From positions 1-31,279 of the IMG/VR virus record IMGVR_UViG_3300042876_000155: DNA of 31,279 nucleotides. One strand, given 5' to 3'. Both the position numbers and the translations under genes were made by a program. This document shows, in pieces, positions 1 to 31,279 of this stretch (its first letter is position 1; each line of letters starts with the position of its first letter). Source of the DNA: a virus. A model generated the notes under the pieces. It was not told the DNA's origin. It did no database searches and saw only the letters and a program-made list of their open reading frames with translations.

Positions 1-1
1 A

Positions 2-199
2 CAGCGCGATAACTGGACGGCGGTGATGGTGGACATGATGGAGATCATCCAGGCCGCCGCGTCCGGCAATGCCCTTGCCGCGTCCATGCTGGAATTCAAC
101 CAGACCGAGGCCAACCGGAAGGCCAAGGCCCTCACCAATTCCGTCACGGTCCCCGGCGTCCGGTTCGTCAACCGGCCCGTCCTGGCCCAATCCAAGTAG
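2..199 (+). CDS. C-terminal end of an unidentified phage protein (5' truncated)
   Basis: An open frame enters from the left edge and stops at TAG 197-199, giving 65 residues that begin QRDNWTAVMVDMMEI and end VLAQSK. The frame has strong third-position G/C and ends 12 bases before the next start, so it looks like a real gene end. I recognise no motif. It is mostly helical in character (MMEIIQAAASGNALAASML) with a short basic tail. Its job cannot be inferred from this fragment. Confidence 0.6.
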   Translation, partial: QRDNWTAVMVDMMEIIQAAASGNALAASMLEFNQTEANRKAKALTNSVTVPGVRFVNRPVLAQSK

Positions 200-211
200 G
201 AGGAGGAGAAC

Positions 212-541
212 ATGCCGAAGAAATCCACACCCAAACCCGAAGCCCTGGTCCTGACCTTCAAGCACAAGTTCACGCCGGAGGAAAAGTCGGCCATCGGCGC
301 GAAGATCAAGGAATTGGAGGCCCGCATCATGGCCGACCGGAAGGCCCTGGCCGAAGCCAAGCGGCAGGAACACGCCAAGGGCACGGCGGAGCGCATCACC
401 GTCACCGCCGCTTTCCGTGATGATGGCGTCCCCATCGTCACCGCTGCCGACGGGACCGATGTTCCGCTGTCCAAACTCTCAAAGGGGCAGGCCGCCCAGG
501 TCTTCGCCCTGTGCCATGCCGCCAAGGAGGTGAAGGCGTGA
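212..541 (+). CDS. hypothetical protein, 109 aa, helical N-terminal half
   Basis: The ATG at 212 is preceded by a strong purine-rich ribosome-binding site (AGGAGGAGG, about 198-206). The protein is 109 residues: a lysine-rich start, a charged helix (about 22-58, EEKSAIGAKIKELEARIMADRKALAEAKRQ) likely to form a coiled coil, then a beta-rich part (ITVTAAFRDDGVPIVTAADG). No catalytic motif is visible and I do not recognise the family. The stop overlaps the next start by four bases (GTGA at 538-541), so it is translationally coupled to the ParB-like gene. Confidence 0.75.
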   Translation: MPKKSTPKPEALVLTFKHKFTPEEKSAIGAKIKELEARIMADRKALAEAKRQEHAKGTAERITVTAAFRDDGVPIVTAADGTDVPLSKLSKGQAAQVFALCHAAKEVKA

Positions 542-1335
542 GCGGCAATCAGGTAATCCGGTTCTCTGGCTCCAATGTTCCGGCGGAATTCGACAATGTG
601 GCGCTTATCCCTCTGGCCCTCTGCTTTGTGGATCGGCGATACCAACGGTCCCGCAAGGAAGCGTTCCTGAAAAAGAACAAGTGGGACCGTAGGCTCAATG
701 AATCGGTCACGGTAAGCGAGAGGGCAAACGGCCGATATGCAATCATCGGGGGACAGCAGCGGGTGGAAATGGCGAGGGAAGCTGGCCTGACCCACATTCT
801 CGCTACGATCCAAACCGGTCTCGCACTCCCCGAAGAGGCGGCGCTTTACCACAAGCTCGCCTCGCAGTACAGCCGGGAAAATGCCTTGGACCGCTACAAG
901 GCCGGGCGCATCAGCGGCGACCCCATCGTGAAGGAAATCGACGACCAGGTGCGCCGGGCTGGCTTTACGGTCAATCACAGCGATGGAGAAAAGACCATCG
1001 AAGCCGCCGGGTCTTTGTTCCGGCTGCAATACATGGGCACGGAAGATTTGATTTACCGCGTCCTTCGCGTCATCGGTTCCGTCTGGGAAGGGGCGCAAGG
1101 TTCCACGGATGGCGTGATGCTTGTCGGGATGGGGCGCTTCCTCAAAGAGATCACCGGGAAGGACGACGAAGTGATACGCAAGCTCCGCAGCTTTTCCGTC
1201 CAGCAGATCCGGTCGTGGGCATCGGAATGGTGGATGCTCAACCCCAGGACCGGCAAGGAATCATCCTACACGGCGGCACTGCTCCGCGCCTTCAACTGGA
1301 AGCGGAAGAAGCGCATCCGCCCGGAGGAGAATTGA
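538..1335 (+). CDS. ParB/sulfiredoxin-fold-like protein (DUF6551-like)
   Basis: I place the start at GTG 538, because AAGGAGG at 524-530 sits seven bases upstream and the GTG overlaps the previous stop; an ATG 27 bases earlier would put the ribosome-binding site inside the gene. The 265-residue protein has a ParB N-domain-like signature: a basic stretch naming a position (YQRSRKEAFLKKNKWD), a beta segment (ESVTVSERANGRYAIIGG), then GGQQRVEMAREAG near residues 71-83, equivalent to the G-Q-H-R box of ParB/Srx proteins. That family binds DNA or nucleotides, and many phages carry single copies of unknown role. The histidine of the usual GQHR box is glutamine here, so nuclease or CTPase activity is doubtful. 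G/C at third positions is lower than in the late genes. Confidence 0.6.
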   Translation: MSGNQVIRFSGSNVPAEFDNVALIPLALCFVDRRYQRSRKEAFLKKNKWDRRLNESVTVSERANGRYAIIGGQQRVEMAREAGLTHILATIQTGLALPEEAALYHKLASQYSRENALDRYKAGRISGDPIVKEIDDQVRRAGFTVNHSDGEKTIEAAGSLFRLQYMGTEDLIYRVLRVIGSVWEGAQGSTDGVMLVGMGRFLKEITGKDDEVIRKLRSFSVQQIRSWASEWWMLNPRTGKESSYTAALLRAFNWKRKKRIRPEEN

Positions 1336-1337
1336 GC

Positions 1338-1808
1338 ATGAACGACCCCACCATGTTCCAGATCCCCACCGACAAGGCCCTGACCGCACAGGTGGAGGCC
1401 CTACGGCGCGAACTGGCCGAACTCAAGCGGGCTCAGGCCGGGAAGCCCAAGCGCCGCACCGACCCCGAACTGACGGGCCTCTACCCCCAAAAGTCCGGCG
1501 TGTCCGTCTACCTGCGCGGCGTGGGCCCGGGCGTCAAGCGGGCCCTCTACTACTTGGGCATCGGGCGCGACATCAAGGCGGCGAAGGACATCCAGGAGAA
1601 CGGCCTACGGCTGATCGAATGGACCCTTGCCGCGCCGGCCGATGCAGCCGAGCTCCTGGCCTACTGGGAGGCCCGGGGGCGTCATCCGTGGCTCACCATG
1701 CCCGCCGAGCCCGTTGAGCAGCCCACGGCCCCGCCATGCCCTCCACGGGGCGATATTCGGGCCGTCGTGGATCATCAGTTCGGGGCGCTGGCCCAGTTCG
1801 TCGAATGA
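1338..1808 (+). CDS. hypothetical protein, 156-157 aa
   Basis: The start is the ATG at 1338, with GGAGGA at 1323-1328 upstream and the previous stop at 1333-1335; a longer frame upstream only shadows the ParB-like gene. The N-terminus holds a short amphipathic helix (VEALRRELAELKRAQ) followed by a basic linker (KPKRRTDPE). The middle (GVSVYLRGVGPGVKRALYYLGIGRDIKAAKDIQENG) could be a small helical DNA-binding fold, but I do not recognise a family. The C-terminus is proline-rich. It is the last gene before the attachment-site-like non-coding stretch. Confidence 0.7.
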   Translation: MNDPTMFQIPTDKALTAQVEALRRELAELKRAQAGKPKRRTDPELTGLYPQKSGVSVYLRGVGPGVKRALYYLGIGRDIKAAKDIQENGLRLIEWTLAAPADAAELLAYWEARGRHPWLTMPAEPVEQPTAPPCPPRGDIRAVVDHQFGALAQFVE

Positions 1809-1900
1809 AAAACAATCGCGGGGGCGCCGCTCCAAAGCTGCCCGCCGGACGGGCGGTTGCCCCTGCGTCCATATCGTCGGAGGTTCAACGCATGATGCCT

Positions 1901-1914
1901 CAAAGCGGACACCT
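1901..1914 (+). repeat. 14-bp direct repeat, left copy (candidate integrase arm site)
   Basis: CAAAGCGGACACCT occurs here and again, identically, at 2120-2133. The two copies flank the tRNA-half core at 1952-2017, about 40-50 bases to its left and 100 bases to its right. Direct repeats on both sides of a core are typical of arm-type sites for tyrosine recombinases. No integrase is seen in the window, so the role is inferred from position. Confidence 0.5.
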
Positions 1915-1951
1915 GGCCCGCAAGCCTTTTTCTATGCCCCTGAATTCACGC

Positions 1952-2017
1952 GATTTGAATCACCAGACCAAGAGACTCATAATCACCTGGTCGTTGGTTC
2001 AAATCCAACCGGGGGTA
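1952..2017 (+). other. attP: candidate attP core containing the 3' half of a tRNA (CAT anticodon)
   Basis: Bases 1974-2017 read as a tRNA 3' half: anticodon loop CTCATAA (1976-1982, anticodon 1978-1980), stem strand TCACC, variable loop TGGTC, a perfect T-arm GTTGG/TTCAAAT/CCAAC (1993-2009), acceptor strand CGGGGGT and discriminator A, without CCA. No D-arm or matching 5' acceptor is present; only two bases of a 5' anticodon stem pair. The left flank GATTTGAATCACCAGACCA (1952-1970) is an imperfect inverted copy of the T-arm side (TGGTCGTTGGTTCAAATC, 1988-2005), centred on the anticodon loop. Integrases that cross over at a tRNA anticodon loop leave exactly this: a phage copy of the tRNA from the loop to its 3' end. 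Phage-like genes lie on both sides, which favours intact attP over attL or attR. Confidence 0.65.
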
Positions 2018-2026
2018 TTTTTCAAA

Positions 2027-2067
2027 GCCCCGTCCTTCAAGCAGATAGGACGGGGCGCTTCTTTTTC
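2027..2067 (+). terminator. rho-independent terminator
   Basis: A perfect 9-bp stem GCCCCGTCC/GGACGGGGC (2027-2035 with 2048-2056) closes a 12-base loop and is followed by GCTTCTTTTTC. It lies just downstream of the tRNA-half sequence. It may be the tRNA's own terminator carried with the att segment, or the phage's terminator for the 1-1808 transcript. Confidence 0.7.
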
Positions 2068-2119
2068 TATCCGATCCGCAAAACCCCATAAAACAGTAAT
2101 GCCGCGTTTTGAGCGGACG

Positions 2120-2133
2120 CAAAGCGGACACCT
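2120..2133 (+). repeat. 14-bp direct repeat, right copy (candidate integrase arm site)
   Basis: Identical to 1901-1914 (CAAAGCGGACACCT). A partial third copy (AGCGGAC) lies immediately to the left at about 2112-2118, so the right arm may hold two adjacent sites. Confidence 0.5.
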
Positions 2134-2151
2134 CCGCATGGGGCTGTCAGA

Positions 2152-2574
2152 TTGACGCGCCCCCGTGGGTTCCGCCGTCGCCGCCGGGTGCTCCTGGTGG
2201 CCGTGCCCGTGTGCCTGTTCGTCCTGTCCATCCCGCAGGCGTCCTCCATCTCCCACCACTACGCAACCGCGCCACAGGCCACGCCACGGCTTATACAGGC
2301 TGGAATAGCCTCATTCTACGCAGAGCCATTCCACGGGCGGTTGACCGCAAGCGGGACCGTGTACGACCAATGGGCCATGACCGCCGCGCATCGCTGGTTG
2401 CCGTTTGGAAGTGTCGTTGAGGTGTTCTGTGCGGAGACCTGCCGCGTGGTGAGGGTGACTGTGACCGATCGTGGGCCGTTTATCGCAGGCCGCATCATCG
2501 ACCTATCCAGAGCCGCCGCGCAACGCCTCGGCATCGAGGAGCGGGGCGTCGCGGTGGTGGGGGTGTTCCAATGA
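2152..2574 (+). CDS. exported RlpA-like double-psi beta-barrel protein
   Basis: The frame begins at TTG 2152; GTG 2188 is an alternative, and no good ribosome-binding site distinguishes them. The N-terminus has a run of arginines (RGFRRRRR) followed by a hydrophobic stretch (VLLVAVPVCLFVLSIPQASS), a signal peptide. The rest matches the RlpA double-psi barrel: GIASFYAEPFHGRLTASGTVYD, then MTAAHRWLPFGSVVEV, and VTVTDRGPFIAGRIIDLSRAAAQRLGI. RlpA proteins are periplasmic; some cleave peptidoglycan strands lacking stem peptides. The protein is short, essentially the catalytic barrel without a SPOR domain. As no other wall hydrolase is seen in the window, it could serve lysis, or could modify the cell wall during infection. 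Its stop overlaps the methyltransferase start (ATGA). Confidence 0.8.
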   Translation: MTRPRGFRRRRRVLLVAVPVCLFVLSIPQASSISHHYATAPQATPRLIQAGIASFYAEPFHGRLTASGTVYDQWAMTAAHRWLPFGSVVEVFCAETCRVVRVTVTDRGPFIAGRIIDLSRAAAQRLGIEERGVAVVGVFQ

Positions 2575-3482
2575 GCGTCCAAATTTTGATAGGCGATTGC
2601 CTTGACATTCTCCCCACGCTACCCGATGCCAGCGTGAACTGTTGCGTAACATCGCCGCCTTATTGGGGGCTACGCGACTATGGCGTTGACGGTCAACTCG
2701 GATTAGAGAAAACGCCGGAGGAATACACCGCCCGCATGGTGGAAGTGTTCCGCGAAGTCCGGCGCGTCCTTAGGGACGATGGGACGCTGTGGCTGAATTT
2801 GGGGGATTCGTATGTGGCAAACGGAAGTGGACAAGTCCCGCAAACAAAATCCCACAAGGGGAGCGGCCTTGCTGGCCCCAACAGAGACGGAGCAACTTGC
2901 CTTGAGCCTAAAAATCTTGTAGGAATCCCCTGGCGCGTGGCCTTCGCACTCCAATCCGACGGCTGGTATCTCCGGCAGGACATCATCTGGCACAAGCCAA
3001 ACCCCATGCCGGAGAGCGTCACCGACCGTTGCACGAAGGCGCATGAGTATATTTTTCTGCTATCCAAGAATGCGCGGTACTACTACGATTCGTGGGCGAT
3101 TGCGGACAAAGCGCAATGTGCCGGTAAGATACTGGACTATACCGGAGCGCAAAAGAATAACGACACCGATCCGAAATTACAGGCAACGCGCCCGAAGGGT
3201 AGGAAAATCACCGTTGCAGAAACCCGCAACCGCAGATCCGTCTGGACGGTGCCAACGAAACCGTACAGCGGCGCGCATTTCGCAACCTACCCGCCGGAGC
3301 TGATAACTCCCTGCATCCTCGCCGGTTGCCCAAAGGGTGGCACAGTCATTGACCCGTTCGGCGGAAGCGGAACCACAGGCGAGGTCTGCGAGGCAAACGG
3401 GCGGAATAGCATCCTGATTGAACTGAACGAAAAGTATTGCGGCCTCATCAAGACGCGAACAGCGCAGATGGGGCTCGCATGA
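2571..3482 (+). CDS. site-specific DNA methyltransferase (N6-adenine or N4-cytosine)
   Basis: This 303-residue protein has the catalytic motif IV TSPPYWGLRDYG (residues 27-38) near the start and the S-adenosylmethionine motif I DPFGGSGTTG (about 261-270) near the end. That order and length are those of beta-class amino-methyltransferases. TSPPY is compatible with either adenine-N6 or cytosine-N4 targets. The middle holds a typical LWLNLGDSY and DIIWHKPNPMPESVTDR stretch. No restriction endonuclease is adjacent, so it is probably an orphan enzyme protecting phage DNA from host restriction or marking it. It is coupled to the RlpA-like gene by an ATGA overlap and has lower G/C than the structural genes. 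Confidence 0.93.
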   Translation: MSVQILIGDCLDILPTLPDASVNCCVTSPPYWGLRDYGVDGQLGLEKTPEEYTARMVEVFREVRRVLRDDGTLWLNLGDSYVANGSGQVPQTKSHKGSGLAGPNRDGATCLEPKNLVGIPWRVAFALQSDGWYLRQDIIWHKPNPMPESVTDRCTKAHEYIFLLSKNARYYYDSWAIADKAQCAGKILDYTGAQKNNDTDPKLQATRPKGRKITVAETRNRRSVWTVPTKPYSGAHFATYPPELITPCILAGCPKGGTVIDPFGGSGTTGEVCEANGRNSILIELNEKYCGLIKTRTAQMGLA

Positions 3483-3509
3483 CCGCCCGCGACGGGCAAG
3501 GAGGAAGAG

Positions 3510-3917
3510 ATGCCAGCGAATGAACAGTTTCACCACATGAAGAAATACATCGGACAGCTTGAGGCCGAGCGCGACGCCGCCCTTGCCGAAGTGGCGAGAC
3601 TCAAGGACGAGCGTGACGCATCTGCAGAACAGCACATATCTGCCGTTGAGAAATGGAACGCCGCCCTTGCGCGGCTCAAGCAGGATGGATTGGAGGCGAA
3701 CGCCATAGCGCAACGGGCGCAGGTTGCGGCTGGCAAAAACAAGGACGCATTGGACGCCGCCCTTGCGCGGGAGCGGAGGGCAAAAGAGACTGCCTACCGC
3801 GAATGCGCGGCCCAAGCGTTGCGCGACTACGAAGCCGGACTATCAGCGAAGTGTGTCTATGACGCGCTCATCACGCAGGCAAACGCCCTCGCGGACGGCC
3901 CGAAGGAGGGGAAGTGA
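3510..3917 (+). CDS. coiled-coil protein, 135 aa
   Basis: The ATG at 3510 follows AAGGAGG (3498-3504) by five bases. The protein is almost wholly helical and heptad-rich: IGQLEAERDAALAEVARLKDE, then KWNAALARLKQ and ALDAALARERRAKETAYREC. It carries a repeated ALAxxxRxKxE pattern. Such proteins are common in the early regions of phages and have no assigned role. The C-terminus ends ADGPKEGK, the first copy of a repeated tail that also encodes the ribosome-binding site for the next gene, with which it overlaps (TGATG, 3915-3919). Confidence 0.75.
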   Translation: MPANEQFHHMKKYIGQLEAERDAALAEVARLKDERDASAEQHISAVEKWNAALARLKQDGLEANAIAQRAQVAAGKNKDALDAALARERRAKETAYRECAAQALRDYEAGLSAKCVYDALITQANALADGPKEGK

Positions 3918-4215
3918 TGAACGATTTACTTCGAGCGTGGGCAGCAGGCGCAATAATCGGGCTGACGATATGGTTCATGCCGGAAGCCGCCCGACAACCG
4001 CTTTTAGGTTTTTGGATTGGGTTTGTATATGCCTGCTTGAAGGCTGACGGCCCGAAGGAGGGGAACGAATGACAAGACGAAGAACCGCTCCAAAGTGCGC
4101 CTGCGGTCACACGCACCTCGCGGAAGATGAAGGATACGACGCTGGATGCTCGGTCTGTGAATGCGCTTGGTGGCATGAACCGAAGCCAAGTGCCGACGGC
4201 CCGAAGGAGGGGAAG
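3891..4215 (+). repeat. three-copy repeat encoding DGPKEG tails plus ribosome-binding site
   Basis: GACGGCCCGAAGGAGGGGAA occurs at about 3894-3913, 4046-4065 and 4195-4214, each preceded by GCG, GCT or GCC. Each copy forms the last codons of one small gene (ADGPKEG) and supplies the GAAGGAGGGG ribosome-binding site of the next. A looser fourth version (GCCCGAGCCGAAGGAGGAA, about 4533-4551) lies before the replication gene. The copies are about 150 bp apart and bracket single small genes. Confidence 0.8.
3917..4072 (+). CDS. small membrane protein, 51 aa
   Basis: Starts at ATG 3917, overlapping the previous stop, with the repeated GAAGGAGGGG site upstream. The 51 residues begin MNDLLRAWAAGAIIGLTIWF and hold two hydrophobic segments (about 8-20 and 29-42) separated by MPEAARQ, followed by the repeated DGPKEGNE tail. 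A two-pass hairpin protein of this size could be holin-like, but small membrane proteins of unknown function are also common in phage early regions. I do not recognise it. Confidence 0.6.
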   Translation: MNDLLRAWAAGAIIGLTIWFMPEAARQPLLGFWIGFVYACLKADGPKEGNE

Positions 4216-4221
4216 CCATGA
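4069..4221 (+). CDS. small cysteine-rich protein, 50 aa (possible zinc binder)
   Basis: ATG 4069 overlaps the previous stop (ATGA) and uses the second copy of the repeated ribosome-binding cassette. The 50 residues start MTRRRTAPKCACGHTHLAED and contain C10, C12, H14, H16, then C28, C31 and C33 (CSVCEC), enough for one zinc site. The pattern CxCGHxHLxED...CxxCxC resembles short zinc-ribbon proteins of actinobacterial and other phages whose role is unknown. It ends SADGPKEGKP, the third repeat copy. Confidence 0.65.
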   Translation: MTRRRTAPKCACGHTHLAEDEGYDAGCSVCECAWWHEPKPSADGPKEGKP

Positions 4222-4403
4222 AGTGCTTTTATTGCGGAGGGAGCGGAACAATTGGTCGCTGCGGATTCTGCAACGGGGCGGGAGACATTATCGCAAGCGA
4301 TGGGTCGCCACAAACATGCTGGCAATGTGGCGGGTGTGGCGACGAGCGATGCCCTGATTGTGATGGATACGGCACCGCGCCGGACGGGGAGTGGAAGCCA
4401 TGA
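4218..4403 (+). CDS. stand-alone DnaJ-type zinc finger protein, 61 aa
   Basis: The protein consists almost entirely of four CxxCxGxG motifs: C3-C6 (CFYCGGSG), C15-C18 (CGFCNGAG), C34-C37 (CWQCGGCG) and C45-C48 (CPDCDGYG). This is the complete cysteine set of the DnaJ central domain, which binds two zinc ions and helps DnaJ hold unfolded clients. There is no J-domain and no C-terminal substrate domain. Small free-standing versions also include anti-TRAP, which blocks an RNA-binding protein. Here it may bind host DnaK/DnaJ partners or another protein. ATG 4218 overlaps the previous stop and lies after the third ribosome-binding repeat. Confidence 0.75.
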   Translation: MKCFYCGGSGTIGRCGFCNGAGDIIASDGSPQTCWQCGGCGDERCPDCDGYGTAPDGEWKP

Positions 4404-4555
4404 CACCCGACCGAATCGCCGTCCGCGCCGCGATCTCGAAGCTGCGGTGCTGCGCCGAGGAGCTGCTGACCGCCGCCGCGATCCTGCAGAACGCGCTGGA
4501 GGACGGGCGCGAGGATTGGGGGATCTGCGCGGCGCCCGAGCCGAAGGAGGAATAG
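4400..4555 (+). CDS. hypothetical small helical protein, 51 aa
   Basis: ATG 4400 overlaps the DnaJ-type finger's stop (ATGA). The 51 residues start MTPDRIAVRAAISKLRCCAE and continue as a leucine/alanine-rich helix (ELLTAAAILQNALEDG) ending APEPKEE. Its last codons encode GAAGGAGGA (4543-4551), the ribosome-binding site for the replication gene, and its TAG overlaps that gene's GTG. I do not recognise a family. Confidence 0.65.
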   Translation: MTPDRIAVRAAISKLRCCAEELLTAAAILQNALEDGREDWGICAAPEPKEE

Positions 4556-5304
4556 TGCGCTTCAAGAACTGGAAGGAATTCCAGCACTACAAGGACAGGC
4601 GTCCGCCGTGGATCAAACTCCACGCCTCTCTCCTTGACGATGCGGAATTTCACGCACTAGATCCAGCCGCCGCGAAGTATCTAATACTCGCGTGGATTGT
4701 AGCGTCGCACGACAAGGACGGCAACCTCCCGGAAATCAAGGACCTAGCATTCCGCTTGAGAATTTCTCTAGCAGATTGCGAGCAATATGCTAGCGCGTGG
4801 GGTCATTGGCTGGAGCGCGGTGTTAGCAAGACGCTAGCAAACTGCAAGCGCGATGCTAGCAACTTGCTACCCCAGAGGAGAGGAGAGGAGAGACAGAGGA
4901 CAGAGGCAGAGTCAGAGAAGACTCCCCCTACCCCCTCATCACCGCGCAAGCGCGGCGGAGAGAGCGTCCACTTCGACGCCTTCTGGGAAGCATACCCGCG
5001 CAAGGTCGAAAAGAAAAAGGCCCGCGAAGTCTGGGCGAAGCTCAAACTCGATGCGGTAGCTCCGTCCGTCATGGCCGTGCTGGAGGCCTATCAGTTTTCC
5101 AACGAGGAGCGGTACATCAAACACCCGGCCGTCTGGCTCAACGCCCAGGACTTCACTGAGGCGACAGCCAAGCCCGGGAACGGCAAGGCCCCGTTCATGG
5201 AGGCCTCCGACTACCGAAAACTACATCCCGAACTTTCAACCGACGAATGGGCCGGCCACTACGCCGCCGAACGCGAAGCCTACTACGCAGGGAGGACTGC
5301 ATGA
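4555..5304 (+). CDS. replication initiator / helicase-loader-like protein
   Basis: GTG 4555 is chosen because GAAGGAGGA ends about four bases upstream and the GTG overlaps the previous stop; the longer frame upstream reads through the small genes in the wrong frame. The N-terminus VRFKNWKEFQHYKDRRPPWIKLH followed by LDPAAAKYLILAWIVAS is typical of phage replication proteins with a winged-helix start. The C-terminus has the recurring module HFDAFWEAYPRKVEKKKAREVW...YIKHPAVWLNAQDF (about 138-200). It sits two genes before a DnaB-type helicase, as lambda O and P sit in a replication block. About 249 residues. A central low-complexity linker (about 103-137) overlaps the iteron-like repeats and polypurine tract, suggesting the origin lies inside this gene. 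Confidence 0.8.
   Translation: MRFKNWKEFQHYKDRRPPWIKLHASLLDDAEFHALDPAAAKYLILAWIVASHDKDGNLPEIKDLAFRLRISLADCEQYASAWGHWLERGVSKTLANCKRDASNLLPQRRGEERQRTEAESEKTPPTPSSPRKRGGESVHFDAFWEAYPRKVEKKKAREVWAKLKLDAVAPSVMAVLEAYQFSNEERYIKHPAVWLNAQDFTEATAKPGNGKAPFMEASDYRKLHPELSTDEWAGHYAAEREAYYAGRTA
4767..4876 (+). repeat. ori: iteron-like 22-bp periodic repeats, candidate replication origin
   Basis: Five units of 22 bp start at 4767, 4789, 4811, 4833 and 4855. Units 1, 2, 4 and 5 begin TCTAGCA or GCTAGC; units 4 and 5 share GCTAGCAAnnTGC (GCTAGCAAACTGC, GCTAGCAACTTGC), and unit 1 has TCTAGCAGATTGC. Unit 3 is degenerate, but GTTAGCAAGACGC lies inside it at 4822. The last unit contains the palindrome TAGCAA-C-TTGCTA (4857-4869). 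The protein uses rare CTA, TTA and AGC codons here, which suggests selection on the DNA. Iterons within the initiator gene are the known arrangement in lambda O. Confidence 0.5.
4873..4920 (+). other. polypurine tract next to the iteron-like array
   Basis: A stretch of about 48 bases is nearly all A and G on the plus strand (AGAGGAGAGGAGAGGAGAGA and on through GAGTCAGAGAAG). It directly follows the repeats and encodes a charged linker (RRGEERQRTEAESEK). Such asymmetry can favour strand opening or triplex formation, and it occupies the place where the easily unwound element lies in lambda-type origins. Confidence 0.45.
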
Positions 5305-5462
5305 AAAAGAGCGACTTCGAAGCCAAGAAAATCACCCAACAGGCCGTGCGGAACTTTAAGCGCATGGAGAGCGACGACGAGAATTCCAAGCCGATGCGCC
5401 GGAAGATGATCATGCAACTCCTACGCCTCGCCGCTGCGGTTATTGAAAAGGGCACAAAATGA
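5301..5462 (+). CDS. small basic helical protein, 53 aa
   Basis: ATG 5301 overlaps the replication gene's stop (ATGA) and follows GGGAGGA. The protein starts MKKSDFEAKKITQQAVRNFK and ends LLRLAAAVIEKGTK; it is basic and helical. Its stop overlaps the helicase start. A small protein wedged between an initiator and DnaB could be a loader accessory, but no motif supports that beyond position. Confidence 0.6.
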   Translation: MKKSDFEAKKITQQAVRNFKRMESDDENSKPMRRKMIMQLLRLAAAVIEKGTK

Positions 5463-6820
5463 GCGGGAAGCCGACCGCCGAGGTTGCCGAGCGTGCCCTT
5501 CTGGCGTCGATCTTTTTCAACAACGATGCACTAAACGCCATTGCGGGCATCGTTCAGCCGGACGACTTTGCAGGTGCAAAGCACCGCTCGGTGTATGAGC
5601 ACTTTCTTGCACTTCAGAACGACGGATGCGCCATCGACGAAAACAGCGTAGCCTCTCGGCTTGAAGGCCAGTACACCCTCGCTGACATTTCTGAAATTAT
5701 TGCGACCATACCCAACTTCGCGGACGTTGAATCCTACGCCTTGCGCGTTCGGGAAGCGGCAACGCTTCGTCGGCTCAAGCGGCACGCCGCCGAATTGGTC
5801 AACTCCTGCAGCGACCCGATGGCTGACGCGACGGCGCTCCTGGCATCAGCGGAGACCGCCCTCTACGGCCTGACGGAGCGCCAGGTGGCGTCCGACTGGA
5901 TCACGGCCGGGAATGTGGCATCCAACAACGTCGCCAACTTGCGGGAGGCCCTGGCGGGACGCGGACAGTTCATGAATGCCATCCCGACAGGATTCAAGTC
6001 CATCGACCGCCTACTTGGGGGCTTCCGAAAGGGCAATCTGTGCTACCTGGCGGCGCGTCCGTCTCAGGGTAAAACTGCGCTTGGGATGCAAATGGCGCAC
6101 GGAATGGCGAAGGCTGGCCATCACGTCGGCTTCCTGTCCATCGAAATGACCGCCGAGGATCTCACGCTTCGCCTGCAATCCGCCCTTGCGGATGTCCCGC
6201 TGGCGAAGATCCGCTCCTGTAATGTCCGCGATGAAATCGAAGCTCTGGACGAAAGCGCCAGCCGGATGGCTCGCCTCCCGCTCTGGATCGATCCCGGCTG
6301 GAGATTGAAGCCGGTGGAAATGCGGGCCAAGCTGCGCAAGCTCAAGAAGGACAACGACCTCGACATCGCCTTCGTGGATTACGTCGGCTTGATGAAGGAC
6401 GACGACGAGATCGACCGCAAGTACGAATCCGTGACGGCCATCAGCCAGGCGTTGAAATTCATGGCCAAGGAGCTCCAGATCCCCATCGTCGCGCTCGCGC
6501 AACTCCGGCGCCTTCCGGCCGGGACAAAACCACAGCGCCCGGAGCTATCAGACTTGCGGGACTCAGGCTCCCTCGAACAGGACGCGGATATAGTGATTTT
6601 CATCCATCGCCTTGAACAGCACCTGCTCGACAAGACGCCAGACGATCAAAAGGGCAAGGCGGAGATCATCATCGCCAAGAATCGCAACGGCCCGGTCGGC
6701 CTCGCCCGTCTGGCCTTCATCGGGGAGTATTGCAAGTTCGCAGAATTGGCGCCGGCGTCCTACATGGTGGACGTCTGCCAGATAGGCCGCGACCTGGCGG
6801 CCGGAAGGGACGGAGAATGA
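5459..6820 (+). CDS. dnaB-like: DnaB-type replicative DNA helicase
   Basis: The 453-residue protein has the DnaB N-domain near its start (AERALLASIFFNNDALNAI...VQPDDFAGAKHRSVYEHF) and a RecA-type ATPase domain: Walker A RPSQGKTALG with K205-T206, Walker B DIAFVDYVGL with D307, then the sensor-like PIVALAQLRR and the DLRDSGSLEQDADIVIFIHR motif that ends the DnaB core. DnaB forms a hexamer and unwinds the fork using ATP. Its presence means the phage brings its own helicase, while polymerase and primase are presumably taken from the host, as none is seen here. It is coupled by ATGA to both neighbours. The length is close to that of bacterial DnaB. Confidence 0.93.
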   Translation: MSGKPTAEVAERALLASIFFNNDALNAIAGIVQPDDFAGAKHRSVYEHFLALQNDGCAIDENSVASRLEGQYTLADISEIIATIPNFADVESYALRVREAATLRRLKRHAAELVNSCSDPMADATALLASAETALYGLTERQVASDWITAGNVASNNVANLREALAGRGQFMNAIPTGFKSIDRLLGGFRKGNLCYLAARPSQGKTALGMQMAHGMAKAGHHVGFLSIEMTAEDLTLRLQSALADVPLAKIRSCNVRDEIEALDESASRMARLPLWIDPGWRLKPVEMRAKLRKLKKDNDLDIAFVDYVGLMKDDDEIDRKYESVTAISQALKFMAKELQIPIVALAQLRRLPAGTKPQRPELSDLRDSGSLEQDADIVIFIHRLEQHLLDKTPDDQKGKAEIIIAKNRNGPVGLARLAFIGEYCKFAELAPASYMVDVCQIGRDLAAGRDGE

Positions 6821-6984
6821 AGACAACCAAGGACCAGGCTTTCCTTATGGGCCGGATGGCGCGGCAGTCCGCGGACATACTGGACGAGGCCGCCCGTACG
6901 GAGGACGACGCCAAGCGCGACACGCTGGTCAACCTCGCCATAGGCCAGCTCGAGCGGGTGAAGGCGCACGGGGTGACGGCATGA
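6817..6984 (+). CDS. hypothetical small helical protein, 55 aa
   Basis: ATG 6817 overlaps the helicase stop, with GGGACGGAG upstream. The sequence MKTTKDQAFLMGRMARQSAD then ILDEAARTEDDAKRDTLVNLAIGQLERVKAHG looks like two amphipathic helices. No family is recognised. The frame extends upstream, but only as a shadow of the helicase. Confidence 0.6.
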   Translation: MKTTKDQAFLMGRMARQSADILDEAARTEDDAKRDTLVNLAIGQLERVKAHGVTA

Positions 6985-7127
6985 CCTACATCGCCGCCCT
7001 CGCCGTGGGATTTTTTCTCGGCTTCTTCACCCTGGCCCTCTGCGTCATCGTCCAGCGCGACCTGCAGCGGCGCGACCGCGACCACATCAGCCTTGAAGAG
7101 CTGCATCGGAGGACACCCCATGCGTAG
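6981..7127 (+). CDS. single-pass membrane protein, 48 aa
   Basis: ATG 6981 overlaps the previous stop. The protein has one membrane segment close to its start (YIAALAVGFFLGFFTLALCVIV, residues 3-24), then a strongly charged tail (QRDLQRRDRDHISLEELHRR), so a type with the tail in the cytoplasm is likely. Too short for motif-based assignment; found by reading the short frame between two coupled genes. Confidence 0.55.
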   Translation: MTYIAALAVGFFLGFFTLALCVIVQRDLQRRDRDHISLEELHRRTPHA

Positions 7128-7248
7128 GATCTACTGGGCGCAGGTACACGCCGCCGGATGCGGCATCCTACTGACACTCCTGCTCCTGCTCGGGTGCGTC
7201 GCATGCCTCGCCGCCATCATCGGCATCGTGCAGGGTTGGGCGCAATGA
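7120..7248 (+). CDS. small hydrophobic membrane protein, 42 aa
   Basis: ATG 7120 overlaps the previous gene by eight bases and is preceded by GGAGGA (7108-7113). The protein MRRIYWAQVHAAGCGILLTL continues with an uninterrupted hydrophobic stretch rich in leucine, cysteine and isoleucine to residue 37. It probably spans the membrane once. It overlaps the RusA-like gene by four bases. Role unknown. Confidence 0.55.
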   Translation: MRRIYWAQVHAAGCGILLTLLLLLGCVACLAAIIGIVQGWAQ

Positions 7249-7772
7249 GCATCCCATCGCCCTACCGGGCCTGCCAGGAAATGAGCGCACCCGTGCAGGA
7301 CTATCACGCCTACTGCCACCAGTTCCACGCCCCCGGGCGCCCGACGCCGAAGGGAAGCTGGCGGCCCATCCGCACCAAGACCGGGCGCATCTTCATGACG
7401 CCGAACAACCCCAAGGCCTACGACTCATGGGTCGGGACCGTTAAACACTTCGCTGTCGCCGCAGGGTGCCGGGTGCACGACGGCCCGGTCGAGATCAGCA
7501 TGACCTTCTTCCTCGACCGCCCGAAGAACCAATACCGCACGGGGAAGCACGCCGCCGAGCTCCGGCCCGACGCCCAGATGTTCCCGGCGAGCATGCCGGA
7601 CGTGGACAAGCTGGCGCGGCTCATCCTCGACGCCCTGACGGGCATCGCATGGAAGGACGACGGGCAGGTGGTCATCCTCACGGCCATCAAGCGATACGCC
7701 GACACGGCACCCTGCGGGATCACCGGCCCCGGTGTGTGGATCACCATCCAGGGCGCGGAGCCGAAGCCGTGA
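7245..7772 (+). CDS. rusA-like: RusA-type Holliday junction resolvase
   Basis: ATG 7245 overlaps the previous stop and gives 175 residues. The RusA signature is clear: PMPDVDKLARLILDALTG-type sequence (D119, D121, K122 and the following LDAL) and then AWKDDGQVV (D138, D139), the acidic cluster that binds magnesium. The start YHAYCHQFHAPGRPTPKGSWRP matches the family's first strand (PxPKGRPR). RusA dimers cut four-way junctions symmetrically. Phages use it to resolve recombination or replication intermediates before packaging. The N-terminus carries about 17 extra residues before the domain; a later ATG at about 7281 is an alternative start. Confidence 0.88.
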   Translation: MSIPSPYRACQEMSAPVQDYHAYCHQFHAPGRPTPKGSWRPIRTKTGRIFMTPNNPKAYDSWVGTVKHFAVAAGCRVHDGPVEISMTFFLDRPKNQYRTGKHAAELRPDAQMFPASMPDVDKLARLILDALTGIAWKDDGQVVILTAIKRYADTAPCGITGPGVWITIQGAEPKP

Positions 7773-7921
7773 GCCAGCGGCCCCTCTTCGGCCCACTGCC
7801 GGGCATGGTGTGCGGCCCGTGCCTCAAGGAAATGCGGCCCGAACTCGACAAGAACGGCTTCGCCATCTGGCGTTGCCCCAAGTGCGGGGACGAAGCCCCG
7901 AGGAAGGAAGACCAGAAATGA
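7769..7921 (+). CDS. small zinc-ribbon protein, 50 aa
   Basis: GTG 7769 overlaps the RusA-like stop. The 50 residues hold two cysteine pairs, CGPC (about 15-18) and CPKCG (about 37-40), separated by about 18 residues, a classic short zinc ribbon. The ends are basic (PRKEDQK). Small zinc ribbons in phage early regions can be regulators or protein-binding adaptors; nothing narrows this further. Stop overlaps the next start. Confidence 0.6.
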   Translation: MSQRPLFGPLPGMVCGPCLKEMRPELDKNGFAIWRCPKCGDEAPRKEDQK

Positions 7922-8163
7922 CGCCTGACCAGATCCGCCAAGCCATAGCCGGGGGCCGCGCCGAGATCATCCCGTGCCCCGTCTACCACGTCGCCCGCCA
8001 GTCCTACGGCAAGCCCGCACGCCTGACCCTGGCCGTCAACGACGACCTCATCAAGCGCCTGGTCAACCAGGCCAGCGACCGCGACATCTTCGCCCTGGTC
8101 CGCGTGCCGGCGGAGGTCAAGCGCGCCGCCGAGGCTGGCATCCTGCTGCCGGGGGTGAAGTGA
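7918..8163 (+). CDS. hypothetical protein, 81 aa
   Basis: ATG 7918 overlaps the previous stop (ATGA). The protein MTPDQIRQAIAGGRAEIIPC continues with a small beta/alpha pattern (ARLTLAVNDDLIKRLVNQASDRDIFALVRVPAEVKRAAEAG). No motif is recognised. It is coupled to the next gene by TGATG. Confidence 0.65.
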   Translation: MTPDQIRQAIAGGRAEIIPCPVYHVARQSYGKPARLTLAVNDDLIKRLVNQASDRDIFALVRVPAEVKRAAEAGILLPGVK

Positions 8164-8480
8164 TGAAGGCTCACAAGACCGGACGCCCGAAGGGGTTCAA
8201 GGTGTCGGAGGAGTCTCGCCGCCGGATGGCCGAAGGGCAGCGCAAGCGGTGGGCCAAGGTCGATCAGGCCAAGATCTCCAAGCGCACAACAGCCCAGGAG
8301 ATCGACCCGCTCGGCTACTCCGAGCCCGCCCAGGCGCCCATAATCAAGCGCACTGAGGCGCCCAAGATCACGATGCGGGCCCGCGTGCGGAGCCTCGAAG
8401 CCCAGGCCACCGCTCTGATCGAGCACGCCATCGGACTCCGGCGGCAGATCACACAGCTGGCCCAGGAGTCGGAGGCGTGA
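8163..8480 (+). CDS. basic protein with NUMOD3-like/AT-hook-like start and C-terminal coiled coil
   Basis: ATG 8163 overlaps the previous stop. The 105-residue protein opens KTGRPKGFKVSEESRRRMAE then GQRKRWAK. The GRPKG core with SEESRRRMAEGQRKRW resembles the NUMOD3 or AT-hook-type DNA-contact segments found in homing endonucleases and phage proteins, but no nuclease domain is attached. The C-terminal third (RARVRSLEAQATALIEHAIGLRRQITQLAQ) is a likely coiled coil for dimerisation. A small DNA-binding protein placed just before the zinc-ribbon gene and late promoter region could be regulatory, which is inference. Confidence 0.65.
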   Translation: MKAHKTGRPKGFKVSEESRRRMAEGQRKRWAKVDQAKISKRTTAQEIDPLGYSEPAQAPIIKRTEAPKITMRARVRSLEAQATALIEHAIGLRRQITQLAQESEA

Positions 8481-8653
8481 GGTGTCCGGACTGCCACAGC
8501 AAACACACCCACGTCGATGACAGCCGCATCGAAAAGGGCGGCACGCGGCTCCGCCGAAGGGTCTGCCGTAAGTGTGGGAAAAAGTTCATCACACGCGAAA
8601 ACGTCACCTTCCGCGAGTGCCAATTACTACCGGTAGTGAACGAAAAGCCCTAA
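8477..8653 (+). CDS. NrdR-type zinc-ribbon protein without ATP-cone, 58 aa (candidate late regulator)
   Basis: GTG 8477 overlaps the previous stop. The sequence MRCPDCHSKHTHVDDSRIEK, then GGTRLRRRVCRKCGKKFITRENV, aligns by eye with the NrdR N-terminal zinc ribbon (MxCPxC...TxVxDSR...G...RRRRxC..C..RFTTxE). NrdR is a bacterial repressor of ribonucleotide reductase genes; its ribbon binds DNA and its ATP-cone senses nucleotides. Here only the ribbon exists (cysteines at 3, 6, 30 and 33). A similar size and gene position occur for Ogr/Delta zinc-finger late activators of P2-like phages, whose end (FITYES) also resembles FITREN here. Lying directly before the late operon, it may be a late-gene switch or a NrdR decoy. 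Confidence 0.75.
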   Translation: MRCPDCHSKHTHVDDSRIEKGGTRLRRRVCRKCGKKFITRENVTFRECQLLPVVNEKP

Positions 8654-8667
8654 TTACTACGGGTAGT
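8622..8667 (+). promoter_or_regulatory. tandem palindromic operator-like sites
   Basis: AATTACTACCGGTAGT (8622-8637) and AATTACTACGGGTAGT (8652-8667) differ at one base and start exactly 30 bp apart. The core ACTACCGGTAGT is a perfect 12-bp palindrome. The first copy lies in the end of the zinc-ribbon gene and the second just after its stop. Two identical-phase sites upstream of a TTGACG element and the late operon suggest a dimeric regulator. Confidence 0.65.
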
Positions 8668-8683
8668 AGGAAGTCGTGTTGCG

Positions 8684-8712
8684 TTGACGTTCGCGGGGTG
8701 CACACTGTAGGC
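8684..8712 (+). promoter_or_regulatory. weak candidate late promoter
   Basis: TTGACG (8684-8689) resembles a -35 element. The -10 region, 16-17 bases on, is poor (CTGTAG or TGTAGG, about 8706-8711), as expected for a promoter that needs an activator. If transcription begins near 8719, the two palindromes are centred near -57 and -87. Confidence 0.35.
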
Positions 8713-8759
8713 GGTGCACAACATCACGACCTCCTTCCTGTCCCATCCCTCCTCCACCA

Positions 8760-8797
8760 GGAGCCTCCCGGTCCCGACAGCCGGGGGGCTCCGCTTT
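8760..8797 (+). terminator. strong hairpin with short T-rich tail in the late leader
   Basis: GGAGCCTCCCGG (8760-8771) pairs with CCGGGGGGCTCC (8781-8792), 12 bp with one G-T pair, around the loop TCCCGACAG, followed by GCTTTCTATT. The T-run is weak, but the stem is very stable. It lies 25 bases before the first late gene. It could end early transcripts, or act as a leader terminator that late transcription must pass. Confidence 0.55.
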
Positions 8798-8817
8798 CTA
8801 TTCGCACGAGCAAACGC

Positions 8818-9009
8818 ATGAGCAAAGAACGCCTCACCTTCACCGCGTCCCTCCCGCCGATCCAGTCCGCCATCACCCTCGGCGGCCAGCACGGCGACGG
8901 GGCCCGCGTGAAGCTGGACGTGCCCGGCTCGGACATGAAGGCGGTCATGGCCCTGCAGCTGGCGTTCTGCGAGCGGCCGTTCAAGGTGACGATCGAGGAG
9001 CTGGACTGA
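8818..9009 (+). CDS. hypothetical protein, 63 aa
   Basis: ATG 8818 follows the leader hairpin; the frame continues upstream through the hairpin and regulatory sites, so the later start is preferred although only a weak CACGAG ribosome-binding site precedes it. The sequence MSKERLTFTASLPPIQSAIT, then a charged middle and KAVMALQLAFCERPFKVTIEELD, looks like a small alpha/beta fold. Unknown family. It is the first gene of the late block and overlaps the small terminase candidate's start by one base (TGATG). Confidence 0.6.
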   Translation: MSKERLTFTASLPPIQSAITLGGQHGDGARVKLDVPGSDMKAVMALQLAFCERPFKVTIEELD

Positions 9010-9386
9010 TGGGCAAGAACGCTGCCAAACAGCGGCAACTCAGCGAGAAGCAGAAGGCGGCGTTGAAGGCCCACGCGTTCAAGCCAGGGCAATCCGGCAA
9101 CCCAGCGGGCAACGACCCCGCCCTCGAACGCACCCGTGAAGGGGCGGCCCTGCTGGACAAGTATCGCGTCAGGACGGCCAAGGAACTGAAGGCCATGAAG
9201 ACCGAGGAACTCCCGGTGCAGGACGCCATCATCATCCGGCGCCTTATCGCCGCCTACGAGCGCGAATGCACCGCCCGATCGGAAGTGCTGGAACGCCTGC
9301 TCGGGAAGATCCCGCAGTCCATCACCGGCCCGAACGGCGAGGCCGTGCTCCCGGTCATCACGCTCTCGCAGAAGGCCAGCGAATGA
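9009..9386 (+). CDS. DUF5681-like protein, candidate small terminase subunit
   Basis: The 125-residue protein has the FKPGQSGNPAG motif (about residues 23-33) that marks DUF5681, a domain often encoded directly before large terminase genes in phages and prophages. A basic helical start (AAKQRQLSEKQKAALKAH) could bind DNA, and the C-terminal half (QDAIIIRRLIAAYERECTARSEVLERLLG) is helical, fitting an oligomerising small terminase. Small terminases recognise the packaging site and load the large subunit. The gene overlaps the large terminase start by four bases. Assignment rests on the motif and position. Confidence 0.65.
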   Translation: MGKNAAKQRQLSEKQKAALKAHAFKPGQSGNPAGNDPALERTREGAALLDKYRVRTAKELKAMKTEELPVQDAIIIRRLIAAYERECTARSEVLERLLGKIPQSITGPNGEAVLPVITLSQKASE

Positions 9387-10654
9387 GCGCCCGCCCGCAG
9401 ATCCACGCCGAGTACACCCGCCTCTTCCCGCGCATCATGGACGCTGTCAAGTCCGCGCCCATCGTCATCAACCGCGGCGGCACGCGCTCGTCCAAGTCAT
9501 TCAGCCTCGACCAGCTCTACATCCTCAACTGCTGGAACAACCCCGGCCGGCTGGTCGCCAAGGTGGCCCGCTACCTCGCATGGCTGAAAGCGCAGAACTG
9601 GCCGAACACCCTGGACATCCTGCAGGAGTGGGGCCTGTTGCCGTTCGTCACTGTGAACAAGGCTGAGCTGACCATCACCTTCCCGAACAAGTCGCAGATC
9701 TACTTCCTCGGCATGGACAAGGAGCGGGCCCGCGGCGGCAGGGGATGGAACGACGTGCACTTCGAGGAAGCCGACCTGCTCTCCTACGAATCGTTCATGG
9801 AGTTCAAGCTCCGGCAGTCGCGCCCGACGCCCGCCGAGTGCCCGAACCGCTTCGACCTGTCATTCAACCCGGTGGACGAGCAGTGCTGGGTGAAGACGCA
9901 GCTCATGGACGCGCCGGAATGGCAGGGCCGCTGGACGGAGATCGTGTCGAACTACCAGGACAACGGCTTCCTGACGCCGGAGTACAAAGACGACCTGCTC
10001 CGCACCGCCGCCGCCAACCCGAACTACAAGCGCATCCACATCGACGGCGAGTGGGGCCGGCTCGAGGGCCGCATCCTGTCCGCCATCGACTACGCCGACT
10101 GGCCGGCCCGGTTGACCGCCGAGGTTCACGGGCTCGACTTCGGCTACGCCGCCCCGAGCGCGTGCGTCCGCGTCGGCTGGGACGTCGAGCGACCCGGCGA
10201 GCTGTTCGTCCACGAGGAAGTGTACCAGCCGGGCCTGTCGAACAACGAGCTGGCCGGGGCCATCCACAACGCCGGGTACCGCCCCGGCGAGCGCATCCAG
10301 GCCGACAGCGCCGAGCCCAAGAGCATCGACGAGCTCCACCGCCTGGGGCTCAACATCCACCCGTCCGAGAAGGGCCGCGACAGCGTGGCCTGGGGCATGA
10401 ACACCCTGGCCGGGTTCCGCATCCACTTCACGCCCGCCTCCCGCAACGCCTACCGGGAAGCGCAGGGCTGGGTCCGCCAGCAGGACAAGGGCGGCCGCTA
10501 CATCGACGAAGAGGTCCCCGTGAACAATCACGCCATGTCCGCCCTCCGGTACGCGATGGAGGTGTTGCACAAGCTCATCAAGGCCAACGGCCAGGCCTCC
10601 CCCGACATCATCGTCCCCGACGCGTCCTCCATGCGCCGGGCGTTCGAGGTATAG
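9383..10654 (+). CDS. terL: terminase large subunit (PBSX/terminase_3-like)
   Basis: ATG 9383 overlaps the previous stop and gives 423 residues. The ATPase domain has a Walker A-like NRGGTRSSKSFS (about 30-41, K38) and a Walker B VHFEEAD (acidic residues 128-131). The nuclease domain starts at VHGLDFGYAAPSA (D252) and continues with IQADSAEPKSIDEL and, near the end, VPVNNHAMSALRYAM. This is the RNase H-like headful-type nuclease pattern of PBSX-like terminases. The enzyme pumps DNA into the prohead and cuts concatemers. The length is normal for the family. Confidence 0.93.
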   Translation: MSARPQIHAEYTRLFPRIMDAVKSAPIVINRGGTRSSKSFSLDQLYILNCWNNPGRLVAKVARYLAWLKAQNWPNTLDILQEWGLLPFVTVNKAELTITFPNKSQIYFLGMDKERARGGRGWNDVHFEEADLLSYESFMEFKLRQSRPTPAECPNRFDLSFNPVDEQCWVKTQLMDAPEWQGRWTEIVSNYQDNGFLTPEYKDDLLRTAAANPNYKRIHIDGEWGRLEGRILSAIDYADWPARLTAEVHGLDFGYAAPSACVRVGWDVERPGELFVHEEVYQPGLSNNELAGAIHNAGYRPGERIQADSAEPKSIDELHRLGLNIHPSEKGRDSVAWGMNTLAGFRIHFTPASRNAYREAQGWVRQQDKGGRYIDEEVPVNNHAMSALRYAMEVLHKLIKANGQASPDIIVPDASSMRRAFEV

Positions 10655-10655
10655 C

Positions 10656-12356
10656 GTGCGCCTCTGGCCCTTCGCCGCCAAGACCGAGCCCAAGCCGGCG
10701 CCGCTCATCGACCCGGCGCTCAAGCAGGAGATCACCCCCGCCGAGCAGTCCAGCACGCCCGACCTGGTCATCGCCCCCGACGCATCGCTGTTCTCGCTCC
10801 GGTACTTCGGCGGCTGGGACCCCGAGGTCGTGGCCTCTGCCCTGCGCCTGGCTGACAGCGGCGTCACCTATTCCGCCTACTGGCTGTTCACGCGGATGCA
10901 AGAGGTCAACAGCAACCTGGCCTCCGCCATCGAATACCGCAACAACGCCATCCGCACGGTCCACTACGAGATCCTGCCGAACCCGTCCGACCCCGACGTG
11001 AAGCTGGCGCAGGAGAAGGCCGAGCTCGTCCACAAGGTCTACCAGAGCCTCGACTGGGGCGCCTGGGTGGCCGCGTACATGACGCGCCGGTATTATGGCA
11101 TCGGCGGGTCCGAGGTGCAGTGGGGCTACCAGGACGGCGTGAACACGATCATCCAGCACCAGAGCATCGTCCACGAGAAGTTCCAGTACGACTGGCAGAC
11201 GGGCCGCCTGCAGTTCAGCCCGAAGGACGACGGCAACTACAGCGACGTGCGCCCGTTCCAGTTCATCCTCTGGACCGATGGCGTGCGCCCATTCCGTTCC
11301 GGCCTGCTCCGCAAGCTCATCCCGCTGACCGTGTTCAAGACGATGGACTGGCGGGCCTGGGTGACGTTCCTCGAAATGTACGGCATGCCGATCCGCGTCG
11401 GGAAGTATCCGCAGGGCTCGGCCAAGGAGATCATCGACAAGATCGCCGCGGCCTGCCGGCAGATGGGGATCGGCGGATGGGCGGTCATCCCCGAGGGCGG
11501 GGCGCTGGAGCTGCTCGAGTCCTCCGCCTCGCGCTCCGGCGACGTCTACGACGGCATCATGCGCCGCATCAACGCCGAGGAGGACAAGCTCATCAAGGGC
11601 CAGGCCCTGACGACCGAGTACTCCAGCGACAAGGGCGGCTACGCTCAGAGCCAGACCGGCGAGGCCATCAGCTACACCATCCTCTCGGCAGACTGCATGG
11701 GGATGGAGTACGACCACCCCATCGCCCTGCACCGGCCCATCGTCGGATACAACTTCGGCTGGGACGAGAAGGTCATGGCCTACATGCCGCGCCTCAAGCT
11801 GAAATACGAGCGCGGCGAGGACCAGGAGAGGCGCGTCCGGGTGTTCACCGGCGCCCTCGAGCTGGCCTCCAAGGCGCAGGAGCCGTTCCCCCTGTCGCTC
11901 AAGCAACTCCGCAAGGATCTGAACCTGGCGCTCCCTGACGGCTACACCGAGGCCGAGGACGCCATCCTGCCGAACCCCGACGCCGCCGTCAACCCGTTCC
12001 TGCGGGGCCTGGCCGCGGCGCCTGGCCACTTTCACGCCCGGACGGGCACATCACCCCACGCCGCCCTCTCCGACGGCCAGCGGGCCCAGTACGACCGCAT
12101 CATGGCCGCTCTGGTCGAGAAGATAGCCCCGGCCTACAAGGCGCAGGCCGAGCAGGTGACGGGCATCGTCCGCGGCGCCAAGGACTACCTCGACGCCATG
12201 CACCGGCTGGCCCGGTACGCCGAGGAGCACAAGCCCAACCCAGACGTCCGCGAGTTCATGCAGAAGGTCGTGGCGGTGTGCGCCGTGGCCGGCTGGCGGG
12301 ACGCGGCCTCGCGCCGGGATCTGCAGCGGCACCTGAAGGGGACGAAGAATGCGTAG
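10656..12356 (+). CDS. portal protein, DUF935 / Mu gp29-like
   Basis: GTG 10656 starts a 566-residue protein one base after the terminase stop. The order of segments is typical of DUF935 portals: DPEVVASALRLADSG, ASAIEYRNNAIRTVHYEILP, then the long alpha/beta core with MDWRAWVTFLEMYGMPIRVGKY, GGWAVIPEGGALELLE and LIKGQALTTEYSSDKGGYAQSQ. The C-terminal 120 residues, DGQRAQYDRIMAALVEKIAPAY onward, form a helical tail. Portals form a dodecameric ring at one head vertex for DNA passage and tail joining. Together with the gpF, protease and gpT relatives downstream it defines a Mu-type head module, here driven by a non-Mu terminase. Confidence 0.92.
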   Translation: MRLWPFAAKTEPKPAPLIDPALKQEITPAEQSSTPDLVIAPDASLFSLRYFGGWDPEVVASALRLADSGVTYSAYWLFTRMQEVNSNLASAIEYRNNAIRTVHYEILPNPSDPDVKLAQEKAELVHKVYQSLDWGAWVAAYMTRRYYGIGGSEVQWGYQDGVNTIIQHQSIVHEKFQYDWQTGRLQFSPKDDGNYSDVRPFQFILWTDGVRPFRSGLLRKLIPLTVFKTMDWRAWVTFLEMYGMPIRVGKYPQGSAKEIIDKIAAACRQMGIGGWAVIPEGGALELLESSASRSGDVYDGIMRRINAEEDKLIKGQALTTEYSSDKGGYAQSQTGEAISYTILSADCMGMEYDHPIALHRPIVGYNFGWDEKVMAYMPRLKLKYERGEDQERRVRVFTGALELASKAQEPFPLSLKQLRKDLNLALPDGYTEAEDAILPNPDAAVNPFLRGLAAAPGHFHARTGTSPHAALSDGQRAQYDRIMAALVEKIAPAYKAQAEQVTGIVRGAKDYLDAMHRLARYAEEHKPNPDVREFMQKVVAVCAVAGWRDAASRRDLQRHLKGTKNA

Positions 12357-13389
12357 GGGACGGAGCTCGTCCGAGCACATCCTGGCCGCCGGAGTGCTGG
12401 CGGTCCTCCTTTACGCCGTGGCCTACTTCCTGTTCGCCCTCGTGGCGCAGGCGCAGGACTTCGAGGAGTTCGGCTCATCGACGAGCGCCGTCTCCCTGCC
12501 CTGGTGCTCCACCTCCGGCCAGTCGCTCAAGTCCAACGGCACCATCTGGCAGTGCGCGACGCCGGTGTGGGCGGAGGCTGATCCGCAGGTCGGGACGCTG
12601 ACCGCCTCGCAGTGGTGCGTGGCGAACGGCGGCGGGACGGCGATTGACTGCACGACGGCGGCACCCCTGACGGCAGAGGCCGACCCAATAGCGACGCACG
12701 ACGACATGGCGGAGACCATCTCCGGTTTGTGGACATTTTCCAATGGACTGCGATTCCCGGGGCATCACGGCACGGGGTTCACCTACTTGGAGCCCATGGC
12801 CGGTTCTCCCAATGTGCGCCTATTGCAGGGCGGGTATGGAGAGGACGAGAGCGACGTCACATTGCAGACGTGCCGGGTGTCCCTGAAAGGACACTATCCC
12901 GGCCAAGGCCCGGAACTGATCTTCGAGAACTACAACATCCCCAAAGGGACGCGCTACACCACGACCATCATGAACGCCCAGACGGACGTTCTCGGCGACC
13001 CGGCCCAAACAGAAAACATGATGCTTTACATCCCGTTGAGTTACCCGCACGACCAACGGTCCCATCTCGAAATATTGCACAGCACGGCGGCCGATGCGGC
13101 GCAAATGGAGTGGGTTGCAGGGGCGGCCCTGACCGCCGAGGCCGACCCGCGCCTCCCGACGCCCGCGAACCCGGCGGATGATGGGAAGTATTTGAAGGCG
13201 GGCGCTGGCGCGCTGGCATTGTCTGCGCTCATCATCCCGAACGGTGCGGCCCCGGCGGCGACCTGCGCGACCGGCGAAGTGTTCATCGACACCGACGAGA
13301 CCAACGACACGAACTGCGCCACCACCGCCGACAATTCGCTGTGCATTTGTACCGCGACTAACACCTGGACGGCATTGGAGAACAATTGA
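12349..13389 (+). CDS. secreted fibre-like protein with EADP repeats
   Basis: ATG 12349 overlaps the portal end by eight bases. A basic start (MRRGRSSS) leads to a hydrophobic segment (about 11-33) ending LVAQAQ, a good signal peptidase site. The rest is beta-rich and low in charge, with WAEADPQVGTLTAS, then LTAEADPIATHDD and LTAEADPRLP repeated. WCVANGGGTAIDCTTAAP is a motif seen in phage fibre-like proteins. The C-terminus CATGEVFIDTDETNDTNC...LCICTATNTWTALENN is a common metagenomic phage fibre end. Function unknown: a virion fibre would not normally need a signal peptide. Confidence 0.7.
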   Translation: MRRGRSSSEHILAAGVLAVLLYAVAYFLFALVAQAQDFEEFGSSTSAVSLPWCSTSGQSLKSNGTIWQCATPVWAEADPQVGTLTASQWCVANGGGTAIDCTTAAPLTAEADPIATHDDMAETISGLWTFSNGLRFPGHHGTGFTYLEPMAGSPNVRLLQGGYGEDESDVTLQTCRVSLKGHYPGQGPELIFENYNIPKGTRYTTTIMNAQTDVLGDPAQTENMMLYIPLSYPHDQRSHLEILHSTAADAAQMEWVAGAALTAEADPRLPTPANPADDGKYLKAGAGALALSALIIPNGAAPAATCATGEVFIDTDETNDTNCATTADNSLCICTATNTWTALENN

Positions 13390-13736
13390 CGCGCCTACTC
13401 CTCGCCGCGCTCCTGTGCCTCGCCGCGTGTACGGATCAGTCCAACATGCTGGCCCCGGTGACGCCCACGCGGTACGAGGTCGCCTGCTGTTCCCTGTCCT
13501 CGACCACGTGGCTCCAGTGGTACGGCGTGTTCACCTGGCGCGACAGCTCTGGCGTGCAGTGCGAGCGGCGCGTGGACCTGGCCCCGGCGGGCGTCTACGC
13601 CTCCTTCTCTGAGGAGTGCCCGGCCATCTACACCAACTTCGTCATTCATTCCCGCGACGGCGCAGAGATCGGGCGCGGCGTTGCGGACTGGCAGTCAGCC
13701 GATGGGTTCTACTACGCATCCATCGCCATCCCGTAA
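13386..13736 (+). CDS. phage-encoded lipoprotein, 116 aa
   Basis: TTG 13386 overlaps the previous stop (TTGA). The start MTRLLLAALLCLAACTDQSN has a short basic end, a hydrophobic core and a LAAC lipobox, so it should be lipidated at C15 and anchored in a membrane facing the periplasm. The rest is beta-rich with two more cysteine groups (EVACCSLSS, VQCERRVDL, SEECPAIY). Phage lipoproteins of this size can block superinfection (Cor/Llp-like) or act in outer membrane disruption. No match to a specific family is recognised. Confidence 0.7.
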   Translation: MTRLLLAALLCLAACTDQSNMLAPVTPTRYEVACCSLSSTTWLQWYGVFTWRDSSGVQCERRVDLAPAGVYASFSEECPAIYTNFVIHSRDGAEIGRGVADWQSADGFYYASIAIP

Positions 13737-13750
13737 AGGAGAACACCACC

Positions 13751-13951
13751 ATGGAAGACCTTCTTATCCTCATCCTCAAGACCGCCCTCAAGATGAACGA
13801 CGAGAACGCGCACGACACGTTCAACGCGCTCAAGCATGGGGCGCAGACCGTGCACGACGGGCTCAAGGCCGCCGACAAGAACGAAGAGGCCGCCAAGCTC
13901 GTCACCCTGGCCGTCAACTTCCTCGGCATGGCCGAGACCGACTTCGCGTAA
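13751..13951 (+). CDS. hypothetical helical protein, 66 aa
   Basis: ATG 13751 follows AAAGGAG (13735-13741). The protein MEDLLILILKTALKMNDENA continues HDTFNALKHGAQTVHDGLKAADKNEEAAKLVTLAVNFLGMAETDFA, all helical and amphipathic. A longer upstream frame is a shadow of the lipoprotein gene. Unknown; it lies in a cluster with two small membrane proteins. Confidence 0.65.
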   Translation: MEDLLILILKTALKMNDENAHDTFNALKHGAQTVHDGLKAADKNEEAAKLVTLAVNFLGMAETDFA

Positions 13952-13954
13952 GCC

Positions 13955-14260
13955 ATGCCCTGGTCGCTCATCACCGGAGAGGTCGGCAAGGTCGTCCTGA
14001 CGTGGCTCATCACGCAGGCGATCAAGGCCCTGTTCCGCGACAAGTACAACTCGTCCTGGAACCAGTACATCGCCTGGGCTGTGGCTGCCATCCTGACGGC
14101 TCTCGCCAAGGCCGTGGCCGTGCCGACGCTGGCCGATCCGGTGGTGAGTGCGGCCCTGTCCGGCATGGGCGCGAACATCGGCCATAGCGGCATGAACCTC
14201 GCCAAGGACGGCATCGAAGGCGTCAAGGCGAAGATGCGGGCGAGGGCTCAAGCGAAATGA
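13955..14260 (+). CDS. membrane protein, 101 aa (holin-like candidate)
   Basis: ATG 13955 begins three bases after the previous stop. Hydrophobic segments lie at about 8-27 (GEVGKVVLTWLITQAIKALF) and 37-57 (NQYIAWAVAAILTALAKAVAV), with a third weaker alanine/glycine-rich stretch. The tail is basic (KAKMRARAQAK). Size, two to three membrane segments and a positively charged end fit a holin, but no dedicated endolysin gene is next to it. Confidence 0.5.
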   Translation: MPWSLITGEVGKVVLTWLITQAIKALFRDKYNSSWNQYIAWAVAAILTALAKAVAVPTLADPVVSAALSGMGANIGHSGMNLAKDGIEGVKAKMRARAQAK

Positions 14261-14457
14261 CCGACTCCCGCCCCCTGACGCGCCGGGCCAAGACCATGCT
14301 CCTGTTCACGTTCATGGCCTTGTCGCTCGTCTGGCCGCTTATCGTGCCAGGGGAGCAGCTCATCGCCTACGCCTACCTCATCGGCGGCGTGACGGCGGCG
14401 GGGCTCGGCTTCCAGGCGGGGATTGATTGGCAGAAGGCTAAGGGAGGCATCGAATGA
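14257..14457 (+). CDS. small two-pass membrane protein, 66 aa (holin-like candidate)
   Basis: ATG 14257 overlaps the previous stop. A basic start (MTDSRPLTRRAK) is followed by membrane segments TMLLFTFMALSLVWPLIV and EQLIAYAYLIGGVTAAGLGF. The end is charged. Phage proteins of this shape between membrane-protein neighbours are often holins or antiholins. Either this gene or the one at 13955 might serve that role, or the pair may act together. Confidence 0.5.
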   Translation: MTDSRPLTRRAKTMLLFTFMALSLVWPLIVPGEQLIAYAYLIGGVTAAGLGFQAGIDWQKAKGGIE

Positions 14458-15329
14458 GAAAGAGTGACGGAGCAAAGGTGAAGGACACAACCGTGGCGGC
14501 CCAGTCCGCCCGCCTTCATACCCTCCTACCCCATACGGGGGGCGGCCAGGCGGCCGCCCCCCACCGCTCTCGCTTCGCCTCCAACCGCGTCGGGCTGGGC
14601 CTGTTCATCGCTGCCCTGCTCCTCTTCGCCTCCGCCTTCGCCAACGCGGCCTGGGTGTCCGGGTGCTGGGCGGCTTCCGACACGGGAAAGGTCATCGGCG
14701 ACTTCACGCTCGACTACGCCAGCATCGGGCTGGACGGCGTGACGGTGACGCCCCTGGCCACCACGGGCATCGCCCTGACGGAGATCGGCGACGGGTGCTA
14801 CATCTTCCGCGGCATCGCCGACTCCAACCTGCTGAACTACTACTTCCGCGCAACACTCACCTCGACGGGCGACTACCACGCATGGCGGCGCCCCCAGGGC
14901 GGAGCGGCGCAGAACGTGGCATGGACGAACGTCACCGAGCTGGTGCCGACGGCCTACACCTACAAGCGGCACGACCGGGCGCCCAACCTGCAGCTCCTGG
15001 TCAAGCGCCTGTCGGCCATCCCGACCGGGACGCTGGTGTTCAGCATGACGCCCTCCGGCGGCTCCACCGCCAAGGTCAGCCGGCAGGCCGCCACATACTG
15101 CGGGACCGGCTCCGGATGCGCCTACGTGGCCAACAGCGACGGCACCTATAACGCCTACTTCATCTACGCCTGGGGCGCCACCGACCTCGACATGGCGAAC
15201 ACCGAATGCACCTCTACCATGGCGACATGCTCCTACAACGCCGAGTTCGAGATGACCACCGCGGGCGTGAAGCAGACCTTCACGCTCCCGACGCAGATCC
15301 GCGTCACGCGGGACCTGGACGACAACTGA
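14454..15329 (+). CDS. exported BppU-like/Ig-like protein with N-terminal extension
   Basis: ATG 14454 overlaps the previous stop. A 45-residue polar start precedes a hydrophobic segment (about 46-63) ending AFANA, a plausible signal-peptidase site. The middle GCYIFRGIADSNLLNYYFRATLTSTGD is beta-rich. The C-terminal third, PTGTLVFSMTPSGGSTAKVSRQAATYC...NAYFIYAWGATDLD...AEFEMTTAGVKQTF, has the Y-x-W-x-x-x-D-T-D pattern of BppU-like domains, found in baseplates and fibres. The long extension before the hydrophobic segment is unusual and is encoded around a large GC hairpin. No other ATG exists before the hydrophobic segment. Confidence 0.65.
   Translation: MRKSDGAKVKDTTVAAQSARLHTLLPHTGGGQAAAPHRSRFASNRVGLGLFIAALLLFASAFANAAWVSGCWAASDTGKVIGDFTLDYASIGLDGVTVTPLATTGIALTEIGDGCYIFRGIADSNLLNYYFRATLTSTGDYHAWRRPQGGAAQNVAWTNVTELVPTAYTYKRHDRAPNLQLLVKRLSAIPTGTLVFSMTPSGGSTAKVSRQAATYCGTGSGCAYVANSDGTYNAYFIYAWGATDLDMANTECTSTMATCSYNAEFEMTTAGVKQTFTLPTQIRVTRDLDDN
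14537..14562 (+). repeat. 11-bp perfect GC hairpin inside a coding region
   Basis: GGGGGGCGGCC (14537-14547) pairs perfectly with GGCCGCCCCCC (14552-14562) around AGGC. It falls in codons 28-37 of the 14454 gene. It has no T-run, so it is not an ordinary terminator. Confidence 0.75.
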
Positions 15330-15568
15330 TGGGCAACTCGTTCGGCTACAAGGTGGACTCAATCCCAGACAGGAAGCCGTCCGGCTGGACCGTCACGGCC
15401 ACGCGCAGCGTGTTCGCGTGCGGCATGTGCGGGAAAGAGGCCGACACGCTCGCCGATCTGTTCCCGTGCAAGTGCACCTGGAGCCGAAAGCCCTACATCA
15501 CCGTTTACCTCACCGCCAATCATAACGGCACCCCGGCAGGGGACAACTTCAAGACCATGCCCCAGTAG
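15329..15568 (+). CDS. hypothetical protein with cysteine cluster, 79 aa
   Basis: ATG 15329 overlaps the previous stop by one base (TGATG). The 79-residue protein has CGMCG at about 31-35 and CKC at about 47-49, enough for one metal site, within an otherwise polar beta-rich sequence (MGNSFGYKVDSIPDRKPSGW at the start). It lies between an exported protein and the gpF-like gene and is coupled to the latter. Function unknown. Confidence 0.6.
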   Translation: MGNSFGYKVDSIPDRKPSGWTVTATRSVFACGMCGKEADTLADLFPCKCTWSRKPYITVYLTANHNGTPAGDNFKTMPQ

Positions 15569-16275
15569 TGGACCTGACCTTCATCGAAGGCATGCTGCCG
15601 TCCCTCGACCTCCCCTGGGACGACTTCTGGCGTGCCTTGCAGAAGAAGGCGGGCTATGCGGTCCCCGACTCCGTGTGGGCCAAGCTGGAGCCGCACGAGA
15701 ATGACTGGGCGTTCACCACCACCCTGCTGTCCGACCTCGAGCAGATGGAAACCGTCCTGGCCTCCCTCGTCGAGGCCAACGCCGAGGGGATGACCTTTCG
15801 CGAGTGGACCGACACCCTGGACACGCGCTTCGAGGAGGCTGGCTGGACGAGCGCCAGCGACCTGCCGCCATCGCGCCTCGAGCTCATCTACCGCGTCCAG
15901 ACCTCCAAGGCACAGGCCGCGGCGAAGTGGGAGTGGGCGCAGGAGGGGAAGGACATCTTCCCCTACCTCATGTACAGCGCCATCGGGGACGACCGCGTGC
16001 GGGAGGACCACTGGGCGCTCAACGGCCTCGTCTACGCGGTGGACGACCCGTTCTGGCAGTCGTTCTACCCGCCGTGGGACTACAACTGCCGCTGCGACGC
16101 CATCAGCGTCAGCCAGGACGAGGTGGACGAGAACTCGTGGGAAGTGCAGAACGAACCCCCGGAGGGCGTCAGTCCCTCCGACAACTTCACCGGCGGGCCG
16201 CCGGACCTTGACGACGTGGACGATCTGCAGGAGCAGATCGACGAGAAACTCCAAACCCTGGGGGCAAATCAATGA
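15568..16275 (+). CDS. phage head morphogenesis protein, Mu gpF / SPP1 gp7-like
   Basis: GTG 15568 overlaps the previous TAG. The 235-residue protein carries the family signature near its end: DRVREDHWALNGLVYAVDDP followed by FWQSFYPPWDYNCRC, where R-x-x-H-x-A-L-x-G, DDPFW and YPPWxYNCRC are the hallmarks. Upstream, SRLELIYRVQTSKAQAAAKW matches the family's helical segment. These proteins are injected or head-internal minor proteins next to the portal; their exact role is unclear. Compared with gpF the N-terminal half is short. Confidence 0.9.
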   Translation: MDLTFIEGMLPSLDLPWDDFWRALQKKAGYAVPDSVWAKLEPHENDWAFTTTLLSDLEQMETVLASLVEANAEGMTFREWTDTLDTRFEEAGWTSASDLPPSRLELIYRVQTSKAQAAAKWEWAQEGKDIFPYLMYSAIGDDRVREDHWALNGLVYAVDDPFWQSFYPPWDYNCRCDAISVSQDEVDENSWEVQNEPPEGVSPSDNFTGGPPDLDDVDDLQEQIDEKLQTLGANQ

Positions 16276-17516
16276 ACGCGTTCTACCAGATCAAGGCCGT
16301 CGCGGACGGCGCCGAGATCCTGCTCTACGGGCCCGTCGGCGACTTTGGGCTCGGCGAGGACTGCATCACCGCCAAGCGCTTGCACGACGAGCTCGCCGCG
16401 CTGGGCGAGGTCGGAACCATCGACCTGCACATCAACAGCGACGGCGGCCTGGTGTTCGAGGGCCTCGCCATCTACAACATGCTGAAAGCGCATAAAGCGC
16501 ACAAGCGGGTGCACGTGGACGGCGTCGCCGCCTCCTGCGCGTCCCTCATCGCCATGGCGGGGGACGAGATCGTCATGCCCGCCAACGCCTACCTCATGAT
16601 CCACGAGCCGCGCTCCATGGCCGTCGGCACCGTGGACGACATGCTGGCCGAGGCCGAGATCCTCGACAAGCTGCGCCTCTCCATGGCGGCCATCTACGCC
16701 GCCCGGACGGGGCGCGACCAGGCTGAGTGCCTCAAGTGGATGGCCGACGAGACCTGGTTCACGGGCGAGGAAGCCCTGGCGGCCGGCCTCTGCACCTATG
16801 TCATCGAAGAGGTGAGGATTGCCGCCCAGATCGACTTAGCGAAATTCAAGCGGGTGCCCGCCGTTTTGGCCGCGCTTGGAAATACCCCAAACAAGGGAGG
16901 ACACAAACGCATGGAAAAGCTCACCGCTTTTCTGGCCTCTTCCCTCGGCGTCACCATCACGGAAGGCACCGAGGAAGAGCAGAGCGCCGTCATCGCGGCC
17001 CTCGAGCAGAAGCTGGCCCCTGTGGCGGCGGTCCCCGCGGACCTGGCCCAGGCGCTTGACCTGCCCGTGGACTGCGCTCTCGACGCCGCCAAGGGCGCGG
17101 TCTCCGCGCTTCTGGAACGCCCGACGGCGGCCGCCCTGGCCGACGTCACCGCCAAGCTCGCCGACACCGAGGCCCTCGCCAAGGCGCGGCTGGAGTTCGG
17201 CGTCACCGCCTCGCTCAAGCTCATGGCGAAGGAAGGGCGCATCACCGCCGCCCAGGTGGACGACCTCAAGGCCGAGGCCCTCGCCGCCGCCGACCCGGTC
17301 GCCTATCTCGACGGTCAGGCCAAGGCCCGGCCCGAGGGCTCCGCCGTCCCGACGGCCCCTCTGACGATCCCCACCACCGATCCCGCGAACGACATCAACG
17401 CCACGCTCAACGCGGCGCAGCGGGCAACGCTCGAGGCCTACAAGGCCTCCGACCCCACCGGCGAGAAGGCTGCGGCCTATCTCAAGTTCCTGGCCTCCAA
17501 GCAGGTCCAGGCCTAA
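16272..17516 (+). CDS. ClpP-like prohead protease fused to scaffold
   Basis: ATG 16272 overlaps the previous stop. Residues 1-190 form a ClpP/S49-type serine protease: HINSDGG (53-59) is the oxyanion loop, GVAASCASLIAMAGDE carries the serine (S88), and YLMIHEP the histidine (H111). After a short linker (GNTPNKGGHK) comes a charged alanine-rich part resembling Mu gpI/scaffold sequences (EKLAPVAAVPADLAQALDLP, ASLKLMAKEGRITAAQVDDL). The protease would cut the scaffold and itself during head maturation. An internal ribosome-binding site and ATG at 16911 could give the scaffold alone. Confidence 0.9.
   Translation: MNAFYQIKAVADGAEILLYGPVGDFGLGEDCITAKRLHDELAALGEVGTIDLHINSDGGLVFEGLAIYNMLKAHKAHKRVHVDGVAASCASLIAMAGDEIVMPANAYLMIHEPRSMAVGTVDDMLAEAEILDKLRLSMAAIYAARTGRDQAECLKWMADETWFTGEEALAAGLCTYVIEEVRIAAQIDLAKFKRVPAVLAALGNTPNKGGHKRMEKLTAFLASSLGVTITEGTEEEQSAVIAALEQKLAPVAAVPADLAQALDLPVDCALDAAKGAVSALLERPTAAALADVTAKLADTEALAKARLEFGVTASLKLMAKEGRITAAQVDDLKAEALAAADPVAYLDGQAKARPEGSAVPTAPLTIPTTDPANDINATLNAAQRATLEAYKASDPTGEKAAAYLKFLASKQVQA
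16911..17516 (+). CDS. nested scaffold protein (internal start of protease gene)
   Basis: Within the protease gene and in the same frame, AAGGGAGG (16893-16900) lies ten bases upstream of ATG 16911. Translation from there gives 201 residues starting MEKLTAFLASSLGVTITEGT, rich in alanine, leucine and charged residues, as scaffolds are. This layout matches lambda C/Nu3 and the Mu I/Z pair, in which the scaffold is made from an in-frame start inside the protease gene. Confidence 0.6.
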   Translation: MEKLTAFLASSLGVTITEGTEEEQSAVIAALEQKLAPVAAVPADLAQALDLPVDCALDAAKGAVSALLERPTAAALADVTAKLADTEALAKARLEFGVTASLKLMAKEGRITAAQVDDLKAEALAAADPVAYLDGQAKARPEGSAVPTAPLTIPTTDPANDINATLNAAQRATLEAYKASDPTGEKAAAYLKFLASKQVQA

Positions 17517-17535
17517 CCCAAGGAGGACACACTCC

Positions 17536-18729
17536 ATGAAGCGCATCTTCACGCTCCTGTTCCTCTGCCTGGCGGCCTCCACTTTCGCCGTCGACAGCTC
17601 CGTCAACGTCATCGGGAACGTCACCACCACCGGCTACAAGGTGTTGGCGTCGACGACCATCTACATGGGCGACCTCGTCTGCGTGCAGGATTCTTCCGGC
17701 TACGCCAAGGGCTGCGCCGATGCCGCGTCCGAGATCTTCGTCGGCGTCGCCGCCGCGGGCGTGGACAACAGCTCCGGCTCTTCGGGTGACAAGACCGTCA
17801 CCGTGCAGAACGGCATCATCGAGCTCCCCGCCACCAGCGTCGCCGTCACCAGCGTAGGGAACGTCATCTACGTAGACACCGTCAAGAACGTGGACGAGAC
17901 CAGCTCCAACGCCACCGTGGCCGGCATCCTGACCCGCGTCATCAGTGGAACCAAGTGCTGGGTTGACACCCGGGCCGTCTACACTGGCGTCGCCACCCTC
18001 ACCGGCACCAACGTCACCATCGCCGACACCTCCGACTATTGGGTCGGCTCCACTGGTGAGGCCGTCCTCGCCGAGATCGGCGCCCTGGCCACCGGATCCA
18101 TCATGCTCGGAACCGGCGGCAAGGCCGTCGATACCACCATGAAGTCTGACGGGTTCATCCCCGTGGGCGATGGCACCACCCTCGTCTCCACCGACTTCAA
18201 CAACGACGGCTACATCGGAATCGGCGACGGAACCAACTACGCCAGCGTGGACATCACCGGCGACATCGAGATCGCCAACACCGGCGTCGCTTCCATCACC
18301 GCCGCGTCGATCCTCGACTCCGACATCAGCCACGCCGTCGCGAACCGCACCCAGACCGTGGACTACTGCTTCTGGTACGACTTCGCGACCCACGGCGGCG
18401 TCGCGGGCGCCATCAACCTCACCAAGTGCGGCGGGGCTGCGGCGCAGACCATCCCCGACAACTTCGTTGTCGAGCATATCTTCTACGAGATGCACGCGGC
18501 CTTCACTTCGGCGGCCGCCAACGTCATCCTCGGATGGACCGGGACCACGAACGGCATCGCCACCACCGCGGCCTACGATAACGCCAAGTTCGCCGTGAAC
18601 GCCGTGTTCGCCGCCGCCTCCGGCGTCCCCTATAAAGTCGACACCGCAGACAACGTCATCGTCACCCCGGATGGCAACCTGACGGCCGGCACGGTCTATG
18701 TTTACGTGTCGGGTCATCAGGGCAACTAA
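17536..18729 (+). CDS. capsid decoration-like/fibre-like protein with signal peptide
   Basis: ATG 17536 follows AAGGAGG (17520-17526) by nine bases. The start MKRIFTLLFLCLAASTFAVD is a standard signal peptide with cleavage after STFA. The next part (about 30-160: YMGDLVCVQDSSGYAKGCAD, VGVAAAGVDN, GDKTVTVQNGIIEL) resembles DUF2190-type capsid decoration domains, and the place between scaffold and capsid genes is that of Mu-like decoration proteins. The middle GFIPVGDGTTLVSTDFNNDG, GYIGIGDGTNYASVDITGDI repeats a fibre motif. A beta-sandwich-like end (VVEHIFYEMHAAFTSAAANV) follows. The signal peptide is odd for a capsid protein. The 30357 gene looks like a paralog. Confidence 0.65.
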   Translation: MKRIFTLLFLCLAASTFAVDSSVNVIGNVTTTGYKVLASTTIYMGDLVCVQDSSGYAKGCADAASEIFVGVAAAGVDNSSGSSGDKTVTVQNGIIELPATSVAVTSVGNVIYVDTVKNVDETSSNATVAGILTRVISGTKCWVDTRAVYTGVATLTGTNVTIADTSDYWVGSTGEAVLAEIGALATGSIMLGTGGKAVDTTMKSDGFIPVGDGTTLVSTDFNNDGYIGIGDGTNYASVDITGDIEIANTGVASITAASILDSDISHAVANRTQTVDYCFWYDFATHGGVAGAINLTKCGGAAAQTIPDNFVVEHIFYEMHAAFTSAAANVILGWTGTTNGIATTAAYDNAKFAVNAVFAAASGVPYKVDTADNVIVTPDGNLTAGTVYVYVSGHQGN

Positions 18730-18743
18730 AGGAGACCTAATAC

Positions 18744-19664
18744 ATGATCGGCCACGAGCTGCTTAATGCCCACATGGAGCGCGCCCAGTTTGAATTCCTG
18801 GACGCCCTCAAGAACACCACCATCCACCCGGCGAAGCTGTGGTGGAAGAAGTGCACCGACGTCCTCCCCGTGATGACCGGCCCCTCCCGCACCTTCCCGT
18901 ACACCCCCCCGGTCCCCAACTTCCGCGAGTTCGTCGGCGGCCGCGTCAAGAACCAGATGGCCTACTACGAGTGGACGCTGGACAACGTGCAGTATGAGCT
19001 GTCCTTCATCCTCAACAAGCAGGAGTGGCTCCGCTGGGACGGCTACGGCGTCATCGACCGCAACATCAAGGCCATCGCCGAGAAGGCCCTGGACCACCCC
19101 CGCCAGCTCATCAAGACCCTCATCGACGGCGCCGGAACCCTGACGTGCTACGACGGCCTGCCGTTCTTCTCCGCGTCCCACACCAACCCCGACGCCACCA
19201 CCTGGTCGAACATGGACAACGCCGGCGGATACGCCAACCCGTGGTTCATCGCCGACTGCTCGAACCCTAACTTCATGCCCTTCATCTTCGGTGAGGAGCA
19301 GCAGGTGTCGTTCTACAACCTCAACGGCCCGACCTCCCAGCGCCAGTACGACGACGGCTCCCTCGAGTGGGGCGCCGAGAAGTGGTGCGCCGCGTCCTAC
19401 GGGATGCCCCACTACGTCTACGCCTCCGACCAGACCCCCAATGAGGCCAACGTCTGCGCCGCCATCGAGGCCCTGCTCAACCGCGTCGACCAGAACGGCG
19501 ACCCATACGGGTTCGTCCCCACCCACATCTTCTTCAACCCCTCTGCCGGCATCGACGTGATGAAGGCCATCCGGCCCGTCTCCATCTCCGGCACCGAGAC
19601 CGTCACCCAGTACCTGGCGAACCTCGAGCCGGTCATGATCCCCGGCATGGCGTTCAGCATCTAA
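18744..19664 (+). CDS. major capsid protein, Mu gpT-like
   Basis: ATG 18744 follows AAAGGAG. The 306-residue protein is recognisable as the gpT (Mu major head subunit) family: a helical start (ELLNAHMERAQFEFLDALKN), REFVGGRVKNQMAYYEWTLDN, the DNVQYELSFILNKQEWLRWDG stretch, then DGLPFFSASHTNPDATTWSN, which is the GxxFF..xH motif of gpT, and THIFFNPSAGIDVMKAI near the end. It has no long N-terminal scaffold domain, in keeping with separate scaffold upstream. It would form the T-number shell with the HK97 fold. Confidence 0.9.
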   Translation: MIGHELLNAHMERAQFEFLDALKNTTIHPAKLWWKKCTDVLPVMTGPSRTFPYTPPVPNFREFVGGRVKNQMAYYEWTLDNVQYELSFILNKQEWLRWDGYGVIDRNIKAIAEKALDHPRQLIKTLIDGAGTLTCYDGLPFFSASHTNPDATTWSNMDNAGGYANPWFIADCSNPNFMPFIFGEEQQVSFYNLNGPTSQRQYDDGSLEWGAEKWCAASYGMPHYVYASDQTPNEANVCAAIEALLNRVDQNGDPYGFVPTHIFFNPSAGIDVMKAIRPVSISGTETVTQYLANLEPVMIPGMAFSI

Positions 19665-19678
19665 CCCAAGGAGGAACC

Positions 19679-20050
19679 ATGGTATTTCAGTCTGAAATCT
19701 CCGCACGGATGCCCAAGGGCGCGAAGGCCGCGAGAGTGGCCGTCAAGGGCCGCACCATCCTCTACCCGGAGGGCCACGTCCTGGTCCTTCGCCAGAAGGG
19801 CGAGAACCCCGCCCGCTTCGGGAAGGTGTTTGTGGGTGAGCAGGAGGTCACGCTCGACCCCGCCAAGGCCGACCCGATGGACCTCTACAACGTGGTCTCC
19901 ATGATCGCCAAGGTGGACGCGGTGCTCGCGGCCCACGAGGCGCACATGGCCCGCGTGGTGAAGCAGAACCCGTCCTTCGATCCGAAGAAGCACAGGGCCC
20001 CCAAGGTCATGGGCTTCTACGCGGATTGGAAGAAGACGAGCAAGGAATAA
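19679..20050 (+). CDS. hypothetical head-associated protein, 123 aa
   Basis: ATG 19679 follows AAGGAGG (19668-19674). The 123-residue protein MVFQSEISARMPKGAKAARV continues with beta-rich KGRTILYPEGHVLVLRQKG and ends helical and basic (HKAPKVMGFYADWKKTSKE-like). In Mu-type head modules a small protein of unknown role is often found between capsid and gp36; this may be its counterpart. No motif is recognised. Confidence 0.65.
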   Translation: MVFQSEISARMPKGAKAARVAVKGRTILYPEGHVLVLRQKGENPARFGKVFVGEQEVTLDPAKADPMDLYNVVSMIAKVDAVLAAHEAHMARVVKQNPSFDPKKHRAPKVMGFYADWKKTSKE

Positions 20051-20056
20051 GGAGCG

Positions 20057-20084
20057 CCGGGGGAGGGGGCAACCCCTCCCCCGG
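20057..20084 (+). other. 12-bp perfect hairpin with GCAA loop before the gp36-like gene
   Basis: CCGGGGGAGGGG (20057-20068) pairs with CCCCTCCCCCGG (20073-20084) around GCAA, a GNRA-type tetraloop. It fills most of the 45-base gap between the two genes, ends 11 bases before ATG 20096 and has no T-run. The next gene has no clear ribosome-binding site outside the stem. Confidence 0.8.
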
Positions 20085-20095
20085 TCACACACCCT

Positions 20096-20545
20096 ATGGC
20101 GTATTCGACACTCGACCAGCTCAAAGAGCGATACCGGACGCAGGACATCACCCTGTACTCGGACGTCGCCAAGGCGGGGATCACCGAGCCGGACCCGGTC
20201 ACGGTGGCGCAGGCCATCGCCGACGGGGACGGCTGGATCAACTCGAAGATCGGCGTCATCTACGACGTCCCCCTCTCCACGGTCCCCGCCGAGATCGAGG
20301 AGCTGTCGTGCCGGTGCGCCATGCACCTCCTCAAGCGCCGGGCGGGCAAGTGGGACAAGGAGGAGGAGGACGCCATCAACAAGCGGCTGGACGCCTACGC
20401 GAACGGCACGGCGGTCCTCACCGGCGTCAGCACCAGCACCGACACCGTGGCCTACGGAGGCTACGCCCGGATGACGGAAAAGACGGAGGACGAGTACAGC
20501 GACACCACCTCGGCCCATCCGCTCGACAGCTTCATGGAGGTCTGA
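20096..20545 (+). CDS. head-tail connector, Mu gp36-like (DUF1320)
   Basis: ATG 20096 is the only sensible start, after the hairpin. The 149 residues open AYSTLDQLKERYRTQDITLY and carry GDGWINSKIGVIYDVPLSTVPAEIEELSCRCAMHLL, matching DUF1320: an acidic helix, an ID..L..RYxxPL-like strand and a helix ending in RR. DUF1320 proteins are adaptor-type connectors attached under the portal. The position after the capsid gene agrees. The end (TEDEYSDTTSAHPLDSFMEV) is polar. Confidence 0.8.
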   Translation: MAYSTLDQLKERYRTQDITLYSDVAKAGITEPDPVTVAQAIADGDGWINSKIGVIYDVPLSTVPAEIEELSCRCAMHLLKRRAGKWDKEEEDAINKRLDAYANGTAVLTGVSTSTDTVAYGGYARMTEKTEDEYSDTTSAHPLDSFMEV

Positions 20546-20548
20546 CGC

Positions 20549-21190
20549 ATGGCCCTGCAGGTAGCGGTAGAAGTACGCGACGCCCAGGTCAAGAAGCTCA
20601 TGGACGACCTGGCGCAGTTCGACACCCGCCTCCTGCCGAAGGCCGAGCGGAAGATCGCCCTCGTCATTCTGGCCCGCACCGCCAAAAGTTTCGACACACA
20701 CACGGCTCCGGACGGTTCCCCGTGGCCGCAGACCAAGAGCCGCGACGGCGTGACCCTGCGCGACACCGGGCGCATGATGCGGAGCTTCAAGCCGCAGTCC
20801 GGGCAGGATTGGGCCGGGGCCTTCACCTACGACAAGCGGGCCCCCATTCATCACCGCGGTGGAACCATCAAGCCTACGAACGGCAAATGGCTCACTATCC
20901 CGTGGCCTGGCGCATTCAGCGCTGGACAGCTCCGGCGTGGCGTGCGCTACGCCGACTTCCAACCCTTCACCTGGACGAACTTCTGGACGAAGACCGGCAC
21001 ACCGGTCGTCTACCTCATCACCCATAAGCGGGGCGCCAAGGGCTCCGCGAAGATGGACATGAAGCCCATCTTCTACCTCAAGAAGTCCGTCACTATGCCG
21101 CCCCGCCCGATGGTGGGCGTGGCAAATTCCGACTGGCCACTCATCGGCCAGGCGCTATTTAAGGTCATCGACGAGGCGACCAAGCCATGA
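20549..21190 (+). CDS. virion morphogenesis/tail completion protein, Mu gpG-like
   Basis: ATG 20549 begins three bases after the gp36-like stop. The 213-residue protein matches the pattern of virion morphogenesis proteins: a helical start (VKKLMDDLAQFDTRLLPKAE), FDTHTAPDGSPWPQTKSRDG then LRDTGRMMRSF, and near the end VTMPPRPMVGVANSDWPLIG. The SPWP and PPRPxxG elements are shared with gpG/HK97 gp10-type proteins that finish the tail end for joining. A middle insertion (about 105-170, KPTNGKWLTIPWPG...VYLITHKRGAKGS) is longer than in Mu gpG. Coupled by ATGA to the next gene. Confidence 0.75.
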   Translation: MALQVAVEVRDAQVKKLMDDLAQFDTRLLPKAERKIALVILARTAKSFDTHTAPDGSPWPQTKSRDGVTLRDTGRMMRSFKPQSGQDWAGAFTYDKRAPIHHRGGTIKPTNGKWLTIPWPGAFSAGQLRRGVRYADFQPFTWTNFWTKTGTPVVYLITHKRGAKGSAKMDMKPIFYLKKSVTMPPRPMVGVANSDWPLIGQALFKVIDEATKP

Positions 21191-21666
21191 GCGAAACCGA
21201 CCCCTACATCGGCAACCTCGGCGACGGCGTCGCGGCCATCACCGCCCGCATCGCCCAGCGCACCGGGTTCCAGGCGTGGGAAGCCGACCGGAGCATCACC
21301 GACCAGGAGAGCGTGCTCTACACCTTCCTGGCCACGGCACCGGCCCCCTCCGTGTTCGTCGTCTGGACGAACACCGCCTGGGACGAGCCCGCGGGGGACG
21401 TCCAGCTCGGCACCGCCTCATTCCAGGTCTACGTCAAGCTGGCCGGTGGCATCCACACCGACAGCTTCCACGACGCCTACGAGCAGTTCGCCCGTGTGCG
21501 CCGCTCCATCCAGGGCTACCGCCCGCTCCCGACATTCTGGGGCCCCTGCTTCCTCACCAGCGAGGCGTGGTCCGAGGCCCCCCAAGACGACATCATCTTC
21601 CGCGTGTTCATGCTCGAGCTCAAGTGCGAGGTGCATGAACCCTTCGCGGATGACGTGAACGAATAA
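21187..21666 (+). CDS. Mu gp37-like (DUF1834) tail connector protein
   Basis: ATG 21187 overlaps the previous stop. The 159-residue protein starts MSETDPYIGNLGDGVAAITA and has the DUF1834-like course: a helix, a strand carrying the assembly face (VFVVWTNTAW), QVYVKLAGG, and a conserved helical part (YEQFARVRRSIQGYRP) before strands IIFRVFMLELKCEV. In Mu-like and related phages it follows the gpG-like gene and acts at the tail terminator or connector position. Order here is the same, which supports the call. Sequence resemblance alone is moderate. Confidence 0.65.
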   Translation: MSETDPYIGNLGDGVAAITARIAQRTGFQAWEADRSITDQESVLYTFLATAPAPSVFVVWTNTAWDEPAGDVQLGTASFQVYVKLAGGIHTDSFHDAYEQFARVRRSIQGYRPLPTFWGPCFLTSEAWSEAPQDDIIFRVFMLELKCEVHEPFADDVNE

Positions 21667-21678
21667 CAGGAGGCTCCA

Positions 21679-21936
21679 ATGAAGCAAATCGAATACGTCG
21701 GCACGCAGATCATCAAGAAGCGCATCCTCGCGTCCTCCGATGGTCTCAAGATCGACCGCAAGCCGGGGGGCCAGCCCCTGTTCAAGTCCAACGCACGACT
21801 CTCCCCCGGCGACAAGTTCCAGGTCTGCGACGAGCAGGCCGCGCTCGAGCTGGCCAAGCGGCCGCACGGCGCCATCGAGTTCAAGCTCGTGGACGAACCG
21901 TCCGCGAAATCCAAACCCCGCAAGGATGGTGAATAA
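21679..21936 (+). CDS. hypothetical small protein, 85 aa
   Basis: ATG 21679 follows AGGAGG (21669-21674). The start MKQIEYVGTQIIKKRILASS is basic and beta-rich, the middle (RLSPGDKFQVCDEQAALELAKRPHGAIEF) looks like a small barrel, and the tail is lysine-rich (KSKPRKDGE). It lies between the connector and the tail tube genes. Small proteins in this position are common in siphoviruses and generally unassigned. Confidence 0.7.
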   Translation: MKQIEYVGTQIIKKRILASSDGLKIDRKPGGQPLFKSNARLSPGDKFQVCDEQAALELAKRPHGAIEFKLVDEPSAKSKPRKDGE

Positions 21937-21938
21937 CC

Positions 21939-22937
21939 ATGGCCGAAGCCTTTAACAGCCAGGCAGAGATCCAGATCATCCCGCTGCTCGCCACCGGAGC
22001 ATTCCCGGGTTCCCCCGCCGGCTACCGCTTCGGCATGGCCAGCGCGTCGAGCGACCCCGGCACCGGCGGCCTCGAAGAGCAGCCCGAGATCAACAACGGC
22101 AGCGAGCCCACCGAGCCCGCCCTGAGCCCCGGCGACCCCAAGGCGACCTTCTCCACGGTCCCCCGCAAGTCGATGATCGGCTGGCTCCTCAAGTACCACA
22201 TCGGAAACCCCGCCCCCACGGGCACCACGCCGGACTACGTCAACACCTTCAAGTTCGGCGACCTCGACCCCGCCTGCCTGGAGCTGTACTACAGCGACAT
22301 CGGCATCGCCCACCAGTTCGGCGGCGGCGTCGGCCTGGGCGGCTACATCACGAAGATGGACTGGTCCTTCAAGCAGGGCGGCTTCATCGTCACGCCGTGC
22401 GAGTTCTGGGGCCCGTTCGTCAAGGCGGCGGCCCAGAAGGACGCCACCCCGACTGACTACGCCGACGTCATCAGCGCCAACAGCCAGGTCACGCTCAAGA
22501 AAGACACCGTGGCGTGGGCCAAGTGCCTGGAGCTCAACTTCACCACCGACCGACAGCCCGCCTACGTCCCCGGCGCCATCAGCACCACCACTAAGGTGCT
22601 CACCCTCGGCGTCCCCAAGGTCAGCGGGAACATGAAGCTCATGTTCGAGGACGACGACATGCGCCTGGGCGCGTCGGCCGGCACCGAGTACGCCCTCGAG
22701 ATCACCATCACCTGGACGGTCGGCCACCACAAGCTCGTCATCGGGCTCAACGAACTCAAACTCTCGAACTTCAAGTACAACGTCAGCGGCCAGAACGGGC
22801 GCGTGGACGCGACCTGCGACTTCGTCGGCTACTACAGCGACCACGCCGCCGCGACCGCCGCCAGCTTCGCGCTGACGAACGGCGTGGCGCACACCAGCGG
22901 CGACACCGTCTCCGGCTACGTCACCCCGGCGGCTTAA
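21939..22937 (+). CDS. major tail tube protein
   Basis: ATG 21939 starts two bases after the previous stop and yields 332 residues. The sequence MAEAFNSQAEIQIIPLLATG, GYRFGMASASSDPGTGG then alternating strands with FIVTPCEFWGPFVKAA, AKCLELNFTTDRQ, KLMFEDDDMRLGASAGTEY and ITITWTVGHHKLVIGLNELK is the beta-sandwich pattern of siphovirus tail tube proteins, here an enlarged version. The gene immediately precedes the chaperone pair and tape measure, the canonical place. It polymerises into the hollow tube around the tape measure. The match is by position and fold type. Confidence 0.75.
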   Translation: MAEAFNSQAEIQIIPLLATGAFPGSPAGYRFGMASASSDPGTGGLEEQPEINNGSEPTEPALSPGDPKATFSTVPRKSMIGWLLKYHIGNPAPTGTTPDYVNTFKFGDLDPACLELYYSDIGIAHQFGGGVGLGGYITKMDWSFKQGGFIVTPCEFWGPFVKAAAQKDATPTDYADVISANSQVTLKKDTVAWAKCLELNFTTDRQPAYVPGAISTTTKVLTLGVPKVSGNMKLMFEDDDMRLGASAGTEYALEITITWTVGHHKLVIGLNELKLSNFKYNVSGQNGRVDATCDFVGYYSDHAAATAASFALTNGVAHTSGDTVSGYVTPAA

Positions 22938-22958
22938 CGCTTCATAACTTCCGGCATC

Positions 22959-22976
22959 GCCCGTCAAGGAGCGGGC
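22959..22976 (+). other. short hairpin holding the ribosome-binding site of the chaperone gene
   Basis: GCCCG (22959-22963) pairs with CGGGC (22972-22976) and the loop TCAAGGAG contains AAGGAG. The ATG of the chaperone gene is at 22984, about 13 bases past the motif. The stem is short (5 bp); a mild translational brake is possible. Confidence 0.35.
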
Positions 22977-22983
22977 TGCCCCC

Positions 22984-23424
22984 ATGGCTGAGATCACCCT
23001 GTTGCGGTCACCCTCAAAAGTCTTTATCTACGAGCTGGACGAGACCGGATCCCAGAAGCTGCACTGCATCATCCAGATGCTGCAGAAGCGCCACCTCGAC
23101 TACGTCGAAGAGCACTACAAGCTGCGCGACGATTCCGGGAAGGTCATGCTCGCCGACAGCGGCGCCCCCATGACCGACTGGAACGCCGCCGCCGGGCACT
23201 TCTTCCTCGAGCTGTTCGTGGGATGCGAGGAAACGGTCAAGGACGACGCCGGGAACATCATCAACACGCGGAGCCCCCAGGGCAAGGAAACCCTGGCCAA
23301 GCTCCTCCCCGGCGACTTCTCGGGCTGGGTCATGAAGTGCGCCCGGAACCGCAAGGTGTTCTACGGCGAGCAGCGCGAGGTGGCGGAAAATTTGGCATCT
23401 ACGCCGGATGGGTCCACGGTCTAG
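22984..23424 (+). CDS. tail assembly chaperone, G-like (frame 0 product)
   Basis: ATG 22984 gives a 146-residue protein stopping at TAG 23422. Its sequence starts MAEITLLRSPSKVFIYELDE, continues with a helical charged region (QMLQKRHLDYVEEHYKLRDD) and a second helical part (WNAAAGHFFLELFVGCEETV). It sits between the tail tube and tape measure genes, the place of lambda G/T-type chaperones, and has a slippery heptamer near its end. Such proteins guide tail tube subunits onto the tape measure and are not part of the virion. Residue identity with known G proteins is not visible; the context is decisive. Confidence 0.7.
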   Translation: MAEITLLRSPSKVFIYELDETGSQKLHCIIQMLQKRHLDYVEEHYKLRDDSGKVMLADSGAPMTDWNAAAGHFFLELFVGCEETVKDDAGNIINTRSPQGKETLAKLLPGDFSGWVMKCARNRKVFYGEQREVAENLASTPDGSTV

Positions 23425-23436
23425 GCTCCGTCTGGC
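23388..23436 (+). promoter_or_regulatory. -1 programmed ribosomal frameshift site with downstream stem
   Basis: A_AAT_TTG (23388-23394) is a canonical X_XXY_YYZ heptamer in the G-like gene's reading frame (codons AAT 23389-23391, TTG 23392-23394). A possible stem lies at 23403-23411 (GCCGGATGG) with 23428-23436 (CCGTCTGGC), 9 bp with two G-T pairs, after a spacer of eight bases. Frame 0 stops at 23422-23424; the -1 frame stays open to 23885. Confidence 0.75.
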
Positions 23437-23885
23437 ATAAAGACTCCGATGGCCACACCGCACTCCAGGACGCCAGGGGCAGAACTTACTGCGACGAGAT
23501 CTGCCGAAAAGAATACGAAGGCATGGGCCTCCCCCGTCCCTGTTCCGTCAGGGGCGGGGGAGTCTGCACCGAAGACCTCCCGCCCGCCCATAGTGAGGAC
23601 CGGAGCCCCGACGAGTTCCCCACCTTCGCCGGAGGGGCCCCGCCCGTCACCGACCCATGTGCCCTTTTCTTTCTTCACCAGATACTGCCGAAGATGCGGA
23701 CTCAACTCAGGACGTCCTTTGGCGGGATCATCGGCTACGACTACGGCGAACTCCACCGGCTATGCGACCTGCTCGACGTGCCCGTGGAAACTCGAATTAT
23801 CTACCTCGAATACCTCCAGCTCTTCGAGGCCGCGCTTCTAACTTCGCAACGCGCCCAGAGGGGCGAAGCCGACAATGGCGGATAA
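23394..23885 (+). CDS. T-like extension of the chaperone, made by -1 frameshift (GT fusion)
   Basis: From the slippery site the -1 frame runs 163 codons to TAA 23883-23885, overlapping the tape measure start at 23875. Together with the 137 preceding residues it would form a 300-residue GT product. The extension starts GIYAGWVHGLGSVWHKDSDG and carries a cysteine-containing middle, then a helix-rich end (DYGELHRLCDLLDVPVETRI, LEYLQLFEAALLTSQRAQRG). Codons keep high third-position G/C, whereas competing frames read as low-complexity shadows. In lambda the GT protein binds the tape measure through T. No convincing independent start is seen for this frame. Confidence 0.7.
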   Translation, partial: GIYAGWVHGLGSVWHKDSDGHTALQDARGRTYCDEICRKEYEGMGLPRPCSVRGGGVCTEDLPPAHSEDRSPDEFPTFAGGAPPVTDPCALFFLHQILPKMRTQLRTSFGGIIGYDYGELHRLCDLLDVPVETRIIYLEYLQLFEAALLTSQRAQRGEADNGG

Positions 23886-26800
23886 AACACTTGAGGTCAT
23901 CCTCAAGACCTTATACCAAGGCCAGGGCGCGAAGGATGCCAAGGCCGACATCGACCAGCTCGGCGGCGCGGCGGCCTACCTCAAGGGGGCGTTCCTCGAC
24001 ATGGGGAAGGCCCTGCTCGCGGGCTTCGGCACGGCCGCGGTCGTCCAGGGCATCAAGAGCGCGGTCGTCGAGACCGTGCGCCTGGGCGACGAGCTCTACA
24101 ACACCAGCCAGAAGATCGGCATCGGCGTCGAGGAGCTCTCCCGCCTGCAGTATGTCGCGAAGATCTCCAACCTGAGCGTCGAGGGCCTCACCATCGGCGT
24201 CAAGTTTCTATCGCGGAACATGGAGGCGGCCAAGGTCGAGGGCTCGGAGATGTCCAAGGTTATGGCCCGCCTCGGCGTGGACCTGGGCGGCAGCGCGTCC
24301 GACGCCATGATGAAGCTGGCCGACGTTTTCGCCGGGATGCCCGACGGTGTGCAGAAGACGGCGCTTGCCGTGCAACTGTTCGGGCGTTCCGGCATCGACA
24401 TGATCCCGATGCTCAACCAGGGCTCGGCGGCCATCCGAGAGATGCAGGCCGAGAGCGACAAGATCGGCGTCACCTGGAGTGAGGTGGACGCCAAGGCGGC
24501 GGACGAGCTCGCTGACCGCGTGGACAACCTCAAGGAATCATTCAAGGGTGGGAGTGAGTCCATCGTTAAGGACATGCTCCCGGCCCTCAATCTATGGGCC
24601 GCTGGCCTCCAGGGGTGGCGGGATGATTTATTGTCGGCTCAAGATACTCTCGTTGGATTTATACGAGCAATGAAAGACGGGTTTACTCCAGAGGCGCGTA
24701 ATGTCGCCAATAAAGTGATCCCATACCTTGCCGCGGCGATGGATCGGTTCCTATCCTCATTCCAGGGTACGCAGGTTATTTGGGAATTGACTAAGCGCGG
24801 GATGCAGAAGGTCCGCGAGGAAGCACAGCAGATGGGCCCGCCCATCACCCTGATGACCGACAAGCTCAAGGCCGGTGCAACGGCGGGCACAGTCCTGGCC
24901 GCCTCGACGAGCGACATGGTGAAGAACATGGCGCCCCTGTCCGCCGTCATCTACGACGTCGACGGGAGCGTGAAAGACCTGACCGTGTCCACGGAGGGCT
25001 TCAACGACGCGGCCTACGACTTCATGAACCAGGGCGAAGGGATGGCCGACACAACCGCCGACATCGCCTCCGGCGTCCGTACCGACAAGGAAGCGTCCGA
25101 GTCCCTGCTTCAAGCGTTCGAGCGGCTCGGAGGGACAACCGAAGTGCTTGTGGACGAGATGGAGCAACTCCCCACCATAGCCGAAAAGGTCGCATGGGCC
25201 ATGCAGGACCTGGCCATGTCGGCCGGGGCCGACTTCTTCCAAGGCCTCATGGACGGCTCGGCCGACTTCGAGGAGTCCTTCCAGAAGTTCACCGACGGAA
25301 TCCGCGAGATCTGGTCGAACATGATGGTGGACATGCTGAAGCAGTGGAAGGACAGCATGAAGGAGGGGAGCAAGACCGAGAACCCCTTCGCCACGGCGGA
25401 GGGCAAGGCGCAGTTCGCCATGGGGGCCCTGTCCATCGTCGGCGGGATGGCCACCGCCAACAACCAGAAGGGCCAGCAGGTCATGGCCGTCGGGTCGGCC
25501 ATCGCCGCATTCGTGGCCCAGTTCAACGCCATCATCGGGGCGGTCATCATGGCCATCACGGTCATCGTGGCCAGCCTGCAGGACAACGGAAAGCGCTCCA
25601 TCGCGGTCGTAATGAACGCCGCCGGGGAGCTGTCCGTCCAGTCCGATCAGTTCGACGACGTCCTGCGGGACATGAACAAGCAGGTGCAGGACGTCTACCG
25701 GAAGTATTTCATCGGCTTCCGCGACCTCCTCGTGCAGATGGGCGTGGACGTGGGAGACTTCCGCGCCACCATCGAAGAAGGCCTGCGGAACCTGCTCAAC
25801 GGTGGGGGCAAGACAACGGGCGAACCAGGCGCGGAGGAGTGGAGCGGGAACCTGTCCGGCACGGGCGTGGACTACAATATCTTCTTCAAAGACGCCGTCG
25901 GCGACGCCATGAAGCGGTTCGACGACTGGATTCAAAACGGCTTCGGGCGGCAGATATTCAGCACCCTCACCGACATGTTCTCCGAGGGGCTCAACAACAT
26001 CGGCGTGGACAAGCAGTGGGCGAACCAGCTCCTCACCTACTGGTCGAACGCCTTGAACGCCGACGACCTCTTCGCCTCCATCAGCCAGTTCATCAAGAAC
26101 GTCCTCGGGCTCAAGGAACAGCTCGGCAACCTCCAGCTCTCCGGGGCCGACCTCATGGGCGGCGTCCGGGCCGACATGGGGATGAGTTTCGCCGACCAGC
26201 TCGCGCAGTACGACGAGGGCATCTCCGGCCTGGCGGACACCATCCGCAACGCCTTCGACTTCGAGGATATGAACGCGCAGGGCGCGGAACTCCTGACGAA
26301 GCTGGAAGAGCGGTATCAGATGGAGATCCAATACCTCCAGAAGCTGGCCCAGCTCCAGGACCAGCTCAACAAGAGCGCGGACGAGCAGATGCGCTCCCTC
26401 TCGCGCCTCGGCATGTCCGGCCAGCAGATCATCGGCCTGGACATGCAGGAGTATCAGAGCCTGATGCAGCAGCTCATGGGCGCCACGACGGCGGACCAGG
26501 CCTCGGCCATCTTCCAGCAGATCCAGGCGCTCATCAACGAGATCGTCGGCGCGGCGGGTGACCAGGCCCCGGCGATGAAGGACCAGCTCATGGCCATGCT
26601 GGCCGCCGCACAGGAGGCTATGAACGCCCGCTTCACGGCCCTCGCGGACGAGGTCGCCGCGCAAAACCAGACCCTCTACGGTCAGATCGGGGACGTGCTG
26701 GGCTACTTCACCGGGGAGGCATACAACGGGGCGGACGGCCTGTCCGAGGTCGCCACGGCCGCGTTCGGAGCCGCCACGGCCCTCTGGGGCGTCGCGGGCG

Positions 26801-27033
26801 GGGCCCCGCAGACCTTCGAGCCAGACTTCTCGAACGGCGGCGCCATCGCCGGTTCCGCGTCCCCCGGGCGGTCTGCCGCGCCCATCGTCGTCACCATCCC
26901 GCCCCCGCAGGTCATGGTCATCAACCAGATGGACATGTGCATGCAGAAGCTCCTGCAGATCACCACCAAGGCGGCGCTCACGGCCATCAAGGACAACCCC
27001 CGAGGGCTCGGCAGTCCCATGAGGGCGCAATAA
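23875..27033 (+). CDS. tail tape measure protein, 1052 aa
   Basis: ATG 23875 overlaps the T-extension. The long helical protein has the usual parts: an N-terminal coiled part and hydrophobic stretch (YLKGAFLDMGKALLAGFGTA), a family-typical segment TVRLGDELYNTSQKIGIGVEELSRLQYVA, a glycine/methionine hydrophobic region around 510-565 (AQFAMGALSIVGGMATANNQ, VAQFNAIIGAVIMAITVIVA) likely to insert in the cell membrane, and a coiled-coil C-terminal third (LQKLAQLQDQLNKSADEQMR). It sets tail length; using about 0.15 nm per residue, a tail of roughly 155 nm is expected. The stretch around 24590-24800 is clearly less G/C-rich than the rest. Confidence 0.93.
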   Translation: MADKTLEVILKTLYQGQGAKDAKADIDQLGGAAAYLKGAFLDMGKALLAGFGTAAVVQGIKSAVVETVRLGDELYNTSQKIGIGVEELSRLQYVAKISNLSVEGLTIGVKFLSRNMEAAKVEGSEMSKVMARLGVDLGGSASDAMMKLADVFAGMPDGVQKTALAVQLFGRSGIDMIPMLNQGSAAIREMQAESDKIGVTWSEVDAKAADELADRVDNLKESFKGGSESIVKDMLPALNLWAAGLQGWRDDLLSAQDTLVGFIRAMKDGFTPEARNVANKVIPYLAAAMDRFLSSFQGTQVIWELTKRGMQKVREEAQQMGPPITLMTDKLKAGATAGTVLAASTSDMVKNMAPLSAVIYDVDGSVKDLTVSTEGFNDAAYDFMNQGEGMADTTADIASGVRTDKEASESLLQAFERLGGTTEVLVDEMEQLPTIAEKVAWAMQDLAMSAGADFFQGLMDGSADFEESFQKFTDGIREIWSNMMVDMLKQWKDSMKEGSKTENPFATAEGKAQFAMGALSIVGGMATANNQKGQQVMAVGSAIAAFVAQFNAIIGAVIMAITVIVASLQDNGKRSIAVVMNAAGELSVQSDQFDDVLRDMNKQVQDVYRKYFIGFRDLLVQMGVDVGDFRATIEEGLRNLLNGGGKTTGEPGAEEWSGNLSGTGVDYNIFFKDAVGDAMKRFDDWIQNGFGRQIFSTLTDMFSEGLNNIGVDKQWANQLLTYWSNALNADDLFASISQFIKNVLGLKEQLGNLQLSGADLMGGVRADMGMSFADQLAQYDEGISGLADTIRNAFDFEDMNAQGAELLTKLEERYQMEIQYLQKLAQLQDQLNKSADEQMRSLSRLGMSGQQIIGLDMQEYQSLMQQLMGATTADQASAIFQQIQALINEIVGAAGDQAPAMKDQLMAMLAAAQEAMNARFTALADEVAAQNQTLYGQIGDVLGYFTGEAYNGADGLSEVATAAFGAATALWGVAGGAPQTFEPDFSNGGAIAGSASPGRSAAPIVVTIPPPQVMVINQMDMCMQKLLQITTKAALTAIKDNPRGLGSPMRAQ

Positions 27034-27755
27034 TGCGCTCCCTTCACGCGGACGTCACGGCGGCCATCGCCAGCGCGGAGCTGGCGGTGTGCCATCTCTA
27101 CACCCTGACCGTAGGTGGTACGACCTACAGATTGTGTGACCTCGACCGGGCCGTCTCCTCCGGCGGGAACGCCTACAGCCCAGGCACCCTCGACGGCGCG
27201 AACATCGCCCACGACCAGGACGGGCTATCCCTGTCCGCCACGCTCAACGTGGCCGACCTTGACGACGCCTGGATCGACCGCTTCCAGACCTCCGGGGCAG
27301 TCGGGCACGCCGTCACCATCGACTACGCCTTCCTCAACACCACCACCTGGGCGCTCCTCGGGACGGCGGTGCCGGTGTTCATCGGACAGACCACGGCGGT
27401 CAGCCGGGACAGCGACGGGCAGACGGTCATCTCCTGCAAGTCCTACGACGACCGGCTCAACAAGGAGTTCCCCATCACGAAGTACCTGCCGACCTGCCAG
27501 TACCGCCGCTTCAAGGGCAACGAGTGCCAATACACAGGCGGCACCGCCACCTGCGACCGAACCTTCGCCACCTGCAACGCCGGGGGGGGCATCAACAACG
27601 GGAAGCACTTCGGCGGGTTCCGGTGGTGCATCGTCCCCGGCGAGGCCGAGGACTTCGGCGGCATCCCGTGGAATCCGGGCAACCCGGGCGACTACCTCGG
27701 CGACCCGAAGCCGACCGGCAACAGCGGGCTCGCCCACCCCATCAGGAGGGCATGA
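27033..27755 (+). CDS. minor tail protein, L-like/DUF2163-like with cysteine cluster
   Basis: ATG 27033 overlaps the tape measure stop (TAATG). The 240 residues begin with a beta-rich domain (HLYTLTVGGTTYRLCDLDRA, NVADLDDAWIDRF) similar to DUF2163 distal tail proteins. The second part holds C155, C165, C174, C181 and C199 in CQYRRFKGNECQYTG, TCDRTFATC, then GKHFGGFRWC. This resembles the iron-sulfur-binding C-terminal domain of lambda gpL (four cysteines, FGGF-type ending). Such proteins lie between tape measure and tail hub. The end is glycine/proline-rich. The cysteine spacing is seen directly; the cluster itself is inferred. Confidence 0.75.
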   Translation: MRSLHADVTAAIASAELAVCHLYTLTVGGTTYRLCDLDRAVSSGGNAYSPGTLDGANIAHDQDGLSLSATLNVADLDDAWIDRFQTSGAVGHAVTIDYAFLNTTTWALLGTAVPVFIGQTTAVSRDSDGQTVISCKSYDDRLNKEFPITKYLPTCQYRRFKGNECQYTGGTATCDRTFATCNAGGGINNGKHFGGFRWCIVPGEAEDFGGIPWNPGNPGDYLGDPKPTGNSGLAHPIRRA

Positions 27756-29029
27756 TGCCTGCCACCTTCCCCGTCACCGCTTCCTTCCTTTACGGCTCCG
27801 GCGTAACCCGCCGCCAGGAGAGCATCGTCCAGACCGCCGACAACCAGTACGAGACCCGCCTCATCCGCGAGACCACGCCGCGGGAGCTGTTCGACCTGCA
27901 ATGGCGCGGGACGCAGGCCGAGTGGAACACGCTGCGGGCCTTCTTTGACGCCCGGCAGGGGCGCGTCGGGGCGTTCTACTTCTTCTCGCCGTTCATCAAC
28001 GAGGCCTGGACGGGCCTCTCCTGCGGGACCGGCTACGTCACCGGCACCTTCACCGGCGTATCGAATGCCGCCGACGCGGTCATCACCGTCGCCAACACCT
28101 TCGCCAACATCGCCGACGACGTCTACGTCTACATCACCGGCGTGGTGGACAACGCCAGCGCCTACGTCACCGGCGACCGAACGGCGTCCATCACTGTCAC
28201 GTCCGACATTATGAACGGGACGCTCTCTGGACTCGTGGACGGCGTGACCGTCACATCCGACTGCTGGTGGAACACTAACGTCCTCGGAAAATATGTAAAG
28301 TTCGCCTACGGTGCCGGCGTCACAAAGAAACTGACCGAGGCGAAGTTCTACCAGACCGGGGCGCAAACGCACGGGCATTGGAAATTCCAGGGATCGAACA
28401 ACGACAGCGACTGGACCGACATCGGCGCCGAGTTCGTCTTGGGCGGGTCAACGACGCAGACCATCACGGAATTGTCGGGGAACACCACCGCCTATCGGTA
28501 CTACCGCATCCTCGGAACGCAGGACGAAAGCGCGTCGGGAGCTCCGAACCTGACGGAGTTTGAGTTCAAGGAAGCGGCAGACGGCGACCTCGCCACGGCG
28601 CTCAACGGCAAACTCCACAAGATCAGCGAATTCACCAGCGCGGCCTCCTTTAAAATCGTCACCGACACCAGCGCCTGCACGAACACCTGGGTCTCCGGCG
28701 GGACGGCAACGCTTTGCACGTTCGTCATGCCTGGGCGCCAAGCCACGGGCGTCACGATCTACGACGCCGGAGCGGCCAAGACCGTCACGACCCACTACGC
28801 GCTGGTGGCCGACGCCGGGCTCAACGAAGAGACGGTCATCCAATGCGCCACCGCCTGGGCCCCCGCCAACGGCGTCGCCATCACGGCCGACTTCACTGGA
28901 CGCCGCCGCGCCCTGTGCCGCTTCCTCAACCTCGACCTTAAGGGGAGCTACCAGCAGCGGTCGCTCAACGGAGCGGCCGCGCCGAACATGGTGACGGCAA
29001 GCCTCCAGCTCATCGAGGTCAAGCAGTAA
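27755..29029 (+). CDS. DUF2460-like distal tail protein with discoidin-like domain insert
   Basis: Two ATGs occur (27752, 27755); the second is four bases after AGGAGGG (27744-27750), the better spacing, and gives 424 residues. The first 85 residues (FPVTASFLYGSGVTRRQESI, ETTPRELFDLQWRGTQAEWN, LRAFFDARQGRVGAFYFFSP) match DUF2460 tail proteins. The C-terminal end (FTGRRRALCRFLNLDLKGSY) returns to that family. Between them, about residues 157-273 (GKYVKFAYGAGVTKKLTEAK, WKFQGSNNDSDWTDIGAEF, AYRYYRILGTQDESASGAPN) form an F5/8-type C or discoidin-like domain, likely carbohydrate-binding. Base composition there shifts toward A/T, which suggests later acquisition. Confidence 0.75.
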   Translation: MPATFPVTASFLYGSGVTRRQESIVQTADNQYETRLIRETTPRELFDLQWRGTQAEWNTLRAFFDARQGRVGAFYFFSPFINEAWTGLSCGTGYVTGTFTGVSNAADAVITVANTFANIADDVYVYITGVVDNASAYVTGDRTASITVTSDIMNGTLSGLVDGVTVTSDCWWNTNVLGKYVKFAYGAGVTKKLTEAKFYQTGAQTHGHWKFQGSNNDSDWTDIGAEFVLGGSTTQTITELSGNTTAYRYYRILGTQDESASGAPNLTEFEFKEAADGDLATALNGKLHKISEFTSAASFKIVTDTSACTNTWVSGGTATLCTFVMPGRQATGVTIYDAGAAKTVTTHYALVADAGLNEETVIQCATAWAPANGVAITADFTGRRRALCRFLNLDLKGSYQQRSLNGAAAPNMVTASLQLIEVKQ

Positions 29030-30357
29030 TGCCCTCTCGCCCGTTCGACGGCGAGCAACTGACCGCCTCCGGGCGTCTGGACGGCTCCTGTCTCCACCAC
29101 TCCCAGACCGTCTGCGACGACACCCCCATCCCGCCGTCCCCGTTCCCGTCCCCGATGGACGGGGCGCTGGCCGGCTCCAATGACCTGGCCGGCCTGACGG
29201 TCAACGCCTCCGGGGCCAACATCCCGGTCATCTATGGCATCCGGCGCGTCGGGACGCAGGTCTTTGCCGTCAACGACCACCGCGCCTTCCCCACCGACCG
29301 GAAGGACGTGCTCTACGGCATCGGGAAGGGTGAGATCGAGGAGATCACAACCATCTACCTCGACAGCCTGGACGTGGCCAACTACGCCACGCACGTCCCC
29401 GTGGCGACGAAGCACACCGGGGCCTTCACCCAGACCGAGGACGCGCACATCAGCGGCTGGACGGCGCATGTCGAGGAGTACCCCGGCCTCGCCTACTGCA
29501 CCCTCTGCTACCGCTTCGACACCATCACCTGGGACCATGTGCCGGAGATCACGGCGCTCGTCAAGGGCGTCAAGGCCGTCTGGGACCCCCGCCTGTCCGC
29601 GGGCGCGGGCGCCTTCACCACGGCGGCCACGACCAACCCGGCGCTCATCCTGGCCGATATTCTCGCCAACAAGGACTACGGGGCGGGCCTGCCGAGCACC
29701 CACCACGCCCCCACAGACGCCACCGACTACATCAACTGGACGAGCGTGGGGACGGCGGCGACCGACTGCGAGAGCCTGGGCGTCACCTTCAACGGCTGGT
29801 TCCAGCGTTCCGCGTCGCTCCGGTCTGTCATCGACACCCTCAAGCTCCACGGCTGCCTGTGGGTCTACCTCGACGGGGCTCAGCTCACCTTCAAGGTGGA
29901 CAAGAGCGGGTCGAGCGTCAAGACCATCGACGCGTCGGTCATCCTCCCCGGCTCCGCCCGCTGGTCGTTCGTGGACGCCATGAGCCAGCCGAACATCGTG
30001 GAGGTCGTCTACTTCGACAGCTCGGCCTCCTACGCCGAGAGCCTCTACACCGCCCGCGCCGCGTCCATCACCGAGGGCTCGGAGCGCACGGCCCGCTACG
30101 TCCTCGACGGCTGCACGAACGCCACCATGGCGGGCGTCATCGCCAACCGCATCCTCAACCACGCCGTCTACGGCACCATCGACATGCAATGCCGTTGCAA
30201 AATCTCGGCCCTCGCACTTGAGAAGGGGGACATCGTGACGCTCAACTCGTTCAACGGCCTGGCCGATGGCACCCTCGCCCGCGTCCTCTCCGTCAAGCTC
30301 AACCAGGACTTCACGGTCGAGCTGCAGATGCGGAAGTATTCCGCGAGCATCTACTAA
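29029..30357 (+). CDS. tail hub/tip attachment protein, lambda J-like
   Basis: ATG 29029 overlaps the previous TAA (TAATG). The 442-residue protein starts polar and then has the J-family signature: GANIPVIYGIRRVGTQVFAV (P-V-x-Y-G-x-R-x-x-G), LYGIGKGEIEEITTIYLDS, CTLCYRFDTITWDHVPEITA, then NPALILADILANKDYGAGLP (N-P-A-x-I-x-x-D-x-x-x-N-x-x-Y-G) and FQRSASLRSVIDTLKLHGCL. The hub lies at the tail tip, binds the DUF2460-type partner and leads the entry of DNA. It is shorter than lambda J (about 1100 residues), lacking the long fibre end; host recognition may rest on neighbours. Confidence 0.85.
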   Translation: MPSRPFDGEQLTASGRLDGSCLHHSQTVCDDTPIPPSPFPSPMDGALAGSNDLAGLTVNASGANIPVIYGIRRVGTQVFAVNDHRAFPTDRKDVLYGIGKGEIEEITTIYLDSLDVANYATHVPVATKHTGAFTQTEDAHISGWTAHVEEYPGLAYCTLCYRFDTITWDHVPEITALVKGVKAVWDPRLSAGAGAFTTAATTNPALILADILANKDYGAGLPSTHHAPTDATDYINWTSVGTAATDCESLGVTFNGWFQRSASLRSVIDTLKLHGCLWVYLDGAQLTFKVDKSGSSVKTIDASVILPGSARWSFVDAMSQPNIVEVVYFDSSASYAESLYTARAASITEGSERTARYVLDGCTNATMAGVIANRILNHAVYGTIDMQCRCKISALALEKGDIVTLNSFNGLADGTLARVLSVKLNQDFTVELQMRKYSASIY

Positions 30358-31127
30358 TGCCCGTCCCCTACGTCCCGACCTACACCCCGGATACCAAGGG
30401 CGACATCCTCGCATACCCGCTGGCAGCCAACGCCGTCATCGCCGAAGACGACATGGTCTGCTACAACTCCGGCGGCGTGTATGTCGTCCCGGCCTCCGAC
30501 GCCTCCGGCCTGTCCGCCGTCCTGGGCGCGGCCCTCGAAGCCAAGGACAACACCGGCGGGGCCGACGGGGCGCTGACCGTCCAGGTCCGCCCCTACGCCT
30601 TCCTCTACAACGCCACCAGCATCACCGACGCAATGGTCGGGCAGATGATGTTCGTCACCGGCGTCCAGACCTTCGACGACACCAGCACCTACCTCATCCC
30701 GTGCGGCCGGCTCATCAAGCGCGTGGACAACACCCACGGCTACATCGACCTGCGCCGGAAGCCCACCAAGCGGGCGTGGACGTTCCGGTCGGCCCTGACC
30801 AGCTTCACGCACTCCGGCTCCTATATCGACTATCGCATCGCCCCGTACAGCACGCCGCAGAACGTCATCATTCGCTCCCTGCATGTGGCGCTGGCTTCCG
30901 CACCCGGCGTGGGGCAGACGATTGACTTCTGCGTCAAGGCCTCCTGCTCCTCGTCGCTCCTGCAGATCTCCGGCACGGCGACGACCGGGAGCGCGACGGG
31001 GCTGGCCACGCTCATCACGGGCGGAACCACATGGGTGATCCGCGCCAACGACAGCGCGGGCGCGGCCGCGGACCCAATCTTCATGCTCGAGGGCGAGTGC
31101 TACGACCCCTTCGAGGTGTCGCTGTGA
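30357..31127 (+). CDS. decoration-like/receptor-binding candidate, paralog-like to the 17536 gene
   Basis: ATG 30357 overlaps the hub stop. The 256 residues open MPVPYVPTYTPDTKGDILAY and then follow the DUF2190-like course seen in the 17536 product: AEDDMVCYNSGGVYVVPASD, LGAALEAKDN, GALTVQVRPYAFLY, MMFVTGVQTFDD and HGYIDLRR. The second half (about 145-256) is a beta-sandwich-like domain (VIIRSLHVALASAPGVGQTI, STPQ). Such proteins after the hub may bind receptors or decorate the tail tip. No signal peptide is present, unlike the 17536 gene. Confidence 0.65.
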   Translation: MPVPYVPTYTPDTKGDILAYPLAANAVIAEDDMVCYNSGGVYVVPASDASGLSAVLGAALEAKDNTGGADGALTVQVRPYAFLYNATSITDAMVGQMMFVTGVQTFDDTSTYLIPCGRLIKRVDNTHGYIDLRRKPTKRAWTFRSALTSFTHSGSYIDYRIAPYSTPQNVIIRSLHVALASAPGVGQTIDFCVKASCSSSLLQISGTATTGSATGLATLITGGTTWVIRANDSAGAAADPIFMLEGECYDPFEVSL

Positions 31128-31279
31128 TGCCCCTCGTCCTCCTCGACGTCCACGGCGGGCCGTCCCCGGTCTACCAGCGGTGGATGATGTTCGCCCGGCG
31201 GCACGACCAGGAGCCGCTCGTCGGCCTGGGCACGTCCATGGAGTTCATCGAGCGCATCAAGCCCGCCGCGGTGGTGCTG
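31127..31279 (+). CDS. unidentified protein, 3' truncated by window edge
   Basis: ATG 31127 overlaps the previous stop (TGATG). The 51 visible residues (MPLVLLDVHGGPSPVYQRWM and onward) are compatible with a Rossmann-like first strand, but too short to assign. It continues beyond the window. Confidence 0.55.
   Translation, partial: MPLVLLDVHGGPSPVYQRWMMFARRHDQEPLVGLGTSMEFIERIKPAAVVL

Follow-up and report, generated by a model that had tools for sequence, protein, structure and literature searches.

The window analysed here, 31,279 bases in all, is a linear virus fragment whose ends both fall within genes. All listed genes lie on the plus strand and include those for an RlpA-like protein, a DNA methyltransferase, a DnaB helicase, RusA, a terminase, a portal protein, a head protease, a major head protein, a tape measure and tail proteins, a set that identifies the source as a tailed phage. 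Matches of its proteins to named phages are remote (below 60% identity) and indicate no host, and searches of viral contigs with the ParB-like protein, the terminase, DnaB and the portal protein returned no relatives. According to the gene calls, an intergenic region of 343 nt (1809-2151) contains the whole site described below, and in the first 6.8 kb no other gap between called genes exceeds 27 nt. An RlpA-family (DPBB) protein (2152-2574) directly adjoins the site, an unusual position for cargo beside an attP. Further along, an ORF at 3510-3917 contains repeats of ACGCCGCCCTTGC (3573-3770), which are probably the repeats of a coiled-coil protein. The 20-nt sequence GACGGCCCGAAGGAGGGGAA is found in three exact copies (3894-3913, 4046-4065 and 4195-4214), each of which ends a small ORF (coding ADGPKEG) and supplies the gene that follows with its ribosome-binding site; this triplication may reflect a tandem duplication or gene shuffling at the boundary.

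Within the intergenic region, the plus strand carries the 3' half of a tRNA-Ile2(CAT), 42 nt long (1976-2017), which runs from the anticodon loop to the discriminator and lacks an encoded CCA. Its parts can be read off one after the other: the anticodon loop CTCATAA (1976-1982, with CAT at 1978-1980), the 3' anticodon strand TCACC (1983-1987), the variable loop TGGTC (1988-1992), a T-arm with a perfect stem (GTTGG-TTCAAAT-CCAAC, 1993-2009), the acceptor strand CGGGGGT (2010-2016) and the discriminator A (2017). These are the parts that the first-pass annotation had described, but it had begun the half at 1974, and the GA at 1974-1975 belongs to the 5' side of the loop. It had also left the type between Met and an Ile-lysidine tRNA. 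The CAT anticodon is confirmed, and similarity narrows the type to Ile2: the half aligns with an E. coli tRNA-Ile at 84.9% identity across 53 nt (E = 7e-7, far above chance), the anticodon of the matched gene is CAT according to ARAGORN, and the variable loop and T-arm resemble those of tRNA-Ile2 rather than of an elongator Met tRNA. The CCA would have to be added by the host if the half is used there.

That no 5' half accompanies this 3' half, as had been claimed, holds on every count. ARAGORN found no complete tRNA in the window, Rfam reported none at threshold (its tRNA model reached only 14.8 bits, the cut-off being 29), a search for the missing half found no D-arm of the TAGCTCA type, and ACCCCCG, the complement of the acceptor strand and thus the 5' acceptor strand, is absent near the site. 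A permuted or intron-split tRNA was set aside, the signature of a 5' half being absent. On the minus strand, an open frame at 1946-2131 runs antisense to the tRNA half and contains ...PRLDLNQRPGDYES...; it is likely a spurious ORF arising from the tRNA sequence.

Ten nucleotides past the end of the tRNA lies an intrinsic-terminator-like hairpin with a T-rich tail, on the plus strand (2027-2066). Its stem (2027-2056) is GC-rich with arms complementary at 10 of 10 positions, and it folds with -22.4 kcal/mol (z = -4.1). The hairpin is not listed by a scan for consensus terminators because its loop is longer than the 3-8 nt to which that scan is limited. Phage genes resume 135 nt past the tRNA end and continue onward.

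The anticodon loop is also the centre of a symmetry. On its two sides, GACCAAGAGA and TCACCTGGTC form 10-bp core sites that are inverted copies of each other at 8 of 10 positions and are centred exactly on the loop, so that the whole can be read as a putative attP core (1966-1992) with CTCATAA as its 7-bp overlap. Symmetry of this degree is equalled at 27 of the 31,219 positions compared in the window. Both a tRNA-Ile2 3' part standing without its 5' part and inverted core sites around a 7-bp overlap, the features looked for in an attP of this type, are therefore present. The proposal that the left flank is an imperfect inverted copy of the right side across the anticodon loop is likewise borne out: the longer inverted repeat, with GATTTGAATCACCAGACCA as its left arm on the plus strand (1952-1970), is matched in 17 of 5000 shuffles and by 18 of 8840 stretches taken from elsewhere in the window. 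Under laxer scoring, with the repeat extended to TGCCCCTG, these counts are 2 of 5000 shuffles and 4 of 8840 control stretches. The longer repeat is real and noteworthy, not overwhelming; core sites do not need so long a palindrome, and part of it may be fortuitous. As RNA, the 83-nt stretch is not unusual, 1045 of 3120 stretches of the window folding equally well or better, and we therefore read the symmetry as one of the DNA.

Two nested pairs of direct repeats surround this core on the plus strand. The outer pair is an exact repeat of the 14-nt CAAAGCGGACACCT (1901-1914 and 2120-2133), and inside it a repeat search found a pair of CTTTTTCTAT, possibly sites for an accessory factor, with its left copy at 1926-1935 and its right copy at 2061-2070, overlapping the terminator tail. 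Both copies of CAAAGCGGACACCT contain the heptamer AGCGGAC, which occurs at 1904, 2112 and 2123; neither strand carries it anywhere else in the window, and no other 7-mer of the window has at least three copies that all lie on one strand and within a span of 230 nt. When the intergenic region alone is shuffled, 288 of 5000 shuffles contain a 7-mer in three copies, so that the strength of the pattern lies in the exact 14-mer (any 14-nt repeat pair appears in 1 of 5000 such shuffles) and in the confinement of the motif to the site. From this one sequence, we regard the AGCGGAC repeats, which the first-pass annotation had missed, as putative integrase arm sites: a left one at 1901-1914 and a doubled right one at 2112-2133, made up of AGCGGACGC at 2112 and CAAAGCGGACACCT at 2120-2133. 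Their first base lies 78 bp to the left and 141 bp to the right of the overlap centre, and the right motif copies are 11 bp apart. Gapped scans for relatives that combine the arm motif with the T-arm gave only two chance matches, unrelated and located in complete tRNA arrays, and a search for IHF sites gave only one match, with a single mismatch.

An integrase gene usually adjoins an attP. The 31.3-kb window, which takes in 1.8 kb on the left of the site and 29 kb on its right, encodes no tyrosine integrase, no serine recombinase, no rve-type integrase or transposase domain and no HTH_17 excisionase protein, so that the integrase sought in connection with the earlier claim did not turn up in this linear fragment. 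The simplest reason is that the gene lies beyond the left end of the fragment. The site could also be an attP without an integrase of its own nearby, which would integrate at tRNA-Ile2 by means of an integrase that the host or another mobile element supplies in trans, but we consider this unlikely.

The search for a bacterial tRNA sharing the 3' half, also suggested by the first-pass annotation, came back empty: CATAANCNNNNNGTCNTTGGTTCAAATCCAANCNGGG, a relaxed CAT pattern for the host tRNA, was not matched by any of 84,980 species genomes. An attP is refuted neither by this nor by the missing integrase, given that the window is a linear fragment and that the set of genomes searched is not complete. 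Scans of viral sequences with the tRNA half found no virus sharing the site. Exact 25-nt matches to the T-arm on Pseudomonas megaplasmids were rejected, as they belong to tRNA-Gln, not to Ile2. Lone tRNA(CAT) 3' halves without 5' halves were observed on the Klebsiella oxytoca plasmid pKOR-e3cb (L007:385-435) and on plasmid 1 of Polaromonas sp. JS666 (L008:385-435); no integrase annotation lies within 6 kb of either, and these halves are probably remnants left by the attachment of other elements. A tRNA-Ile2 that ends in CTCATAATCACCTGGTCGTTGGTTCAAATCCAACCGGGGGTA provides a sequence tag by which the host could be found once its genome is sequenced.

An attR junction would likewise show a 3' half that lacks its 5' counterpart. 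There the left 1.97 kb would end one element, the tRNA half would be a piece of host DNA displaced along with its native terminator, and host DNA or a second, tandem prophage would follow. The position of the terminator just past the tRNA, typical of host tRNA genes, fits such a junction as well. The 14-nt and 10-nt repeats and the AGCGGAC copies, however, flank the core on both sides, as the two arms of an attP would; the genes that continue from 135 nt past the tRNA end are phage genes, and in trinucleotide composition the left part does not stand out from the window (rank 34 of 99). We hold an attR to be quite unlikely.

The probability is lower still that the half is a decayed tRNA gene, or a captured tRNA fragment, with no role in integration. 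This would agree with the failure to find an integrase and a host tRNA, and with a weak tRNA-like similarity that extends in the alignments about 10 nt further to the left of the loop, but the pairing of the T-stem is intact, the 5' half is missing, the break falling at the anticodon loop, and neither the core symmetry nor the flanking repeats are expected in a decaying gene. Least credible of all, and very improbable, is a functional RNA hairpin or tRNA-like phage RNA in place of a DNA recombination site. The strand from 1935 to 2017 can form a long imperfect hairpin, and a weak promoter-like match lies upstream; yet that match is at chance level, the fold is an ordinary one for the window, as seen above, and its low z-score is mostly due to inclusion of the terminator.

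We thus interpret the region from 1901 to 2133 as, very probably, an ordinary tRNA-Ile2-type attP of a temperate tailed phage, of which the window is an orphan fragment. The core symmetry, the flanking repeats, the large intergenic gap, the terminator and the precedent of the Yoshi attP (see below) all support the earlier claim of an attachment site with its crossover in the anticodon loop. Both the two core sites and the outer AGCGGAC arms would be bound by a tyrosine integrase, presumably encoded in genome sequence that the fragment lacks, and the attP would recombine with a host tRNA-Ile2(CAT) gene at its matching anticodon loop. The junction that joins the host 5' half to the phage-borne 3' half would restore the tRNA, whose transcription the phage hairpin 10 nt downstream may stop ahead of the phage genes; the other junction would retain the displaced host 3' half.

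Several known systems resemble this site to different degrees. The phages OneUp and Mollymur, which show tRNA-dependent lysogeny, target tRNA-Ile2-CAT, as the phage of the window would, but in these phages the shared core is only 9-10 bp long and a full replacement tRNA is present, whereas here the 3' half is long and the full phage tRNA gene that is the hallmark of tRNA-dependent lysogeny is absent from the window. In the layout of its putative arms, the site recalls the attPs of helper-embedded PICIs, where co-oriented, doubled motifs lie ~81 bp to the left and ~132 bp to the right of the centre (PMC10111431): the motif copies of the window are co-oriented too, lie ~80 bp to the left and 130-150 bp to the right, and show a tandem doubling. 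The motif sequences are unrelated, however, the doubling is found here on the right only, and those elements do not target tRNA genes. In the Islander survey, 2083 islands have an attP site centred on the anticodon (PMC4383910), and, as in the class A tDNA sites of that survey, the putative crossover region is the anticodon loop and the element carries the 3' tDNA fragment; unlike them, the window has no visible attL/attR pair or integrase. The mycobacteriophage Yoshi uses tRNA-Ile2-CAT with a core of 43/45 and reconstructs the tRNA (PMC10865867). Its attP (JF704115; attB-13), in which the loop starts at 34,814, likewise holds only the 3' half of tRNA-Ile2 and is intergenic, its loop CTCATAA and TGGTCG stretch are identical to those of the window, and inverted core sites surround the loop in both (symmetry at 7 of 10 positions in Yoshi, 8 of 10 here). 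Unlike our site, Yoshi encodes the CCA and has an annotated tyrosine integrase (32,954-34,225) ~0.6 kb away, and beyond the tRNA the two sequences are unrelated, as are their arm repeats. With the Yoshi attP and the 2083 Islander sites as precedents, the design is a common and well-known one that teaches nothing new on integration as such, and its recognition here marks an orphan phage fragment as very likely temperate and names its target gene, tRNA-Ile2 with the anticodon CAT.
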